Of a DNA stretch of 64,000 nucleotides, positions 1-64,000 are shown one piece after another; position 1 is the first letter of the stretch, and the number at the start of each line of letters is the position of its first letter. Under the pieces are notes generated by a model, which did no database searches, was not told the origin of the DNA, and saw only the letters and a program-made list of their open reading frames with translations. A program made the position numbers and the translations under genes. The stretch comes from Bacteroidota bacterium. GTDB taxonomy: Bacteria > Bacteroidota > Bacteroidia > Palsa-965. The stretch is taken from NCBI GenBank assembly GCA_020402865.1, contig JADBYT010000019.1:1-64000 (forward strand). The letters are read 5' to 3'.

Positions 1-1
1 G

Positions 2-826
2 AAACGAAATCCGTTCAGGGAAGATCAGCTTTCGCGCCGCACGGTGGGCGATGTGGAGTACATAGATATAAAGCTGGATAACGGGCAGAAGATTACGCTG
101 AAAAAAGATGCGAACGGGAACTGGAAAGTGGAACGGAGCACAGGTAAACCTACTATGATGGATGCGGAGATTTTGGGTAGGGTGCCGGGGGAGAATGATA
201 ACAATCAGACAGCTAAATCAATAAATAATAAACTTGATATTAATTTAGAGAGTTCGATAGAAAATATTGATTCGTCTGATGTCACTAGGAAGTTATATAG
301 GATTGATAAGCCGGGGGAAGGGAATATTCGTGATATTAATAAATACATATCATTAGAAACAATACCAGAAAAATATAAACAAGAAAGTAATTTTGAGCAA
401 TTAGCCGAAGATCCTGACCAAGGCGGTAATATTTCCCCTAAAACTAGAGTTGAAGCAATGACAGGTATTGAGGCAATCAATATTGGTGCCATTACTCCTC
501 CAATTACAAGAGGCCCCAAAGGCATTGAATTTTATGATGGTAATGGTAATCCATGGGATGTAAAAGCACCTCCTTCTCCTTACAATAACGAATTTATATT
601 TAATCCAAAAAAATCTGGAGAATCAATACTTAATGAATTAAGAAATAAAGGAACTCCTCCTGGATATTTTAATAACTCAAAAACTAATGAACCTGTAAAA
701 AGAAGTGTAATTTTAAATTCCACATTCTTGAATATCGCTGACCATAAATCTTTATGGGAATGGCTAAATGTAAACTTGACTCAAGATGAGTTACAAAGAA
801 TTGTTGAAGTAAAAACACAACTGTAA
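2..826 (+). CDS. C-terminal part of a polymorphic toxin with a PD-(D/E)XK-like nuclease domain (5' end outside window)
   Basis: The frame is open to the left edge with no stop, so this is the tail of a longer protein; the GTG at 44 is only an internal codon. Numbered from that GTG there are 260 residues. The first 45 or so are encoded by balanced-GC DNA and the rest by strongly AT-rich DNA, as expected when a variable toxin domain is grafted on a conserved carrier. Residues 143-174 hold an E, then E162, D165 and the DVK triad at 172-174 in the context GNPWDVKAP, which fits the D...(D/E)xK core of restriction-endonuclease-fold toxins of contact-dependent and other polymorphic toxin systems. 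That family link is an inference by eye. The stop overlaps the next start (TAATG), coupling it to the putative immunity gene. Carrier type and delivery route are not visible. Confidence 0.6.
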   Translation, partial: KRNPFREDQLSRRTVGDVEYIDIKLDNGQKITLKKDANGNWKVERSTGKPTMMDAEILGRVPGENDNNQTAKSINNKLDINLESSIENIDSSDVTRKLYRIDKPGEGNIRDINKYISLETIPEKYKQESNFEQLAEDPDQGGNISPKTRVEAMTGIEAINIGAITPPITRGPKGIEFYDGNGNPWDVKAPPSPYNNEFIFNPKKSGESILNELRNKGTPPGYFNNSKTNEPVKRSVILNSTFLNIADHKSLWEWLNVNLTQDELQRIVEVKTQL

Positions 827-1320
827 TGAAACATAAAATAACACATGACCATCTCCTTCAAATTTCTCATAATATTAATTCTGGTGAAATTAATTCAGAT
901 GCTTTTTCTGAAGTGGAAATTGACTCTTTAGTAATCAATAGACTAATTATTCACACAATAGGCTTTTATAGTTCAAATATTATCGATTCAAATTTTATCA
1001 CAACAAAATTTTATGGAATTGATTTCCAAAATAGCGAATTTGCAAATAGTATTTTTCAAAATTGCGAATTTAATAAAAGTGAATTTTCTAATGTAATTTT
1101 TTCAAAATGTATATTTGCTAACTGTTCGTTTTCAAATGTAGATTTCTTTGAATGTAAATTCATCAGTTGTATTTTTGATACGTGCAATTATAATAATGCA
1201 GGAATTTCAAAATCAATATTTAATAATGTAATATTTGAGATGAATCTGAATATCGAAGGGGCTGCAATAACTGACAACACATTTAATAATTGCATTGGAA
1301 TAGCAAATAGAATATACTAA
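826..1320 (+). CDS. Pentapeptide-repeat protein, putative immunity protein of the upstream toxin
   Basis: 164 residues. From about residue 55 to 140 the chain follows the pentapeptide pattern A(N/D)FxN with F, I or L at the centre: units such as NSEFA, NSIFQ, NCEFN, KSEFS, NVIFS, KCIFA, NCSFS, NVDFF, ECKFI and SCIFD. Such repeats form a right-handed quadrilateral beta-helix; known members (Qnr, MfpA) mimic DNA. The start overlaps the toxin stop by one base and the gene shares its AT-rich composition, so the two look like one transferred cassette. Immunity by binding or DNA-like mimicry of a nuclease is an inference from position and fold; no partner interaction can be read from sequence. There is no signal peptide, which suits a cytosolic immunity protein. 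Confidence 0.7.
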   Translation: MKHKITHDHLLQISHNINSGEINSDAFSEVEIDSLVINRLIIHTIGFYSSNIIDSNFITTKFYGIDFQNSEFANSIFQNCEFNKSEFSNVIFSKCIFANCSFSNVDFFECKFISCIFDTCNYNNAGISKSIFNNVIFEMNLNIEGAAITDNTFNNCIGIANRIY

Positions 1321-1602
1321 CTGACCATCTCCAAACAACAATTTACCAACGCCGGAGGCACAGAAACAGGTCGCTACAAAGTAAGCCGCACCACTGACAG
1401 TAACGGAAATACCACCTATACGCGCACCAACCTGCAAACGGGGCAGGAAGAAGTGATCGCAGAAAGCGCTTTCAAACAGGGCCGCCGTAAAAGCTACATT
1501 CAAACCGATCCGCCCAATCAGGCTTCTCACCTCGATGCACCCGAAATTGAACGTAATATTGTAGCCAAAGCCACCACGCCCGACGGCCACACTGTACCGT
1601 GA
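1321..1602 (+). pseudogene. Orphan in-frame remnant, probably displaced C-terminal part of the toxin gene
   Basis: Directly after the TAA of the pentapeptide gene, and in the same frame, 93 sense codons run to a TGA at 1600-1602 without any ATG. Composition jumps back to the balanced GC of the flanking genome. The translated piece has a D-x-NGN followed by R segment resembling the one near residues 22-31 of the upstream toxin fragment, so it may be the carrier's original downstream part or an orphan toxin tail left when the AT-rich cassette inserted. It has no start codon of its own and is probably untranslated. The similarity is short and only seen by eye. Confidence 0.5.
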
Positions 1603-1639
1603 ATGCGAGGTTGACTATTTGCAATAATAACTTCACAAG

Positions 1640-2761
1640 CTAAGAGCTCACTTCACTCGCACCAACCTTTTGCCCAATTCTAAGCAACGGCCTCTCCATT
1701 ACCCGATAACTCAATACAGCTGCGCCAAGTGTAATTAAAAATACCACCAGAAGTTCAAACACAAATACACCCGTACCAATTGTTTCCCACCCCAATTTCA
1801 CATTCAGCTTTTGAATAAGCATGATCACAAACAAGTGGTAACAATACACCCCATAAGTAACAACCCCGAACCGGCTCAGCAAGCGGGCTGATGAAAACCG
1901 GAACCGGCCTTCCGCAACCAACACCTGATCTTCAATCAGAAACACAAAACCGAGTGCGAGCAGGGTGCGCCCGAACACGGCAAACTCAGGCGCATGAAGC
2001 AGGGGCTGATGCAACGCCACTACTACAGCCAGAAACAAATAGTTTGCGCCTCGCCACACGGGTGTAAGTGTGCGCGGACGATACATTGTGCTCCACGCCA
2101 GCAAACTGCCCATGGCCAGATCGCCCATTACGCTTAGGGTGTGGAAGGTGATTACATCGGTGCTGCCTGCATTGCAGTAACGGAATACAACTGAGCCGGC
2201 CACAGCCAGCAGAGGAACCAGCGGAAACCAGTTGCGGTTTACAAGCAGCACCACTAACGGCCAGAGCAGATAGAATTGTTCTTCCACCGCAATTGACCAC
2301 AGCACGCCCAAACTATCGTTGCCGAAGCCGGTGAAGCCGGTAAGTAAACGATCGAAATTGTTGGCGAAGAGGATGTACCACGGTAAATGCTGTGTGGTGG
2401 TGCTGCTGCTGAATGTACCTGTGAGCAGCGGTACCACAAAAAAGCCGGCGGCCACCACCACAAAGAAAACAGGCCAGATGCGCAGCACACGGCGCAAATA
2501 AAAATGCTTTAAGCTGATGGTTCCGCTTTGCTCTTTTTCATGTAAAAGCAGGCGCGAAATAAGAAAACCACTCAGCACAAAAAACAAACACACACCGGTA
2601 GTGCCGAGGCCGTTGATGAAATGGGTGTAAAGCCAGCTTTCGGCCGGGTGCATGCTGCTGCGGTTGTTGAGGTAGTCCCAGCCATGCGCCGCAAACACCA
2701 TGAGGCAGGCCACACTGCGTATGCCGTTGAGATTGGGAAACCACGGGCGTTGAGCGTTCAT
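1640..2761 (-). CDS. Acyltransferase 3 family membrane protein (OafA/YrhL type)
   Basis: 373 residues with about ten hydrophobic segments. It transfers acyl (usually acetyl) groups to extracytoplasmic sugars of surface polysaccharides. Family marks: NGIRSVACLMVFAAH with His26 in the first helix, FFVLSGFLISRLL at 60-72, RRVLRIWP around 90-97 and SIAVEEQFYLLWP at 156-168. The start overlaps the stop of the upstream glycosyltransferase-like gene by four bases (ATGA), so it is the last gene of the minus-strand polysaccharide cluster. It probably O-acetylates the exported glycan. The substrate is not predictable. Confidence 0.9.
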   Translation of the reverse strand: MNAQRPWFPNLNGIRSVACLMVFAAHGWDYLNNRSSMHPAESWLYTHFINGLGTTGVCLFFVLSGFLISRLLLHEKEQSGTISLKHFYLRRVLRIWPVFFVVVAAGFFVVPLLTGTFSSSTTTQHLPWYILFANNFDRLLTGFTGFGNDSLGVLWSIAVEEQFYLLWPLVVLLVNRNWFPLVPLLAVAGSVVFRYCNAGSTDVITFHTLSVMGDLAMGSLLAWSTMYRPRTLTPVWRGANYLFLAVVVALHQPLLHAPEFAVFGRTLLALGFVFLIEDQVLVAEGRFRFSSARLLSRFGVVTYGVYCYHLFVIMLIQKLNVKLGWETIGTGVFVFELLVVFLITLGAAVLSYRVMERPLLRIGQKVGASEVSS

Positions 2762-3585
2762 GCGCGGCGGCGGAATTTATTGCGGATAAAATCCATGTAC
2801 GGCCGCAGTGCAAAAGGCATGGCGTGGTACATGCGCCGCCGCAAATACTGCCAGCGCGTTTCTACCGGCCGTGCAGTCGTGTCAAGTGTAATGCCATCGC
2901 GGCGGGCAAGCTGCACGGCATCATACATCCATTTACCTTTTGTGACAGCCGTGCAGAGATACTGCACCGGGCCATGTACATAATTCAGCTTCGGATTTTC
3001 TGCAAGCCCGAGAAATGCCGGCGTCATTGCCGCACTCCGCGCTGAGGCATTATGCTCAAACTCCCACGGATTTTCAGTGCCGCTGAGCATGGTCAGAAAA
3101 CCTTCGCGGTTCCAGAGTCCGGCCTGAAGATTTACGCGGTAAGGCGCACCAGGGCGTGTTTTTCCGCACCACGGTGCATGCGCAAGTGTATCGTAGGCAT
3201 AGTCGCTGAAATGATCGGCCGGGAAACAGGCTATGCGCATAAACACCGCCGCCTCATTTTCAAGCAGCGAAATACATTGCTGCAATTTTTCTTCATCGGC
3301 CGGGCCGTTCAGAAAATAATCCTCGAGCAGCAGAATAATATTATGCTCCTGCATCTGTTCCAGAATAGCGCGAGTATCTTCCGTCCAGCTTCGCGCAGGG
3401 CCTGATTTAAGCACGGTTACACCTTCCCGCACAAACTCTTTTTCATTTACACCGAGGTAAATTTTGTACGGACAATTCTTCCAGTACCGCTCAAAAAAAT
3501 CGAAAAACGGCGGCCACACGTCGGCATACTTGTCGCACGAGAGTACAAGTATGGCGGTGTTCGGATATGTATTCGCCGTGTTCAT
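2758..3585 (-). CDS. Putative glycosyltransferase-like protein of the polysaccharide cluster
   Basis: 275 residues from the Met beginning MNTANTYPN. An in-frame extension of 22 codons exists but overlaps the preceding gene's tail and reads unlike a protein start; the chosen ATG lies four bases after that gene's stop. The N-terminus, ILVLSCDKYADVWPPFF, has the hydrophobic strand and CDKY motif of a small Bacteroidota family annotated as glycosyltransferase-like. An LLLEDYF segment near residue 110 could carry acidic metal-binding residues. There is no signal peptide or membrane helix, so it is cytoplasmic. Function is inferred from the neighbours. Confidence 0.6.
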   Translation of the reverse strand: MNTANTYPNTAILVLSCDKYADVWPPFFDFFERYWKNCPYKIYLGVNEKEFVREGVTVLKSGPARSWTEDTRAILEQMQEHNIILLLEDYFLNGPADEEKLQQCISLLENEAAVFMRIACFPADHFSDYAYDTLAHAPWCGKTRPGAPYRVNLQAGLWNREGFLTMLSGTENPWEFEHNASARSAAMTPAFLGLAENPKLNYVHGPVQYLCTAVTKGKWMYDAVQLARRDGITLDTTARPVETRWQYLRRRMYHAMPFALRPYMDFIRNKFRRRA

Positions 3586-3589
3586 CGCA

Positions 3590-4492
3590 TTATTTCTTAA
3601 GCATAAGTCGCCGGTACACACCGAGGTAACGGCGGCGCGCAGTGGCCTCAAGCCGGAAGAAGTTAACCTTTTTCAAACTACGTTTCGCTTCTGTCCACGC
3701 GCGTTTAAGCATGAGTTCATCGGCACGCCAGAGCCAGTAGTAGTTTTCGCTTGCGGCAATAAGTTCGCGCTGGGGACCGGTGTAATTTTTCAGGTTGCTG
3801 TAGAGCGTGGTGTAAAGTGCATCAATTTCGCGCCGGAAACCGTTTTCGCCCTGACTCAATGTTTTCGACATGTCGTGCAGGCGGAAAGCGGTGAGGTGAA
3901 AATCGGTTTGCACCACATTTTGCTGGCCGTGCGCCACAAGGTAACGCATCCATAAGTCGAGATCCATACACATGTGCAGGCTTTCGTTGCAGAAATTATC
4001 CGGTTCCCACACATCGCGGCGATAGTACATGGAAGGCTGATTGATTTGCCCGTAACCAAGTGTAATTTCCGGTTGTGCAAACAGCACCGGGCCCGAATAA
4101 CGCTGCGTGCCCTGTGTATTGAAAATGCGTGTGCTGCCGCAGAACAAACTGGCCTGCGGATTTTTATCCACCAGTTCAGCAAGGTGAAACAACGCGCCCG
4201 GCTCCATTAAATCATCGCTGTTAAGCCAGTTGAAAAGATAGCCGGTGGCGCGGTCGAATCCTTTGTTGATAGCGTGCGACTGGCCGCGGTCTTTTTCGCT
4301 TTCCCAGTAGGTGATGAGATGTTCGTAACGGCGGATCACATTCACCGTATCGTCTTTGCTGCCACCATCGAATACAAATAATTCGAGATCGGGATATTGC
4401 TGCTGTGCAATAGATTCGAGCGTTTCGCCAATGTATGCGCCCTGGTTGTAGGACGGAATCACAATACTTATGCGGGGCAGCGACATACTCAT
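3590..4492 (-). CDS. Glycosyltransferase family 2
   Basis: 300 residues with a GT-A fold. RISIVIPSYNQGAYI at 7-21 is the nucleotide-sugar binding strand, DGGSKDDT at 42-49 the conserved acidic loop, EKDRGQSHAINKGF at 66-79 the family-typical helix, and NSDDL at 91-95 the DxD-like metal site. It adds a sugar to the growing surface polysaccharide on the cytoplasmic side. The start at 4492 is supported by the four-base ATGA overlap with the upstream FkbM gene; a second Met two codons later is possible. Donor and acceptor are unknown. Confidence 0.92.
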   Translation of the reverse strand: MSMSLPRISIVIPSYNQGAYIGETLESIAQQQYPDLELFVFDGGSKDDTVNVIRRYEHLITYWESEKDRGQSHAINKGFDRATGYLFNWLNSDDLMEPGALFHLAELVDKNPQASLFCGSTRIFNTQGTQRYSGPVLFAQPEITLGYGQINQPSMYYRRDVWEPDNFCNESLHMCMDLDLWMRYLVAHGQQNVVQTDFHLTAFRLHDMSKTLSQGENGFRREIDALYTTLYSNLKNYTGPQRELIAASENYYWLWRADELMLKRAWTEAKRSLKKVNFFRLEATARRRYLGVYRRLMLKK

Positions 4493-5325
4493 GCGGGTAG
4501 TGCAACGAGGTTTTTGTGTGCGAATGAGAAATCATACACCGGTACAAGCTGCCGGGTTACGGCATTGTATTCATGCAGTGTATAGCCATGGCTGATTACT
4601 TCATCGGCCAGTGCGCGGCAGCTTGCACCGGCTGCTTCGAGGTTTGAAGCTGTAAATTCAATAAGCATCACCGGCTTCCATTCGCGCAGTGTTTTTTCGG
4701 CACCGCGCAGCACATGTATTTCCCAGCCTTCCACATCAATTTTCATCAGTGTGGGTGGCGGAAGATCAAGTGCATCCTGCTCCAGCAGGTCGTCGAGTTT
4801 GGCGGTAAGGATGGTTTCGCTTTTCACGCCCTCAGCCGGAACAAGTGAATTCCAGGCATCACGTCCCGGGCCGGTCAGATAAATTTTCTGCTCGCCGTTC
4901 TGGTCGGATAAGGCTAAACGTAAATGCTGAATATTTTCGAGCTGCGGATTGAGTGAAATATTTTGCAGCAGTTTATCGTATGTGCTTTGCACGGGCTCAA
5001 ACGCCACCACTTCGCCGGTGTGACGAAGTTTTTGAGCGGCCAGAAGGCTCATCAGTCCGATGTTAGCACCAATGTCGTAAAACAAGGTGTCGTAATTTTC
5101 ATCGAGATAAGCCGTAAGCCATTCGCGTTCGGCCCATTCAAACGAGCCGTTGTAGATGGCGGCAGAAAGCTCGTTGCCGGTTTCTACCTGCATGCTTAAA
5201 CCTTTGGCGGGTGAGAGTTTCACCATGCGCCCGTCTTGCGGAAGCCGTTTCCATGCAGCCTGCTTTTTTCGCACACCGCGCCAGAAAATCCGTTGCCGGA
5301 TTGAAAAAAGAATCCGGTTAATCAT
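4489..5325 (-). CDS. FkbM family SAM-dependent methyltransferase (second copy)
   Basis: 278 residues from the Met beginning MINRILFSI, which overlaps the upstream gene's stop by eight bases. Upstream in-frame Mets (5367, 5391) lie deep inside the preceding gene. FYDIGANIGLMSLLAA near residues 82-97 is the SAM-binding motif I, VVAFEPVQSTYDKL the acidic-loop region, and KIDVEGWEIHVLRGA the FkbM signature in the C-terminal third. FkbM enzymes O-methylate sugars in many Bacteroidota surface-glycan clusters. It is distinct in sequence from its neighbour at 5318, so the two probably methylate different positions or residues. Confidence 0.88.
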   Translation of the reverse strand: MINRILFSIRQRIFWRGVRKKQAAWKRLPQDGRMVKLSPAKGLSMQVETGNELSAAIYNGSFEWAEREWLTAYLDENYDTLFYDIGANIGLMSLLAAQKLRHTGEVVAFEPVQSTYDKLLQNISLNPQLENIQHLRLALSDQNGEQKIYLTGPGRDAWNSLVPAEGVKSETILTAKLDDLLEQDALDLPPPTLMKIDVEGWEIHVLRGAEKTLREWKPVMLIEFTASNLEAAGASCRALADEVISHGYTLHEYNAVTRQLVPVYDFSFAHKNLVALPA

Positions 5326-6025
5326 GCGCAATACGTTCAAATAAACAATCGGCCTGAAGAAGCTCATTTTGCTTGTTACGGTATCCCTCAAGCAAACTGA
5401 TGAGCCTGAAACCGCTGTCGTTCATGTAGCGGTACACCTCATCAAATGTGGCGCTTCCTTTGTAAAGTGGTTTAAACGATACTTCTATCCAGAGGAAAGA
5501 AGTACGCTTTAATACGTGTTGAGCGCCTTTAAGCACAAGCAATTCAGCGCCCTGCACATCCATTTTCAGAAAGTCGATTTGGCGTGTATCGTTTGCCAGC
5601 AGTTCATCGAGCGGCACAGCGGTGTGAGTAGTTACCTCGGCCACGGAAGTATCAAGATGTCCGCCCAGCATCTTTTCGTCGATGCGCAACATGGAAGAGG
5701 TTGCACTTTCAGCCTGACGGTAAAATTCTACTTCGCGGCGCGTATCACTGAGTACGGTATCAAATATTTTAATGGAAGAATCATTGCCGTATTTCTGCCG
5801 GAGTTCATTCACCAGCGCGGGCTGCGGTTCAATGAGCACAGCCGAGGCAATGTTAACCTCGTCTTTCACCGTTTCAAAAAAGTAACCGTGAAAAGCGCCC
5901 ACATCCACATAATGCAGTGCTTTTTGTTTGGGCAGATAATTGAACAATGCCTTGCGATGGGCAATGTCGCCAAACTTCCCGCTGTGCAGCAAACGGTTCA
6001 GTATTTTATAAATCAGTCGCCGCAT
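5318..6025 (-). CDS. FkbM family SAM-dependent methyltransferase (first copy)
   Basis: 235 residues. YVDVGAFHGYF at 39-49 is the SAM-binding glycine loop, VLIEPQPALVNEL follows at about 63-75, and DFLKMDVQGAELLVLKGA at 151-168 is the FkbM signature. Likely an O-methyltransferase acting on the exported polysaccharide. The start is coupled to the stop of the ABC ATPase gene (TGATG, one shared base) and the end overlaps the second FkbM gene, so all are in one transcription unit. Confidence 0.88.
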   Translation of the reverse strand: MRRLIYKILNRLLHSGKFGDIAHRKALFNYLPKQKALHYVDVGAFHGYFFETVKDEVNIASAVLIEPQPALVNELRQKYGNDSSIKIFDTVLSDTRREVEFYRQAESATSSMLRIDEKMLGGHLDTSVAEVTTHTAVPLDELLANDTRQIDFLKMDVQGAELLVLKGAQHVLKRTSFLWIEVSFKPLYKGSATFDEVYRYMNDSGFRLISLLEGYRNKQNELLQADCLFERIAHD

Positions 6026-7233
6026 CAGTTAAACGAGTTGAGTGTTACCGGGAGGTGATAATACCCGTAGTTCCATTCCTGCAGCAGAATTTCATCGCCG
6101 CTGTTGGCCGGGTTCAGGCAATTTTCAATATAAAAAGCCATATCGGCGCGGTCGTAATATTCTTTATGCGGCACGGTTAAATCGGCACTAAGCGCGTAGA
6201 GGCCGTTGGCCATGCGGCTCATGTCGATACTTACTTCCACCGTGTTGACGCCGTTTTGCAGCGCAAGCTGATTGTTTCGTGCAAGTGTACCCAACGATCC
6301 GAATGCCGCTGGTGTGCCCTGGTACGATTGCAGGCGGATATCAAGCGCAGCGGTGCAGGCTTTATCGGTGTGAATGGTAAATTTTACCACAGCCGCTTCG
6401 CCGTTGGGGCCGGGCGGTTTCAGCAAATCAATGCGGGTGAAGCCGGTGGGCTTTTGCAGTGCGCGGTTGGGTTCGTAGCTGCTTGCGCTGCCTAAGTTTT
6501 CGTTCAGGTAGCCGGCAATTACATCAGCCGTTTTGCCCATGCTTTTTACCTTACCGCCCGAAAGCAGAATGGTTTTGCTGCAGAGCGATTGCACGGCGGC
6601 CATGTTGTGGCTTACAAATAATATCGTGCGTCCGCTCCGGCTTATGTCATCCATTTTGCCGAGGCATTTTTGCTGAAATTCGGCATCACCCACGGCAAGC
6701 ACTTCGTCAATCACAATAATTTCTGGCTCCAGAAAAGCGGCTACTGCAAAGGCAAGGCGCAGCTGCATGCCGCTCGAAAAATGCTTGAGCGGCGTATCGG
6801 CAAATTTTCCGGTGCCGGAGAAATCGATGATATCGTCAAAATTGCGGTTAATCTCCGCGCGTGTCATGCCCAGAATAGCCCCGTTGAGGTACACGTTTTC
6901 GCGGCCGGTGAGTTCGGGGTGAAAGCCGGTGCCCACTTCAAGCAAACAGGCAATGCGTCCGCGCACACGCACAGTGCCCGAATCGGGCGGAGTAATTTTG
7001 GAAAGAATTTTCAGCAGGGTTGATTTACCTGCGCCGTTTTTGCCGATAATGCCCACCGCTTCACCGCGCTGTACGTCGAAGCTCACGTCGCTCAGCGCAT
7101 GAAACATTTCGCTGGTTTGGTCGCTGCGCTTAAACATACCGGCCAGCGAGTCGCGCAGGCTCAGGTAAGGTTGCTGCCGGTGCATCAGCCTGAACGATTT
7201 CGATATGCGGTTTACTTCAAGCGCAGGTTTCAT
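6025..7233 (-). CDS. Wzt/TagH-type ABC transporter ATP-binding protein with C-terminal glycan-binding domain
   Basis: 402 residues from the Met beginning MKPALEVNR; a longer reading adds 18 codons inside the permease gene and is rejected, since TGATG coupling to the permease stop fixes the start. Walker A GKNGAGKST at 64-72, signature HFSSGMQLRL at 151-160, Walker B IIVIDEVLAVGD at 172-183 and switch His209. The NBD ends near 240. The remaining ~150 residues resemble the jelly-roll extension of Wzt proteins, which recognises the chain terminus of the polysaccharide before export. Together with the permease it forms the O-antigen/teichoic-acid type exporter of the inner membrane. Terminal methylation is a known export signal in this family, which suits the two methyltransferase genes beside it. 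Confidence 0.93.
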   Translation of the reverse strand: MKPALEVNRISKSFRLMHRQQPYLSLRDSLAGMFKRSDQTSEMFHALSDVSFDVQRGEAVGIIGKNGAGKSTLLKILSKITPPDSGTVRVRGRIACLLEVGTGFHPELTGRENVYLNGAILGMTRAEINRNFDDIIDFSGTGKFADTPLKHFSSGMQLRLAFAVAAFLEPEIIVIDEVLAVGDAEFQQKCLGKMDDISRSGRTILFVSHNMAAVQSLCSKTILLSGGKVKSMGKTADVIAGYLNENLGSASSYEPNRALQKPTGFTRIDLLKPPGPNGEAAVVKFTIHTDKACTAALDIRLQSYQGTPAAFGSLGTLARNNQLALQNGVNTVEVSIDMSRMANGLYALSADLTVPHKEYYDRADMAFYIENCLNPANSGDEILLQEWNYGYYHLPVTLNSFN

Positions 7234-8066
7234 CAGGCTAAATCGGCAAAGTAGGTTTCGGTTTTGCGAAAGTAATACACACCGCAAAGCAGCAGCAGCA
7301 AAGCCGCACCGCCACTAATGGCCAGGTGCACGGCATCAACCGCCTGCCCGTTAAACATGGCCCTGAACAGCGATACCGCTCCGCTCATCGGATTAAGCAT
7401 GAGTAATTGCTGAATCCATTTCTGCTCCACAAAACCGGCCGGATAAATTACCGGTGTGGCAAACAGAAGTATCTGAATCAGAAACGGAAGTACGTAACGA
7501 AAATCACGGTATTTGAGTGTGAGCGCCGAAAGCAGACACCCCGCACCAATTGTGGTGATGAGAATAAGCAGCAGCGAAAGCGGCACATACCACAAGGCCT
7601 GCCAGCCAGGAGCCACGCCGTATAGCAACAGCACCAATACAAATACGGGCAAGGCCATAAGCAAATCAAACAACGCCACCAGCACCGCCGAAACGGGCAG
7701 AATAAGACGCGGAAAATAAATCTTCTTTATCATGTGCGCATTGGCCACCATACTGTTGCCCGCATTTGAAAGCCCCGACGAAAAAAGCATCCACGGCAAT
7801 AAGCCCGAAAGCACAAACACCGGATAGGGAATATTACCGGCGGTTTGGCTTACTGCTTTTGAGAAAAACAAGGTAAACAACCCCATCATCAGCAAAGGTT
7901 GCAGGATCGTCCACGCAAAGCCAAGTACGGTCTGTTTGTATTTTACTTTTATATCGCGCCAGGTAAAAAAGTAAAAGAGTTCACGGTATTGCACCAGTTC
8001 GGCAATACCCGGTGTGAACGAGGTTCGGGGCTTAATTTCGTATTCGGCTGGCTCTTCCATCAGCAT
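7233..8066 (-). CDS. Wzm/TagG-type polysaccharide ABC transporter permease
   Basis: 277 residues, ABC-2 family with about six membrane helices. FFTWRDIKVKYKQTVLG at about 33-49 is the conserved cytoplasmic segment before helix 1, ILQPLLMM lies in helix 1, and the tail FRKTETYFADLA is typical of the family. It forms the inner-membrane channel for a lipid-linked polysaccharide, powered by the ATPase encoded next. Two candidate starts lie two codons apart (8066 and 8060). A 145-base gap separates it from the sulfotransferase upstream, so a separate promoter is possible there. Confidence 0.93.
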   Translation of the reverse strand: MLMEEPAEYEIKPRTSFTPGIAELVQYRELFYFFTWRDIKVKYKQTVLGFAWTILQPLLMMGLFTLFFSKAVSQTAGNIPYPVFVLSGLLPWMLFSSGLSNAGNSMVANAHMIKKIYFPRLILPVSAVLVALFDLLMALPVFVLVLLLYGVAPGWQALWYVPLSLLLILITTIGAGCLLSALTLKYRDFRYVLPFLIQILLFATPVIYPAGFVEQKWIQQLLMLNPMSGAVSLFRAMFNGQAVDAVHLAISGGAALLLLLCGVYYFRKTETYFADLA

Positions 8067-8211
8067 CCTGGGCCATTCGGAGTAGGTGTTTCCGACGATG
8101 AAGATAATACAATCACGTGGTATAAAATTGTTTTTTTCATTAAACGAAACGAAGCGAAGGAGGATTCGGATAAGCGGATAAAACCAATAGCGAATACCGG
8201 CTTCAGGCCGA
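8067..8211. other. Intergenic spacer inside the polysaccharide cluster
   Basis: 145 bases between the sulfotransferase stop and the permease start. It holds no gene and no clear -7 element. The minus-strand cluster could be cotranscribed through it or restart here. Confidence 0.4.
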
Positions 8212-9111
8212 TTAATTATTCCAGTTGCTGAAATCCATACCCGTTAGCTTTGTCAGACGCTCGTTGTGTGGCTTGTAGTATTCCTTTAAAAATACGGCCA
8301 TTTCCGAATCAATAGGTTCATGGCGGGCTTTGGTCAGATTGGCTTTCCGAAGCAGCTCGCCCGCTTTGTAATCGGTACTGCCGGGTAAAATCAAACGGGC
8401 AATTTTTTTGATGCGGTTGTTGTTGCGCAGCAAATTTGTAATCATGCGCCCCATTTTTTCCGAACGTGTTTTATGCGTTACATTGTGCCGTACGGCTGTG
8501 TTTGGCGTAAATCCCGCATCAACACCCAGTTTTACAAAAATATCGCGGCATACTTTAACTGGTTTGCTGTTCAGGTCTTCGTAGCGGATAATGGTTACCT
8601 GCTTTTGGGGGAAATACCGGTAAATCATTTCCAGATGATGATCATACAAACTCATACCCACCAGAAACGAATAGCGCCAGTCGTTGGAGTCGGCTTTTTC
8701 AATAATCGCCCGCATGTCCTGAAAGGGAATATCGATATGGCCATAGTTCTTTTCCATCAGAAAAGCCGAGTAGGTGCGCTGCACCGGATTACGGAGCAGA
8801 ATAACCACCTGGCATTCGGGATTGTGGTTATACAGCCTTTTCAGGCCTTCCTCACTGGTGTACAATCCCGCATTTTTTGCAATGAGCTGCTGTGCCGGCG
8901 TGGCGTCGGGGAAATACTTTTTTAATGCTTTTGCGTATCCCCCGGAATAATCATCATCATCAAAAAAATAGCTGAACTCTTTGTGTAAATGAGTTTTCAG
9001 AGCGGGATGTTCGCCGAGATATTCCTTTAATGAAGTTGTACCGGCCTTCTGCGCACCAATAATCATAAGATTGATGCGCTGTTCTTGTGAAGAAAAGTGA
9101 AGATCGGACAT
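8212..9111 (-). CDS. PAPS-dependent sulfotransferase
   Basis: 299 residues from the Met beginning MSDLHFSSQ; an upstream in-frame Met at 9162 would place the start before the promoter element at 9128-9135. MIIGAQKAGTTSL at about 16-28 is the 5'-phosphosulfate-binding loop and LLRNPVQRTYSAF at 105-117 the 3'-phosphate-binding region with its Arg and Ser. It transfers sulfate from PAPS to a hydroxyl, here most likely a sugar of the neighbouring polysaccharide. As first gene of the minus-strand run it may belong to the cluster or form its own unit. Confidence 0.9.
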   Translation of the reverse strand: MSDLHFSSQEQRINLMIIGAQKAGTTSLKEYLGEHPALKTHLHKEFSYFFDDDDYSGGYAKALKKYFPDATPAQQLIAKNAGLYTSEEGLKRLYNHNPECQVVILLRNPVQRTYSAFLMEKNYGHIDIPFQDMRAIIEKADSNDWRYSFLVGMSLYDHHLEMIYRYFPQKQVTIIRYEDLNSKPVKVCRDIFVKLGVDAGFTPNTAVRHNVTHKTRSEKMGRMITNLLRNNNRIKKIARLILPGSTDYKAGELLRKANLTKARHEPIDSEMAVFLKEYYKPHNERLTKLTGMDFSNWNN

Positions 9112-9127
9112 ACTCTTGGCTGGGACG

Positions 9128-9135
9128 CAAAAATA
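9128..9135 (-). promoter_or_regulatory. Bacteroidota -7 element (TATTTTTG) for the sulfotransferase gene
   Basis: Exact match to TAnnTTTG, ending 16 bases before the ATG at 9111. A TTG at 9160-9162 is a possible -33 box, with a spacer of 24 bases that is slightly long. Confidence 0.5.
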
Positions 9136-9183
9136 ACCGATTTTCGTTACCTGAATCCGCAAGCTAAACGATTCACAGAATAA

Positions 9184-9792
9184 ATGAAATTTTCACCACT
9201 TTCACTTGTATTTGCTACGCAAAACCGGCATAAATGCCTCGAAATTCAGGCTATACTGGGTCAGGCTTTTCAACTGGTAACGCTGTCGGAAGCAGGCATT
9301 CACGATGAACTGGAAGAAACAGCGGATACGCTTGAAGGCAATGCACTTCAAAAAGCGCGGGCGGTATTTGCACGCACCGGAAAACCCTGTTTTGCCGACG
9401 ATACCGGCCTTGAAGTAGAGGCGCTTGATGGAGCTCCCGGCGTATATTCAGCCCGCTATGCAGGCGAACAGCGCAGCAGCAGCGATAATATCGCCAAACT
9501 GCTTCACCAGCTGGACGGAAAAGTCAACCGCAGCGCACGTTTCAGAACCGTAATTGCGTTTATTAACGGCAACGAGGAAAAACTGTTTGAAGGAATTGTG
9601 AACGGAGAAATTGCGCTTACACCTTCCGGAAGTGCTGGCTTTGGCTATGACCCGGTTTTTTTACCCGAGGGCAGCACACGCAGTTTTGCCGAAATGACAC
9701 TTGAGGAAAAAAACAAAGTAAGCCACCGGGCACGGGCCTTTCAGGCATTTACAGCGTGGCTTAACGCTTCATCACCAGAAAATCAAAACTAA
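9184..9792 (+). CDS. rdgB: XTP/dITP diphosphatase (non-canonical purine NTP pyrophosphatase, RdgB/HAM1)
   Basis: 202 residues, normal family length. It hydrolyses dITP, XTP and other deaminated purine NTPs to the monophosphate and PPi, cleaning the nucleotide pool. VFATQNRHKCLEIQ at 9-22 is the substrate-binding N-terminus (family pattern ATxNxxKxxE), FADDTGLEVEALDGAPGV at 70-87 includes the metal-binding acidic residues, FGYDPVF at 153-159 and KNKVSHRARAF near the end are the base and phosphate binding motifs. The last 32 bases overlap, tail to tail, the convergent lipoprotein gene. Confidence 0.96.
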   Translation: MKFSPLSLVFATQNRHKCLEIQAILGQAFQLVTLSEAGIHDELEETADTLEGNALQKARAVFARTGKPCFADDTGLEVEALDGAPGVYSARYAGEQRSSSDNIAKLLHQLDGKVNRSARFRTVIAFINGNEEKLFEGIVNGEIALTPSGSAGFGYDPVFLPEGSTRSFAEMTLEEKNKVSHRARAFQAFTAWLNASSPENQN

Positions 9793-10216
9793 GTTTCTGC
9801 TCAATAGAATCGGGTGCAATACTTTTTATCAGACTATTCACCTGATCATTCATCTGATAAAACTTATCACCTTCATGCAAGGTGCCCGATTTGTCGATAA
9901 ATAATTGACGCTTACCATTTTGTACAAGAATGCGAATGTCGTTTGTACGATATACTCTGGCATCCGTAACTTTCAGGTCAGCCTTCAGTCCATCAAATTT
10001 CTTAAAGAAAAACACACCCGGATCAAGCGGTACTTTCCAGAAAGCGGTATTTGTAATGTTTGATTCAGTTACTCCTTTTACACTTATGGTATTGATCGGA
10101 ATGCCATAAAGCATGCCATTTGATGATGCGGCTGAATTTTTTTCACCACCGCAGGAGGCAAGGAAAACATAAGCCAGAATAAATGCGGTAAGACTGTAAA
10201 GACGCTTCATATTCAT
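9761..10216 (-). CDS. Small lipoprotein of unknown function
   Basis: 151 residues. The N-terminal hydrophobic stretch ends in the lipobox FLASC, giving a lipidated Cys22, so it is anchored in the outer or inner membrane facing the periplasm. The mature part is mixed alpha/beta with no motif I recognise. A second start two codons in is equally good. It overlaps rdgB tail to tail by 32 bases; the stop-proximal residues DFLVMKR lie inside that overlap. Confidence 0.75.
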   Translation of the reverse strand: MNMKRLYSLTAFILAYVFLASCGGEKNSAASSNGMLYGIPINTISVKGVTESNITNTAFWKVPLDPGVFFFKKFDGLKADLKVTDARVYRTNDIRILVQNGKRQLFIDKSGTLHEGDKFYQMNDQVNSLIKSIAPDSIEQKLSFDFLVMKR

Positions 10217-11098
10217 AATGCAAGGGTTTTGAAGGTTCTACGTGAAAACATGGGTTATGGATACTTTTTTCGGTGAACAGATTGGATTTGCTGCTGAAAC
10301 GGGGTTTATTGCCGGTGAAAATCCGTATATATTCGGGATGGCTGATTTTAATGTAAATATTTTGCGAATATTTTTAGCGTAATGTGAAATAAGTTTTAAG
10401 CGCCTGTTAGGGTTTTTTGTTCCTGAGAGCCTGTCAGGGAATTTTCTTTTTAATGATTTTGCGTCTTTGTTGATTCCCTTTATTACTTTTTTCTCAACGA
10501 CCTTCCAACTATCTGTTTAAAAAGCGCCTCAATCAGTCAAAAAATTCATCAAAATCAAAACAAAATTTCCTGACTGTTTCTAACGATTTAGTGTCTTTAT
10601 ACCCGCTTTTCGTTTTACGGTATTACAGATCCATCCGGGATTGGCAAAAATGTAACGCAGGATGAGTAACAACAGGCCATAACAAAGTCAATGGATGATT
10701 TATAAACAGCCTTTTATTTGTGAAAACATAATTTGCCTTTGTTTGGCACAGTTCCGGAAAATACACATTGTATTTTCTTGTTTGTTGCCAAAATTGATTC
10801 TTAAGGCAGAGTTAATTATCAATAATAAAAATCTATTTTTTTTTGACAAATTGATCTAAAAAAATCATGCGTGCCAAACCCCGATTTCTTTTGGTGAAGA
10901 AAAGAATGTTTAATTTGTTTTTATTGTATATTAAAATTATTTAATGCAATGAAAATCAATAATTTACAATTTATTTTTTGCTTGTATTTAAATAACGGAA
11001 CTCCGGGGTAACAGGTATGGATATTTAGGAATTATTTTTGCTGCAATTCAGGTGTGAATTTTAATCATTCATAACTATAAGAATAATTATAATCATTC
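10217..11098. other. Long AT-rich intergenic region without a recognisable gene
   Basis: About 880 bases between two outward-facing genes. All frames are broken. It has many A/T homopolymer runs, including nine T near 10838, and no RNA gene or repeat I can name. It must hold the promoters of the lipoprotein gene (minus) and of the barrel-like gene at 11099 (plus); no exact TAnnTTTG was found close to either start. Confidence 0.5.
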
Positions 11099-11839
11099 AT
11101 GAAAATTAAATTAATTCTGCTGTCCGGTCTGATTTATTTTTCAGGAGGTAATTACCTTCACGCACAGCAAAACCTTTTCAATATTCCTTCGGGAGATGTG
11201 ACGCCGAAAGGCAAAGTGTTTTTTCAGCAGCAGATAAATTTTTATTCACATTACCGGTTTACCTCAAAATCGCATTTTGTGGCAGGTTTGGGCAATAATT
11301 TTGAGGCGGGAATAAATCTGGTCAACACCTATTTCAACTTTACCCGGCAGCCTTCGCTTATCGTATCCCATCCGTTTAACTCGCGCGAGCCTTATCCGTA
11401 TTATCCGCTGTTGCTGATTACGTCACAAAAAAGGATAAATCTTTCTCAGAACTGGTTTGTGAATGCAGGCACACAAGCCGGTTTTAACCTTTACAGCGAG
11501 ATCAATGCGAAACGGTTTACCCATTTTACTTATGGTTTGCTTGGCTATCATCGTCCCGAAAAATTCAGGTTGGTGGCCGGGCCGTATCTTACCGACTGGC
11601 GCTTTGTAGGCGGGGGTAACCGCATCGGTATCCAGGCCGGGGCCGAGGTTCATCTTACCCCAAAGTTCTGGTTTATGGCCGATCATATTTCGGGAAGTCA
11701 TAAGAACAGCGTAACCGTGGCCGGACTGGTGTATAATGTAACATCGCGCTTTCAGATTTGTGGCGGCTGGCAGCTGCCTAATCCGCGCAGTGCCGAACGG
11801 CAGGCTTTTGTACTTGAAATCAATCTGTTCAATTTTTAG
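11099..11839 (+). CDS. Secreted or outer-membrane beta-barrel-like protein of unknown function
   Basis: 246 residues. A signal peptide of about 22 residues ends in HAQ. The mature part is rich in alternating aromatic and polar residues, with AGLGNNFEAGINL- and RIGIQAGAEVHL-like strands, and closes with LEINLFNF, a C-terminal aromatic residue typical of outer-membrane barrels. I do not recognise a family. The gene stands alone downstream of a long AT-rich spacer. Confidence 0.7.
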   Translation: MKIKLILLSGLIYFSGGNYLHAQQNLFNIPSGDVTPKGKVFFQQQINFYSHYRFTSKSHFVAGLGNNFEAGINLVNTYFNFTRQPSLIVSHPFNSREPYPYYPLLLITSQKRINLSQNWFVNAGTQAGFNLYSEINAKRFTHFTYGLLGYHRPEKFRLVAGPYLTDWRFVGGGNRIGIQAGAEVHLTPKFWFMADHISGSHKNSVTVAGLVYNVTSRFQICGGWQLPNPRSAERQAFVLEINLFNF

Positions 11840-12085
11840 AGTTTGTCAGGATTTTTTGTTGCGCTTTTATTTTGCAGGATTTTTTGGCCGATTGATGCGC
11901 TTTTTGAATCAATACCTGAAGGGGCTTGGCGAAAAAGAAACGAAGGGCGGTCAAAAAAAGACGCACAATCATTAATAAGAAAAAATCCTGCCAATCTCTC
12001 AGGCAGTTATCCGGCTAACAGCCTGATGTGAAAAAAACTCGGCAACATTGCTCCTGCAGGTCTGCAGGGGGCGGTGCAGAAGCAC

Positions 12086-12093
12086 TATCTTTG
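12086..12093 (+). promoter_or_regulatory. -7 element (TATCTTTG) for the ddl-type gene
   Basis: Exact TAnnTTTG match ending 11 bases before the ATG at 12105. It supports that start over the in-frame ATG at 12048, which lies upstream of the element. No well-spaced -33 TTG was found. Confidence 0.55.
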
Positions 12094-12104
12094 GGGCTGT
12101 TGCT

Positions 12105-14813
12105 ATGAAACTAAGAATTGGTATTTTTTTCGGCGGCACTTCCCGCGAACGTGAAATTTCGTTTGCCGGCGGCCGCACGGTTTATGATAATCTCAACAAG
12201 GCGCTTTTTGAGCCGGTGCCTTTGTTTGTGGACAGTTTCGGCCAGTTTATCCTGCTCGACTGGCAGTATGTGTACAAAGGCTCCATCCGCGATTTTTATC
12301 CGCCGGTTGATCTCATCCCCGAATCGCCGGGCGAGTTTCAGATTTATGCCGAGAGCCTGAACCCCGATGCCATGCGGCGCCGCGAACTGGCTGCCCCGCT
12401 GGGCCGCCTTGTGCAGCCCGGCCAACTGGCCGAACTCATTGACCTTGCGTTCCTCTGCCTGCACGGGCCCGATGGCGAAGACGGCCGCATTCAGGGACTG
12501 CTTGAGTATCTTGGCATTGCCTACACCGGCAGCGGCATTCTGCCCTCGGCCATCGGTATCGACAAGGCCGTGCAGAAACGCCTTATGGTCAATGCCGGCT
12601 TTGCCTCGCCCGAATTCTTTACCGTGGAGCGCACGGCCTGGATGCAGGGCGGCCGGACCGATGTATTCAACCGCGCAAAAAGTGCCATTGGCTTTCCGCT
12701 GGTGGTTAAATCGGCCACACAAGGCTCATCCATTGGCGTTACCATTCTGCGCGAAGCCGACCCGGCTGCGTTTGAAGCCGCCATCGACAAAAGCTTTTTC
12801 ATTACCACGCTCACTGCCGCGCAGTGGAACGGTATGGACGATAACGCCCGTCTAGTTTTCCTGCGTACACTTACCGATATACGCGAAGGCATCGGACTGC
12901 CGGCCATTTTCACCGCCGAAGGCATCCAAAGCCAGACCGTGTGGCACCCCGACGAACTGCTGCAAAAACTCAATGCCCACTTTGCCGCCAGCCAAGCAGC
13001 AGTGCGCCTCGAAGCACTTAACGCCGAAAGCGAAGTGCTCATCGAAGGCTTTATTGCCGGCAAGGAATTTTCGTGCATTGTGGTGCAGGACGAACTCGAC
13101 CAGCCCGTGGCCCTGCCGCCCACCGAAATACGCAAAGGCGGCGAACTTTTCGACTACCGCTCCAAATACCTGCCCGGCCTCTCGCGCAAGATTACGCCCG
13201 TAGAACTGCCCGATGCACAGATCGAAGAAATACGCACCGAATGCGAGCGCCTGTTTAATGCACTCCGCTTCGATGTGTACGCCCGCATCGACGGGTTCAT
13301 TACCGCCGAAGGCCGCATTTTCCTCAACGATCCGAACACCACTTCGGGCATGATGCCTTCGTCGTTTTTCTTCCATCAGGCCGCCGAAATCGGGCTCAAT
13401 CCCTCGCAGTTTCTCACCTACATCATCCGCACCTCGCTGCGCCGCCGCATCCGCGCCGATAAAAACGGCCACCGCTTCAACCACCTGCTCGATGCACTTG
13501 ACGCAGCCATGCACCATGCCCGCACGCAAAGCACACAGAAAACCCGCGTGGCCGTGGTACTTGGCGGCTACTCGTCGGAAAGGCATATTTCCGTAGAAAG
13601 CGGCCGCAATATTTACGAAAAGCTGGCTTCCTCAACCCGCTATGCGCCCGTGCCTGTGTTCCTTACCGGCAGCACCGGAGCGCATGAGTTGTATGTGATT
13701 CCGGTAAATGTGCTGCTGAAAGACAATGCCGATGATATCCGCGAGAAAATCAACCACTGGAATGTACATCCCGTGGTGCAGCGCATCATCAACACCTGCA
13801 CGTCAATTACACATACCTATTCCGACGCCGGTGCATTAGCCGCGCCCCGCCGCATTACATACGAAGAGCTGGGCACGGAATGCGATGCTGTGTTTATTGC
13901 CCTGCACGGCCGCCCCGGCGAAGACGGTGCCGTGCAGGAAAAGCTTGATGCCATGGGCATTCCCTACAACGGCTCGGGCAAAGCCAGCTCGGAAATTACC
14001 ATTGATAAATACCGCACCAACGAAATTCTCCGTCAGGGCGGTTACCTTGTGGCCGAACACATGCTGGTTACTGAGGCCGACTGGCAAAGCAGCCGCAGCG
14101 CCATTCTCGAAAAGATAAATACACAGATTGGCTGGCCGTTTATTGCCAAACCGGTTGATGATGGCTGCAGTTCGGCTGTGCGCCGCATTAAGACCGAAGC
14201 TGAGCTGGATGCCTTTGCCCGCCTCATTTTCCGTAAAACCGAGGAACTGGATGCCGAATCGGCAGCACTGCTCAAGATCAAGCCCAAAGAAGAATTTCCG
14301 CTTAAAACGGTTTTTCTGGTCGAAGAACTCATCAGCAAACGCGGCGCAACACATTTCCTCGAAATTACCGGCGGCATGCTTACCCGTTACAATGCGCAGG
14401 GCGAACTGGAATACGAAGTATTTGAAGCCTCCGAAGCCCTTTCGGAAGGCGAGGTGCTTTCGCTCGAAGAAAAATTCCTGGCCGGGCAGGGACAAAATAT
14501 AACCCCCGCACGTTATGCTTTGAATGCCGCCGACCGGGCAAAGATTTCCGAACAGGTAAAGGCAACCCTCGGCGGGGCTGCACGTCTGCTCAATATTCAG
14601 GGCTACACCCGCATTGATGCCTTTGTGCGCGTGTTTGCCCCCGAGCATATTGAAACCGTTTTTGTAGAAGTGAACTCGCTGCCCGGAATGACGCCCGCTA
14701 CCTGTATCTTCCATCAGGCCGCCATTAACCAGTACAAACCGTATGATTTCATTGACCGCATTCTTGATTTTGCATTCGAACGCAAAAAGCGGCAACTGAC
14801 TTTATCCCACTGA
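12105..14813 (+). CDS. ddl: Tandem-fused D-alanine-D-alanine ligase-like protein (two ATP-grasp ligase modules)
   Basis: 902 residues, more than twice a usual Ddl of about 300-360. Two complete ligase-like modules follow each other: N-domain GGTSREREIS at 10-19 and again GGYSSERHIS at about 485-494; HGPDGEDG in the first and HGRPGEDG in the second. Module 1 keeps E15, GSSIG at 207-211 and the omega-loop FDYRSKY at 349-355, but its metal-binding segment reads LNDPNT, with Asp409 where Ddl has Glu. Module 2 has DGCSSAV (687 on) and the canonical FVEVNSLPGM with E855 and N857, but its omega-loop is LSLEEKF, without the Tyr residues. Each half is thus altered at a different place. The reaction expected is ATP-dependent joining of two D-Ala for peptidoglycan. 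It is followed one base later by the PASTA gene. Confidence 0.88.
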   Translation: MKLRIGIFFGGTSREREISFAGGRTVYDNLNKALFEPVPLFVDSFGQFILLDWQYVYKGSIRDFYPPVDLIPESPGEFQIYAESLNPDAMRRRELAAPLGRLVQPGQLAELIDLAFLCLHGPDGEDGRIQGLLEYLGIAYTGSGILPSAIGIDKAVQKRLMVNAGFASPEFFTVERTAWMQGGRTDVFNRAKSAIGFPLVVKSATQGSSIGVTILREADPAAFEAAIDKSFFITTLTAAQWNGMDDNARLVFLRTLTDIREGIGLPAIFTAEGIQSQTVWHPDELLQKLNAHFAASQAAVRLEALNAESEVLIEGFIAGKEFSCIVVQDELDQPVALPPTEIRKGGELFDYRSKYLPGLSRKITPVELPDAQIEEIRTECERLFNALRFDVYARIDGFITAEGRIFLNDPNTTSGMMPSSFFFHQAAEIGLNPSQFLTYIIRTSLRRRIRADKNGHRFNHLLDALDAAMHHARTQSTQKTRVAVVLGGYSSERHISVESGRNIYEKLASSTRYAPVPVFLTGSTGAHELYVIPVNVLLKDNADDIREKINHWNVHPVVQRIINTCTSITHTYSDAGALAAPRRITYEELGTECDAVFIALHGRPGEDGAVQEKLDAMGIPYNGSGKASSEITIDKYRTNEILRQGGYLVAEHMLVTEADWQSSRSAILEKINTQIGWPFIAKPVDDGCSSAVRRIKTEAELDAFARLIFRKTEELDAESAALLKIKPKEEFPLKTVFLVEELISKRGATHFLEITGGMLTRYNAQGELEYEVFEASEALSEGEVLSLEEKFLAGQGQNITPARYALNAADRAKISEQVKATLGGAARLLNIQGYTRIDAFVRVFAPEHIETVFVEVNSLPGMTPATCIFHQAAINQYKPYDFIDRILDFAFERKKRQLTLSH

Positions 14814-14814
14814 T

Positions 14815-15615
14815 ATGCTCAAGAATATACTGGCCTTTATTAAAAGCCGAACCTTTTTAATCAATCTCGGTATTGCGCTCGGTGGTGCGTTTTTACTTAT
14901 CTGGCTTATTTTCGGCTGGATGAGCATGTACACCCGTCACGGCGATACGGTGGATGTGCCCGATTTTGTGAACCAGAAACTGGTTGCGCTCGATAAGTTT
15001 GTGGAAGGCAAAAATGTGAGCTACGAAATTGTGGATTCACTCTGGGATCCGAAAAAAGCCAAAGGCGTGGTGATCCGTCAGGAACCCCTGCCCGGAAGTA
15101 AAGTAAAAGACGGACGTAAAATTTACCTCTACGTTACAGCTACCGTGCCTCCTAAAATTGGTATGCCGCAGCTCGAAAACCTTTCGCTGCGGCAGGCGCA
15201 GTATGTGTGCGAAAGCTACGGACTCAAAATGAAGCACAAGCTGGTAAACAATTCGTGCAACGGTTGTGTGGTGGAGCAGCGGTACAATGGCAAGCGTATC
15301 GAAACCAATACGCCCATTGATAAAGGTTCGCTCATTGAATTGTTTGTGGGGAAAGGGGAGGAGGAAAGTTCGGGCATGAAAATTCCGAATCTGCTGGGAC
15401 TTACGGTGCGTGCTGCGCGTGGTAAGCTCATGGATATGGGGTTGGAATGGATGATTATTGCTGATGAGGGCGTGAAAGACACGCTCAATGCGTATATTTA
15501 TGAACAGACACCGGCTCCCGAAGGCGACCGCCAGATTGTGCCGGGGTCTGTGATTGATCTCCGGGTCTCGGCCAGTAAAGGCGGTGATCCGGCAGAAGGA
15601 AAAGATCCTGAGTAA
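14815..15615 (+). CDS. Membrane-anchored PASTA-domain protein
   Basis: 266 residues: short cytoplasmic N-terminus, one membrane helix at about 14-36, then three PASTA repeats outside (roughly 43-110, 111-182 and 187-256), with DVPDF, GMPQLENLSLRQA and KIPNLLGLTVRAA as repeat starts. PASTA domains bind peptidoglycan fragments or beta-lactams. There is no kinase domain. The start is one base after the ddl-type stop, so the two form an operon; ddl next to a PASTA gene is a common Bacteroidota arrangement. It could tether or sense peptidoglycan synthesis. Confidence 0.9.
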   Translation: MLKNILAFIKSRTFLINLGIALGGAFLLIWLIFGWMSMYTRHGDTVDVPDFVNQKLVALDKFVEGKNVSYEIVDSLWDPKKAKGVVIRQEPLPGSKVKDGRKIYLYVTATVPPKIGMPQLENLSLRQAQYVCESYGLKMKHKLVNNSCNGCVVEQRYNGKRIETNTPIDKGSLIELFVGKGEEESSGMKIPNLLGLTVRAARGKLMDMGLEWMIIADEGVKDTLNAYIYEQTPAPEGDRQIVPGSVIDLRVSASKGGDPAEGKDPE

Positions 15616-17703
15616 ATGAAAAAAGGAATTATTTGCGCAGCCCTGCTGGCTGTTTCATCGTTTGTTGAGGCACAGATCAATGGCCAACGGGCTGAGCAAA
15701 CAAGCTCGCCGGTTATTTTGTCTGAGTTTGACCAAATCGTACCAGGACGATATCGTATTTCTCACTCTGGTGATACTATTTTTCCAACCGGTAAAGGACC
15801 AGTTGCTGTTACCTCCGTTCAGGTAAAATCTCCCGGAGAATACCTTATGCCCCTGCGTTCGAACCCCGTGCAGGCCGAATTTGCCGGTAAATATGCCATG
15901 CAGCGCAGCGCCGTAGCGCCCGGCGATACCATTACCCTGCCCGCCAACGGCAGCGGCATTACCGACGATTTCAGCTACGATTCGCACATACCTGATACCG
16001 TGCTCTGGAACCGCGATGCCGTGCAGCCCAACAATGGCAACTACTCCGGCGTATTTATCAATCGCGGATGGGCCATTGCGCCTATCGACATCGGGGTGTG
16101 TACGTTTGACGGGCTCGACTTCACCGGCATGCCTTACGATCCGCTGGCGGGCACAAGCAGCGTGGCTCCGGCCGATTATCTAACCTCCAACTGGTTCAAC
16201 CTTTCGTCGAAAACCATAGCCGATTCGGTGTACATCCGCTTCTTCTGGCAGGCACAGGGCCGTGGCTATGCGCCCAATGCATCCGATTCGTTTTTACTGC
16301 AGTTCAACTATCCCGCCATTGGCAACGATTGGGAAACCGTGTGGTTTCAAACAGGTTACACGCCCTCGTTCAGCGATACCAATTTTCATGTGGCGATGGT
16401 GAAACTTGATAATCCCGCTTACTTTGCCAACGGCTTCCGCTTCCGTTTCCGCAACTATGCCTCCATTTGCGGCAGCAACGACCACTGGCATCTCGACAAT
16501 GTGCGCATTAAGGAACTTTCCAATATCAACGATACAGTGGTAGGCGGCATCCGCTATGCCTATGAACCCAAAAGTTTGCTGGTTAACTACACGCAAATGC
16601 CCTGGTGGCACTACAACCAAAGCCCGCTGCCCGTAGTTACCAACCAGCGCCTGTTTGTGCGCAATAACGGTACACAGTCAACCTCGTTTACCAACGCCGG
16701 TTTTGAAGTGCGTAACAGCAGCAGCACGTTACTTTTTTCGGCAAACAACAGCGGCGGTTCGTTTTGTACCTCGTATGCCATTGATGGTTTTTACGACGAT
16801 CCTACCGGCCCCAATGTGTGGAATCCGACAATGACCGCCATTACCGGCTTTCCGGCCATGACCGGCCCTGATTACTTTACCACTGATTACGAATTCAGTG
16901 CCGGTGCACAGGGACGCGATTCGGCACGGGCCGTGCAGCGGTTTAACAATTTCTATGCTTACGATGATGGCACCGCCGAAGTGGGCTATGGTCTTTATGG
17001 TGTGAATTCGCTGCTTGCCTACCAGTTTACGCTGCCTGCTGGTGTGACAGACACGCTGAAAGCTGTGCAGATGTATTTCCTGCCTGTACAGGATATCGAC
17101 AATATTGATCTGCGCCAGTTTCGTCTCACCGTGTGGAGTAACGGCGCAGGCAATCAGCCCGGCACCATCATTTACCAGCAAAGCGGCGAAACGCCCGACT
17201 ATTCAACTGATGCCCCCAATCGGTTTGTGACCTATACCATTGACAGTGGTTTGGTAGTTTTGTCGGGTACATATTATATTGGCTGGCAGCAATTTGCCAT
17301 TGACCGGATGTATATTGGTTTTGATTTTAACAATAACCGTTCAGACAAAATCTTCTACAACACCAACGGAACCTGGTACACCTCAATTTTTGAAGGGGCA
17401 TTGATGATGCGCCCGGTTTTCCGCACCGGCCCCGATCTTTCGGGTGTGGACGAAAACGAAGTGACCGAAAGCAATTTACTGTTCCCCAATCCGGCCAGCG
17501 GTACTGTGCAAATCCGCAACTGGAACGGCAGCGAACAGTTTGCTGCAGAAGCTATTGACATGACCGGGCGTACTATACTGCAAACGCAGGTAAGCAACGG
17601 CAGTATTGATATTTCGGCTTTGCCGGCGGGTGTGTATTTCTTCCGTCTGCGCAACCTCCAGACCGATGCATTTTCTACGCAGCGCATTGTAGTAGCACAA
17701 TAA
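15616..17703 (+). CDS. T9SS type A sorting domain-containing secreted protein
   Basis: 695 residues. Signal peptide about 1-19 (ends VEAQ). The middle (about 100-300) has a jelly-roll look with a cargo-type segment HWHLDNVRI, as in MAM-like or carbohydrate-binding folds of Bacteroidota secreted proteins. The last ~75 residues are a Por secretion tail: LLFPNPASGTVQI, then DMTGRT, then ALPAGVYFFRL and a final IVVAQ. It is exported by Sec and then T9SS to the surface or outside. The ATG follows the PASTA stop directly (TAAATG), so it may be cotranscribed. No catalytic motif is evident. Confidence 0.85.
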   Translation: MKKGIICAALLAVSSFVEAQINGQRAEQTSSPVILSEFDQIVPGRYRISHSGDTIFPTGKGPVAVTSVQVKSPGEYLMPLRSNPVQAEFAGKYAMQRSAVAPGDTITLPANGSGITDDFSYDSHIPDTVLWNRDAVQPNNGNYSGVFINRGWAIAPIDIGVCTFDGLDFTGMPYDPLAGTSSVAPADYLTSNWFNLSSKTIADSVYIRFFWQAQGRGYAPNASDSFLLQFNYPAIGNDWETVWFQTGYTPSFSDTNFHVAMVKLDNPAYFANGFRFRFRNYASICGSNDHWHLDNVRIKELSNINDTVVGGIRYAYEPKSLLVNYTQMPWWHYNQSPLPVVTNQRLFVRNNGTQSTSFTNAGFEVRNSSSTLLFSANNSGGSFCTSYAIDGFYDDPTGPNVWNPTMTAITGFPAMTGPDYFTTDYEFSAGAQGRDSARAVQRFNNFYAYDDGTAEVGYGLYGVNSLLAYQFTLPAGVTDTLKAVQMYFLPVQDIDNIDLRQFRLTVWSNGAGNQPGTIIYQQSGETPDYSTDAPNRFVTYTIDSGLVVLSGTYYIGWQQFAIDRMYIGFDFNNNRSDKIFYNTNGTWYTSIFEGALMMRPVFRTGPDLSGVDENEVTESNLLFPNPASGTVQIRNWNGSEQFAAEAIDMTGRTILQTQVSNGSIDISALPAGVYFFRLRNLQTDAFSTQRIVVAQ

Positions 17704-17784
17704 TTCGGGTGGCTGAGCCTGTTGAAGCCACCTGACAGGCACGTGCGAAATGTGTGTATCTTCCTGCCACCAAACCAAACGCAC

Positions 17785-18252
17785 ATGCACGCTGAAACCG
17801 CCCGCCGCTTTTACACTGCATTCGCCAGCCGTAATGCGGCTGAAATGAAAAACTGTTACCACAAGGATGTGGTGTTTAACGATCCGGTTTTTCATAACCT
17901 CAATTATGATAAGGTATGCGCCATGTGGGAAATGCTGCTGTCACGTAGCAAGGCGCTCACACTCACCTTTGAGGTGTTGACAGAAGAAGGCGATACTGTG
18001 GTGGTGAAATGGATTGCCACTTATCCGTTTTCGAAAACGGGCAGGGTGGTGGAGAATCACATCACCGCCACTTTGCAGTTCCGCGACGGATTGATTTACC
18101 GGCACAACGATGTGTTTGATTTCCCGCGCTGGAGCCGCATGGCATTAGGCACAACAGGTGTGCTGTTTGGGCGGTTCGGTTTTTTGAGAAAGAAAGTTTC
18201 GGTCACCGCAATGAACGGGCTTGAACAGTTTATGAAAAAACAAGCCGGATGA
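17785..18252 (+). CDS. NTF2-like (SnoaL-type) protein
   Basis: 155 residues from the Met beginning MHAETARRF; an in-frame ATG 21 codons earlier is less likely because that stretch reads unlike protein. The start ETARRFYTAFASRNAAEM, the DVVFNDPVF strand and a final HNDVFDFPRWSRMAL are typical of the SnoaL-like NTF2 cone fold, used for small-molecule binding or isomerase and hydrolase chemistry. Cytoplasmic. The specific substrate is unknown. Confidence 0.82.
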   Translation: MHAETARRFYTAFASRNAAEMKNCYHKDVVFNDPVFHNLNYDKVCAMWEMLLSRSKALTLTFEVLTEEGDTVVVKWIATYPFSKTGRVVENHITATLQFRDGLIYRHNDVFDFPRWSRMALGTTGVLFGRFGFLRKKVSVTAMNGLEQFMKKQAG

Positions 18253-18539
18253 AATCGGATTGCCGTTGTGTAAGATCAAGGTAACATTCTTGCCTGGACT
18301 TAACAGCTGTTGTAAAATCTAAACACTCCTGAAATTCGGTCCATTCACCGCTTTATGTTTTCCTGCTGTATCTTATTTATAAATACAGTTTAATCCGTTT
18401 TATGGTAGTAAATTTTTTCTAAAGTTGCGGCGGCTAAAAAGAATTTACTGCCGTTAGATTTTTTGGTGTGCTGCCTGTAGAAGATTAATAGTGTATCATT
18501 GCAACTCCCCCTTGATCATTTACACAAACCAAATGATCC
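18253..18539. other. Intergenic region before a T9SS cargo gene
   Basis: 287 bases, AT-rich, no gene. It contains an inverted repeat CTGTAT...ATACAG at about 18366-18388 in an AT-rich setting. No exact TAnnTTTG lies close to the ATG at 18540. Confidence 0.35.
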
Positions 18540-20120
18540 ATGAACCCATTTTTCCGTAACTCATTTTTTGCTGCCGTATTTACGTTATGCGTGCTGCAAC
18601 TTCAGGCACAGGCTCCGTTTGTGCAGGCGTATTCTGCTTTTCCTGCTAATCAGGATCAGATTGAACCTTCGGCGATGACGCAATGTGCCAATTCAGATTT
18701 GCTGCTGGCCTGGACAGAAAATCCGGGTTTTCTGATTTCCAGTTTTGGTGTGATTACGCGCACTGCTTCTAACGGCAGTGTGCTCTGGTCGTCGAAACTT
18801 GATGATTTTGACACGACCACAAACATTACCATCCGTACCATAGGCGAAAACAGTGATGGTTCGATCTGGGTGTTTGGTCAGTTTGAGGAGTTTTCCAGTT
18901 TATTCTATAAAAATTATTTTGTGGCCGAACTCAGCGCCGCCGGTACGTTGAACTGGTCGAAATTTTACGAAGTAACCAATACCTATCTGGTGGGCAATCC
19001 CGGCTGTCATAAAATGTATGATGGAGGCTACATGCTCCGGCTTTCGTTTGATACACATGTACAACTCCTGCGCACAAATGCCAACGGTACGTTGCGTTGG
19101 GGTAAATTATACAGTACAGATACCACAGGTGCAAAATTCAGAGGGCGCGGTGTGGCCTTGCCCGATAGTAATTATGTAATTATCGGTAAAAGCGGCGATT
19201 TTCTTTCTTACATAAAAATTGATACAGCCGGCAATGTACTTACCAGTTACAGGATGCAGGGCTGGTGGAATCCCGGCGATGGTGTGCTGGGAGGTATCTC
19301 ACTGTTGCAGGACAACAGTATTATGGTATCAGGCAGAAGTGATAATGATCCGTATCTGATGAAATTTGATCCGCAGGGAAATGTGGTGTGGATAAAAACC
19401 TATACATCCACCACAATCAATACCGATGTACTTTTTTATCTGATGCCTGCATCAAACGGAACGGTGTATGGTGCCGGTACACGTAATTCTCCGGTAAACA
19501 TTTCAGCACTTGGTCAGCTGTTTCAGTTTGACACAAGCGGAAATGTACTGCAGGCTGCTGCCTGTATAGATAATACGATTGTACCATCGAGTTATTCATT
19601 GCCCATGCTGGGTAATGCCGATGAAATTTTTGTGCTGGAAAACGGAACGGCACAGGGAGCTGCAACCCGGTTGTATAAAATTGGCAGTGTGTTGGGTGCC
19701 GCCTGTAATATGCAGGATATCACCACAACCATTACAACCCATACACCGCTGCCCCCGCAACCGGTTATTTACACCCGGTCAGATGGCTGGACCGTGGGCC
19801 GCGATTTTTCGTTTACGCCGTTTGCTCTTATCGCCACGCTTCAATGCAATGCCACAGGTGTAAATGAGTCGTCGGTAAATGAAGCAATGACACTTTTCCC
19901 CAACCCTGTACAGTCTGGCGGCGTGGTTACATTTACAGCTGCAGGCACCACTGCGTGGCAGCTTACCGATGCCGCCGGCCGCACCGTACTTAATGACCAG
20001 ACTACCGGCGGCACTGTACAAATTTCACTCAGCCAGCTCAGCAGCGGCGTGTATGTATTTACAGCACACAATGAAAACGGCCAGCTGCAAAACCGACAGA
20101 AGCTTATTGTTACGCAGTAG
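18540..20120 (+). CDS. T9SS type A sorting domain-containing protein with beta-propeller-like repeats
   Basis: 526 residues. Signal peptide about 1-24 (ends LQAQA). The middle carries repeated blades of the form G(S/T)xxWxKxY with D(G/N)xxxxG(R/K)S turns, for example LLRTNANGTLRWGKLY and LMKFDPQGNVVWIKTY, as in Bacteroidota surface propellers. The C-terminus is a Por tail: TLFPNPVQSG, TDAAGRTV, LSSGVYVFTA and a closing LIVTQ. Exported by T9SS. A strong bidirectional terminator follows. Confidence 0.85.
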   Translation: MNPFFRNSFFAAVFTLCVLQLQAQAPFVQAYSAFPANQDQIEPSAMTQCANSDLLLAWTENPGFLISSFGVITRTASNGSVLWSSKLDDFDTTTNITIRTIGENSDGSIWVFGQFEEFSSLFYKNYFVAELSAAGTLNWSKFYEVTNTYLVGNPGCHKMYDGGYMLRLSFDTHVQLLRTNANGTLRWGKLYSTDTTGAKFRGRGVALPDSNYVIIGKSGDFLSYIKIDTAGNVLTSYRMQGWWNPGDGVLGGISLLQDNSIMVSGRSDNDPYLMKFDPQGNVVWIKTYTSTTINTDVLFYLMPASNGTVYGAGTRNSPVNISALGQLFQFDTSGNVLQAAACIDNTIVPSSYSLPMLGNADEIFVLENGTAQGAATRLYKIGSVLGAACNMQDITTTITTHTPLPPQPVIYTRSDGWTVGRDFSFTPFALIATLQCNATGVNESSVNEAMTLFPNPVQSGGVVTFTAAGTTAWQLTDAAGRTVLNDQTTGGTVQISLSQLSSGVYVFTAHNENGQLQNRQKLIVTQ

Positions 20121-20137
20121 GCTAAGCCAAAGCCCAC

Positions 20138-20173
20138 AAAAAAAGCGGAGCTCCAAACGGGCCCCGCTTTTTT
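20138..20173. terminator. Bidirectional intrinsic terminator between convergent genes
   Basis: Stem AAAAAAGCGG with CCGCTTTTTT, arms at 20139-20148 and 20164-20173. It ends the plus-strand T9SS gene and, on the other strand, the DUF349 gene. Confidence 0.8.
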
Positions 20174-20189
20174 ATTTGATGAGCAGCAA

Positions 20190-22067
20190 TTAGTCGCGCG
20201 GAATTTGTTTGAGCTGTGCTTTCAAACGCTTTACTTCCTCTTTAGCCGCATCGGCTTTTTTCTGGTAGTCGGCCACAAGGCTTGCGGCTCCTTTTGACTT
20301 GCCGAAGAAGCCGAGATTGGTTTCGAGCGTGTTAATTTCATGCTCGAGGCGTTTGATTTTTTCCTGAATAGCCACACGTTCGCGGTACAGCTGATCGCGG
20401 CCTTTATCGGTTTGCTGGAGCTGCTCGTAGCGCATTTTCTGGAGTGCACTGTCGTCGCCGCCCGCTTTTTCGCGGAGCTTGTTGTACAATGTGTCCATTG
20501 TTTCTTTCCAGCTGTCGTCTAAGCGGCGGCGGTCGTCGCGCGGTACGCCGGGCAGCTGCTGCCAGCGGTTTTGCAGGTCGTGCAGTATTTTGCGCGCCTC
20601 GCTGATGTCGTCGGGCAGCTGTGTATCGGCGGCTTCTTTAATCAGTGTTTCGCGCGCGGTAACGTTTGCTTTGAGTTCGGCATCGGCCGCGGCAAACTGT
20701 TCGTTGCGGGCGTTGAAGAACGCATCAGACGCGGCTTTGAAACGTGCCCAGAGTTTATCGGCCTGCTTGCGCGGCACCGGACCTACTTTTTTCCAGTCGT
20801 CCATGAGGCGCTTGTAGGCATTGGCCGTGTTTTTCCAGTCGGTGCTGGTGCTCAGTTTTTCGGCTTCTTCGCAAAGGCGTACTTTTTCGTTGAGGCTGCC
20901 TTTGAAGGCTTCGCGCTGCTTCATGTAGAAGCTTTCGCGGTTGCGGAAAAAGTTCTGGCGCGATTCGCGGAAATGCTTCCAGGTGCGGTCTTCGTCGGCC
21001 TTGGGCACAAAACCAATTTTGCGCCAATCGGCAAACAGGCCTTCCACCACGGCGTTGGCATCCTGCCAGGCTTTGTGACTGTCGTACTGCTTGGCGGCTT
21101 CTTCGTCCATGCGTGTGCACAGCGCCAGTTTGAGCTGGAGGTTTGCTTCCTGCTCTTTCTTCACGTCAAGCATCATGGCCTCGCGACGGGCGTGCACAGC
21201 GTCGGAAGCAGCTTTGAAGCGTTCCCACAGTGCATCGTTAACTTCTTTGGGCGCAGGGCCGATTTCGCGCCAGTTTTCGTGCAACTGATGCAGGCGGTCG
21301 AGTGCGCGGCGCACCGAGGCTTCTTCTTTCAGTTCTTCGGCCTTGCCAATGAGTTCTTCTTTCAGCTCCTGATTCTTCTTCATATCAAGCTCGCGCAGTT
21401 CGCGGCTGATCTTGAGTACATCGAAGAAGCGGTTCTGGTGGTGCTGCCAGGTTTGCCACAGTTCCTGCGACTGAGCCTGTGGCACGGGACCGATGGCGCG
21501 CCAGCGGTTTTGTATGTCCTGCACTTTTTCAAATGCTTTCTGCATGCTTTCGCTCGACTCGGCCAGATTTTTGAGTTCTTCAATCAGGCCCTGCTTTTGC
21601 TGCAGGTTGCGGTGCAGATCAAGTTCCTTTTTACGGCGATATTCGGCACGGTTGCGGTTGTAGTTGCGGATGAGTTCTTCGAACCGTTCGGCCTCATGGT
21701 CGGGCGCGGGCTCAAACGTATCGTTTTCGTCTTCGCGTGTGGCTTCCCATGTGCGGCGCTTGGCCTCCATTTCCTCACGCACCAGCTCGCGGAAGGTTTC
21801 CTTGAGCCGCTGCACGGTGCCACGGATGGGTTCAATTTCGCCTGTGCCTGTTACTTCGGCCAGTTTGTGAAGCAGTTGTGTTTTCGACAACCCCGAGAAA
21901 TCTTCTGCCGGATGCAGTTCATCATGCGGTTCATCGTGCTGCTCGTCGCCTTGTTCGGCAACCGTTTCCGGGGCGAGCTCCGGCTGCGGCGTGGTTTCGC
22001 CTGCATTGTGAACCGGGTTTACTGCTTCATTTTCCGGAAGCGTGTGTTGGCCTTCGTTAGTTTCCAT
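20190..22067 (-). CDS. DUF349 repeat protein
   Basis: 625 residues from the Met beginning METNEGQHT. An in-frame ATG at 22166 would start upstream of the probable promoter and is rejected. An acidic, Glu/Pro-rich N-terminus (1-75) precedes at least five DUF349 repeats recognised by W(R/K)xIGPxPxxxxxxLWxxF: NRWRAIGPVPQAQ, ENWREIGPAPKEV, ADWRKIGFVPKAD, DDWKKVGPVPRKQ and a diverged NRWQQLPGVPRDD. The tail from about 555 is a coiled coil (LEHEINTLETNL). Cytoplasmic, highly helical and charged. DUF349 proteins are of unknown role. The 5' leader holds a hairpin followed by five T. Confidence 0.9.
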   Translation of the reverse strand: METNEGQHTLPENEAVNPVHNAGETTPQPELAPETVAEQGDEQHDEPHDELHPAEDFSGLSKTQLLHKLAEVTGTGEIEPIRGTVQRLKETFRELVREEMEAKRRTWEATREDENDTFEPAPDHEAERFEELIRNYNRNRAEYRRKKELDLHRNLQQKQGLIEELKNLAESSESMQKAFEKVQDIQNRWRAIGPVPQAQSQELWQTWQHHQNRFFDVLKISRELRELDMKKNQELKEELIGKAEELKEEASVRRALDRLHQLHENWREIGPAPKEVNDALWERFKAASDAVHARREAMMLDVKKEQEANLQLKLALCTRMDEEAAKQYDSHKAWQDANAVVEGLFADWRKIGFVPKADEDRTWKHFRESRQNFFRNRESFYMKQREAFKGSLNEKVRLCEEAEKLSTSTDWKNTANAYKRLMDDWKKVGPVPRKQADKLWARFKAASDAFFNARNEQFAAADAELKANVTARETLIKEAADTQLPDDISEARKILHDLQNRWQQLPGVPRDDRRRLDDSWKETMDTLYNKLREKAGGDDSALQKMRYEQLQQTDKGRDQLYRERVAIQEKIKRLEHEINTLETNLGFFGKSKGAASLVADYQKKADAAKEEVKRLKAQLKQIPRD

Positions 22068-22084
22068 AGTTGTGAGAATGAAAA

Positions 22085-22105
22085 ACCTTGTCGTGCCGAC
22101 AAGGT
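22085..22105 (-). promoter_or_regulatory. Leader hairpin with U-tract (attenuator-like) ahead of the DUF349 gene
   Basis: Perfect inverted repeat ACCTTGTCG / CGACAAGGT with a three-base loop. Read on the minus strand it is followed at once by TTTTT, and the ATG comes 12 bases after that. It lies between the -7 element at 22134-22141 and the start, so it is in the transcribed leader. A 19-codon reading frame starting at 22116 runs through it and overlaps the gene's first codons. Confidence 0.55.
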
Positions 22106-22133
22106 CCGTTGCGCATAGTTGGTTTATTTGCCC

Positions 22134-22141
22134 CAAAAATA
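22134..22141 (-). promoter_or_regulatory. -7 element (TATTTTTG) for the DUF349 gene
   Basis: Exact TAnnTTTG match. It gives a leader of about 60 bases before the ATG at 22067. Confidence 0.45.
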
Positions 22142-22241
22142 ACAAGAATGAAGGTTTGTAAGGCACGACAGGTGTTTTTTTTGTAAAAATGCGGGAGGGG
22201 GGGATTTTTGCGCCCGGGATTGAGGCGGCGGCTGCGGCGGT

Positions 22242-22313
22242 GGCGGGCCTGCAGCGCCGCAGCGAGGAGGCGACCGGAGGAAGCCACCACAGCGCGAGCG
22301 ATGCAAGCCCGCC
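22242..22313. repeat. GC-rich long imperfect inverted repeat between divergent DUF349 and paaZ genes
   Basis: Outer arms GGCGGGCCTGCA (22242-22253) and TGCAAGCCCGCC (22302-22313) pair at 11 of 12 positions, and pairing continues imperfectly inward. The stretch 22195-22380 is far richer in GC than other spacers in the window and holds no convincing gene. Role unknown. Confidence 0.5.
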
Positions 22314-22392
22314 AACGCTGTACCACAGCCGAAAGCCCGGAAGTACAGAAGCGCCGCGAAAGCGTGTACTGCGGCGTCCAGAAAACTTCTGC

Positions 22393-22400
22393 TAACTTTA
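22393..22400 (+). promoter_or_regulatory. -7-like element (TAACTTTA) directly before paaZ
   Basis: Seven-of-eight fit to TAnnTTTG (A for the last G). It ends four bases before the ATG at 22405, the same spacing seen for three other genes in the window. Confidence 0.35.
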
Positions 22401-22404
22401 CCAC

Positions 22405-24453
22405 ATGAAACTTCAAAACTTCACACAGGGTGCGTGGACCGAAGGCGCAGGCACCGGAACCGAATTATATAATGCCGTAAACGGCGAGGTAATAGCCACC
22501 GCCACCACCGCCGGAACAGACTTTAAAGGCATGCTGCAGTATGGCCGCACCGTAGGCGGGCCTGCGCTGCGTAAAATGACATTTCACGAGCGTGCGCGCA
22601 TGCTCAAGGCACTGGCGCAGCACCTGAACGAAAAGAAAGCCATTTTCTACGCGCTTTCATCGGCCACGGGCGCTACCAAAGGCGATTCGTGGATTGATAT
22701 TGACGGCGGCATAGGTACCATGTTTGTGTTTGCCTCCAAAGGCCGCCGCGAACTGCCCAACGAACGCTTTGCGGTTGACGGCAAGCCCGAACTCCTCTCG
22801 AAAGGCGGCACCTTTATTGCGCAGCATATTTACACGCCGCTGCAGGGTGTGGCCATTCACATCAACGCATTCAATTTCCCCTGCTGGGGCATGCTCGAAA
22901 AAATTGCAGTAAACCTGCTGGCCGGTATGCCCTGCATAGTGAAACCCGCCACCAGCACCTCGTTCCTGGCCGAAGCCATGGCCAAGGAAATCATTGCCTC
23001 AAACCTGCTGCCCGCCGGCGCTTTTCAGTTTCTGGCCGGCTCTACCGGCGATTTGCTGGAGCATGTGTGTGAGCAGGATGTGGTAACGTTTACCGGCTCG
23101 GCCTCCACGGGCCGCAAGCTCAAGTCGATGCCGTCTATCATTAACAACAGCGTGCGTTTTAACATGGAGGCCGACTCGCTGAACTGCTGCATCCTTGGCC
23201 CCGATGCCACGCCCGATACCGAAGAATTCAAGCTGTTTGTGAAAGAAGTGGTGCGCGAAGTAACCGTGAAAGCCGGACAAAAATGCACCGCCATACGCCG
23301 CGTAATTGTGCCCGAAAACCTGGCCGAAGCCGTGATGAATGCCGTGAAAGACCGCTTTGCCACCAACATTACCGGCGACCCGAACACAGAAGGCGTGCGC
23401 ATGGGCCCGCTGGCCAGCCGCGATCAGGTGGCCGATGTGAAGGAAAAAGTGCAGCAGCTGATGACCGCCTGCGAACTGGTGTACGGCAACTACGACAGCC
23501 TTGAAGTAAAAGGCGCCGACAAGCTCAAAGGCGCATTTTTCCCCGCCACGCTGCTGTGGTGCGCCAAGCCGTTTGCGACTGATGCGCCGCACTCGGTAGA
23601 AGCCTTTGGCCCGGTGACTACAGTAATGCCGTACAAAACCACCGACGAAGCCATTGAGCTGGCCAAAATGGGCCGCGGCAGTCTGGTAGGTTCAGTATTT
23701 ACTGCCGACGATGATTTTGCAGCCGAAGTGGTGCTTGGCGCGGCCTGCATGCACGGCCGCATGCTGGTAATTAACCGCGACTGTGCCGGCGAAAGCACCG
23801 GACACGGCTCACCGCTCGGGCACCTTGTGCATGGCGGCCCCGGACGTGCGGGCGGCGGCGAAGAAATGGGCGGCATACGCGGCGTGTATCACTACATGCA
23901 GCGCACGGCCGTGCAGGGTTCGCCCACCACACTCTCGCGCATTGCCAACCAGTACCTGCCCAAAGCCGCGCAGAAGGAAGACCGCGTGCATCCGTTCCGC
24001 AAACATTTTGAAGAACTGGAAATAGGCGAAACGCTGGTTACCGCCAAACGCACCGTAACCGAGGCCGATATTGTAAACTTCTCCAACGTAAGCTGGGATC
24101 ATTTCTACGCCCACACCGATGCTACTTCGCTTGAAGGCACCGTGTTTGAAGGCCGCGTGGCGCATGGCTATTTCATACTCTCGGCCGCAGCCGGTTTGTT
24201 TGTGGATGCCAAAAAAGGCCCGGTGCTGCTGAACTACGGTTTGGATGAATGCCGCTTTACCAAGCCGGTGTATCCCGGTTCCACCATTGGTGTGCGTTTA
24301 ACGGTGAAGGAAAAAGTAGATCAGGAAAAACGCAACCCCGAAGACATTGCCAAAGGCATTGTGAAATGGGTGGTGGATGTATATGACGAAACCGGCGAAA
24401 CCGTGGCCATTGCGACAATTCTTACGATGGTGAAAAAACTCAATCAAAACTAA
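22405..24453 (+). CDS. paaZ: PaaZ: oxepin-CoA hydrolase / 3-oxo-5,6-dehydrosuberyl-CoA semialdehyde dehydrogenase
   Basis: 682 residues, full length for the bifunctional enzyme. The N-terminal aldehyde dehydrogenase (about 1-515) has INAFNFPCWGMLEK near 154-167, TFTGSASTGRKLK near 230-242 and the catalytic Cys in VKAGQKCTAIRR near 290-301. The C-terminal MaoC hot-dog hydratase (about 530-682) has EADIVNFSNVSWDHFYAHTD with the catalytic Asp and His, and AHGYFILS. It opens the oxepin-CoA ring and oxidises the aldehyde in aerobic phenylacetate breakdown. No other paa gene is in this window; the stand-alone protein may serve a scattered pathway. Confidence 0.95.
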   Translation: MKLQNFTQGAWTEGAGTGTELYNAVNGEVIATATTAGTDFKGMLQYGRTVGGPALRKMTFHERARMLKALAQHLNEKKAIFYALSSATGATKGDSWIDIDGGIGTMFVFASKGRRELPNERFAVDGKPELLSKGGTFIAQHIYTPLQGVAIHINAFNFPCWGMLEKIAVNLLAGMPCIVKPATSTSFLAEAMAKEIIASNLLPAGAFQFLAGSTGDLLEHVCEQDVVTFTGSASTGRKLKSMPSIINNSVRFNMEADSLNCCILGPDATPDTEEFKLFVKEVVREVTVKAGQKCTAIRRVIVPENLAEAVMNAVKDRFATNITGDPNTEGVRMGPLASRDQVADVKEKVQQLMTACELVYGNYDSLEVKGADKLKGAFFPATLLWCAKPFATDAPHSVEAFGPVTTVMPYKTTDEAIELAKMGRGSLVGSVFTADDDFAAEVVLGAACMHGRMLVINRDCAGESTGHGSPLGHLVHGGPGRAGGGEEMGGIRGVYHYMQRTAVQGSPTTLSRIANQYLPKAAQKEDRVHPFRKHFEELEIGETLVTAKRTVTEADIVNFSNVSWDHFYAHTDATSLEGTVFEGRVAHGYFILSAAAGLFVDAKKGPVLLNYGLDECRFTKPVYPGSTIGVRLTVKEKVDQEKRNPEDIAKGIVKWVVDVYDETGETVAIATILTMVKKLNQN

Positions 24454-24461
24454 GCAGCATT

Positions 24462-24971
24462 ATGGCTGAAAACGAATTACAGACGCTGATCCGCGGCATG
24501 AAACACATCCGCGGCATGTCGGCCGGAATGCTGAAAAAACTGAATGCACACGAAGGTTTCGACCCGAAGCGCATTTTTACGGTTGGCAATGATCGGCTGA
24601 ACACCGTTTACTGGCTTACCGCGCACATTGCCTGGGCCGAAAACAATTTAGTATTGCGCGCCACCGGCGGCCCCAATCCGGAGCTGCCGTGGTTAAAACT
24701 CTTCGGCCTCGGCAAACCGCCTGAGGAAGGCGAAACCAACGGTCCCTCGTGGGAAGAGGTGCAGGCCGGTTTTGCAAAAGTACACGAGCTTGCGCTCGCG
24801 CATCTCGCTACGCTTGATGCGGAGGTGCTGGCGCAGCCCAATCCAACCGGCTTTACGTGGGCGGGGGAAGGTGATATCCGTACTTCAGTGCGGCATCATG
24901 TTATGCATGAAGGGGTGCATACCGGGCATTTGAGTTGGCTTTGTAAACTTCACGGAGTGAAGTTGATTTGA
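24462..24971 (+). CDS. DinB-like four-helix metal-binding family protein
   Basis: 169 residues, eight bases after paaZ and probably cotranscribed. Helical throughout. NTVYWLTAHIAWAENNLVLR carries the first His of the DinB/YfiT-type three-His site, and VRHHVMHEGVHTGHLSWLCKLHG supplies the others. Members are often thiol transferases or of unknown activity. Function here is unknown, though a bacillithiol-type or detoxification role next to PaaZ is conceivable. Confidence 0.8.
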   Translation: MAENELQTLIRGMKHIRGMSAGMLKKLNAHEGFDPKRIFTVGNDRLNTVYWLTAHIAWAENNLVLRATGGPNPELPWLKLFGLGKPPEEGETNGPSWEEVQAGFAKVHELALAHLATLDAEVLAQPNPTGFTWAGEGDIRTSVRHHVMHEGVHTGHLSWLCKLHGVKLI

Positions 24972-24979
24972 GCACCCTG

Positions 24980-25008
24980 TCTCGGTTCGACTCCGCTCAC
25001 CGTGACAG
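24980..25008. repeat. Interspersed repeat copy A at the edge of the STAND gene block
   Basis: The stretch beginning TCTCGG, with TCCGCT in the middle and TGACAG at the end, matches copy B at 34621-34644 apart from a few inserted bases. Both lie just after a stop codon. Its reverse complement also resembles the TGTCA...GAGCGGAGTCGA element common in Bacteroidota spacers. Confidence 0.45.
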
Positions 25009-25027
25009 AGAGCATTGTACGTTTCTA

Positions 25028-28000
25028 TTAACTTTTCGATTTATATGTTATCACATTTTCTCTGAACAAATACGCTTCTGAGGAACCTAAGTCAACCATT
25101 TTGTTAAGTATCCAGAGATAATCGTCTATTAGTTTTTTATTACTCTTTATTTTTGAAACGTGATTGTAAAAAAGTCGTTTAATCATCCTTTCCGCCGCAG
25201 GGGATGTTAATGATGAAGTTGTATTTATATCGACTTTGAAAATTTCTACTAACCAACTTATACCGTATGGTAAAAATGTTTGTTCACCAGCAGTAGAAAA
25301 TAAATTCAACATAGATTGAGTTCTTGTAGTACCTAAATCCTTAACCATTTGAGAATAAAAATCTTTCTTGTTTTCAAATGCCTTCCAGTGCATTGAATCT
25401 TCTTTCCATTCAATATCAAAAAAGAGTTGCGGTGTAAGATATAATTTTCCACTATCTTTTATTCTTTCAAAGAGGTACTCCCAAATATTCCAAAAGTTAT
25501 CAATTAGTTTTTTGTTGAACACTTCATTTATCGATTCTGCAATTACTTTGTCTAGTCTTCTAATAATATACTCTAGAATATTTGAAGCAAAGTTATAAAG
25601 ATCGTTTCTGCCCTTCCAAAGTTTGAAATCGCTTTCATATAAAGGATTAAGAATTAAGTCAAGTACAGTTTTTGAAAACTGGATGTCTGCATAGAGTAAC
25701 AAATCTCTAATATATAACTGTGCATCATGTATTTCTTGAAATTGTAACTTTTCTTCATTTCTGTGTTGGTTGTAATAGTGATCTTCTTCAATAGTTATTT
25801 CATGTGTTATTAATTGAATGAACTGTTGAATGTAATTAGTAAATATTTTGTCATTTGTTGTATATGGAATAATTACAAATGCTCTTTTAAGAAGATACCC
25901 TTCGTATTTTTTTAAGTCAAGTGTTAATATATTGATAGTTAGATCGAGATTTTCGGATTGTTCTTTAATATATTCTTGCTCTTTTAGTTTATATTCTTCG
26001 TGTTTCTCATGATCATAATAATCGTGAGATTCTTGATTATTCTTTTTGAATTCCGAGAATTTGATTAAGCAATACCAAACTCTTTTTGCTTCTTCTGGGT
26101 ATTTTTCAAAAAAAACGGTTCTGACATATTCGAGAAATCGATTAGCCTCAAAATCGTTAAATGGTGCAGATATAGTATAAGTCATTAGGAAAATCAAATC
26201 ATTTAATTCTTTTTGATTTTTTGTATTAGCAAACAAGTAATGGTATGAAGAAAGTCCAATTTCTTTTTCCATAAAATTATAATTCCGATTAAAATTTAAA
26301 CTTGTATTGTAAACATCTTGTAAAATAGATTCGATCGATTCACGAATAGTCTTTAAACACCAGAGAGTTTGAGTTATATTCAATTCGTTATTTAAGTCCC
26401 TCAATCCAATTATAGCTGTGGTAAGATGCCTGTCATCAAGAAAATCACTCACTGGTTTTTTTGAGTAATAAATAAAACACTCATTCCATATCACATAAGA
26501 TATTTGTTCAGAAGATTCATAGGCTTTGCGAATTATAGAGGAGAAATTAATAGAAATATTTTGAGCTTCAAAATGATTCTTATTTGAATCAATAAAATTA
26601 ATAACATCATTATCATATTTTGGCTGAAATAAATAACTGCCTAATTTTTCATTTTTTTCATGAATTTCCCATTTTCTTAAATCAATTTCGGTTAATAGTT
26701 TTTTCCAGATAATATCTTCGTTATTAATTCTTGACTGCATTCTATCGAACAGTTCGTGGATTTTAGTATTCATCATCCGTATATTTAATTGATAGTCAAT
26801 AATGAAGTCAATAAGCCCACGTAAATATTTTTTTCTATAAGGCAATTGATTTGATTCCCATCTTTCCATTTGAGCAAATGGAATTTTATTATCTATTGTT
26901 GCAAGTGAAGAAGATTCTTGAAGTGCCCGACTTAAATCCCATTCGTAGAATTCTTCTATTGATAGCAGTGGTAACATCGCTTCTTCAACTTCTTCAGGAT
27001 AAGCAATTGCAATGCTTGTTAGAACTCCTGCTATTGAAACATTGTTGCTATGAAGGAGTAGGTAATTAAACATAAATTTTAAATTTCTCTTGCTAAAAAC
27101 TGTTTTTGCTGCTGCTATTTCTAAAAGATATTTTTCCAAACTCATTAATAATGACTCAATCGCGGAATGTGTAACACTTACACCTCTGTATGCAGCCCAT
27201 AATTCCCACGCTGCCCATTGCTTTACTTTTGTCCCATCGTTTAATTCAATCTCAATTTCGATGAATTGATACTTCTTATTACATTCGGCTTTGACATAAA
27301 AATCAATAGAGTAATTAATGATTTCAGTTACGAACTTCAAACCAATAAGAGGGTGATAACAAAGAAGAGTATAGAGTGGTGTTTTATAAATTCCTGAAGG
27401 AGAAAAGTTATACTGACTCTCTAATCCCCAGCACTCGTCTCTGTCTAATCGCCCGCCATTAATCATTGATGTTAAACTCTTGTGTTCTGAATTTTCATCA
27501 ACCTTTCTAAATATCCATTCTCTCCACGCTGTTTTAACAACCAATTCGGGAAGTTCTTGAATTAAAATATGATTACCTAAACCTGAAATACAGCTATCAA
27601 TTACCTTTGTATAATAGGAACTTAGCCTCCATGAGTCACTATATTTTTTGTTCTTGAAAGCACGTTCAATTAAGTCATTTATTTCAGATTGACAAATCGG
27701 TGCTAATTCAAATAGCTGAGAAACGAGTTCTTGGGGTTTATCCCTAACAATTCCTTGCTCCCAAAACTGATCGCCTGATTCAATCTGCTTTAAGTAGTAT
27801 ATTACGATATATTTTACAGCTAACATTTCTTGTTCATCAGTTTGAGAACGCTGAAACATTAGACGATAATTCCAGTCTGAAATGAAGTTGCAAATAGAAC
27901 GAATTAGTAAATTTATTTTTGTGATATGCTCTTTAAGAAAATACATCATTTCTGTCCAACCTGAACCAATCGGAAGGAGTATTGAAAAGTTGTTTCTATT

Positions 28001-30079
28001 TAAACTGCTCTCTTTGCAAGCGGTTTTTATCAAATGAATACATCTATTGAGAAAACTGAAATAGGTCTTTTCATCAAGCAACTCTTTTTCAAATGCTGAA
28101 AAGAAAGAGGCACAATTGTCAGATTTAAAAACAGCAATCAAAATTTCATCTGCCCAATATCCTTCAATTGAATTATCTGAAATCGTTGCTCTTATGAGTT
28201 CATTTATTTTGTTGCTATCATCAATTAAATAATCTTCAATCCAAAGTCTGAAAGCCCTTCTTATCGCTGGCTCATTACCTAAATTGTCAAAAAACTCTTT
28301 CGGATTTGGAAACTCCTCGTACTTTGATGAAACATATTTTACCAATGCCCAATCTTCTAAAATATCGTGAGTTGGAGAGTATCTTCTATTATTGTTTTCT
28401 TGAAAAATAATTTCATCGTTCTCTAATAAATCAATCGCTTCTTTATCTCCGGTTTCAGCTCTTGTAAATAGCTTCATTTCTTTAGCACGATTAATTGCTA
28501 TCTCCATGAAAGCATCCTCTCTTTTTGCAGGAAATCCTTTTATTCTATTTGTTGAATCCTTTACAAGTGAATTCCATAATTTTTCCTTGAATTCTGTTAG
28601 AGAAATGTTGGTGTAATCATCATCAGATTTACTTAATGCTGAAATTGCAAAGTCAAGATATTTTGGGCTTTGCAGTAGCTTTTTGATTTTCTCATTTTTG
28701 AGAACACCTTTTAGTTGAGGGAATTTTTCAGCAACAATATTTAGTTCAGTTTCGTCAAGCGGCAACACTTCTGCTCTACCTAATTCTTTTTTATCAATTC
28801 CAAATTTTTGAGTTATCAAGTCAACTGCATACTTTCTTGATGAACCAATAACATTTATGTCTGGAAATTGTTTAAGTAAAGCAAGCAGTTGTTTGAATGC
28901 ACATTCAGGGTCTGCTTCAAGAAGTTTTTCTAAACTGTCAATGAAAATTATTTTTTCAGGAATGAGTGAGATGCAAGAAAAAATATCTTGTAAAGTTTCA
29001 TTTACACCTTGACTGGAAAAAACATTTGCAATGTGTGGTTCACTAAACTGGTCTGCTCTGAAAACAAAAATGCTTGCATAAGGGTACTCACTTTTCAGAA
29101 CATCTTTTATTTCGGCTGATTTTCCAACGCCTGGTTTTCCTGTGACAATTGTGAATTGAAAACTGTTTACTGACTCTGTTATCGTCTGACTGATTTTTTT
29201 CCTTTCAAGATGAAATCCGTCAATTGTGCTTTTGAGAGGCAGTAGAACAACTTCACTGTCGCTTCTTAATTTCTCAATAGATTTAAAATAAGGGATAAGT
29301 TTTTTTGGGTTAAAATATTTATAGAGTTCTTCTTCTTGAATACTGGCAGTCGTAACGCTGCCTCCGTCTTTATTTAGTTTAGAAACGAAAGAAGAAAGTG
29401 AAGCCCAAATTTCTTTTTCGTTGACAGTGGTTTCACTGTTCTTGCATAGTTTGATTAGATTGAAAAAGTATATTTCATCTATACTGTTTTGATTTGTAAA
29501 ATCATATTCTAAAATATCAAAGCATTTTAAGAATTCCCAAATTTCTTTATCTGTTAATGTTGTGTTGTTGTTTACCTTCTTTAGGCTTTCTCTAAAAACA
29601 TCTAATCGTTTTTTCTTTCCTTTAATTCTGTTTGCTTCTGTTACAAAATCCGTTTCAGTTGCATGCGTGTTTGCCCAATCTAAAAGTGACTTTAAATGGT
29701 TTCTTTCTTCTTTTGTGAAACCGCTTTTGACAATTATTAACCTGTCCTTTGCTTTATCAAATAGAGCAGTGTTGTTATAGTCTTTCCAAAATGCTTCAAT
29801 CACTTCTTTGAAAAGAGCATTGTCTGCTGTGAATGTGATGTTGTTCTTTATCTGTACTAACAATCTATGTTGTCCAATAGCAGATTTTGCTACTACTAAT
29901 AAGTCGTCTGTTTCATACCCTCTATTTGTCGTTTGAAATGCAACTTCAATAATTTCATTTGCAAAATTCAATGGTGCATTGCCCCGAATTATCAGTGTTG
30001 TTAGAAACGCTGTTTGAATGGCTTGTTCAAAGTTAGTCCCTCCACCTCCTTTTTGAAATACACTTCCTTTATCAGACAT
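25028..30079 (-). CDS. Avs-like STAND NTPase with N-terminal PD-(D/E)XK-type nuclease domain; probable anti-phage defence protein
   Basis: 1683 residues, single intact frame, strongly AT-rich against its neighbours. Residues 1-150: GGGGTNFEQAIQTAFL, then TDDLL (D58/D59) and VQIK (Q76, K78), fitting the D...QxK variant of the PD-(D/E)XK nuclease core used by Mrr/Cap4-type effectors. STAND ATPase: Walker A GKPGVGKS at 314-321, Walker B KIIFIDSLEKLL at 376-387 (D381), sensor-type SSRKY at 413-417, LPLDETELNIV after it. SPTHDILEDWALVKYV near 615-630 matches the HD..xDWAL motif seen in Avs-type STAND proteins. The ~1000-residue C-terminus is helical with no repeat I can name and would be the sensor. 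In known Avs proteins the C-terminus binds a phage protein, the NTPase tetramerises and the nuclease cuts DNA. Function here is inferred from architecture. No accessory gene is adjacent; it lies 38 bases after the M1 peptidase gene on the same strand. Confidence 0.82.
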   Translation of the reverse strand: MSDKGSVFQKGGGGTNFEQAIQTAFLTTLIIRGNAPLNFANEIIEVAFQTTNRGYETDDLLVVAKSAIGQHRLLVQIKNNITFTADNALFKEVIEAFWKDYNNTALFDKAKDRLIIVKSGFTKEERNHLKSLLDWANTHATETDFVTEANRIKGKKKRLDVFRESLKKVNNNTTLTDKEIWEFLKCFDILEYDFTNQNSIDEIYFFNLIKLCKNSETTVNEKEIWASLSSFVSKLNKDGGSVTTASIQEEELYKYFNPKKLIPYFKSIEKLRSDSEVVLLPLKSTIDGFHLERKKISQTITESVNSFQFTIVTGKPGVGKSAEIKDVLKSEYPYASIFVFRADQFSEPHIANVFSSQGVNETLQDIFSCISLIPEKIIFIDSLEKLLEADPECAFKQLLALLKQFPDINVIGSSRKYAVDLITQKFGIDKKELGRAEVLPLDETELNIVAEKFPQLKGVLKNEKIKKLLQSPKYLDFAISALSKSDDDYTNISLTEFKEKLWNSLVKDSTNRIKGFPAKREDAFMEIAINRAKEMKLFTRAETGDKEAIDLLENDEIIFQENNNRRYSPTHDILEDWALVKYVSSKYEEFPNPKEFFDNLGNEPAIRRAFRLWIEDYLIDDSNKINELIRATISDNSIEGYWADEILIAVFKSDNCASFFSAFEKELLDEKTYFSFLNRCIHLIKTACKESSLNRNNFSILLPIGSGWTEMMYFLKEHITKINLLIRSICNFISDWNYRLMFQRSQTDEQEMLAVKYIVIYYLKQIESGDQFWEQGIVRDKPQELVSQLFELAPICQSEINDLIERAFKNKKYSDSWRLSSYYTKVIDSCISGLGNHILIQELPELVVKTAWREWIFRKVDENSEHKSLTSMINGGRLDRDECWGLESQYNFSPSGIYKTPLYTLLCYHPLIGLKFVTEIINYSIDFYVKAECNKKYQFIEIEIELNDGTKVKQWAAWELWAAYRGVSVTHSAIESLLMSLEKYLLEIAAAKTVFSKRNLKFMFNYLLLHSNNVSIAGVLTSIAIAYPEEVEEAMLPLLSIEEFYEWDLSRALQESSSLATIDNKIPFAQMERWESNQLPYRKKYLRGLIDFIIDYQLNIRMMNTKIHELFDRMQSRINNEDIIWKKLLTEIDLRKWEIHEKNEKLGSYLFQPKYDNDVINFIDSNKNHFEAQNISINFSSIIRKAYESSEQISYVIWNECFIYYSKKPVSDFLDDRHLTTAIIGLRDLNNELNITQTLWCLKTIRESIESILQDVYNTSLNFNRNYNFMEKEIGLSSYHYLFANTKNQKELNDLIFLMTYTISAPFNDFEANRFLEYVRTVFFEKYPEEAKRVWYCLIKFSEFKKNNQESHDYYDHEKHEEYKLKEQEYIKEQSENLDLTINILTLDLKKYEGYLLKRAFVIIPYTTNDKIFTNYIQQFIQLITHEITIEEDHYYNQHRNEEKLQFQEIHDAQLYIRDLLLYADIQFSKTVLDLILNPLYESDFKLWKGRNDLYNFASNILEYIIRRLDKVIAESINEVFNKKLIDNFWNIWEYLFERIKDSGKLYLTPQLFFDIEWKEDSMHWKAFENKKDFYSQMVKDLGTTRTQSMLNLFSTAGEQTFLPYGISWLVEIFKVDINTTSSLTSPAAERMIKRLFYNHVSKIKSNKKLIDDYLWILNKMVDLGSSEAYLFRENVITYKSKS

Positions 30080-30082
30080 GTT

Positions 30083-30090
30083 AAAAATTA
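30083..30090 (-). promoter_or_regulatory. Possible -7 element (TAATTTTT) for the STAND gene
   Basis: Seven of eight fit to TAnnTTTG, ending three bases before the ATG at 30079, inside the 38-base AT-rich gap after the M1 peptidase stop. It would allow transcription independent of the upstream gene. Weak in such AT-rich DNA. Confidence 0.25.
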
Positions 30091-30117
30091 GTTATAGGAT
30101 AAAAGAATTAATATCCA

Positions 30118-32553
30118 TCACTCCACCACCAATCTATTCCGCGCCACCAACTTCCCGTCTTTCCGCACCTGCACTTCATAAAACCCGGTATTCCACGCTG
30201 CGGTATTGAGCATAAACTGATTACCGTTTACCTGCTGCTCCAGCACCACACGGCCTAATCCGTCAGTCACCATAAGCGTGCCGTTTTGAATGCTTTCGGG
30301 CCAGCTCAGTGTGGTTTGGTGGCTGGCGGGGTTGGGATAGATGCTGAGGTGCGCAATGACAGGCTGCGCGGCTTCCTCGCCGATGCTGTTGAGTACCGAC
30401 GACACGCCGTTGGCATAACAATACTCGCCGGGCACAAGCGAATCAATTGAAAAGTAACCATACTTTGACGATGCTGCTGAGCCGATAATTGTTTTGGTGT
30501 AGCGCGGGAATTCCTGCCAGTTTGTGCCTGCATTGGGGCGGTAGAGCAGAATTACGCTGTCGCCGTTTACGGGCATGAGGTCGTTGTCGAACCAGCCGGC
30601 GGGGCCGTTGAGCGAGGAGGTGCGGCCATCGTAATACATGCGCGCATCGGTGCTGAAGCCTGCGGGCCACACACCGCCCACGGTGAAATAGCGGCCCTGC
30701 CCGAGGCGGTAGTTGTTGGGGTTGTTCTGCATCGGATCGGGTGCAGCCCAGTGGTGGATGATGTGAACAAGTGCGGTGTCGGGCGCTGCGGTTACCGTAA
30801 GGTTTATGCGGCCCAGCGGGAAGTTGTGTGCGCCGGTGGTGGAAATTTCTTTGCTGTCCTCACTTGTGGCATCGCTGAGTTTGTTGGCGTAGTCGATGGC
30901 GGCATATACCGGCTGAAAAGGCACAGTATAGTTCACATTTGTGGTAACGCCGTTGAGAAACAAAAAGCCGGTGTATGTTTCGCCGGCTGCGCCAAAGAAC
31001 GTAACCTCCAGCGGCACATTGCTGTAATAGTTTGGCGCACCACGCAGTTTTTGCTTCACATAAATGCGTGAATTCACAAAAGGCGGAGTACCGCTGTACT
31101 GCACCGAATCAATAGAAAAGTGCGGAAAGCCGGGGTTGAACACCCAGTCGTTGAAGAAATTGTTGAGGTAGGTGAGACCGGTGGCAGCAATGAGGTTATC
31201 GCGGAAATCTTCGCTGCTCACGTCTTTAAACTGACTTTGTGAAAGGTGGTAATTCAATCCTACCTTAAACAGCGAATCGCCCATGTAGCCGCGCAGTGTG
31301 TGTGCCACGTCAGAGCCTTTTTGATACACATGATCGCCATAGGTGTAGGCATGCGGCACGCCTGAAACAGCGCGGTAGCCGCCTTCGCGCAGGTGCACGT
31401 AGTGAATAATGTCGTCGTGATTATCGCGTATGCCCTGCTGATACACGTCGTAGCCATACACGTATTCCTGAAATATATAGCCCGAATACGTGGCCCATCC
31501 TTCGTTGAGCCACATGTCTTCGGCGGTGCGGCAGGTGGCTAAATCGCCCCACCAGTGGTGTGCAAATTCGTGCGCCATGAGCACGGCTTCGTAGGTGAGC
31601 GAGCCGTTTGCGGCCACGCGCGGATAGGCAATGTTTGTGGCGTGCTCCATAGCGCCGCTGCTGAACGGCACCAAACAGTAGCCAATGCTGCTGAACGGAT
31701 GCGGCGCATACATGGCTTCAAATGCATCAATGCACTGCGGCAAATTCACAAATGAGTTTTTCATGGGCGTGGTATCGGCCGGTAAGGCAACAAGGCGGAT
31801 GGGAATGGGGCCGTTTACACCGTTGTGCTGCCAGTTTACCTGCGTATATGCGGCCACGGCTACCGAAGCAAGGTAAGTGGGAATGGTCTGGTTCATTACC
31901 CAGGTGCGGGTGCGGAAGCCGGCCACATCGGTAGTATCGTTTACCAGTGTACCGTTGCAATAGGCCAGGCGGCCGCTGTTGGTGGTAATCTCAAAACGGT
32001 AGGTGGCACGTTCTACAAAGTTGTCGAAACAGGGATGCCACACGCGGCCGTAGTTGTGCGGATCGGCATCAAAGCCTACGCCGAGGTTGAATGCGTAGCC
32101 GCTCTGAAAGTAAAAGCCGCCCCAGCCCGATGCATCTGTTTCGGGGTGGCCGTGGTACCACACGGTTACTTCTGAGGTATCGCCTGTGTTCATGGTGGCA
32201 GGTAGCGTAATGCGCAGCAGTGTGTCGTTGTATGTATAGCCGAGTGCGCCGCTTGAGTGTGTCACAGAATCGACAGTTAGTTCAAGCAGATCGAGCGGAA
32301 GCAGGCTCACGTTGTTCATGCGCGCGGCAAAGCGTACCGATGTATTGCCACTTATTTGCTGGTTGGTAAAATCGGTAATATTCAGGCGAATGGTGTAGTT
32401 GAGAATGTCGATAGTATCGCTGCGCGAGTTGGTGTTTACCGAGGAAAACGACGCGGGCAGCTGCGCAGCCTGACGAAGCTGCTGACAGGTGTGAGGCTGC
32501 TGGGCTGTGGCAGTGAATGCACACAGCAAAAATAATACAGTAAAAAGGCGCAT
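30118..32553 (-). CDS. M1 family metallopeptidase (aminopeptidase N type) with T9SS sorting domain
   Basis: 811 residues from the Met beginning MRLFTVLFL; the in-frame ATG 14 codons earlier would spoil the signal peptide (1-18, ends ATAQ). Aminopeptidase N-like beta domain to about 230, then the exopeptidase motif as SSGAMEHATN near 296-305, zinc motif HEFAHHWWGD near 325-334 and the third ligand in NEGWATYSGY about 18 residues on. This places it among the GxMEH-type M1 peptidases of Bacteroidota. C-terminus is a Por tail: LSIYPNPASHQTTLSWP, then LGRVVLEQ, AWNTGFYEVQV and LVVE. Exported by T9SS; cleaves N-terminal residues of extracellular peptides. Divergent from the PNGase F-like gene. Confidence 0.93.
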   Translation of the reverse strand: MRLFTVLFLLCAFTATAQQPHTCQQLRQAAQLPASFSSVNTNSRSDTIDILNYTIRLNITDFTNQQISGNTSVRFAARMNNVSLLPLDLLELTVDSVTHSSGALGYTYNDTLLRITLPATMNTGDTSEVTVWYHGHPETDASGWGGFYFQSGYAFNLGVGFDADPHNYGRVWHPCFDNFVERATYRFEITTNSGRLAYCNGTLVNDTTDVAGFRTRTWVMNQTIPTYLASVAVAAYTQVNWQHNGVNGPIPIRLVALPADTTPMKNSFVNLPQCIDAFEAMYAPHPFSSIGYCLVPFSSGAMEHATNIAYPRVAANGSLTYEAVLMAHEFAHHWWGDLATCRTAEDMWLNEGWATYSGYIFQEYVYGYDVYQQGIRDNHDDIIHYVHLREGGYRAVSGVPHAYTYGDHVYQKGSDVAHTLRGYMGDSLFKVGLNYHLSQSQFKDVSSEDFRDNLIAATGLTYLNNFFNDWVFNPGFPHFSIDSVQYSGTPPFVNSRIYVKQKLRGAPNYYSNVPLEVTFFGAAGETYTGFLFLNGVTTNVNYTVPFQPVYAAIDYANKLSDATSEDSKEISTTGAHNFPLGRINLTVTAAPDTALVHIIHHWAAPDPMQNNPNNYRLGQGRYFTVGGVWPAGFSTDARMYYDGRTSSLNGPAGWFDNDLMPVNGDSVILLYRPNAGTNWQEFPRYTKTIIGSAASSKYGYFSIDSLVPGEYCYANGVSSVLNSIGEEAAQPVIAHLSIYPNPASHQTTLSWPESIQNGTLMVTDGLGRVVLEQQVNGNQFMLNTAAWNTGFYEVQVRKDGKLVARNRLVVE

Positions 32554-32631
32554 AAGTTGTTTCGTGCTTTCTACTAAGATAAGCATTGTTTGCATTGGAA
32601 AATTAATAGCAACTGATACGTTTTAGTTTAT

Positions 32632-32639
32632 TATATTTG
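32632..32639 (+). promoter_or_regulatory. -7 element (TATATTTG) for the PNGase F-like gene
   Basis: Exact TAnnTTTG match ending 26 bases before the ATG at 32666. It lies downstream of none of the in-frame starts and before the alternative ATG at 32642. Confidence 0.45.
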
Positions 32640-32665
32640 TTTTGACGAACACTTATACGATACAC

Positions 32666-34603
32666 ATGAATTTCAAACGTTTACTATTCATTGCGTCCGT
32701 ATTGCTCACTGGTTTTTCTGCAAGCGCAGCCCCGGGCGATACCACACACGTAACCACACACAACCAGACATTGGTGGTGACCAACCCCAGCACCGGCTGG
32801 AACGAATATCCGGTGTGGGCGGTGTTTCCGGCGCAGAGTATGAATTACCGCAAAGTGCTGGTATCACTCGAAATGAAATGCCCCACTAACCAGAACTGCG
32901 GCGAGTGGGATTATATAGACCGTGTGATGATGCGCCGCAAAGGCGGTGTAAACCAGCCTTCGCTCGATCTTGAATTAGTGCGTTTCATTACACCTTACGG
33001 CAATACGTTTAACGGCAGCTGGCGTTTTGGCTGGGAAATAGACATTACCGATTTTGCCCTGCTGCTGCACGATTCGGTGGAAATTGGCTACCAGCACACC
33101 GGCTACGAAACCAATGTAGGCCGCGGCTGGCTTGTGACGCTTGATTTCCAGCTTGTGGAAGGCACGCCCGTGCTGCCTCCGCTGGGCTATCAGGTACTGC
33201 TGGCCAACGGCGGAACCTACGGCGGCACACCGTCTATCGAATCGGTACTTACACCGGATACGGTAACGATGGGGCAAAACACGCAGATTGCCAAAATACG
33301 CATGAACCACACCGGCCACGGTGCCGATGCGCAATACTGCTCAGAGTTTTGCGACAAGTACCGCGATCTGATTATTGACGGGGTGAATGTGGAGCGTTTT
33401 CAGCGCTGGCGCAAATGCGGACACAACGCACTCTTTCCGCAGGGCGGCACCTGGGTTTACGACCGGGGCAACTGGTGTCCGGGGGCAATGGTAAATCCCA
33501 ACCACTGGCAGTTTGCGGTAACACCGGGCTCTACGCATGTAATTAATGTGGACATGGAACCCTATTCGGGCAACGGACAGGCAAACGAAGTATTTACCAG
33601 TTACCTTTTTGAGTACGGCGCGCCTTCAAACGCAAACGATGCCGGCATTGACGAAGTAATGCGACCGAGCACGAAATACGAATTCGGGCGTATGAATCCG
33701 ATCTGCTCATCGCCTGTAATTATTCTGCGCAACAACGGCGGCAATGCACTTACCACAGCCACCATCAGCTACGGCTTTATTGGCGGACCGGTGAGCACGT
33801 ACAACTGGACCGGCAATCTGGCCACCAATGCAACCGATACGGTTGATCTGGGCGGTGTAATTATACCTCCGTTTGGTGGCGGCGCGTTCAAAGCCTGGAT
33901 TGTGAATGTAAACGGCGGTGCCGATCAGTACAATTACGACGATACAATTACTTCGATGAGTAATTCGGTGACCAGCTATTGGGAAACATCAATTTACCTT
34001 GAGCTGCGCACCAACAACGAAAGTAATATGGAAAACAGCTACGAACTGCTTGATGGCAGCGGCAACGTGGTTTACAGCCGTGCGCTGGGAACCATGAGCA
34101 ACAACACCACTTACAAAGACACGTTCAACCTCGCCCCCGGCTGCTACCGTTTGCGCATTCACGATATGGATGCGTTTGGCGGCGACGGCCTTTCGTTCTG
34201 GGCCAACTCCTCGGGCGGTTCGGGCTATTCGCGCTTGCGTCGTGTGTCGAACGGCGGCATCATACGCAGTTTCCCTGCCGATTTCGGTTCCATAATCGAC
34301 TTCAGCTTTACCGTAGGCATTGTAAACAGCGTGGAGGAAAACAACGCAGCTGCGATGGTGGCTGAAATTTATCCGAATCCTTCTGCCAACGGACAGTTTA
34401 CCATTGCACTCAGCAACACACCCAACGCTCCGGTAAACGTAGAAGTATTCGACGCCACCGGCCGTCTGGTACACAGCCAGCGAAGCTCATTTACCAACTC
34501 ACAACTACAGCTTGATCTGGGCACACAGGCCAGCGGGTTTTACATAGTGAAAATTGCCGGTGAAGATTTTGTCATTACGCAGCGTGTGATGGTTGGGGAG
34601 TAG
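32666..34603 (+). CDS. Peptide-N-glycosidase F-related secreted protein with T9SS sorting domain
   Basis: 645 residues from the Met beginning MNFKRLLFI (signal peptide to about 21, ends ASAAP); a Met eight codons upstream is possible. Residues about 50-340 match the PNGase F double jelly-roll family: LEMKCPTNQNCGEWDY near 67-82 with the Cys pair and the WDY acidic site, and HGADAQYCSEFCDKY near 215-230. PNGase F releases N-glycans from asparagine; catalytic identity here is not certain. A tail domain with DGLSFWAN is followed by the Por domain: EIYPNPSANGQFTI, FDATGRLV, ASGFYIVKIAGEDFV and a final MVGE. Together with the divergent M1 peptidase it could degrade extracellular glycoproteins. Confidence 0.85.
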   Translation: MNFKRLLFIASVLLTGFSASAAPGDTTHVTTHNQTLVVTNPSTGWNEYPVWAVFPAQSMNYRKVLVSLEMKCPTNQNCGEWDYIDRVMMRRKGGVNQPSLDLELVRFITPYGNTFNGSWRFGWEIDITDFALLLHDSVEIGYQHTGYETNVGRGWLVTLDFQLVEGTPVLPPLGYQVLLANGGTYGGTPSIESVLTPDTVTMGQNTQIAKIRMNHTGHGADAQYCSEFCDKYRDLIIDGVNVERFQRWRKCGHNALFPQGGTWVYDRGNWCPGAMVNPNHWQFAVTPGSTHVINVDMEPYSGNGQANEVFTSYLFEYGAPSNANDAGIDEVMRPSTKYEFGRMNPICSSPVIILRNNGGNALTTATISYGFIGGPVSTYNWTGNLATNATDTVDLGGVIIPPFGGGAFKAWIVNVNGGADQYNYDDTITSMSNSVTSYWETSIYLELRTNNESNMENSYELLDGSGNVVYSRALGTMSNNTTYKDTFNLAPGCYRLRIHDMDAFGGDGLSFWANSSGGSGYSRLRRVSNGGIIRSFPADFGSIIDFSFTVGIVNSVEENNAAAMVAEIYPNPSANGQFTIALSNTPNAPVNVEVFDATGRLVHSQRSSFTNSQLQLDLGTQASGFYIVKIAGEDFVITQRVMVGE

Positions 34604-34620
34604 CAGTAACAACTGTTGCG

Positions 34621-34644
34621 TCTCGGCTCCGCTTGACGTGACAG
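34621..34644. repeat. Interspersed repeat copy B
   Basis: Starts TCTCGG, has TCCGCT, ends TGACAG as in copy A at 24980-25008, lacking about five bases. It lies 17 bases after the PNGase F-like stop. Confidence 0.4.
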
Positions 34645-34673
34645 TTGTGTAGCAAGTTCAGCCTCATGAAAAT

Positions 34674-34713
34674 AAAACAAGGGCGGCACTTTTCGAGTGC
34701 CGCCCTTGTTTTT
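34674..34713. terminator. Strong bidirectional intrinsic terminator
   Basis: Perfect 17-bp arms at 34674-34690 and 34696-34712 with a five-base loop; core GGGCGGCACT / AGTGCCGCCC flanked by A and T runs. It separates the PNGase F-like gene (plus) from the ABC-F gene (minus). Confidence 0.92.
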
Positions 34714-34750
34714 AGTGATGATATGAACGCAATTAATTATGCTCATCCGT

Positions 34751-34789
34751 TGTCATTTCGAGTATCCGCAGGAAATGCGGGGGAGAAAT
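34751..34789. repeat. Interspersed TGTCATTTCGAG...GAGAAAT element (copy C)
   Basis: Begins TGTCATTTCGAG and ends GAGAAATAAC, the form often seen scattered in Bacteroidota spacers. It sits directly after the stop of the ABC-F gene, read from the minus strand. Related to copies A and B in reverse orientation. Confidence 0.35.
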
Positions 34790-34794
34790 AACAT

Positions 34795-37345
<2,551 letters not shown>

Positions 37346-37431
37346 GACGTGAAAATTGAGATACTGAATCGTTTAGACGGGATGTATTCAGCTGTTGTAA
37401 ATTACGAAATAAACGAAAGTGCCGGATCGGT

Positions 37432-37977
37432 TTAAAGCTCTTTTAATGAGCGCACCAGTTTGTTCATGGCCCGCTTGTAGCGCACCTCACGTTGGCGAAG
37501 GGTCCACGTGATTACCTGATAGTAATGTGTTTTACCCTGCGCAATGGAGTAGGTGTAGAAAAGATCAATCTTATCGGCTGTGCCGCTTACGGTGAAAATT
37601 TTTGCAGGCATGTTGTTTATTGTGGTATCCTGCACCATTGAAACCTGTGTGTTTGCCATATTTTTTTTCAGGTTGTCAATCACCACATCGGTGTAGCCGG
37701 TTACGTCCTGACTGATTTCCGATTCCATGCCGTTTTCGACAATTGCCGCATTAAACTCATCTGTTTTCTCATCAATTACCACTACATAAAACTCATCCAC
37801 CAGATTGCCGTATTGCATAGATGCTTCGCCTTCAAGTTCTTTTAACGAGAGCGGTTCAAGCGGCTCGGGTATGGTGAGTGAATACTGATTATTTATGGTA
37901 ATGGTTTTTACTTTCGGCTCTTTTTGGCAGCCCGTAAAAGAAAAGAGAATGAGTAAGGCCAGTGCAATATGTTTCAT
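37432..37977 (-). CDS. Lipoprotein of unknown function
   Basis: 181 residues from the Met beginning MKHIALALL; the longer frame adds nine codons that disturb the signal peptide. Lipobox SFTGC gives lipidated Cys17. The mature part has a PsbP-like or general stress-type alpha/beta look (NQYSLTIPEPLEPL, then DTTINNMPAKIFTVSG and a KLVRSLKEL end), as in small Bacteroidota lipoproteins that match damage-induced membrane proteins. Function is not assigned. Confidence 0.75.
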   Translation of the reverse strand: MKHIALALLILFSFTGCQKEPKVKTITINNQYSLTIPEPLEPLSLKELEGEASMQYGNLVDEFYVVVIDEKTDEFNAAIVENGMESEISQDVTGYTDVVIDNLKKNMANTQVSMVQDTTINNMPAKIFTVSGTADKIDLFYTYSIAQGKTHYYQVITWTLRQREVRYKRAMNKLVRSLKEL

Positions 37978-38087
37978 TGGGAAGAGGAAATATACAGGCC
38001 ACAAGCTGGCCTGACGGGGTTTAACAGGTAATTAATTAGCTGCAAAAATAAACTTTTCTTCTTCACCGTAACGGGTGCGTGCGTGTT

Positions 38088-38801
38088 TTACCCGTGTGTA
38101 GCTTTTTTAATGAGTTTTTGTTTCACGAGCAGTGTTACGGCCAGCGTCATTTCATACACAAAAATGGGTAAAGCCAGCAAGAAGCCCGGTGCAGAAACCT
38201 GTTTGATGATGCCAAAAAGTTCGAGCAATGAAGCGATGAAAATGAACACCGCTGCAAGAAGCCCAAGTATGGCCAGCGGACGCGGTACTGTGCGCGAATG
38301 ATAAAACACATAGCTGTATATGAATGTATTAATGCCCAGCATAAAGTTCGGACCGAGAATGAATGTCCAGTCGTGTAATGCTTTGAGTACAGCGCCGGTA
38401 GTTTCAAACGCCGCCACATCCGGTATTGTGGCGGCTGCAAATGCACTGCTGAGCGAAATAAGTCCCAGCACACTCAACAGCCCGGCCACAATAAACACCA
38501 CTTCAAGTAAACGAAACACTACATAGCCGATGGCGAGACTGCTGTTGCTGGTTTTGAGTACCGGATAAAGCGAAAGCGCCGTACCCATAGCGGAGGCCGC
38601 CAGCAGCAGCTCAAACAATACGCCCAGCAGCACCGTGCCGGCCTGTGTGCTGCCCTGTCCCAGATAATTGGCATTTTGCAGCACAGGCGCGTAAAGTAAT
38701 TTTCCGGCAATGGAAGTAATGGCGGCGGCAATAAAACAAAAGCCGGCCCAAAAGTATGCCCTGCGAAGTGTGGGCAGCGGTAATGCAGCAGGTGTGTTCA
38801 T
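38088..38801 (-). CDS. DUF4386 family integral membrane protein
   Basis: 237 residues, six to seven membrane helices. RRAYFWAGFCFIAAAITSI begins helix 1, the middle GYVVFRLLEVVFIVAGLLS and ILGPNFMLGINTFIYSYVFY are the conserved DUF4386 segments, and RPLAILGLLAAVF follows. Function of the family is unknown. No partner is coupled to it. Confidence 0.85.
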   Translation of the reverse strand: MNTPAALPLPTLRRAYFWAGFCFIAAAITSIAGKLLYAPVLQNANYLGQGSTQAGTVLLGVLFELLLAASAMGTALSLYPVLKTSNSSLAIGYVVFRLLEVVFIVAGLLSVLGLISLSSAFAAATIPDVAAFETTGAVLKALHDWTFILGPNFMLGINTFIYSYVFYHSRTVPRPLAILGLLAAVFIFIASLLELFGIIKQVSAPGFLLALPIFVYEMTLAVTLLVKQKLIKKATHG

Positions 38802-38847
38802 CGTATTCAGTTATCGTGTGGATACAAAGGGGGAAAAATGGTGGCCA

Positions 38848-41184
38848 TTAAAACTGAATTTTATAACTCAGGTTGGGAAGGATTACACGCGCTTCATCGC
38901 GGTCGATGGTATTATTGATAGAGTTGTATTTGAAGCCATAAAAATCGCTCTGGCCGGTGAGGTTGAGGATTTTAAACGCAAACTCCTGTGTGGTGCGGGC
39001 TTTGTTTAGTTTGTAGCTGGTGGTGAAATGCACATTGAGCACAGCCGGTGCCTGAAGCGAGTAGGCATTTGTTTCGTTGTACAATACTGTGCGGGCAGCC
39101 ATTGTGGCATCTGTATCTACAGGCGAGTAACGGTTGCCACCCTGATAGCTGATGCGGGCATTGATGCTGAATGTGTTTTGCTTGTTTTTACCGGTTTGCC
39201 ATTCTTTGCCGCCCAGCACGTTCATCACATAGTTGCGGTTAAAACGCGTATTGCGCCACACACCATCGCCCCCACGGTAGCGCGAATCGAATACGGAAGC
39301 GGTGAACATGAAGTAATACCCTTTTGAAATGTATTTTTCAAGCGTCACATCCACACCCATGTTGCGGCCTTCGCCGGTGTTTTCAAGCTTTTCGGCAAAG
39401 AACCAGTCGGTTTGCAGGTTTATCATTGAAAATGAACTGTCGGCAATTACGGGCACACTGTACAGCCACTGGAAGTAAGGTTCTATTTTGAGATGCACAA
39501 GCTCCGACACGTTATAATCGTAGCTAAGTACAGCGTGATGGGCTTTGGTAAAATCGAGATTTTTGTTCACGGCCAGTTCACCGGTGGTAAGTGAGTTGTT
39601 GAAATAGAACGGAAGATTTTCGAGGCGGCTGTGCAGGCCGTAAGCTAATCCGGCCGAATGTTTTTTGCCCAGTGTGCGGCGCAACCCGATGCGAGGTTCA
39701 ATTGTGTAGCGGCCGTTGAGTGTGAAGTATTGTGCATTGATGCCCGCATTCATTACCAGCTTTTCGGAAAGTATGTAAGACGAGCCGGTGAAGGCCGAAA
39801 GCAGTACGGCACTGCCGTTTGCGTTTACCAGTTCAACCGGTGTCTGCCCAATGGTATAGGCCTTGTTGAGCAGTATGCTGTAGTTCATAAACGTGGCCAG
39901 CATGCCGCTGCGGTTGCTGTGCCGGGCCGTTATTTTATTGTTGAGGATGGATGAAAGCACATAGTTTACGTTTTCGTATTTTATTGTGCTGTTGGGCTTC
40001 AGTTCCAGCGTGCTGTTGAGTGTTTGCGAAATCCACTGGCTTGCGTTGCCCGATGCGGCTAACGTAGTTTTGAGATATACCGAAGGATTGAAAAAGTATT
40101 TATGCGTAAGTCCGGCGCCGCCAATCTGCAGTTTCAGTTCGTCCTGCTGGCGACTATCGGCATAGAACCATTTTGTGCTGTCGGTGTTGGGTTTTTGACT
40201 GGCACCGTCAAGCAGCCCGATTCCCCATAATGAGAATGTGCCTGCTTTTTGCGTGGGAAAATTGAGTTTGAACGAAAGATCCTGATAGCGGATGGAGTTT
40301 GCGCCTTCGGGCAGCAGCGGAGCCAGCAGTGCCAGTGTAGAATTGCGGTAGTTGAACAGGTACGAAGCCTGGCCGCCTTTGCGGAAAGGTCCTTCCTGTG
40401 CCACATCAATGCCAATGAGTCCGGCCTGAAAGGTGCGTTCGCGTTTCTGGTTGTTGCCGGTGCGCAGGGCAATGTCGAATACGCCCGACACGGCATTGTT
40501 GTATTCGGCGGGAAAAGCGCCGGTGAAGAAGTCGGAGTTGGCCAGCATCTGACTGCTCAGGCCGGTGAGTATGCCCCCGCCGAATGCGCGTAAATCGCCG
40601 AAATGGTTGGGGTTTGGAATTTCAATGCCTTCCATTTTCCATTGCAGGTATTTCGGTGCATTGCCGCGCACAATGATGCCGTTTACGCCCGAGTTGGAAG
40701 CCACACCGGCAAAAGCCGAAGCCAGACGCGCCGGATCGTCAAATCCGCCGGCATAACGGTTGGCTTCATCCACGCTCAGCATGCGCGCACTAACGGTTGA
40801 CATGGTATTGAGCGGCTGCTGCTTGTTTACTTCGGGCTTAATGGTAACGGTTTGCAGGTTGTAGGTGTTTTCCTGAAGCGCCACGGCCACAACGGTTTGT
40901 TTAGCCGAGCTCACCACCACTTCGCGCAGGTAAGCCACCTCGTAGCCTACACAGCTTATTTTTATGTCGTAGCGGCCTACAGGCACGGATGAAACGGAGA
41001 ATGCACCGAGTGAATCGGTCTGGGCGCCCAGTGCGGGCTGCGTGTTCAGCAGCAGCACGGTGGCGTAGGGCACAGGCGCGTTTGAAGCCTTGTCGGTAAC
41101 CGTGCCGCGCAGGGTTTGCACCGGCTGGGCGGTGAGGATAAACGTAGAGAAAAGGGTGGACAGCGTAATAATCAGTCGTAGCAT
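38848..41184 (-). CDS. TonB-dependent outer-membrane receptor with carboxypeptidase-regulatory-like domain
   Basis: 778 residues. Signal peptide about 1-19. Residues 24-105 are the CarboxypepD_reg-like beta sandwich (LRGTVTDKASNAPVPYATV, VGRYDIKISCVGYE), then a plug domain with RLASAFAGVASNSGVNGIIVRGN and MEGIEIPNPNHFG near 170-195, then a 22-strand type barrel ending YKIQF with a C-terminal Phe. It imports an unknown ligand by TonB energy across the outer membrane. No SusD partner is present, so it is not a classical polysaccharide utilisation pair. Confidence 0.92.
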   Translation of the reverse strand: MLRLIITLSTLFSTFILTAQPVQTLRGTVTDKASNAPVPYATVLLLNTQPALGAQTDSLGAFSVSSVPVGRYDIKISCVGYEVAYLREVVVSSAKQTVVAVALQENTYNLQTVTIKPEVNKQQPLNTMSTVSARMLSVDEANRYAGGFDDPARLASAFAGVASNSGVNGIIVRGNAPKYLQWKMEGIEIPNPNHFGDLRAFGGGILTGLSSQMLANSDFFTGAFPAEYNNAVSGVFDIALRTGNNQKRERTFQAGLIGIDVAQEGPFRKGGQASYLFNYRNSTLALLAPLLPEGANSIRYQDLSFKLNFPTQKAGTFSLWGIGLLDGASQKPNTDSTKWFYADSRQQDELKLQIGGAGLTHKYFFNPSVYLKTTLAASGNASQWISQTLNSTLELKPNSTIKYENVNYVLSSILNNKITARHSNRSGMLATFMNYSILLNKAYTIGQTPVELVNANGSAVLLSAFTGSSYILSEKLVMNAGINAQYFTLNGRYTIEPRIGLRRTLGKKHSAGLAYGLHSRLENLPFYFNNSLTTGELAVNKNLDFTKAHHAVLSYDYNVSELVHLKIEPYFQWLYSVPVIADSSFSMINLQTDWFFAEKLENTGEGRNMGVDVTLEKYISKGYYFMFTASVFDSRYRGGDGVWRNTRFNRNYVMNVLGGKEWQTGKNKQNTFSINARISYQGGNRYSPVDTDATMAARTVLYNETNAYSLQAPAVLNVHFTTSYKLNKARTTQEFAFKILNLTGQSDFYGFKYNSINNTIDRDEARVILPNLSYKIQF

Positions 41185-41263
41185 AGAGCAGATTTGTTGC
41201 CTGCAAAATTCCCTACGCCGCAGCCCTGCTGCAATACTGATTAATCATTACGCCGCCCGGCAA

Positions 41264-42034
41264 TCAGGCCAGAAGCCCGTATTTGCTGGCAAAACTTACC
41301 GCTTCAATAGAATTGTTGGCGCCCAGCTTTTCAAGTACGCGCTGCCGGTGTGTATTTACCGTGTGTACGCTGATGGCGAGTTTGTCGGAAATCTCCTTGC
41401 TCAGCAAGCCGTCCTTTACAAGCCGGAGTATTTCAAGTTCGCGCGGGGTTAGTTCAAGCTGCAGTTTCGGACTGGTTTCAAGCAGAAACTGATTGCCGTT
41501 TTTGAAATTGAGCAGCCTGCATTTTACCGCACTTTCCGCATCCTGATTGGGCGATATATCCACAATACTCACCATTAACCAGATCCGGCCCTTCACATCC
41601 ACCTCAAGCACCTGATACTGTTCCACCAAACGCACATACTTTTCATCTGCATTACGCATACGATATTCATAAATCGCTTTATGTGCAAGCTTCTCATCCA
41701 GCGAAAATGCGTTAAACATTTTCAATGAACTAACTCCGTAAACTGCCAGTGTATGCTGTTCATCGGGATGAATTCGTGCTTCAAAAAAATTGTAGTTGTC
41801 AACTGCAAAATCTTCCTGCTGAAAACCAAGCAGCTTGCCGTAATTCGATGAATAGAAAATTGTTTTCTTCGTATTCAGATCGAAAATACTCACACCGGAA
41901 TTACTAAGCTGTGCAAGGCTCTCGAACGAATGGATATGTGCATCCAGCACACGGTAATCAATATCGTTTTCTGCAAACTGATATTGCTGAAAAAACGTAA
42001 AGACAATTTCCTGTATGCTGTTTTGCGGTTGCAT
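41264..42034 (-). CDS. PAS-like domain LuxR-family transcriptional regulator
   Basis: 256 residues. N-terminal sensor fold about 30-165 with PAS features (SGVSIFDLNTKKTIFYSSN, then YGKLLGF and RIHPDEQHTL, then a beta strand WLMVSIVDIS). C-terminal LuxR helix-turn-helix about 193-245: LTPRELEILRLVKDGLLSKE, then ISVHTVNTHRQRVLEKLG. No receiver Asp or membrane segment. Target genes are unknown; the flanking TonB receptor and T9SS cargo are on the same strand. Confidence 0.88.
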   Translation of the reverse strand: MQPQNSIQEIVFTFFQQYQFAENDIDYRVLDAHIHSFESLAQLSNSGVSIFDLNTKKTIFYSSNYGKLLGFQQEDFAVDNYNFFEARIHPDEQHTLAVYGVSSLKMFNAFSLDEKLAHKAIYEYRMRNADEKYVRLVEQYQVLEVDVKGRIWLMVSIVDISPNQDAESAVKCRLLNFKNGNQFLLETSPKLQLELTPRELEILRLVKDGLLSKEISDKLAISVHTVNTHRQRVLEKLGANNSIEAVSFASKYGLLA

Positions 42035-42059
42035 TTCAAATTACTTATTGGAATAATCA

Positions 42060-44846
42060 TTAATTCACCATCACCATTTTCGCACCCTGCACCGTGCCGC
42101 ATACAATACGCACATAATACATTCCCGCAGGTAAGCCTTCCACATTCAGCTGCTCGTTAAATGCACCTTCAGGTCTTCGTCCAAGTGCTTTGCGCTGCAC
42201 GGGGCGCCCGCGTTCGTCGAGAAGTTCGAGCATTGTTTGTCCGGCTTGGGGAAGTGTGGCCTGTATATTCAGCACATTGCTGGCCGGGTTTGGATAAAGC
42301 CCCAGGCTGAGTTGCGGCTGCGGCGCAAGTTGCTGCACACTTACAATATCGTTTACACTGGTAATGGTGGCGGTGTAAATGCCGTTTGCATGTGTGGCTA
42401 CTGCAACCGTGCCATCGCTGGTGCGCACATCAATCATGTCGCACACTACTGCGCCAATGCTGTTTTCGCCCTGCCGCACCCATACCGTGCCGTTGTGTAT
42501 GAGCGTGTCGGTGGCGTAGAGTCCGGTGCTGGTGGCTACCAGATACACCATGCCGTTGCTCACCGGCATTATGCTTGCCCAGCGCAGCGAAGGGCCATTG
42601 CCGCTGCCGTTTGGCGCCTGCTCCAGATTGCCGGCCACACGTTTCCAGGTGGTGCCGCCATCGGCTGAATAAAACAAACTATACAAGCCGTAGTTTGAAT
42701 AAACCACCATTACCTCATCGCCGTTGTTTGGATTTACGGCAATGCTGCTTACGTAGCCCGTGCCCGGGAATGTATTGTCTGTAATATCAACCGGCGCGGG
42801 CGTGCCGGTATTGGCATTGTCCACACGATATACGCGGCGGCGGTCGGTGCCGTAATACACGCGGTTGGCGGGCGTTTTACACACCGTTACTGCGGTAATG
42901 CGTGAGTTTGCGGTGGGCACCGAATCGTTCCAGCGCGTCCAGTTTGTGCTAATCGTATCCCACTGGTTGGTGAGCGCAATGCCGGCGAGGTTGCTGTTTC
43001 GCCAGAGGTATTTGCCGCCCGCCAGATACATGATGTTCTGGTTGTTCGGGTCGAGTGCAAACGGATTAATGAACAAATATTTTTCGCCGCCAATGGGATC
43101 AATACGGCGCACGGCTGTTGGATTGCCGCCTGCATCGAGCGTGGCTTTGTTCATCTTGCCGTTTTGAATGGAGAAGTAATACATGCCCGCTCCATCTTCA
43201 ATCTGCACATACGAACCATCGCCGCCACGCGGGTGCGACCAGCTGGCTGTGGGTGAACTGTTGTTTATCCACCACGTGCCGTTGTCCTGCGCACCGGCGG
43301 CAATAATAGTGCTTCCGGCTGTGCCATGATCAAGCGCCACGGTGTAAAACTGTGTGGTGAGGTAGCCGTTGTTGAGCGATGTCCAGCTTACCTGCGGCGC
43401 CATGCAGTTGTTTGTGCGAAATACACCGCCGTCGTTTGCACTGTACATTACATCGGCGTTTGAAGGCAGAAACGCAATGCCGTGCTGGTCGGGGTGGTGG
43501 TTGAGATAGCTTTCTACCAGCGGCAGCGATGTACCTAACTCGTAGCCGCCGATGTAGGTGGTGTTTTGTGTGTCGTTGAACCGGTTGGTGCTGCGGTAAA
43601 TGTTGGTGCCGCCAATAAACACGGTGTTCGGGTCGTTTGGCTTTACGGCCACCACAAGGTCATACGAACCCTGTGCATTGAAGTCTTCAAAAGGCCCCAC
43701 GCCGTTTGTGGGAATGTTGGCCGAAAGATCTTCCCATTGTCCGCCGCTGCCGCTGCCGTTTCCGCCCAGATAGGTGTAGCGCCAGAGTGCATTCCATTCA
43801 ATATCGCCGAAGTAGTTTGTATCGGGCATGCCAATGCCGTTGGTGTTGGCGAGGAAATAAATTTCGTTCGGGTTCGACGGATTGATGCCGGCTACAATGC
43901 GGTTGCAAAGTGAATCGCCGAAGAGCGGGGTGGAAATTTTTGTCCATGCGCCGCCCTGATTGGTACTTCGCCAGATACCGCGCTGGGGGCCGTCGGAGCT
44001 GAGTGTGGCGTAAAGTATGGCGCTGTCGGGCGTAACGGCAATATCGGTGAAGTAGGAGTAGGCCGATGTGCTTCCGCCGCGTAGTGTGGTCCAGTTGGTG
44101 CCGCCGTTCAGGCTTCGGTAAATGGCACCGAGGCAGGCGGCATATACTACATCGTTGGCGGTGTCTTTGTGGTCGGTTTGTATGTTCCAGATCAGGTCCC
44201 AGAAGGCATCAAAGCTTTGCGGCGTGTTTGTTTGCGAAGCGGTGATGGCTGTCCATGTGGCGCCGTTGTCGGTGCTTTTGAGCATGCCGTTGCCGAGGAA
44301 GTAGGCGCTGCCGCCGCTGGCCGACTGACCATAAGCCTCGCCCGATCCGGCATACCAGGTTTGCGTGTGGCCGGGGCGTTTGTCTTGTGCAAGGCAGGTA
44401 ATGCCGTGGTAGCTGAGCGTGGGTGTGAGTTTCGACCACGAGGCCCCGGCATCGGTGCTGTTCCAGATGCCGCCGCTGGTGGAGCCGGCAATGAGGTGGT
44501 TTTCGTTGGCAATGTCAATGGCAAAGGCGCGTGTGCGGCCGCCCACATTCCACGGTCCGCGATTGGTCCACTGCGCCTGTGTGGCACTGCGGGCATTGGC
44601 TAAACTACCGTCGCCGGGCAGTGTGGCGGCAAAGGCCAGCTCTTTTTCGCGGATGTGATCGGGTATTTTTCCGTCGGGGCCGGCAAGCCGTGCAAGTTCA
44701 TACTCCATGCGCGCGCGGGCATCTTCTTCCATGCCTTCGCTGTGGCGCAATTGGTGTGTGTGTGCCTGGGCTTTGGGCTGCACGGCCCACCAGATGGCGG
44801 TGCCGGTAAATACTACGATTGCTGCTGAAAACAATACCTTTTTCAT
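42060..44846 (-). CDS. Large secreted BNR/sialidase-like propeller protein with T9SS sorting domain
   Basis: 928 residues from the Met beginning MKKVLFSAA; three codons upstream another Met exists. Signal segment about 1-28. Repeated Asp-box-like blades from about 90 to 780: SGGIWNSTDAGASWSKL, MLKSTDNGATWTAIT, IYRSLNGGTNWTTLRGG, IWRSTNQGGAWTKI, LFYSADGGTTWKRV. These match photosystem-assembly or VPS10-like propellers of BNR repeats. C-terminus: LGLYPNPASNVLNIQ, LDERGRPVQRKAL, EGLPAGMYYVRIV and a final MVMVN, a Por tail. Exported by T9SS; could act as adhesin or glycan-binding protein. No enzymatic residues are apparent. Confidence 0.88.
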   Translation of the reverse strand: MKKVLFSAAIVVFTGTAIWWAVQPKAQAHTHQLRHSEGMEEDARARMEYELARLAGPDGKIPDHIREKELAFAATLPGDGSLANARSATQAQWTNRGPWNVGGRTRAFAIDIANENHLIAGSTSGGIWNSTDAGASWSKLTPTLSYHGITCLAQDKRPGHTQTWYAGSGEAYGQSASGGSAYFLGNGMLKSTDNGATWTAITASQTNTPQSFDAFWDLIWNIQTDHKDTANDVVYAACLGAIYRSLNGGTNWTTLRGGSTSAYSYFTDIAVTPDSAILYATLSSDGPQRGIWRSTNQGGAWTKISTPLFGDSLCNRIVAGINPSNPNEIYFLANTNGIGMPDTNYFGDIEWNALWRYTYLGGNGSGSGGQWEDLSANIPTNGVGPFEDFNAQGSYDLVVAVKPNDPNTVFIGGTNIYRSTNRFNDTQNTTYIGGYELGTSLPLVESYLNHHPDQHGIAFLPSNADVMYSANDGGVFRTNNCMAPQVSWTSLNNGYLTTQFYTVALDHGTAGSTIIAAGAQDNGTWWINNSSPTASWSHPRGGDGSYVQIEDGAGMYYFSIQNGKMNKATLDAGGNPTAVRRIDPIGGEKYLFINPFALDPNNQNIMYLAGGKYLWRNSNLAGIALTNQWDTISTNWTRWNDSVPTANSRITAVTVCKTPANRVYYGTDRRRVYRVDNANTGTPAPVDITDNTFPGTGYVSSIAVNPNNGDEVMVVYSNYGLYSLFYSADGGTTWKRVAGNLEQAPNGSGNGPSLRWASIMPVSNGMVYLVATSTGLYATDTLIHNGTVWVRQGENSIGAVVCDMIDVRTSDGTVAVATHANGIYTATITSVNDIVSVQQLAPQPQLSLGLYPNPASNVLNIQATLPQAGQTMLELLDERGRPVQRKALGRRPEGAFNEQLNVEGLPAGMYYVRIVCGTVQGAKMVMVN

Positions 44847-44915
44847 TCCGCTCAAAATGTTTACACAAGTTTACTGAAAACAGTTGAGTGGCCAACTTCC
44901 GGCAAATAAGGGAAA

Positions 44916-45647
44916 TCAGTTTATCGGCTTAGGTTGTTTTTCATTTTTACGAAACACTTTGCCGCTCAAATCGTACGCCACTGAAACCTGCATACCCGAC
45001 TCCGATAATGAATAATCACGGTTCATTGGCGACCGGCATATACGCCATACCAGTGCCAAACTCCATTTTGTTTCAGGTACAGGCAGAGAAATGCCACCAC
45101 ATAAAAATGTATTGATTCTACTTACAATAAGCGGAGAAGAAATATTTTCTGAAACAAAAACCGGATTGAACGGGCTTGAAATTTTCCAATATCGTTGTTT
45201 TGATAAATTGGCAAGATTACTGCTCAGCATTACCCCGCCAAAAAGCCTGATATTTTTTTCAACCCCTAAGGCTATCTGAGCCATTAACATAAAATCTGTA
45301 CGTATAATATCCCAGCGCATATAGTAAACCTGATATGAAAAAGCATTGGCACTAGTTGAGTAATAATAATTATCTTTTGTTAAAGATCCTAAGCAGGTTA
45401 CACGAGAAAACTGAATGCCAATAAGCGGCGAAAAAGCCACTTTATTTACACTTAACCAAGCGCCAGCCTGTCCTCCCAACTGCGGATGAACTTTGAGTTG
45501 TTGAAGCTGCCCGCTCCAGTTATAGTTTCTTGCTTTGTTGTACACCCTTGTCATATTCATCCCGCCAAAGGCTTCAAACTTCAGATTAATCTGTGCAACA
45601 GCGGTAATGAAGACCAGACAATTCAATAATGTAAAAAGTAGCTTCAT
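44916..45647 (-). CDS. Barrel-like protein of tandem family, paralogue 3
   Basis: 243 residues from the Met beginning MKLLFTLLNC (signal peptide ends AVAQ). The longer in-frame reading (to 45794) crosses into the next gene and lacks sense. It shares with the two genes upstream the order of features: a start after the signal like INLKFEAFGGMNMTRV, a central YYMRWDIIRTDFMLMAQIAL and a G(I/V)MLSSxxLNxSxxxYW region, then a beta-strand end. It is the most diverged copy. Likely an outer-membrane or periplasmic beta protein of unknown function. Confidence 0.72.
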   Translation of the reverse strand: MKLLFTLLNCLVFITAVAQINLKFEAFGGMNMTRVYNKARNYNWSGQLQQLKVHPQLGGQAGAWLSVNKVAFSPLIGIQFSRVTCLGSLTKDNYYYSTSANAFSYQVYYMRWDIIRTDFMLMAQIALGVEKNIRLFGGVMLSSNLANLSKQRYWKISSPFNPVFVSENISSPLIVSRINTFLCGGISLPVPETKWSLALVWRICRSPMNRDYSLSESGMQVSVAYDLSGKVFRKNEKQPKPIN

Positions 45648-45699
45648 GGGAATAGTGTTTAAATAGTGTGGTAGTATGAATGTAAATGCACGTAAAAAA

Positions 45700-46416
45700 T
45701 TATAGTGAATAAACCAGTGAAAGATTAACCCCTTTTTCGGCCAGCCAAAAAAGAGTTTCATTTTTTGTAAATGTAAATCTCCAATTAGCAGCAAGGCTGA
45801 TACGGCTTTTTACAATAGGCAGGATTGTTCCGCCTGTTAGTGCCATTGCTAATTGCGGAGCTTTTAATCCTTCTTCATACAAAGTCGTTTCATAAAAGTT
45901 AGTTGTAGTTCCTGTATTGTAGTTGTATGCGTATCCCTGTTCCTCATACCAGTAATTTGTTCTGGAGCGATTTAACAGTAGGCTGGTGACCATAATACCT
46001 CCTGTTAACCGAATATCCTTTTGGGGGCCAAAGGCAGCCTGAATTTGCATACTCAGCTCACCCCGGGTCATATCCCAGCGCAAATAATGCACATTTCGGG
46101 TGTAATACATTTGACCTCCGTTAATCATATCAGGTATAAAATGTTTTAATGTGGCATAAACAATATTTCTTGAAACCCCAATCCCAAATAAGGGTGTGAT
46201 GAGTGTGTTAGACTTACGACTGAGTAAGACACCAATATTCATTCCTGACTGAGGATTCATAGTGTTAAAATCAATACTTCCATTACCTGTATTTTTAATT
46301 GAAAAGCGATGCAAACGAACAATTCCTGAACCCGCATACAAATCAATCCTCAAATTTTGTTGCGCAGCACAGGATAACGAACAAAGCAAAAGTATAATGC
46401 ATAACACGTTTTTCAT
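45700..46416 (-). CDS. Barrel-like protein of tandem family, paralogue 2
   Basis: 238 residues, signal peptide ending CAAQ at about 19. Core YLRWDMTRGELSMQIQAAF at about 117-135 and GGIMVTSLLLNRSRTNYW at about 143-160 match the neighbour at 46611 closely (YMRWDATRAVLSWQLQF, TGIMVSSLLNNRSRANYW). Ends LSLVYSL. Its ATG overlaps by four bases (ATGA) the end of a 132-bp duplicate of the 3' end of the YkgJ-like gene, so it arose by duplication with its flank. Function unknown. Confidence 0.75.
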   Translation of the reverse strand: MKNVLCIILLLCSLSCAAQQNLRIDLYAGSGIVRLHRFSIKNTGNGSIDFNTMNPQSGMNIGVLLSRKSNTLITPLFGIGVSRNIVYATLKHFIPDMINGGQMYYTRNVHYLRWDMTRGELSMQIQAAFGPQKDIRLTGGIMVTSLLLNRSRTNYWYEEQGYAYNYNTGTTTNFYETTLYEEGLKAPQLAMALTGGTILPIVKSRISLAANWRFTFTKNETLFWLAEKGVNLSLVYSL

Positions 46417-46551
46417 ACTGGGTAAATATTTCGGAGTTTATCTGTAATGTACATAACTGCCGGACAAACCATTGTGTTGCGCTAAGTCAGATCAGCAATC
46501 TGATACACGCGCTTGCGGTCGGTATGCGGGTATTCGCGGCAGGCTTTCGGG
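46413..46551 (-). pseudogene. Duplicated 3' fragment of the YkgJ-family gene
   Basis: Bases 46420-46551 match 47328-47459 over 132 bp with eight mismatches and no gap. The translation keeps KACREYPHTDRKRVYQIADL, then a TAG replaces the Met codon, and then the closing segment to a TGA that overlaps the ATG of the downstream paralogue, exactly as the intact gene overlaps its downstream paralogue. The rest of the gene is absent. It is a scar of a tandem duplication and is not translated as such. Confidence 0.92.
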
Positions 46552-46610
46552 TAATTAATTTCATGTTGCTGCGTAGTGCGGGTGTTTGTGTATTACGTGC
46601 TCAGGGTGTA

Positions 46611-47324
46611 TTAAATTTTGTAAAGCAAAGCCATCATCATCCCTCTTTCGGCAAAACCCAAAAAGATACTTGAAGGTGTGAAGTTATATTGCCAGTTTGC
46701 GAGTAGGCTAAATTTAGTGCCGGGAACGGGAAATGTGGCACCCGCGCAAAGTATGCCGGTAATCTGCTGCATAGTTAGTTTTTCTTCTATCAGTTCATTA
46801 CTGAAAGTGCTTACATTGCCTAGCGCCGGGTCGTAGTAATTGCGTACTTCTGTTTTCCAGTAGTTGGCACGGCTGCGGTTATTGAGCAGGCTCGAAACCA
46901 TTATACCTGTGTGTAGCACCACATCGCGTTTGGGACCCGGACGAAACTGAAGTTGCCACGAAAGCACGGCGCGTGTAGCATCCCATCGCATATAATGAAT
47001 GCTTATTGATTCATGCACATATCCGCCATAAGGGAATGAATAATTGTTAATGTATTCAACCGTGGCGTAGGCGATGTTTCGTTGAAAATCAATGCTCAAT
47101 ATATTGGAGAGAAGTCGGTTACTTTTTGAAAAGCGGATACCCAGCACAGTGCCGGATTGCGGCGTGTGCGAAGTAAAATTTAGCCGACCCGGAATGAGTG
47201 AGTAGGGCGTACCGCGATGAAGCCTTACCATGGTGACGCCACCATAAATTTCGGTGCGTAACCTAAGCTGGGCGTGAAGTGTACCTGAAATTATGAGCAG
47301 AAAAATGAAGTAAACAGACTTCAT
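46611..47324 (-). CDS. Barrel-like protein of tandem family, paralogue 1
   Basis: 237 residues, signal peptide ending LHAQ at about 19. Shares the YMRWDATR and GIMVSSLLNNRSRANYW segments with paralogue 2, and the C-terminal strand pattern up to MMMALLYKI. The start overlaps the YkgJ-family stop by four bases (ATGA), so it is translationally coupled. It is the likely parent copy of the array. Envelope protein of unknown function. Confidence 0.75.
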   Translation of the reverse strand: MKSVYFIFLLIISGTLHAQLRLRTEIYGGVTMVRLHRGTPYSLIPGRLNFTSHTPQSGTVLGIRFSKSNRLLSNILSIDFQRNIAYATVEYINNYSFPYGGYVHESISIHYMRWDATRAVLSWQLQFRPGPKRDVVLHTGIMVSSLLNNRSRANYWKTEVRNYYDPALGNVSTFSNELIEEKLTMQQITGILCAGATFPVPGTKFSLLANWQYNFTPSSIFLGFAERGMMMALLYKI

Positions 47325-47815
47325 TGGGGGTAAATATTTCGGAGTTTATCTGCAATATACAAAACTGCCGGGCAAACCATTGTGTTGCGCATGGTCAGAT
47401 CGGCAATCTGATACACGCGCTTGCGGTCGGTATGCGGGTATTCGCGGCAGGCTTTCGGGCGATCCGCATATACAAGACAATAGTTTTCGGCATCGAGAAA
47501 AGGACAGGGGGCCGAATTCAGCACATAGTCACCGTCTTCGTCGAGGTGGAGATACTTTTCGATAAATGCGCCCGGTTTCATGCGCAGGCTTTGCGCCACA
47601 CGCTCAATATCGGTCTGATAAAAAATCGGACTGGTGGTCTTGCAGCAGTTGGCACATTCAAGACAGTCGATTTTTTCAAAAGCCTCATCGTGCAGGCGGT
47701 GTACCTGCGTATCTAGATCTTTTGGCTTTGCACGCTTGATACGCGCAAAAAGCTTTTGATTGGCCAGCTCGTCACGCTTTGCCTGTTTCTGAAACTGCTC
47801 CTGATTAAAACTCAT
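47321..47815 (-). CDS. YkgJ family cysteine-cluster protein (putative Zn/Fe chelating)
   Basis: 164 residues. The Cys cluster CLECANCCKTTSP at about 51-63, then CPFLDAENYC near 102-111, CREYP near 121 and CPAVLYI near 147 fit the CxxCxxCC...CPxL...C...C pattern of the YkgJ/UPF0153 family, thought to bind zinc or iron. Cytoplasmic. The promoter element ends four bases before the ATG. Coupled downstream to the barrel-like array. Confidence 0.9.
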   Translation of the reverse strand: MSFNQEQFQKQAKRDELANQKLFARIKRAKPKDLDTQVHRLHDEAFEKIDCLECANCCKTTSPIFYQTDIERVAQSLRMKPGAFIEKYLHLDEDGDYVLNSAPCPFLDAENYCLVYADRPKACREYPHTDRKRVYQIADLTMRNTMVCPAVLYIADKLRNIYPQ

Positions 47816-47819
47816 GGAG

Positions 47820-47849
47820 CAAAGATAAACGACCTTTTTGCAGCTACAA
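47820..47849 (-). promoter_or_regulatory. Bacteroidota promoter for the YkgJ-family gene (TTG-N19-TATCTTTG)
   Basis: -7 box TATCTTTG at 47820-47827 and -33 TTG at 47847-47849 with a 19-base spacer, the best promoter in the window. The -7 box ends four bases before the ATG at 47815, implying a leaderless transcript. Confidence 0.75.
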
Positions 47850-47889
47850 TTCAGGCGTCAGGAACCGGAGTAATACCATTGTTTTGTGC

Positions 47890-47929
47890 AAAAAAAGTCC
47901 GCATTGGTTTTGCAATACGGATTTTTTTT
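47890..47929 (-). terminator. Intrinsic terminator after the second TonB receptor gene
   Basis: Arms AAAAAAAGTCCGCATTG and CAATACGGATTTTTTT pair with two G-T wobbles around a short TTTTG loop. Read on the minus strand it ends in a long T run and lies just past the receptor stop at 47945. Confidence 0.82.
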
Positions 47930-47944
47930 GAAATGGAAACCGGT

Positions 47945-50344
47945 TTAGAACTCTATAATTATACCCAATGTAGGCTGAAGCAAACCGTTTGTGTTTTCCA
48001 AAAACTTGGTCTGGTAAGCATTCGGATTGTTCGGGTCAATGATGGGATTGCCGTTGGCATCGCGGTCGAGCACAAGCGTGGGTGGAAGGGTTTGCTTGTA
48101 GTTGTAAATATTCTGTACGTCGAAATACAGGTTGAGCGAGAGTTTTTTGAGGAACCATTTTTTGTCCACACGCACATCAAGCTGATGCGCCACTTCGAGG
48201 CGTTCGCTGTTTATGCGGTTGTAGTCGGGCAGGCCTTGTCCGCTCACATTCCATACGTTTATGAGCGATGAACGCTGCACATCAACAGGTGTGAAAGGTG
48301 CGCCGCCCTGAAAACGCCAGCGCACGCCAAGCTCCCAGCCTTTTTTGAATTTGCGTCCGCCGGTGAGTGTAACAATGTGCCCATTGTCCCAGGCCGAAGG
48401 GGCATAGTCGCCGGTTTTGGTGGTAAACTCGCTGCGTACAAAGGTGTAGGCGGCAATACCGTAAAAACCTTTATACAGTTTTTGCTGAATCAAAAACTCC
48501 AGACCATAGCTGCGGCCTTCGCCAATTGATGCAACGGCTGTATTGCCAATTACCCCGAAATCAGCGCCCAGATTGGCTAAGTTCACCGAGTCGCTGAGTA
48601 CAAACGGATAATTGCTGTACGTTTTGTAAAAGCCTTCTACGGTAATTCGCGCATTGTTCCAGGGCGCATATTCCACACCGGCCACTAAGTGGTTGGCGCT
48701 GATATAGCTTACACCGTTGGTTTTGTTCACCAGCTCGCCGGCATTGTTGCGGAAGCCAAGTACTGTGTAGGCGGGCAACTGGTAGTAACGCCCCGCATTC
48801 ATATTCACCGACCATTTTTCGTTTAGTGCATACGATGCCGAAAAACGCGGTGAAAGCTGATCGAGCGGATTTTTCATCTCGTCTGAATAATCGGCGAAAT
48901 CGGTGCGTAAGCCAAGCGAAAGTGTGAGACGTTCGTCAAGCAAACGTTTGCTGGCCTGCGCAAACAGGGCATATTTCATAAACACCAGTTTCGAGTTGAA
49001 GTCGATGGTGACAATGCCTGCGGGTGTGGAAAGTTTCTGATAGGTATCGTTTGTATAGCGCACAAGTTCGGCGCCGGTTCCGTAAGTAAATTTCCAGCCG
49101 TTTGTATAAATGGCATGTTCGAAACGGAACTTGTTTTCGCTTTCCTGCGAAATATATTTTAGCGTAAGATTATTCGGGTCGCTTTCGTCGTTTTTGAAAT
49201 ATTTGGTGGATGTATTGTTGAGCATGTTCCGGCTCAACGCAAAAAACAGCGTTCCGTTGTTGAGGAAGTGTTTGTAAGTAGCGCCCGTCATATAATTCCA
49301 TTGTTCCTGAACAGGCAGTACTTCTAAAATGTAGCGTTGTTCTTCGGTTTCGTTTTGCTCAAGATTGAGCGCAAACTGATCAATGGCACCCAGTCCGAGG
49401 AACGTAAGTTCACCCTTATCGCCGAATTTGGTTTTTGTTTTAAACTGAAAATCGTTGTACGTAGGCAAAAACGGCAGGCCAAGCGCCTGAAACAAAAACT
49501 GCAGATAGGAGCGCCTTGCTGATACAATAAACGTGGTGTTTTTACCCAGCGGCCCGTCAAACGTAAGCCCCACATCGCTCGAGCCGAGTGTACCGGTGGT
49601 GATAATGCGTTCGGAGTTACCGTCTTTCATTTTAAAATCAAACACCGAACTCAGTGCATTGCCGCGTGTGGCCGGAAAAGCGCCCGAGTAAAAATCCACT
49701 TCGCGTATGTAGTTTACATTCAGCAAACCCACCGGCCCGCCTGATGATCCCTGCGTGGCAAAGTGGTTGATGTTCGGAATTTCAATACCATCGAGGAAAA
49801 AGCGGTTTTCGTTGGGCGCACCGCCGCGAATAATAATATCGTTGCGGAAAGATGGCGGCGAGGCCACACCGGGCAGCGACTGGATGGTGCGCGAAATATC
49901 GCGGTTGCCGCCGGGGGTGCGTTCAATTTCGGCTGTGCCAATGCTGCGCAGCGAAACCGGGCTCTCCAGCGTTTTGGCAAAAGGCGAGGCGGTAATGGTC
50001 ACCGTATCGGTACTGCGCGCGTCTGATTCGAGACTGATTTCAATTTCAGTGGGTTTGATGTTGGTGACCAGCACCTCAAACTCCGTTTTGGCTTTGTAGC
50101 CAAGCAGATTTACCTGCACGTTGTAAAGCCCGGCTTCGAGGTTGCGGAATTCGAAACGGCCGGCTGTATCGGTGGTGGTGCCTTTGCTGGTGTTCTGCAG
50201 ACTTACAATGGCAAACAGCACCGGCTCGTTGGTGGCGGCATCGGTTACACGGCCGCGTAAAATGCCCGTTTGTGCACTGAGCGAAAACAGGCTGAATAAA
50301 AAGAGTACGGTAAAAAGCGTGCGAAGTGAAATAGTGAATTTCAT
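47945..50344 (-). CDS. TonB-dependent outer-membrane receptor with carboxypeptidase-regulatory-like domain
   Basis: 799 residues. Signal peptide about 1-24 (ends LSAQ). CarboxypepD_reg domain about 28-108 (LRGRVTDAATNEPVLFAIV, LYNVQVNLLGY). Plug about 120-240 with ISRTIQSLPGVASPPS, IIIRGGAPNENRFFLDGIEI. Barrel from about 245 with long extracellular loops, last strand LGIIIEF with C-terminal Phe. It imports an unknown ligand. No SusD neighbour. It belongs to the same family as the receptor at 38848, seen from DGIEIPNINHF against MEGIEIPNPNHF. Confidence 0.93.
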   Translation of the reverse strand: MKFTISLRTLFTVLFLFSLFSLSAQTGILRGRVTDAATNEPVLFAIVSLQNTSKGTTTDTAGRFEFRNLEAGLYNVQVNLLGYKAKTEFEVLVTNIKPTEIEISLESDARSTDTVTITASPFAKTLESPVSLRSIGTAEIERTPGGNRDISRTIQSLPGVASPPSFRNDIIIRGGAPNENRFFLDGIEIPNINHFATQGSSGGPVGLLNVNYIREVDFYSGAFPATRGNALSSVFDFKMKDGNSERIITTGTLGSSDVGLTFDGPLGKNTTFIVSARRSYLQFLFQALGLPFLPTYNDFQFKTKTKFGDKGELTFLGLGAIDQFALNLEQNETEEQRYILEVLPVQEQWNYMTGATYKHFLNNGTLFFALSRNMLNNTSTKYFKNDESDPNNLTLKYISQESENKFRFEHAIYTNGWKFTYGTGAELVRYTNDTYQKLSTPAGIVTIDFNSKLVFMKYALFAQASKRLLDERLTLSLGLRTDFADYSDEMKNPLDQLSPRFSASYALNEKWSVNMNAGRYYQLPAYTVLGFRNNAGELVNKTNGVSYISANHLVAGVEYAPWNNARITVEGFYKTYSNYPFVLSDSVNLANLGADFGVIGNTAVASIGEGRSYGLEFLIQQKLYKGFYGIAAYTFVRSEFTTKTGDYAPSAWDNGHIVTLTGGRKFKKGWELGVRWRFQGGAPFTPVDVQRSSLINVWNVSGQGLPDYNRINSERLEVAHQLDVRVDKKWFLKKLSLNLYFDVQNIYNYKQTLPPTLVLDRDANGNPIIDPNNPNAYQTKFLENTNGLLQPTLGIIIEF

Positions 50345-50478
50345 GCCTTATTGGTTTATACTGTACAAGAAACACCCTTTGGAATAGATTGTTCGGATTT
50401 GTGCTAAAAATATTTTTTTAGCAGGTTTTCGAACCTTTTCATTCCTCGGCGTGTTGTATTGGCGTAAACCGAAAACGC

Positions 50479-51165
50479 ATGAATTCACTTTCGCACCGAT
50501 ATCGCCTGCTGGAAGAGTTGCTGCAAGAGCTTGATCTTTACCAGCAGTCGGCGCCGGAAAAGGAAGATATGGCCGGTTTTACGGGCTGGCTGGTAAACCG
50601 CAGCCGCGTGGCGAAAGTGTCGGCTGAACTTGCTCCGGCCGCTACGCCCGATGCCGGACTTTGGGACGATTTTCTGCAACTCGATTCGCAGCTTACCGCG
50701 CTGGTGGGCTTTATGCAACGCTACGCCAAGCTGTACAGCAAAAAGGCGCTGGCCGGTACGCCGCTTCAGTCGCTCGATGAGTTTACCTACCTGGCTGCCC
50801 TCACCGGCAGTCAGGGCATGAGTAAAACCGAACTCATTCACCGCAATGCGCACGAGAAAACATCAGGGCTCGAAATCATCCGCCGCATGGTGCGTCTGGG
50901 CCTGCTCGAAGAACTCAGCGACCCGGCCGACCGCCGCAGCACGCTGGTTAAACATACTGCACTCGGGCAGCAGGTAATGTTTGCCGTAGCCTCGCGCATG
51001 AAAGAAGTGTCGGGCCTGGTGACCGGCACTCTGAGCGAGGAAGAAAAGTTTCAGCTGGTACATTTGCTCGGCAAACTCGATGGTTTTCACCGCGAAGTAT
51101 ATCTGCATCACCGCGATAAAACGCTTGAGGAGCTGAACACCCTGCGCAAAACGCATGCAGGCTAA
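50479..51165 (+). CDS. MarR-family winged-helix transcriptional regulator
   Basis: 228 residues. The MarR domain lies at about 95-195: FTYLAALTGSQGMSKTELIH, recognition helix EKTSGLEIIRRMVRLGLL, then the wing SDPADRRSTLVKHTALG, whose DxRS is the family hallmark. The longer N-terminus (about 90 residues) is helical and probably extends the dimer interface. Divergent from the TonB receptor and overlapping tail to tail the next gene by four bases. Ligand unknown. Confidence 0.9.
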   Translation: MNSLSHRYRLLEELLQELDLYQQSAPEKEDMAGFTGWLVNRSRVAKVSAELAPAATPDAGLWDDFLQLDSQLTALVGFMQRYAKLYSKKALAGTPLQSLDEFTYLAALTGSQGMSKTELIHRNAHEKTSGLEIIRRMVRLGLLEELSDPADRRSTLVKHTALGQQVMFAVASRMKEVSGLVTGTLSEEEKFQLVHLLGKLDGFHREVYLHHRDKTLEELNTLRKTHAG

Positions 51166-51791
51166 CGCATCTGATCGCCCATGCCTGTGCCGCGCATAAT
51201 CATAGGAATACATTTATCAATGCGTGCCTCGCGGGTTTTGGTTTGTTTGGCCTGCGCAAAATGAATGAGGTAGCCACGCTGCCGGCCGGGCGTAAGTGCT
51301 TGAAACGCTTTTTTCAGGGCCGCATCGGCATCCAGCCGGCGCTGAAATTCTTCGGGCACCGCAAACTCTTCAGTCGATTTGAATTTCACTTTCAGCCCGG
51401 CTTTCTCTACTTCAATTGCTTCAAAAATATAGGCACGCAGCACATCTTCAAGCTGCACAATCTGCTTTACACTGGTAAACCGGATAAGCCTTGCCGCCTG
51501 CGATTCCTCGCCGGGCTTTACCAGAATTTTATCCGTATCGCTCAGCAGCGAGCCTTTAAAAAAACTCAGTGTGCAGTTGTCTTTAAACGCACTTACAATA
51601 AGTACATTGTTTTTCTGAAACGTGTAGCAGGGCACGCCCCATTTCACTTCCTCGGTAAGCCCGCACGAAAGCACAATATGCCGCAACGCCTTCAGCTCAT
51701 TCGGCCATTTGCGCACCTTGCAGTCGGGCGTGCCGCCCAGCGCACAGCGGCCGCAGCCGTCGGTGAAGTAAGTTTCAATGCTGGTATTCAT
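51162..51791 (-). CDS. DUF1801 / YdeI-like protein
   Basis: 209 residues. N-terminus has a CGRCxxxxxxxC cluster, then a DUF1801 fold (VKWGVPCYTFQKNNVLIVSAF, FFKGSLLSD) and a C-terminal YdeI-type helical part (ALTPGRQRGYLIHFAQAKQ, then RIDKCIPMI). YdeI-like proteins are linked to bacteriocin resistance or stress, but the molecular activity is unknown. Overlaps marR tail to tail. Confidence 0.85.
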   Translation of the reverse strand: MNTSIETYFTDGCGRCALGGTPDCKVRKWPNELKALRHIVLSCGLTEEVKWGVPCYTFQKNNVLIVSAFKDNCTLSFFKGSLLSDTDKILVKPGEESQAARLIRFTSVKQIVQLEDVLRAYIFEAIEVEKAGLKVKFKSTEEFAVPEEFQRRLDADAALKKAFQALTPGRQRGYLIHFAQAKQTKTREARIDKCIPMIMRGTGMGDQMR

Positions 51792-51967
51792 GTGCAGAAT
51801 TACGAGAGCGAATGTATTTGTTTTTCGGGTAAATTAAATTAACTGAAGCAGGATAATTGGACTGTTTCAACAGAAGCAGTATGCCCGTTTTGGAGGCGCA
51901 AATCACCCCGGCATCAATCAAATCCGAAAAATTCCTACCTTCGGAAACAGCATTCAAAATCACACAC

Positions 51968-52957
51968 ATGAATCAAAATACGCTTTACCTCATTGGAGCG
52001 GCTGCAGCCTTTATCCTGCTCATTTTTTTCTTTTACCTCGTGCCGCTGGGCCTCTGGTTTTCGGCCCTGCTCTCGGGCGTGCGTGTGCCCATTATTCAGC
52101 TCATTGCCATGCGCATTCGTAAAGTGCCGCCGAGCATGATTGTAAATGCCATGATTAACTCGCACAAAGCCGGACTGAAACTCACGCGCGACGAACTGGA
52201 GGCGCATTTTCTGGCAGGCGGACATGTGCAGTCAGTAGTAAATGCACTTATCTCGGCCGATAAGGCCAATATTCCGCTCGACTTCAAATCGGCCACCGCC
52301 ATTGACCTTGCCGGGCGCGATGTATTTCTGGCCGTGCAAATGTCGGTAAACCCGAAAGTGATTGATGTGCCGCCCGTGGCTGCGGTGGCCAAAGACGGTA
52401 TTCAGCTTGTGGCTAAAGCACGTGTAACCGTGCGGGCCAACATCCGCCAGCTTGTGGGCGGCGCGGGCGAAGAAACCATTCTGGCGCGTGTGGGCGAAGG
52501 CATTGTAACTTCTATCGGTTCGGCAGCCAGCCATAAATTAGTGCTCGAAAATCCCGATTCGATTTCCAAACTCGTGCTTTCGAAAGGCCTCGATTCGGGC
52601 ACCGCGTTCGAAATTCTGTCCATTGATATTGCCGACGTGGACGTAGGCAAAAACATTGGTGCCGAACTGCAGATGGCGCAGGCCAATGCCGATAAAAACA
52701 TTGCCCAGGCCAAAGCCGAAGAACGCCGCAGCCTTGCCGTGGCGCTCGAACAGGAAAACAAGGCCAAAGCGCAGGAAGCCCGCGCCAAAGTAATTGAAGC
52801 CGAAGCGCAAATTCCCATGGCCATTTCCGAAGCCTTCCGCAGCGGCAACCTCGGCGTGCTCGACTACTACAAACTGCAAAACGTGCAGGCCGATACCGAA
52901 ATGCGCCAGAGCATTGCCAACCCGAATAAAAACAATCCTAATCCTCCCGCCAAATAA
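51968..52957 (+). CDS. floA: Flotillin-like protein FloA
   Basis: 329 residues from the Met beginning [10 protein letters not shown], normal FloA size. In-frame upstream ATGs read poorly and lie before a TACCTTCG near-match promoter at 51936-51943. One N-terminal membrane segment (about 5-35), then the SPFH/band-7 domain with [39 protein letters not shown] and the tail of Ala/Glu/Lys helix [21 protein letters not shown]. It organises functional membrane microdomains on the inner membrane. A terminator follows. The usual partner nfeD is not adjacent; a short NfeD lies at 57242. Confidence 0.94.
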
Positions 52958-52984
52958 TCGTGGCGTGTTGATTCAATATCCATG

Positions 52985-53022
52985 AATTGGAGTTTTTGTT
53001 GATGCAAAAACTCCAATTTTTA
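52985..53022 (+). terminator. Intrinsic terminator after floA
   Basis: Perfect 13-bp arms AATTGGAGTTTTT and AAAAACTCCAATT at 52985-52997 and 53006-53018, followed by a T-rich tail. Confidence 0.85.
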
Positions 53023-53069
53023 TTTTCTGCATTCACCTCATTACCGGAATATCCGTTTTCATTTTCCGT

Positions 53070-54341
53070 ATGCTCAACGAACTCAAAAACCGCCGCGTAG
53101 GCATGCTGGTGCTGGTAGCCGCACTGGGCTACTTTGTGGATATTTATGATCTGGTGCTGTTTGGCATGGAACGCACCAACAGCCTCAACGATATTCTCGG
53201 CGCCACCCTGAAAGGCGATGAACTCAAAACAGCCGTAAAAAACACCGGCATCTCGCTGCTCAATATTCAAATGATCGGTATGCTTGTGGGAGGCATTGCC
53301 TGGGGCATTATCGGCGATAAAAAGGGAAGGCTTTCAGTGTTGTTCGGATCAATTATTACGTATTCGGTTGCCAATATTCTGAACGGGATGGTGGAAGATA
53401 CCACTACCTATGCCTTGCTGCGCTTTGTGTCGGGCTTTGGTCTTGCCGGCGAACTGGGCGCGGGAATTACGCTGGTAAGCGAAAGCATGAGCAAGGAAAA
53501 CCGGGGCTGGGGCACCATGCTGGTGGCTTCGGTAGGGCTGTGCGGCGCTGTGGTGGCAGGCTATGTGGGCGAGTTTATCGACAACTGGCGCTGGTCGTAT
53601 TACATTGGCGGTGGCATGGGCTTGTTGCTGCTGCTGCTGCGCATCGGGGTGTATGAATCGGGTATGTTTTCGGAAATGAAGCAGAGCGATGTGAAGCGGG
53701 GCGATTTTCTGATGCTGTTCAGAAGCTGGAAACAACTTGCCAAATATTTCAATGTAATTCTGGTGGCGCTGCCGGTGTGGTATGTAATGGGCATTCTCAT
53801 TACCTTCTGCCCCGAAATGGGTCGCGCTATGGGCATGCCCGACGATCAGCTGCCCGTGCCGCGCGAAGCCATCAAGTATGCTTACATCGGCATCACCATA
53901 GGCGATGTGGCCAGCGGCTGGCTCAGTCAGGTGCTGCGAAGCCGTAAAAAATCGCTGGCCGTTTTCCTTTCGCTTACCGTGCTTTGCGTGGTGTTTTACT
54001 TTCTGGCCGCCGCAAAATCGCAAACCATGTTTTACATTGTGTGCGGCGTAATTGGTTTTGCCACCGGTTTCTGGGCTGTATTCATGTCGGCCGCTTCTGA
54101 ATTGTTCGGAACAAATATTCGTTCAACTGTGACCACCACAGCGCCTAATTTTGTGCGCGGGGGCACAGTGCTGCTCACCTTCCTGTTTCAGTTTTTCGGC
54201 ACAGGACTTACGTTCAGCCTCGGACTCAACAATGTCACTTCGGCCATTATTACCGGAGTAATTACCTTTACGGTAGCCTTTATTGCCCTCTGGAAACTCG
54301 AAGAAACCTACGGCAAAGACCTTAATTACACCGAACAATGA
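53070..54341 (+). CDS. MFS transporter
   Basis: 423 residues, about twelve membrane helices. N-terminal YFVDIYDLVLFG in helix 1, the loop-2 motif as GIIGDKKGRLSVLFGS near 78-93, and RFVSGFGLAGELGAGITLVSE in helix 4-5. This is closest to the metabolite-H+ symporter or sugar porter-like branch of MFS, but the substrate is not known. The last four bases overlap the next start (ATGA). Confidence 0.9.
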   Translation: MLNELKNRRVGMLVLVAALGYFVDIYDLVLFGMERTNSLNDILGATLKGDELKTAVKNTGISLLNIQMIGMLVGGIAWGIIGDKKGRLSVLFGSIITYSVANILNGMVEDTTTYALLRFVSGFGLAGELGAGITLVSESMSKENRGWGTMLVASVGLCGAVVAGYVGEFIDNWRWSYYIGGGMGLLLLLLRIGVYESGMFSEMKQSDVKRGDFLMLFRSWKQLAKYFNVILVALPVWYVMGILITFCPEMGRAMGMPDDQLPVPREAIKYAYIGITIGDVASGWLSQVLRSRKKSLAVFLSLTVLCVVFYFLAAAKSQTMFYIVCGVIGFATGFWAVFMSAASELFGTNIRSTVTTTAPNFVRGGTVLLTFLFQFFGTGLTFSLGLNNVTSAIITGVITFTVAFIALWKLEETYGKDLNYTEQ

Positions 54342-54703
54342 GCAGTTTGAAAACCGTCGTAATCGGCGCCTCCGAAAATACCGAACGTTACAGCAACCGC
54401 GCCGTGCGCATGCTTAAAAAGCACGGTCACGAAGTAGTGGCAGTGGGTTTGCGCGAAGGCGAAATTGAAGGTGTGAAGATTGATGCCGGCAAACCCGCTG
54501 CAGAAAATGTACACACGGTTACTTTGTATGTAGGTCCCGCCAATCAGGCAGCCTGGCTCGATTATATTGCCTCGCTAAAACCGCAGCGTTTAATTCTCAA
54601 TCCCGGCACCGAAAACGAGCACATTACACAGTGGGCAAAACAGCAAGGCATTGAGCCGGTAGAGGCCTGCACGCTGGTCATGCTTTCGGTAGGCACTTAC
54701 TGA
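54338..54703 (+). CDS. CoA-binding domain protein
   Basis: 121 residues, a single CoA-binding Rossmann fold as in YccU and DUF-type CoA_binding_2 proteins: KTVVIGASENTERYSNRAV at 5-23 carries the phosphate-binding loop, then GHEVVAVGLREGEIEGV, and a C-terminal TLVML strand. Translationally coupled to the MFS gene. It could help import or regulate by acyl-CoA, but this is open. Confidence 0.85.
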   Translation: MSSLKTVVIGASENTERYSNRAVRMLKKHGHEVVAVGLREGEIEGVKIDAGKPAAENVHTVTLYVGPANQAAWLDYIASLKPQRLILNPGTENEHITQWAKQQGIEPVEACTLVMLSVGTY

Positions 54704-55893
54704 CGGGCCTGCACGGCGTGGATGGCGTCGAGAATAATTCCGCAGCTTTTTTGCAGCTCCTCAAGACTTATAGTAAGTGGCGGCGCAATGCGCAGGGCGT
54801 TGTCGCAAAACAAAAACCAGTCGGTAATTACGCCGCGTGCAATGGCTTCGTCAATCACCGCTTTGTTAAAGGCAAAATCGCTGAACACGGCCGCCAGCAG
54901 CAAGCCTTTTCCGCGCACTTCGTGTATGGCAGGGTGAACAAGCGTGCGCCGCACCAGCGCCTCGCGTTCGGCCACGCCTTCAGTCAGCTTTTCGCGCTCA
55001 ATGGTTTCAATCACGGCCAGCGCAGCGGCGCAGCACACCGCATTGCCGCCAAATGTGGTAATATGTCCGAGCACGGGCCTTTCGGTAAAGGCCTGCATGT
55101 GCTGCTGCGAAGCCACGAATGCGCCAATGGGCAGCCCGCCGCCAAGTCCTTTGGCTAAGCAAAGTATATCAGGCACAATGCCGCTGTGCTCCAGCGCAAA
55201 CAGTTTGCCCGTGCGCCCCAGCCCGGTTTGAATTTCGTCGAGAATAAGCAGGGCGCCCGTTTCGGTGCAGCGGCGGCGCACAGCTTCGAGAAAGCCGGGA
55301 GCGGGAGCAATGGCGCCGGCTTCGCCCTGTACAGGTTCAATGACCACGGCGGCAGTTTGGCCGTTAATCAGTTCCAGCTGCCCGAAATTGTTGTAGTCAA
55401 GCAGCAACGTATCGGGCAGCAGCGGACGATACGCTGTTTTAAACGTTTCGCTGCCCATAATGCTCAGTGCGCCGTGTGTGCTGCCGTGGTAGGCATTGCG
55501 AAACGACACCAGCCCGCTGCGGCCGGTAACGCGCTTGGCTAATTTCAGCGCCCCTTCAATGGCCTCGGCGCCTGAATTTACAAAGTAGGTTGAACTGAGC
55601 GGAGCGGGCAGGAGCGAGGCTAATTTTTCGGCCAGTTTCACCTGCGGCGTTTGTACATATTCGCCATACACCATCAGGTGCAGGTACTTATCAAGCTGTG
55701 CCTGAATAGCCGCCAGCACATGCGGATGCCGGTGCCCCACATTACTTACCGAAATGCCGGCAATCAGGTCAATGTAGGATTTACCCGCCGCATCATACAG
55801 GTAAACGCCTTCGGCTTTCTCAATTTCCAGCGCCAGCGGGGCCGGACTGGTTTGTGCCACATAATTCAGAAAAAGTTCGCGCTGCGAAGCCAT
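54697..55893 (-). CDS. Class III PLP-dependent aminotransferase
   Basis: 398 residues from the Met beginning MASQRELFLN; the in-frame extension of 70 codons runs through the promoter and clpS and is rejected. VNSGAEAIEGALKLAKR near 107-123 is the PLP-phosphate site, RNAYHGSTHGALSIMGS near 133-149, ILDEIQTGLGRTG near 220-232 the ring-binding Asp region, and LAKGLGGGLPIGAF near 250-263 the Schiff-base Lys. Family: ornithine/acetylornithine and 4-aminobutyrate type; substrate not predictable. Divergent from clpS. Confidence 0.93.
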   Translation of the reverse strand: MASQRELFLNYVAQTSPAPLALEIEKAEGVYLYDAAGKSYIDLIAGISVSNVGHRHPHVLAAIQAQLDKYLHLMVYGEYVQTPQVKLAEKLASLLPAPLSSTYFVNSGAEAIEGALKLAKRVTGRSGLVSFRNAYHGSTHGALSIMGSETFKTAYRPLLPDTLLLDYNNFGQLELINGQTAAVVIEPVQGEAGAIAPAPGFLEAVRRRCTETGALLILDEIQTGLGRTGKLFALEHSGIVPDILCLAKGLGGGLPIGAFVASQQHMQAFTERPVLGHITTFGGNAVCCAAALAVIETIEREKLTEGVAEREALVRRTLVHPAIHEVRGKGLLLAAVFSDFAFNKAVIDEAIARGVITDWFLFCDNALRIAPPLTISLEELQKSCGIILDAIHAVQARQ

Positions 55894-55897
55894 GTGG

Positions 55898-55905
55898 CAA
55901 AGATA
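55898..55905 (-). promoter_or_regulatory. -7 element (TATCTTTG) for the aminotransferase gene
   Basis: Exact TAnnTTTG match ending four bases before the ATG at 55893. No CAA (TTG on the minus strand) at proper spacing was found upstream. Confidence 0.55.
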
Positions 55906-55954
55906 GGGGGAAATAAATAGGGTGGTTTTGCGAACCATGAAGCGCTGTAGAGGC

Positions 55955-55986
55955 TTGAATTGACCGGCAATTTCTTTGTACCTTTG
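55955..55986 (+). promoter_or_regulatory. Bacteroidota promoter for clpS (TTG-N21-TACCTTTG)
   Basis: -7 box TACCTTTG at 55979-55986 ends four bases before the ATG at 55991; a TTG at 55955-55957 lies 21 bases upstream of it. Implies a leaderless mRNA. Confidence 0.6.
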
Positions 55987-55990
55987 CCGC

Positions 55991-56287
55991 ATGAAACCAT
56001 TTAACGCCGTTTTTTCACCCGAAACCGAACAGGACGATGTCCTTCTTCTCGATGAGCAAGTGAAGGAATTGCACGACCTGATTTTGTATAACGACGATAT
56101 CAATACTTTCGACTGGGTAATTGACTCGCTCGTGAAAATTTGCCGTCATGATCCGCTTCAGGCCGAGCAGTGTGCGCATCTTGTACATTTCACCGGCAAG
56201 TGCGGCGTAAAACGCGGCTCTCCGCGTGAGCTTAAGCCCATGTGTGAAGCCCTGCTCAATCGCGGACTTTCGGCCAAAATTGAGTAA
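55991..56287 (+). CDS. clpS: ATP-dependent Clp protease adaptor ClpS
   Basis: 98 residues from the Met beginning MKPFNAVFS; a Met five codons upstream lies within the promoter. LILYNDDINTFDWVIDSLVK at about 31-50 is the N-degron-binding core with the NDD motif. CRHDPLQAEQCAHLVHFTGKC follows and PMCEALLNRGLSAKIE ends it. ClpS presents N-end-rule substrates to ClpAP/ClpCP. Divergent from the aminotransferase gene. Confidence 0.93.
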   Translation: MKPFNAVFSPETEQDDVLLLDEQVKELHDLILYNDDINTFDWVIDSLVKICRHDPLQAEQCAHLVHFTGKCGVKRGSPRELKPMCEALLNRGLSAKIE

Positions 56288-56392
56288 GCGGAACGCCGTT
56301 TTTACCGGCACACAATGTAAAGTGTACAACCGCGTTTATTATTCATACACGTGTTGCACATTACCGTATCCATTAACCAGTAGTTGTATTTT

Positions 56393-57223
56393 ATGAAACG
56401 AATTGCTTTTGGCCTGTTCGCTTTTGCATTGCTTTCGGCTTGGTCGTGCGCCCGTGTGCCCGTTACCAAACGCCGGCAGTTTAACCTGCTGCCTGAGTCC
56501 ACTCTTATTGGCATGTCTGTAACGGAGTATCAGGGTTTTGTAACTAAAAATCCGGTGGCACCGGGTACGGATGCCAATGTGGTGCTGGTGCGTAAAGTAG
56601 GTTCCAAACTTCAGGCATCCATCAACTCTTACCTTGCCAAACACAAAAACCTGAAACGTGTGGCAGGCTATAAGTGGGAGTTTAACGTAGTAAACGACAG
56701 CAAAACAATAAACGCCTGGTGTATGCCCGGTGGTAAAGTAATGGTATATACCGGCATTTTACCTGTAACCAAAGACGAAGCCGGATTGGCCGTAGTAATG
56801 GGGCACGAGGTGGCACACGCCATTGCCCGCCACGGTAACGAACGCATGAGCCAGCAGCTTTCTATTCAGCTTGGCGGCATGGCGCTTTCTGTGGCCATGA
56901 GCCAGAAGCCTGAGCAAACACAACAAATTTTCCAGCAGGTGTATGGCGTGGGCGCCTCGCTTGGCGCGCTGGCCTACTCACGCAAACACGAAACCGAAGC
57001 CGATAAAATCGGTCTCTGCTTTATGGCTATGGCCGGCTACAACCCTACCGAAGCAGTTGGGTTCTGGGAACGCATGGCCAAAGCTACCGGACAGGGTCCG
57101 CCGCAGTTTCTGAGCACACACCCCAGCAACGAGCAGCGCATTAAAGACATCAAAGCTTTTTTGCCCACGGCCATGAAGTATTACAACGGCACAGCCACCA
57201 CAAAAGCGCCTGCGGGCAACTAA
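56393..57223 (+). CDS. M48 family zinc metalloprotease, lipoprotein (LoiP/YggG type)
   Basis: 276 residues from the Met beginning MKRIAFGLF. Signal with AWSC lipobox at about residue 19. GHEVAHAIARH at about 139-149 is the HExxH zinc site, and the third ligand Glu lies in KHETEADKIGLCFM near 200-214. The following motif FLSTHPSNEQRIKDI is conserved in the family. It degrades misfolded envelope proteins. Followed 18 bases later by NfeD. Confidence 0.92.
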   Translation: MKRIAFGLFAFALLSAWSCARVPVTKRRQFNLLPESTLIGMSVTEYQGFVTKNPVAPGTDANVVLVRKVGSKLQASINSYLAKHKNLKRVAGYKWEFNVVNDSKTINAWCMPGGKVMVYTGILPVTKDEAGLAVVMGHEVAHAIARHGNERMSQQLSIQLGGMALSVAMSQKPEQTQQIFQQVYGVGASLGALAYSRKHETEADKIGLCFMAMAGYNPTEAVGFWERMAKATGQGPPQFLSTHPSNEQRIKDIKAFLPTAMKYYNGTATTKAPAGN

Positions 57224-57241
57224 ACCTCACACCGCCACACG

Positions 57242-57724
57242 ATGATTCCTGCAACCATTATTTTCCTCATCGTACTTGGCGGCTTTCTGCTTGTACTGGA
57301 ATTTCTTTTCCTGCCCGGGCTCATTGCCGGCATTATCGGCTTTTTGCTTCAGGTGGCCGGTGTGTGGACCAGCTTTCACTATTTCGGAAGCGGCAACGGA
57401 CTGGCCGTAATGGGCGCCACTATTGTGCTTGACGGTGTAATGTTCTGGCTGCTCTTTAAAACGGGTGTGTGGAAACGCCTCTCATTGCAAACCGAGCTTA
57501 AAGGGCGCATGAATACGCTCGATGAAACTCCTGTTGCCGTGGGCGATACCGGAATTACCTCCTCGCGGCTTGCGCCCGCCGGCAAAGCAAATATTAACGG
57601 CCATTTTGTGGAAGTACATTCTTTCTCCGGCCAGTTTATTGATGTGCAGGTAAATGTGGTGGTAGTTAAAGTAGAACATGGGAAAATTTCGGTGCGCCCC
57701 GATGAAGGCAGCAATCACCCGTAA
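57242..57724 (+). CDS. Short-form NfeD family protein
   Basis: 160 residues: three membrane helices between about 4 and 75, then an OB-fold domain with GDTGITSSRLAPAGKANING and ISVRPDEG near the end. NfeD normally works with flotillins in membrane microdomains. Here it lies 4.3 kb from floA, next to the M48 protease gene with which it is probably cotranscribed. A strong terminator follows. Confidence 0.9.
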   Translation: MIPATIIFLIVLGGFLLVLEFLFLPGLIAGIIGFLLQVAGVWTSFHYFGSGNGLAVMGATIVLDGVMFWLLFKTGVWKRLSLQTELKGRMNTLDETPVAVGDTGITSSRLAPAGKANINGHFVEVHSFSGQFIDVQVNVVVVKVEHGKISVRPDEGSNHP

Positions 57725-57749
57725 TTTTCAGTATGCGGAACGTATCAGC

Positions 57750-57790
57750 CAAAAAGAGACTGATCTGTTTAGCGGATCAGTCTCTTTTTG
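57750..57790. terminator. Strong bidirectional intrinsic terminator
   Basis: Perfect 16-bp arms at 57750-57765 and 57775-57790, core GAGACTGATC / GATCAGTCTC with A and T tails, loop of nine bases. It separates the NfeD gene (plus) from the TRL-like gene (minus). Confidence 0.92.
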
Positions 57791-57820
57791 ATTTTGCAAA
57801 GAAAATACCTGCATACTGGC

Positions 57821-58087
57821 TCATTCGCCGGTAACACGTGTTTCAATCTTGTAAATAATTATACCGTTCCGGCGCGTCATATCAACCGTAGAAATTTTGG
57901 TAATGCCGCCGTTTTTAGCTGCTGTGGCAATTGAAGCATCACTTTGAACCCAGAAACCAAATACACGGCGGGCGGTAGATGTGCCCACTTTTGTGCCTAC
58001 CGGGTTGCTGGTGGCGGTTACGGGTGTGGTTACTTTGCATGATACAGCAAATGCGCAGACAGTGGCGGCAAGAAGGAGTTTTTTCAT
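57821..58087 (-). CDS. TRL-like small lipoprotein
   Basis: 88 residues. Lipobox AVSC at about residue 17. The mature part SDASIATAAKNGGITKISTV is the conserved segment of the TRL-like protein family, small exported proteins of unknown function. Ends VTGE. Single gene between a terminator and a long AT-rich spacer. Confidence 0.8.
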   Translation of the reverse strand: MKKLLLAATVCAFAVSCKVTTPVTATSNPVGTKVGTSTARRVFGFWVQSDASIATAAKNGGITKISTVDMTRRNGIIIYKIETRVTGE

Positions 58088-58867
58088 AACTGGTCAGTTT
58101 ATTTTCCGGAAAAATAGAGAATGAATAAACTCATTATTCAAAATAAATGAAAATAGCCTGAAAAAACATCAGATCTGACGAGTGCATTATGCTGCTGGAT
58201 TATGTTTTATCGTATTTTCTGTTGTTTTTTCCTGTACGGTATAGCTGCCGGCTGTTTTTTCTGCGCCGGGTAATGTTATGCTTTCGGGAGTGAAGCTCCC
58301 GCCTTACAATTCCATTGTAAAAAGCATTGAACTGATAATTGACACAGCGTTTGTGAAGTTACAGCTATCACATCGGCTGCAGCATCATAATCATAAAATG
58401 AATGCAGCACCGGTAACGTATTTTCATATTGACTTTAATTCATAAATAGACTATTTAATTGACAACAAATAGTTGTTGTCGGATAATCTAGAAGCAGAAC
58501 CGGAGAATGAAGATGAAGTTGTACAGATGAAACGAAGTACCCTTCGTTTGTTGATTGGAAGTTTGCAGGATATTATCCCGTATCTGTTTGTTAATGAGGA
58601 TTATGTTTATTGGCTTGTTATTGAAATAAGGCGACAAACTATTTCTGTTGATAGTTAATTTTTATACAGGTATTTCTACGTAAAGTATGTTTAAATTTTC
58701 GTTTATCCGGTTGTTTTATTGATAAAATCTGTTTTATTTATTATATACTTGTGAGTAAAGTATTGTTCATTCAATATTCAATAAATTATACTGATTCCAT
58801 TCAGTTTATTTAATGGAAGGCCGAATCCGAAAAGCCTATCGAGTAGGAGTGATTAAACAACTATCAA
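58088..58867. other. AT-rich intergenic region before the tyrosinase gene
   Basis: About 780 bases. It holds the TRL-like gene promoter and the tyrosinase promoter. A perfect 8-bp inverted repeat GACAACAA-ATAG-TTGTTGTC lies at 58461-58480. An open frame of 61 codons at 58473-58658 starts with TTG inside that repeat and reads unconvincingly (an ATG at 58528 gives 43 residues). No RNA gene seen. Confidence 0.5.
58461..58480. repeat. Perfect inverted repeat, possible operator
   Basis: GACAACAA / TTGTTGTC with a four-base loop, in the AT-rich spacer about 390 bases before the tyrosinase start. Too short for a terminator and no T-run follows. Perhaps a binding site. Confidence 0.3.
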
Positions 58868-60805
58868 ATGGGAACTCAGGTTTTACCCCTGCAAACAATT
58901 GATTTCTCTGTGCCCAATCCTTCGCAAACCGCTAATCTGTCGCTTCCGCTTTATCAGGGAGCCGGTTATCGGGCTGATTACACTACATGGTCGCTGCTGC
59001 AGAATGGCGGCTTTATGCAGTTCAATCTCAACCTGAGCTCGGCTTGCCGTGTATCTTGGGGGATGAATGTGTGTGCCGCAATCAGTAACGGTGTTACAAA
59101 CAATCCGATTTCAATTCACGTAAACGGATTTCCGTTTATAAGCGGTTACAGCGACCACAACGTTAATTTTCATCCGGTTGTATGGACGATTCCGCCGTCG
59201 CTGCTTAAAGCGGGAAACAATACCATTACGGTTTCGCTTGATGCCACCGCAAGCACGCAGTTGTTTATCCGTTCGGTAACTGTGAGCGAGGCAGTACTTA
59301 CCCGCAACAATGCCTGGAACAACGGTGGTTCATTCGACAACAGCGATTTGCTTTGGTATGCAAAAGGTGTGGGTGTAATGATGTCGCGTGCGCTTAGCGA
59401 CCCGACCAGCTGGTGGTTTTATGCAGCCATTCATGGCCAGTACATTGTAGATAATGACGGATCAGGCCCGCCGCCAACAGATTATCCGAACTGGGGGAAG
59501 ATTCCGCCAGTACCCGCAGTGCCCATCACACCACTGCCCGGAGCATCGGTAATGGCGCAGTATTGGGATCAGTGCCAGCATGCCGGATGGTATTTTCCGC
59601 CCTGGCACCGTGGGTACCTTTACGCGCTCGAAAATATTCTCAGCATCATTATCCAGCAGCTGGGCGGGCCCTCTGACTGGGCGCTGCCTTACTGGAATTA
59701 TCTCGACAGCAATACGCAGCAGCTCACCATGCCGCCTGCGTTCTCAAGCCCGAAACTTCCCGACAATACTGCCAACCCGCTGTATGTAACGGCGCGCTAC
59801 GGACTTAGCGGCACCGGCAAGGTGGTAATTGCAGCACCACCGGTAAACCAGAGCTGTCAGAGCAATACTACCTACACCAACCAGTATGGCGGCGGTGTAA
59901 CCGGATTTGAACACTTTGGCAGCAGCACAGGCAATCTCGAGTCCAATCCGCACAACATCGTACACAATCAGATTGGCGGAAACAGCACCACCACGCCTTA
60001 CTACGGACTTATGGCCGATCCCGGTCTGGCCGGTCTGGATCCGATTTTCTACCTGCATCATTCCAACATCGACCGCCTCTGGGCTGCCTGGAACAATGCC
60101 GGCAATCAGAATCCGACCGACAGCAACTGGCTCAACGGCCCCAGTGCAAGCGCCGGCCGCCAGTTTTACATGCCCAACCCCGATGGTACGGCATGGCTGT
60201 ATTATCCATCAATGGTTAATTCAATCAGCCAGCTTGATTATACTTATCAGGACCTCACGCTGCCTGCCGGAAAAAATCAGATGACCGAACGATTGTTTAC
60301 CTTAACACAATCATTAACGGAGAAAAACATCATTCCCATGCAAAACGATGATACTCCCGAATTGTTTGGCGCCTCTTCCGGCAAAATCAATCTTGGTGCT
60401 GCAGGGGCAGAAGCAAAAATCCGTCTCGATGCACCGGTACGCGGCAATGTACTGAAAAGCCTGAAAGAAGCCGCCGAAACAAGTTTGCCGGATGATGTTT
60501 ATCTGCTGCTTGAAGGTATCAAAGGCACAGCCGATGCCAACATATACTCAGTTACGGTAAACAACCTGAACGCCGGTTACTTTACACTTTTCGGTATCCG
60601 CAAGGCAACCATGAAAGACGGGCACCATGCAGGAGCCGGGCTTACGGTTAAACTCAACATTTCAGCCATTGTGGACGAGCTGCATCTCAACGATGCGCTT
60701 TCCGACAGTCTTGATGTGAAGATCATGCCGGACGGCAATGTCCTGCAAGGAGCTGCGCCCGTGACCATTGACCGCATCGGTGTATATCGCGTTTCCAACA
60801 AGTAG
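58868..60805 (+). CDS. Tyrosinase-family type 3 copper enzyme
   Basis: 645 residues with no signal peptide. Residues 1-150 form a beta-rich N-terminal domain with a carbohydrate-binding-like NGFPFIS. Core 165-420: CuA ligands H189 (AIHGQY), H238 in CQHAGW, H247 in PPWHRGYLYALE; C236-x-H238 fits the Cys-His thioether found in some tyrosinases. CuB ligands H362 and H366 (NPHNIVHNQ) and H397/H398 in FYLHHSNIDRLW. From about 480 a C-terminal beta domain, probably the cap. It oxidises phenols to quinones, leading to melanin-like or crosslinked products. Four bases before the DUF2182 gene; coupled. Confidence 0.92.
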   Translation: MGTQVLPLQTIDFSVPNPSQTANLSLPLYQGAGYRADYTTWSLLQNGGFMQFNLNLSSACRVSWGMNVCAAISNGVTNNPISIHVNGFPFISGYSDHNVNFHPVVWTIPPSLLKAGNNTITVSLDATASTQLFIRSVTVSEAVLTRNNAWNNGGSFDNSDLLWYAKGVGVMMSRALSDPTSWWFYAAIHGQYIVDNDGSGPPPTDYPNWGKIPPVPAVPITPLPGASVMAQYWDQCQHAGWYFPPWHRGYLYALENILSIIIQQLGGPSDWALPYWNYLDSNTQQLTMPPAFSSPKLPDNTANPLYVTARYGLSGTGKVVIAAPPVNQSCQSNTTYTNQYGGGVTGFEHFGSSTGNLESNPHNIVHNQIGGNSTTTPYYGLMADPGLAGLDPIFYLHHSNIDRLWAAWNNAGNQNPTDSNWLNGPSASAGRQFYMPNPDGTAWLYYPSMVNSISQLDYTYQDLTLPAGKNQMTERLFTLTQSLTEKNIIPMQNDDTPELFGASSGKINLGAAGAEAKIRLDAPVRGNVLKSLKEAAETSLPDDVYLLLEGIKGTADANIYSVTVNNLNAGYFTLFGIRKATMKDGHHAGAGLTVKLNISAIVDELHLNDALSDSLDVKIMPDGNVLQGAAPVTIDRIGVYRVSNK

Positions 60806-60809
60806 TGCC

Positions 60810-61571
60810 ATGCGGATTTCAGCAAAACACAAACTGCTCATTAATCTGCTGCTTATTGGCATAAGCCTGCTGGTTTGGGTGATACTCCTGTTTAATCCGG
60901 GTGGCATCATGACCATGGAGCATTGCCATGTTTCGGCTTCGGGCCCTTCAGCGGCATCGCTTGAAATGCTGCTTGAAATGAATCCTGTGTCGGATCAGCT
61001 TCTGGGTTGGGGACTGATGGTGGTGGCCATGATGCTGCCCAAGCTTACACTGCCTGTGCAGCAGCTTTTCGCCACCAGTTTAAAACGCATGCGTTTTATT
61101 ACCTGTATGCTCTTTGTACTTGGATACCTCGCTACCTGGATGCTGGTTGGTTTGTTCATGGTTGTGGCCATTACATTGCTCAACCTCTGGTTTCCGATGT
61201 CGTTTATGCCTGCATTGGTTGTACTGTTGCCGGGGCTTGTATGGCAGTTTTCGCCCTGGAAACAATATTTTCTCAATCAGGGGCATGATCACCGGCCGTT
61301 ATCTGCTTTTGGCGGGGCAGCCCTGCGCGATGCTTTTCAGTATGGTCTTGTACACGGGGTGTGGTGCGTGGGAGCGGGTTGGGCATTGATGCTTTTTCCG
61401 ATGCTTCTTCCACAGGGACACAACGCAGCCATGCTGATTGTCACCTTCATCATGATCAGCGAACACCTCGAACAGCCGCGACTTGTGAAATGGCGTTTTG
61501 ACTTGCGGTTACGTTTGTTCAGATACCTCATTGCGCAAACACGCGTAAGACTGGGTGCTGCTGCTGTGTGA
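60810..61571 (+). CDS. DUF2182 family predicted metal-binding membrane protein
   Basis: 253 residues from the Met beginning MRISAKHKL; an in-frame ATG 14 codons earlier lies inside the tyrosinase gene. Six to seven membrane helices. MEHCHVSASG near 35-44, then WGLMVVAMMLPKL (family W..M..AMM.P) near 67-79, WQFSPWKQYFL near 145-155 and GAGWALMLFPML near 190-202, all typical of DUF2182. It follows the tyrosinase by four bases; copper delivery or membrane placement of the enzyme is an inference. Confidence 0.85.
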   Translation: MRISAKHKLLINLLLIGISLLVWVILLFNPGGIMTMEHCHVSASGPSAASLEMLLEMNPVSDQLLGWGLMVVAMMLPKLTLPVQQLFATSLKRMRFITCMLFVLGYLATWMLVGLFMVVAITLLNLWFPMSFMPALVVLLPGLVWQFSPWKQYFLNQGHDHRPLSAFGGAALRDAFQYGLVHGVWCVGAGWALMLFPMLLPQGHNAAMLIVTFIMISEHLEQPRLVKWRFDLRLRLFRYLIAQTRVRLGAAAV

Positions 61572-61588
61572 TGTTTTCTTGTAATTAC

Positions 61589-61622
61589 AAAAAACGCTGC
61601 CTGTTTCGGGTAGCGTTTTTTT
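61589..61622. terminator. Intrinsic terminator after the tyrosinase/DUF2182 operon
   Basis: Arms AAAAAACGCT and AGCGTTTTTT extended by GCC/GGT around a short loop, followed by T residues. It lies between convergent DUF2182 and rlmD genes and can act both ways. Confidence 0.85.
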
Positions 61623-61693
61623 ATGGTTAAAGGAAAAGGATGATGGCAAAGATTACAGCTCAGAACCGGTGTAAAGTGCGGTGTTAAGAGCCT

Positions 61694-63097
61694 CTAACGT
61701 TTTTCAAGCAGCACCACATTCTCCACGTGATGTGTTTGCGGAAACATATCTACCGGCTGTACTTTTTCTACGCGGTAGGTTTCATTGAGCATTTCCAGAT
61801 CGCGGGCCTGTGAGGCGGGGTTGCAGCTTACGTACACCACACGTGCGGCTTCGCTTGAGGCAATGCAGCGCACCACATCTTCGTGCATACCGGCGCGGGG
61901 CGGATCGGTAATAATTACATCGGGGCGGCCGTGCGTGTGCAGAAAACCCGGTGTGAACATGTCTTTCATGTCGGCCGCAAAGAAGTGTGCGTTTTGAATG
62001 CCGTTCATGGCGGCATTTTGTTTGGCATCTTCAATGGCGGCGGGCACAAGTTCCACGCCGGTTACTTTTTTGGCCTGAGCGGCGGTAAACAGGGCAATGG
62101 TGCCGGTGCCGGTATATAAATCGTACACATTTTCGCTGCCGGTGAGCGCGGCAAAACTGCGTGTTACTTTGTAAAGTTCGTATGCCTGCGCCGAGTTGGT
62201 CTGGTAAAACGACTTGGGCCCGATTTTAAAGCGGAGGTTTTCCATGGCCTCGAAAATATGATCGCGGCCGTAGAAGGTGTTTACCGGCAAATCGTGAAAC
62301 GTGTCGTTTGCTTTGCCGTTGGTAATCCACATCAGCGAGGTGATTTGCGGGAACGCATCGGCCAGTGCCTGCATGAGCGGATGTGTAAGTTCCGGTTCAT
62401 CAAAGTAAAACTGGAAAATGACCATGATTTCGCCGGTAGAGGCCGTGCGCACGGTGAGGCCGCGCAGCAAACCGCCTTTGTTGCGGATGTCGAAAAACGA
62501 AAGCTTGTGCTGCTGGGCATAGCGGCGCACAAAGGCACGGATTTCGTCGCTGGGCGCAGTTTGCAGGTGGCACTGGTTCAGGTCGAGCACTTTATCAAAC
62601 GTGCCGGGTATGTGAAAGCCCAATGCATTACGGTCGATAAATTCGGTACCATTGCCAATTTCCTCGGCAGTAAGCCAGCGTTTGTTTGAAAAACTGTAGT
62701 CGAGCCGGTTGCGGTAATTGTAAGTAGCCGCCGAGCCCAGAATGGGCATAATGCCCGGTAATTCTATTTTGCCAATGCGGGTAAGCGCATCGGTAACCTG
62801 TTGCTGTTTGTAATGCAATTGCCACGCATAATCAAGATGCTGCCATTTGCAACCGCCGCAAAGCCCGAAATGCCCGCATGCCGGTTGTGTACGCTTGTCG
62901 GAAAGCTGGTGAAAATGTATGGCCTCGCCTTCAATAAAGCGGCGGTGCTTGCGCGTTATACGTATATCGGCCACATCGCCGGGCACGGCATTACTCACAA
63001 ACACAACCAGATTGTCAATCCTCGCCAGCGATTTGCCCTCGGCTGCCGCAGCAGTTATTTCGACTTTCTCGTAAACCGGAAATTCTTTACGTTTCAT
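61694..63097 (-). CDS. rlmD: 23S rRNA (uracil-5-)-methyltransferase RumA/RlmD family
   Basis: 467 residues from the Met beginning MKRKEFPVY; the ATG 18 codons upstream is beyond the promoter element. N-terminal TRAM domain about 1-60. Iron-sulfur Cys set ACGHFGLCGGCKWQ near 71-84 (three Cys) with a fourth Cys later. SAM motif VYDLYTGTGTIALF near 323-336, ITDPPRAGM near 390-398, catalytic VVYVSCNPASQARDL near 420-434. It methylates a uridine in 23S rRNA, using SAM. The exact position (U747 or U1939) is not decidable by eye. Confidence 0.92.
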   Translation of the reverse strand: MKRKEFPVYEKVEITAAAAEGKSLARIDNLVVFVSNAVPGDVADIRITRKHRRFIEGEAIHFHQLSDKRTQPACGHFGLCGGCKWQHLDYAWQLHYKQQQVTDALTRIGKIELPGIMPILGSAATYNYRNRLDYSFSNKRWLTAEEIGNGTEFIDRNALGFHIPGTFDKVLDLNQCHLQTAPSDEIRAFVRRYAQQHKLSFFDIRNKGGLLRGLTVRTASTGEIMVIFQFYFDEPELTHPLMQALADAFPQITSLMWITNGKANDTFHDLPVNTFYGRDHIFEAMENLRFKIGPKSFYQTNSAQAYELYKVTRSFAALTGSENVYDLYTGTGTIALFTAAQAKKVTGVELVPAAIEDAKQNAAMNGIQNAHFFAADMKDMFTPGFLHTHGRPDVIITDPPRAGMHEDVVRCIASSEAARVVYVSCNPASQARDLEMLNETYRVEKVQPVDMFPQTHHVENVVLLEKR

Positions 63098-63104
63098 AAG
63101 GCTG

Positions 63105-63112
63105 CAAAAGTA
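63105..63112 (-). promoter_or_regulatory. -7 element (TACTTTTG) for the rlmD gene
   Basis: Exact TAnnTTTG match ending seven bases before the ATG at 63097, which excludes the upstream in-frame start. No -33 TTG at suitable spacing. Confidence 0.5.
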
Positions 63113-63325
63113 CAACAGAAATGCCCTGCTGCCTTCATTCACGTATTTCAACCTTACATCACATTAATAGTGACAAGCATTTTTTGCGAAACTATCTTGT
63201 GTTTCGGTAAAAAACATGTATAAGCTCTGCTAAATATTGCTAATTGCAAGATATATATTGTTCTCGTAAAGAAACGTTACCTACTTTTCATTAGTTTTTG
63301 CATCTTTCGGATAGCGTTCAAAGCA

Positions 63326-64000
63326 ATGTCAGCACCCGTTACAAGAAACAGCCCCCGCTTAATCAGCCTGCTTGTGCTGCTCATGTTGCTTATAATTATT
63401 TCGCTGGTGTTCCTGAGCATTGTATTTAAATATGGCAAGGAAAAACGCACGCTTCAAAGTCTGCTCAGGGTATCACTTTCCGATGTGGTGGATCAGTACG
63501 AACCGATTATGAGTAACTATGGCAATTTTAATGAGGCCATGAGTTATTATTTACCTCTGCAGGACAGCCGCCATACCTGGAACGACGAAACGAATCTTAT
63601 CCGCAATGGCTCGTTCAGCAACAACCGCGCAGAGTTTGATTCGGAAATAAACAGCTATGAACAGAATAAATCGCTTATCAGTATGCCGCACCGCGGAGGA
63701 ACCGCGGGTGTGGTGACTGATGTGCATGAACTGCACTGGAACTGGTATGGCGAACCGATGGATAAAGAGGGTAAATTATTTCTGGTTGACGGGCCCGAAG
63801 ACAGCAACAAAGTGGTGTGGCGGCAGAAAGTAAGGGTGGAGCCGGATAAAGACTACATTTTTCAGTTTCACCTGTGCAATATTTCCATTCCCGACAATTC
63901 ACTCAGGCATTCGGTGAAAGACAACCGCTGGCAGCGCGCGCTCATTCAGCCTGTAATTAACGGCAAAAAACTCCCTTCCTCGTTTGTGCCGGCCACAATT
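63326..64000 (+). CDS. Membrane-anchored protein with CBM4/9-like domain (3' end outside window)
   Basis: The frame runs from the ATG at 63326 to the right edge without a stop (225 residues seen). A basic N-terminus (MSAPVTRNSPRL) is followed by one long membrane helix at about 12-38. After a linker, NLIRNGSFSNN near 90-100 and VVWRQKVRVEPDKDYIFQFH near 169-188 resemble the start and a central strand of carbohydrate-binding or DUF642-type jelly-roll domains (NxxxNGSFE pattern). Type II orientation, extracytoplasmic domain likely. Function unknown. Confidence 0.72.
   Translation, partial: MSAPVTRNSPRLISLLVLLMLLIIISLVFLSIVFKYGKEKRTLQSLLRVSLSDVVDQYEPIMSNYGNFNEAMSYYLPLQDSRHTWNDETNLIRNGSFSNNRAEFDSEINSYEQNKSLISMPHRGGTAGVVTDVHELHWNWYGEPMDKEGKLFLVDGPEDSNKVVWRQKVRVEPDKDYIFQFHLCNISIPDNSLRHSVKDNRWQRALIQPVINGKKLPSSFVPATI

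Follow-up and report, generated by a model that had tools for sequence, protein, structure and literature searches.

A conserved tandem D-Ala-D-Ala ligase with two differing active sites in Bacteroidia

As an essential enzyme and a target of antibiotics, D-Ala-D-Ala ligase (Ddl) has long been studied, and accounts of it give a homodimer of a single module. Tandem ATP-grasp halves that have diverged in function are found in the large subunit of carbamoyl-phosphate synthetase. In the Ddls of lactic acid bacteria, Phe at the position of Y216 in Escherichia coli DdlB goes with depsipeptide activity and Tyr with dipeptide activity (PMC5996685). LmDdl2 of Leuconostoc mesenteroides is reported to have Ala at the S150 position, and DdlB is reported to gain weak D-Ala-D-Lac activity with Y216F and S150A (cited in PMC7691350). 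A search of open-licence papers for tandem, duplicated or pseudoenzyme Ddls, for Cytophagales and for Pontibacter, Spirosoma and Rufibacter found no description of a protein such as the one reported here.

The window analyzed, a stretch of 64,000 nucleotides from a Bacteroidota bacterium, contains at 12105–14813 (+) an open reading frame of 902 amino acids plus stop that begins with the ATG at 12105; relatives share the same start residue and there are orthologs of the same length. From domain matches, alignment and structural match, the chain consists of module 1 (M1; residues 1–455, 12105–13469, +), a Y-type Ddl, and module 2 (M2; residues 479–902, 13539–14810, +), which is F-type and Ddl-like. 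Between them is a linker (residues 456–478, 13470–13538, +) that is mainly a single helix (459–478) in the secondary structure of the model. M1 and M2 each matched PF01820 and PF07478, giving two Ddl N-domains and a Ddl C-domain match across both halves in Pfam, and the top NCBIfam matches of the 902-residue protein were Ddl models. The preliminary description had read two complete Ddl modules in this one chain, and the frame, its length and its domains all bear this out. The modules share 27% identity across 471 aligned positions, and M1 has an insert of about 70 residues at about 233–300. Scored singly with TIGR01205, M1 reached 216.6 and M2 148.8 bits, both under the cut-off of 245.65, and both were far under the cut-offs of the VanA/VanB-type models. 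The AlphaFold model (mean pLDDT 85.8, pTM 0.86) predicts a Ddl fold for both modules. Modeled M1 came structurally closest to Thermus Ddl 6u1d (Z 35.2 over 320 residues). For modeled M2 the top VIA match was LmDdl2 1ehi (Z 36.8, 340 residues, 2.6 Å), tied with DdlA 3i12 (36.1). The model does not resolve the active-site lids, as pLDDT is low in the omega-loops of M1 and M2.

Equivalent residues were assigned by aligning the modules with DdlB and DdlA of E. coli and with 18 standalone Ddls from Bacteroidia. In DdlB numbering, S208, E321, K354, Y355, D409, and N411 of M1 correspond to S150, E187, K215, Y216, E270, and N272. M1 retains E15, H63, E68, K97, K144, S150, E180, E187, K215, Y216, R255, D257, N272, and S281 and departs with D409 for E270 and S414 for P275. 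The Ser150-Glu187-Tyr216 triad, K215, R255, D257, and N272 expected of a Ddl are invariant in M1 of 121 tandems, and at Glu270, where a strict definition of the family would ask for Glu, all 121 have Asp409 and thus still a carboxylate. By alignment, D409-P-N411 (13329–13337, +) takes the place of the metal ligands E270-x-N272. In the M1 omega-loop (residues 345–358, 13137–13178, +), which was placed by alignment and conservation and has low pLDDT in the model, Y351, K354, and Y355 correspond to Y212, K215, and Y216.

In M2, C688, E753, K790, F791, E855, N857, and T866 correspond to S150, E187, K215, Y216, E270, N272, and S281. M2 retains the set conserved in M1, and also E270 and P275, except at S150 (C688), Y216 (F791), and S281 (T866). 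Further changes nearby are V152 to S690, G153 to A691, and Y210 and Y212 to Leu (L785 and L787). In the alignment C688 (14166–14168, +) and F791 (14475–14477, +) occur in 121 of 121 tandems, and the metal ligands E855-V-N857 (14667–14675, +) were identified from alignment and conservation. M2 therefore lacks the Ser150 and Tyr216 of a Y-type ligase in all tandems. It has the Phe preceded by Lys of an F-type ligase (K790-F791), and Cys rather than the Ala of an LmDdl2-like ligase at S150. These changes fall at exactly the two positions that divide dipeptide (Tyr) from depsipeptide (Phe) ligases. In a first alignment His750 appeared to replace Glu187 in M2; this was dropped when the standalone Ddls placed E753 there. 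The residues quoted in the preliminary description (S208, E321, Y351, Y355, D409, E855, and N857) are all where it put them and its M2 omega-loop LSLEEKF lies at 785–791, but it overlooked S150 to Cys, V152S, G153A, and S281T in M2 and P275 to S414 in M1, and left unstated that both modules have a Glu187 equivalent (E321 and E753). It had named an alignment placing the Tyr and Glu equivalents in both modules as evidence against altered sites; ours places Tyr in M1 and Phe in M2, and Glu in M2 and Asp in M1.

Conservation was measured over 121 tandem rows, 95 of them distinct at 90% identity, with a lowest pairwise identity of 38%. D409 and S414 in M1 and C688, F791, and T866 in M2 are invariant throughout, so neither chance nor sequencing error accounts for these changes. 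Also invariant in M2 (121/121) are K635, K682, E753, K790, R836, D838, E855, and N857. Of 20 M2 active-site positions tabulated, 18 are strictly invariant, A691 varying in three rows and L787 in one; against a baseline of 18% invariant among all M2 positions, this indicates strong constraint on the M2 active site. In a pseudoenzyme one would expect catalytic or metal residues to be missing, or constraint to be relaxed. The metal ligands, lysines, and arginine of M2 are invariant, and its mean column entropy (1.17 bits) does not exceed that of M1 (1.28 bits). Judged by this conservation, M2 is neither a decaying pseudoenzyme nor a dead copy and is conserved as much as M1. Near-invariant motifs also occur at homologous places in the modules, Y57-K-G-x-I-R-D-F-Y-P66 in M1 and L538-K-D-N-A-D-D-I545 in M2, and neither was seen in the standalone Ddls of the alignment; that of M2 partly persists in truncated relatives. 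We infer from this pairing that the two motifs may form a pseudo-symmetric inter-module contact.

The source genome (4.89 Mb, 100% complete by estimate) has exactly two PF01820 N-domains, both in the tandem frame. The preliminary description had asked whether the genome encodes another, normal Ddl; none was found, the remaining ATP-grasp matches lacking a Ddl N-domain, and the tandem is the only Ddl. One frame of 875 residues (G000:C41:4576-6165), whose matches are of the ATP-grasp and Mur-ligase-like kinds, resembles cyanophycin synthetase. No genome among 56 relatives with a match had a tandem together with a standalone Ddl, and each had one of the two; in incomplete genomes some tandems are broken or turn up more than once at contig ends, and the single standalone Ddl of one genome (G030) is in two fragments. 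In a sample of 396 genomes of the class, at least 150 had a full or near-full tandem, a few of these being cut at contig ends. Most carriers are uncultured Bacteroidota, and the cultured Rufibacter roseus and Pontibacter cellulosilyticus are among them. A phylum sample yielded two tandems in 148 genomes, but the listed genomes are mostly other families of the same class, so this number has little bearing on spread beyond the class. One tandem, 65% identical to the window protein, is on a contig labeled Candidatus Saccharibacteria that is probably misbinned Bacteroidota.

Two bases past the tandem stop codon, the apparent operon continues with a gene (14815–15615, +) for a membrane-anchored PASTA protein. 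A PASTA gene adjoins Ddl in many Bacteroidia relatives and, because these include several standalone Ddls, the tandem probably occupies the ancestral ddl locus. In one relative (G299:C5:245789-248488) the tandem and the downstream transmembrane PASTA protein form one frame of 1200 residues, suggesting that Ddl and the PASTA membrane protein are physically linked. Farther downstream in the window, the frames at 15616–17703 (+) and 18540–20120 (+) have C-terminal type IX secretion sorting domains, the first matching Pfam Por_Secre_tail and the second judged by eye.

A natural loss of M2 was found in one GTDB-style family (f67), which was sampled in depth (61 genomes). In 59 of these, from 36 genera, the protein is a chain of 555–677 residues made up of M1 and a remnant of the M2 N-domain; of the other two, G428 has a chain cut at residue 247 and G413 has fragments only. 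The same truncated form occurs in G403, which belongs to another family. In the 34 truncated proteins read, every M1 catalytic residue is kept, D409 included (34/34), and position 414 is again Pro (34/34). The whole M2 ATP-grasp half is absent and the M2 GGxSxE loop is gone in most. What survives of M2 is the N-domain segment equivalent to residues 533–572 (PxNxLLKDNADDI...HP...IT; 13701–13820, +), with K539 in 34 of 34 and the HP and IT, and this segment probably contacts M1. No other protein covering the N-terminal Ddl region was found in five truncated-form genomes checked. One genome with a truncated tandem (G207) has a 328-residue ATP-grasp protein like the C-terminal half of Ddl (G207:C1, 499–1482, +); having neither GGxSxE nor HGxxGEDG, it was rejected as a canonical Ddl.

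In the tree, M1 and M2 group together against single Ddls (98/95) on long stems, which suggests that they arose by duplication in place. AU tests rejected neither M1 with DdlA-like Ddls (p 0.175) nor M2 with DdlB-like singles (p 0.174), and they are compatible with internal duplication and with fusion of two old Ddls alike. The truncated forms make up one clade nested within M1, beside the Pontibacter and Rufibacter tandems (100/100), which indicates that M2 was lost from a tandem ancestor.

As the genome has no Ddl but the tandem, and as f67 and G403 keep M1 with just a remnant of the M2 N-domain, M1 is almost certainly the housekeeping D-Ala-D-Ala ligase. With Tyr at Y216, a Ser-Glu-Tyr triad and a D-x-N metal site, it would in all likelihood make D-Ala-D-Ala for MurF. 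The ATP-grasp kinase Asp1 uses Asp333 and Asn335 of an Asp-x-Asn site in metal binding (PMC9765450); by this analogy, Asp409 appears compatible with catalysis. D409 also persists in the proteins whose sole ligase module is M1, which argues that it is no lesion. The preliminary description's two complementary lesions are therefore not supported. Its division of labor is well supported for a catalytic M1, since f67 keeps M1 and has no M2 ligase domain, whereas the invariant ATP, metal, and substrate residues are hard to reconcile with a merely structural M2. The different dipeptide product that it also proposed may apply to M2, which has Phe at the place where depsipeptide ligases do (PMC5996685). 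MurF is present in the source genome, and a second MurF is in a long frame of 829 residues resembling a MurF-Alr fusion (the pair is at G000:C2:59225-60496 and G000:C10:247184-248437); nearly all of 59 class genomes searched have such a pair. Two MurFs for two dipeptides were considered and rejected, since the second MurF occurs throughout the class whether the Ddl is tandem or single. VanX-like M15 peptidases were likewise dropped as a sign of D-Lac chemistry, as they do not track the tandem (14/34 tandem versus 7/22 single genomes).

The explanation we favor, and consider fairly probable, is that the tandem is the housekeeping Ddl in the form of a covalent pseudo-dimer, in which M1 is the D-Ala-D-Ala ligase and M2 both braces M1 and acts as a ligase with an altered acceptor or as a sensor. 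From what truncation leaves, the M2 N-domain would pack on and support M1. The invariance of the M2 active site suggests that it can still bind ATP, Mg, and a D-amino acid. Given Phe at the Y216 position and Cys at that of S150, we would expect M2 to act as an ATP-dependent ligase whose acceptor is relaxed or altered, or else as a ligand sensor for M1. Some findings run counter to this. The omega-loop aromatics Y210 and Y212 are replaced in M2, which makes it uncertain that the F-type rule from lactic acid bacteria carries over, and the ligase half of M2 is dispensable in one family. Nor do VanX-like peptidases and a second MurF, partners that a depsipeptide route might call for, track the tandem.

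Two narrower accounts of M2 seem to us rather unlikely, and about equally so. In the first, the tandem would be a bifunctional double ligase in Gram-negatives, a Y-type M1 making D-Ala-D-Ala and an F-type M2 making a second D-Ala-X, depsipeptide or other, from one housekeeping gene. If true, this arrangement has been maintained across much of the class Bacteroidia and lost once. In the second, M2 would be an allosteric regulator that binds ATP and D-Ala or D-Ala-D-Ala and tunes M1 without turnover. The residues of M2 that bind ligands do not vary, whereas the lid pair at S150 and Y216 is altered, and the return of M1 S414 to Pro exactly where M2 has been lost suggests adaptation of M1 to M2; the pTM of the model may also point to a fixed arrangement of the modules. 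However, a pure regulator would usually have given up its metal ligands and its catalytic lysines or arginines, and M2 keeps K635, K682, K790, R836, D838, E855, and N857 in every tandem.

We give little credence to the idea that both modules are ordinary D-Ala-D-Ala ligases and that fusion serves only to double the enzyme and to lock the normal dimer in place. In crystals Ddl forms dimers (PMC6899670), nearly all catalytic residues are kept in both modules, and DdlB with Y216F folds and binds phosphinate (1iow). By contrast, 18 of 18 standalone Bacteroidia Ddls keep S150 and Y216, with E270 and P275 invariant as well, and functional redundancy leaves the fixed Cys and Phe of M2 unexplained. 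Equally improbable is that M2 is a mere pseudoenzyme scaffold for M1: f67 did discard the ligase half and keep the 533–572 segment, but in tandem lineages the M2 active site is held as tightly as that of M1, and a scaffold has no need of invariant metal ligands. Mis-assembly or misreading of two neighboring genes, conceivable for a source genome in 49 contigs, is already refuted by the presence of the same open frame in at least 150 genomes, including the cultured species named above and the single-contig genomes G305 and G086.

In much of Bacteroidia the standard Ddl has given way to a covalent pair of Y-type and F-type modules, and annotation alone is no safe guide to the dipeptide terminus in such bacteria. 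The sister family provides a ready natural deletion of M2, so that asymmetry of the Ddl dimer, its regulation and its choice of acceptor become directly testable.

Compared with known systems, each module shares with E. coli DdlB and DdlA (TIGR01205, PF01820 and PF07478) the fold, the Pfam domains, and the ATP-grasp and D-Ala residues, and the tandem shares its PASTA gene neighbor with several standalone Bacteroidia Ddls. It differs from the E. coli enzymes in having two modules per chain, Asp in place of the metal Glu in M1, and Cys and Phe at the S150 and Y216 positions of M2. Like the F-type D-Ala:D-Lac ligase LmDdl2 (1ehi), M2 has a K-F motif at Y216 and a changed S150; unlike it, M2 has Cys rather than Ala there, has lost the omega-loop aromatics and is fused to a Y-type module. 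The metal site of M1 resembles the Asp...Asp-x-Asn of the inositol pyrophosphate kinases Asp1 and PPIP5K2 (PMC9765450), a comparison that covers the metal site only, the substrates being unrelated. As in the large subunit of carbamoyl-phosphate synthetase, tandem ATP-grasp modules have probably diverged in function, although in another family and reaction and with no sign in the tandem Ddl of a tunnel or shared intermediate. The tandem Ddl is a real and conserved variant of a known enzyme, undescribed in the open-licence papers searched.
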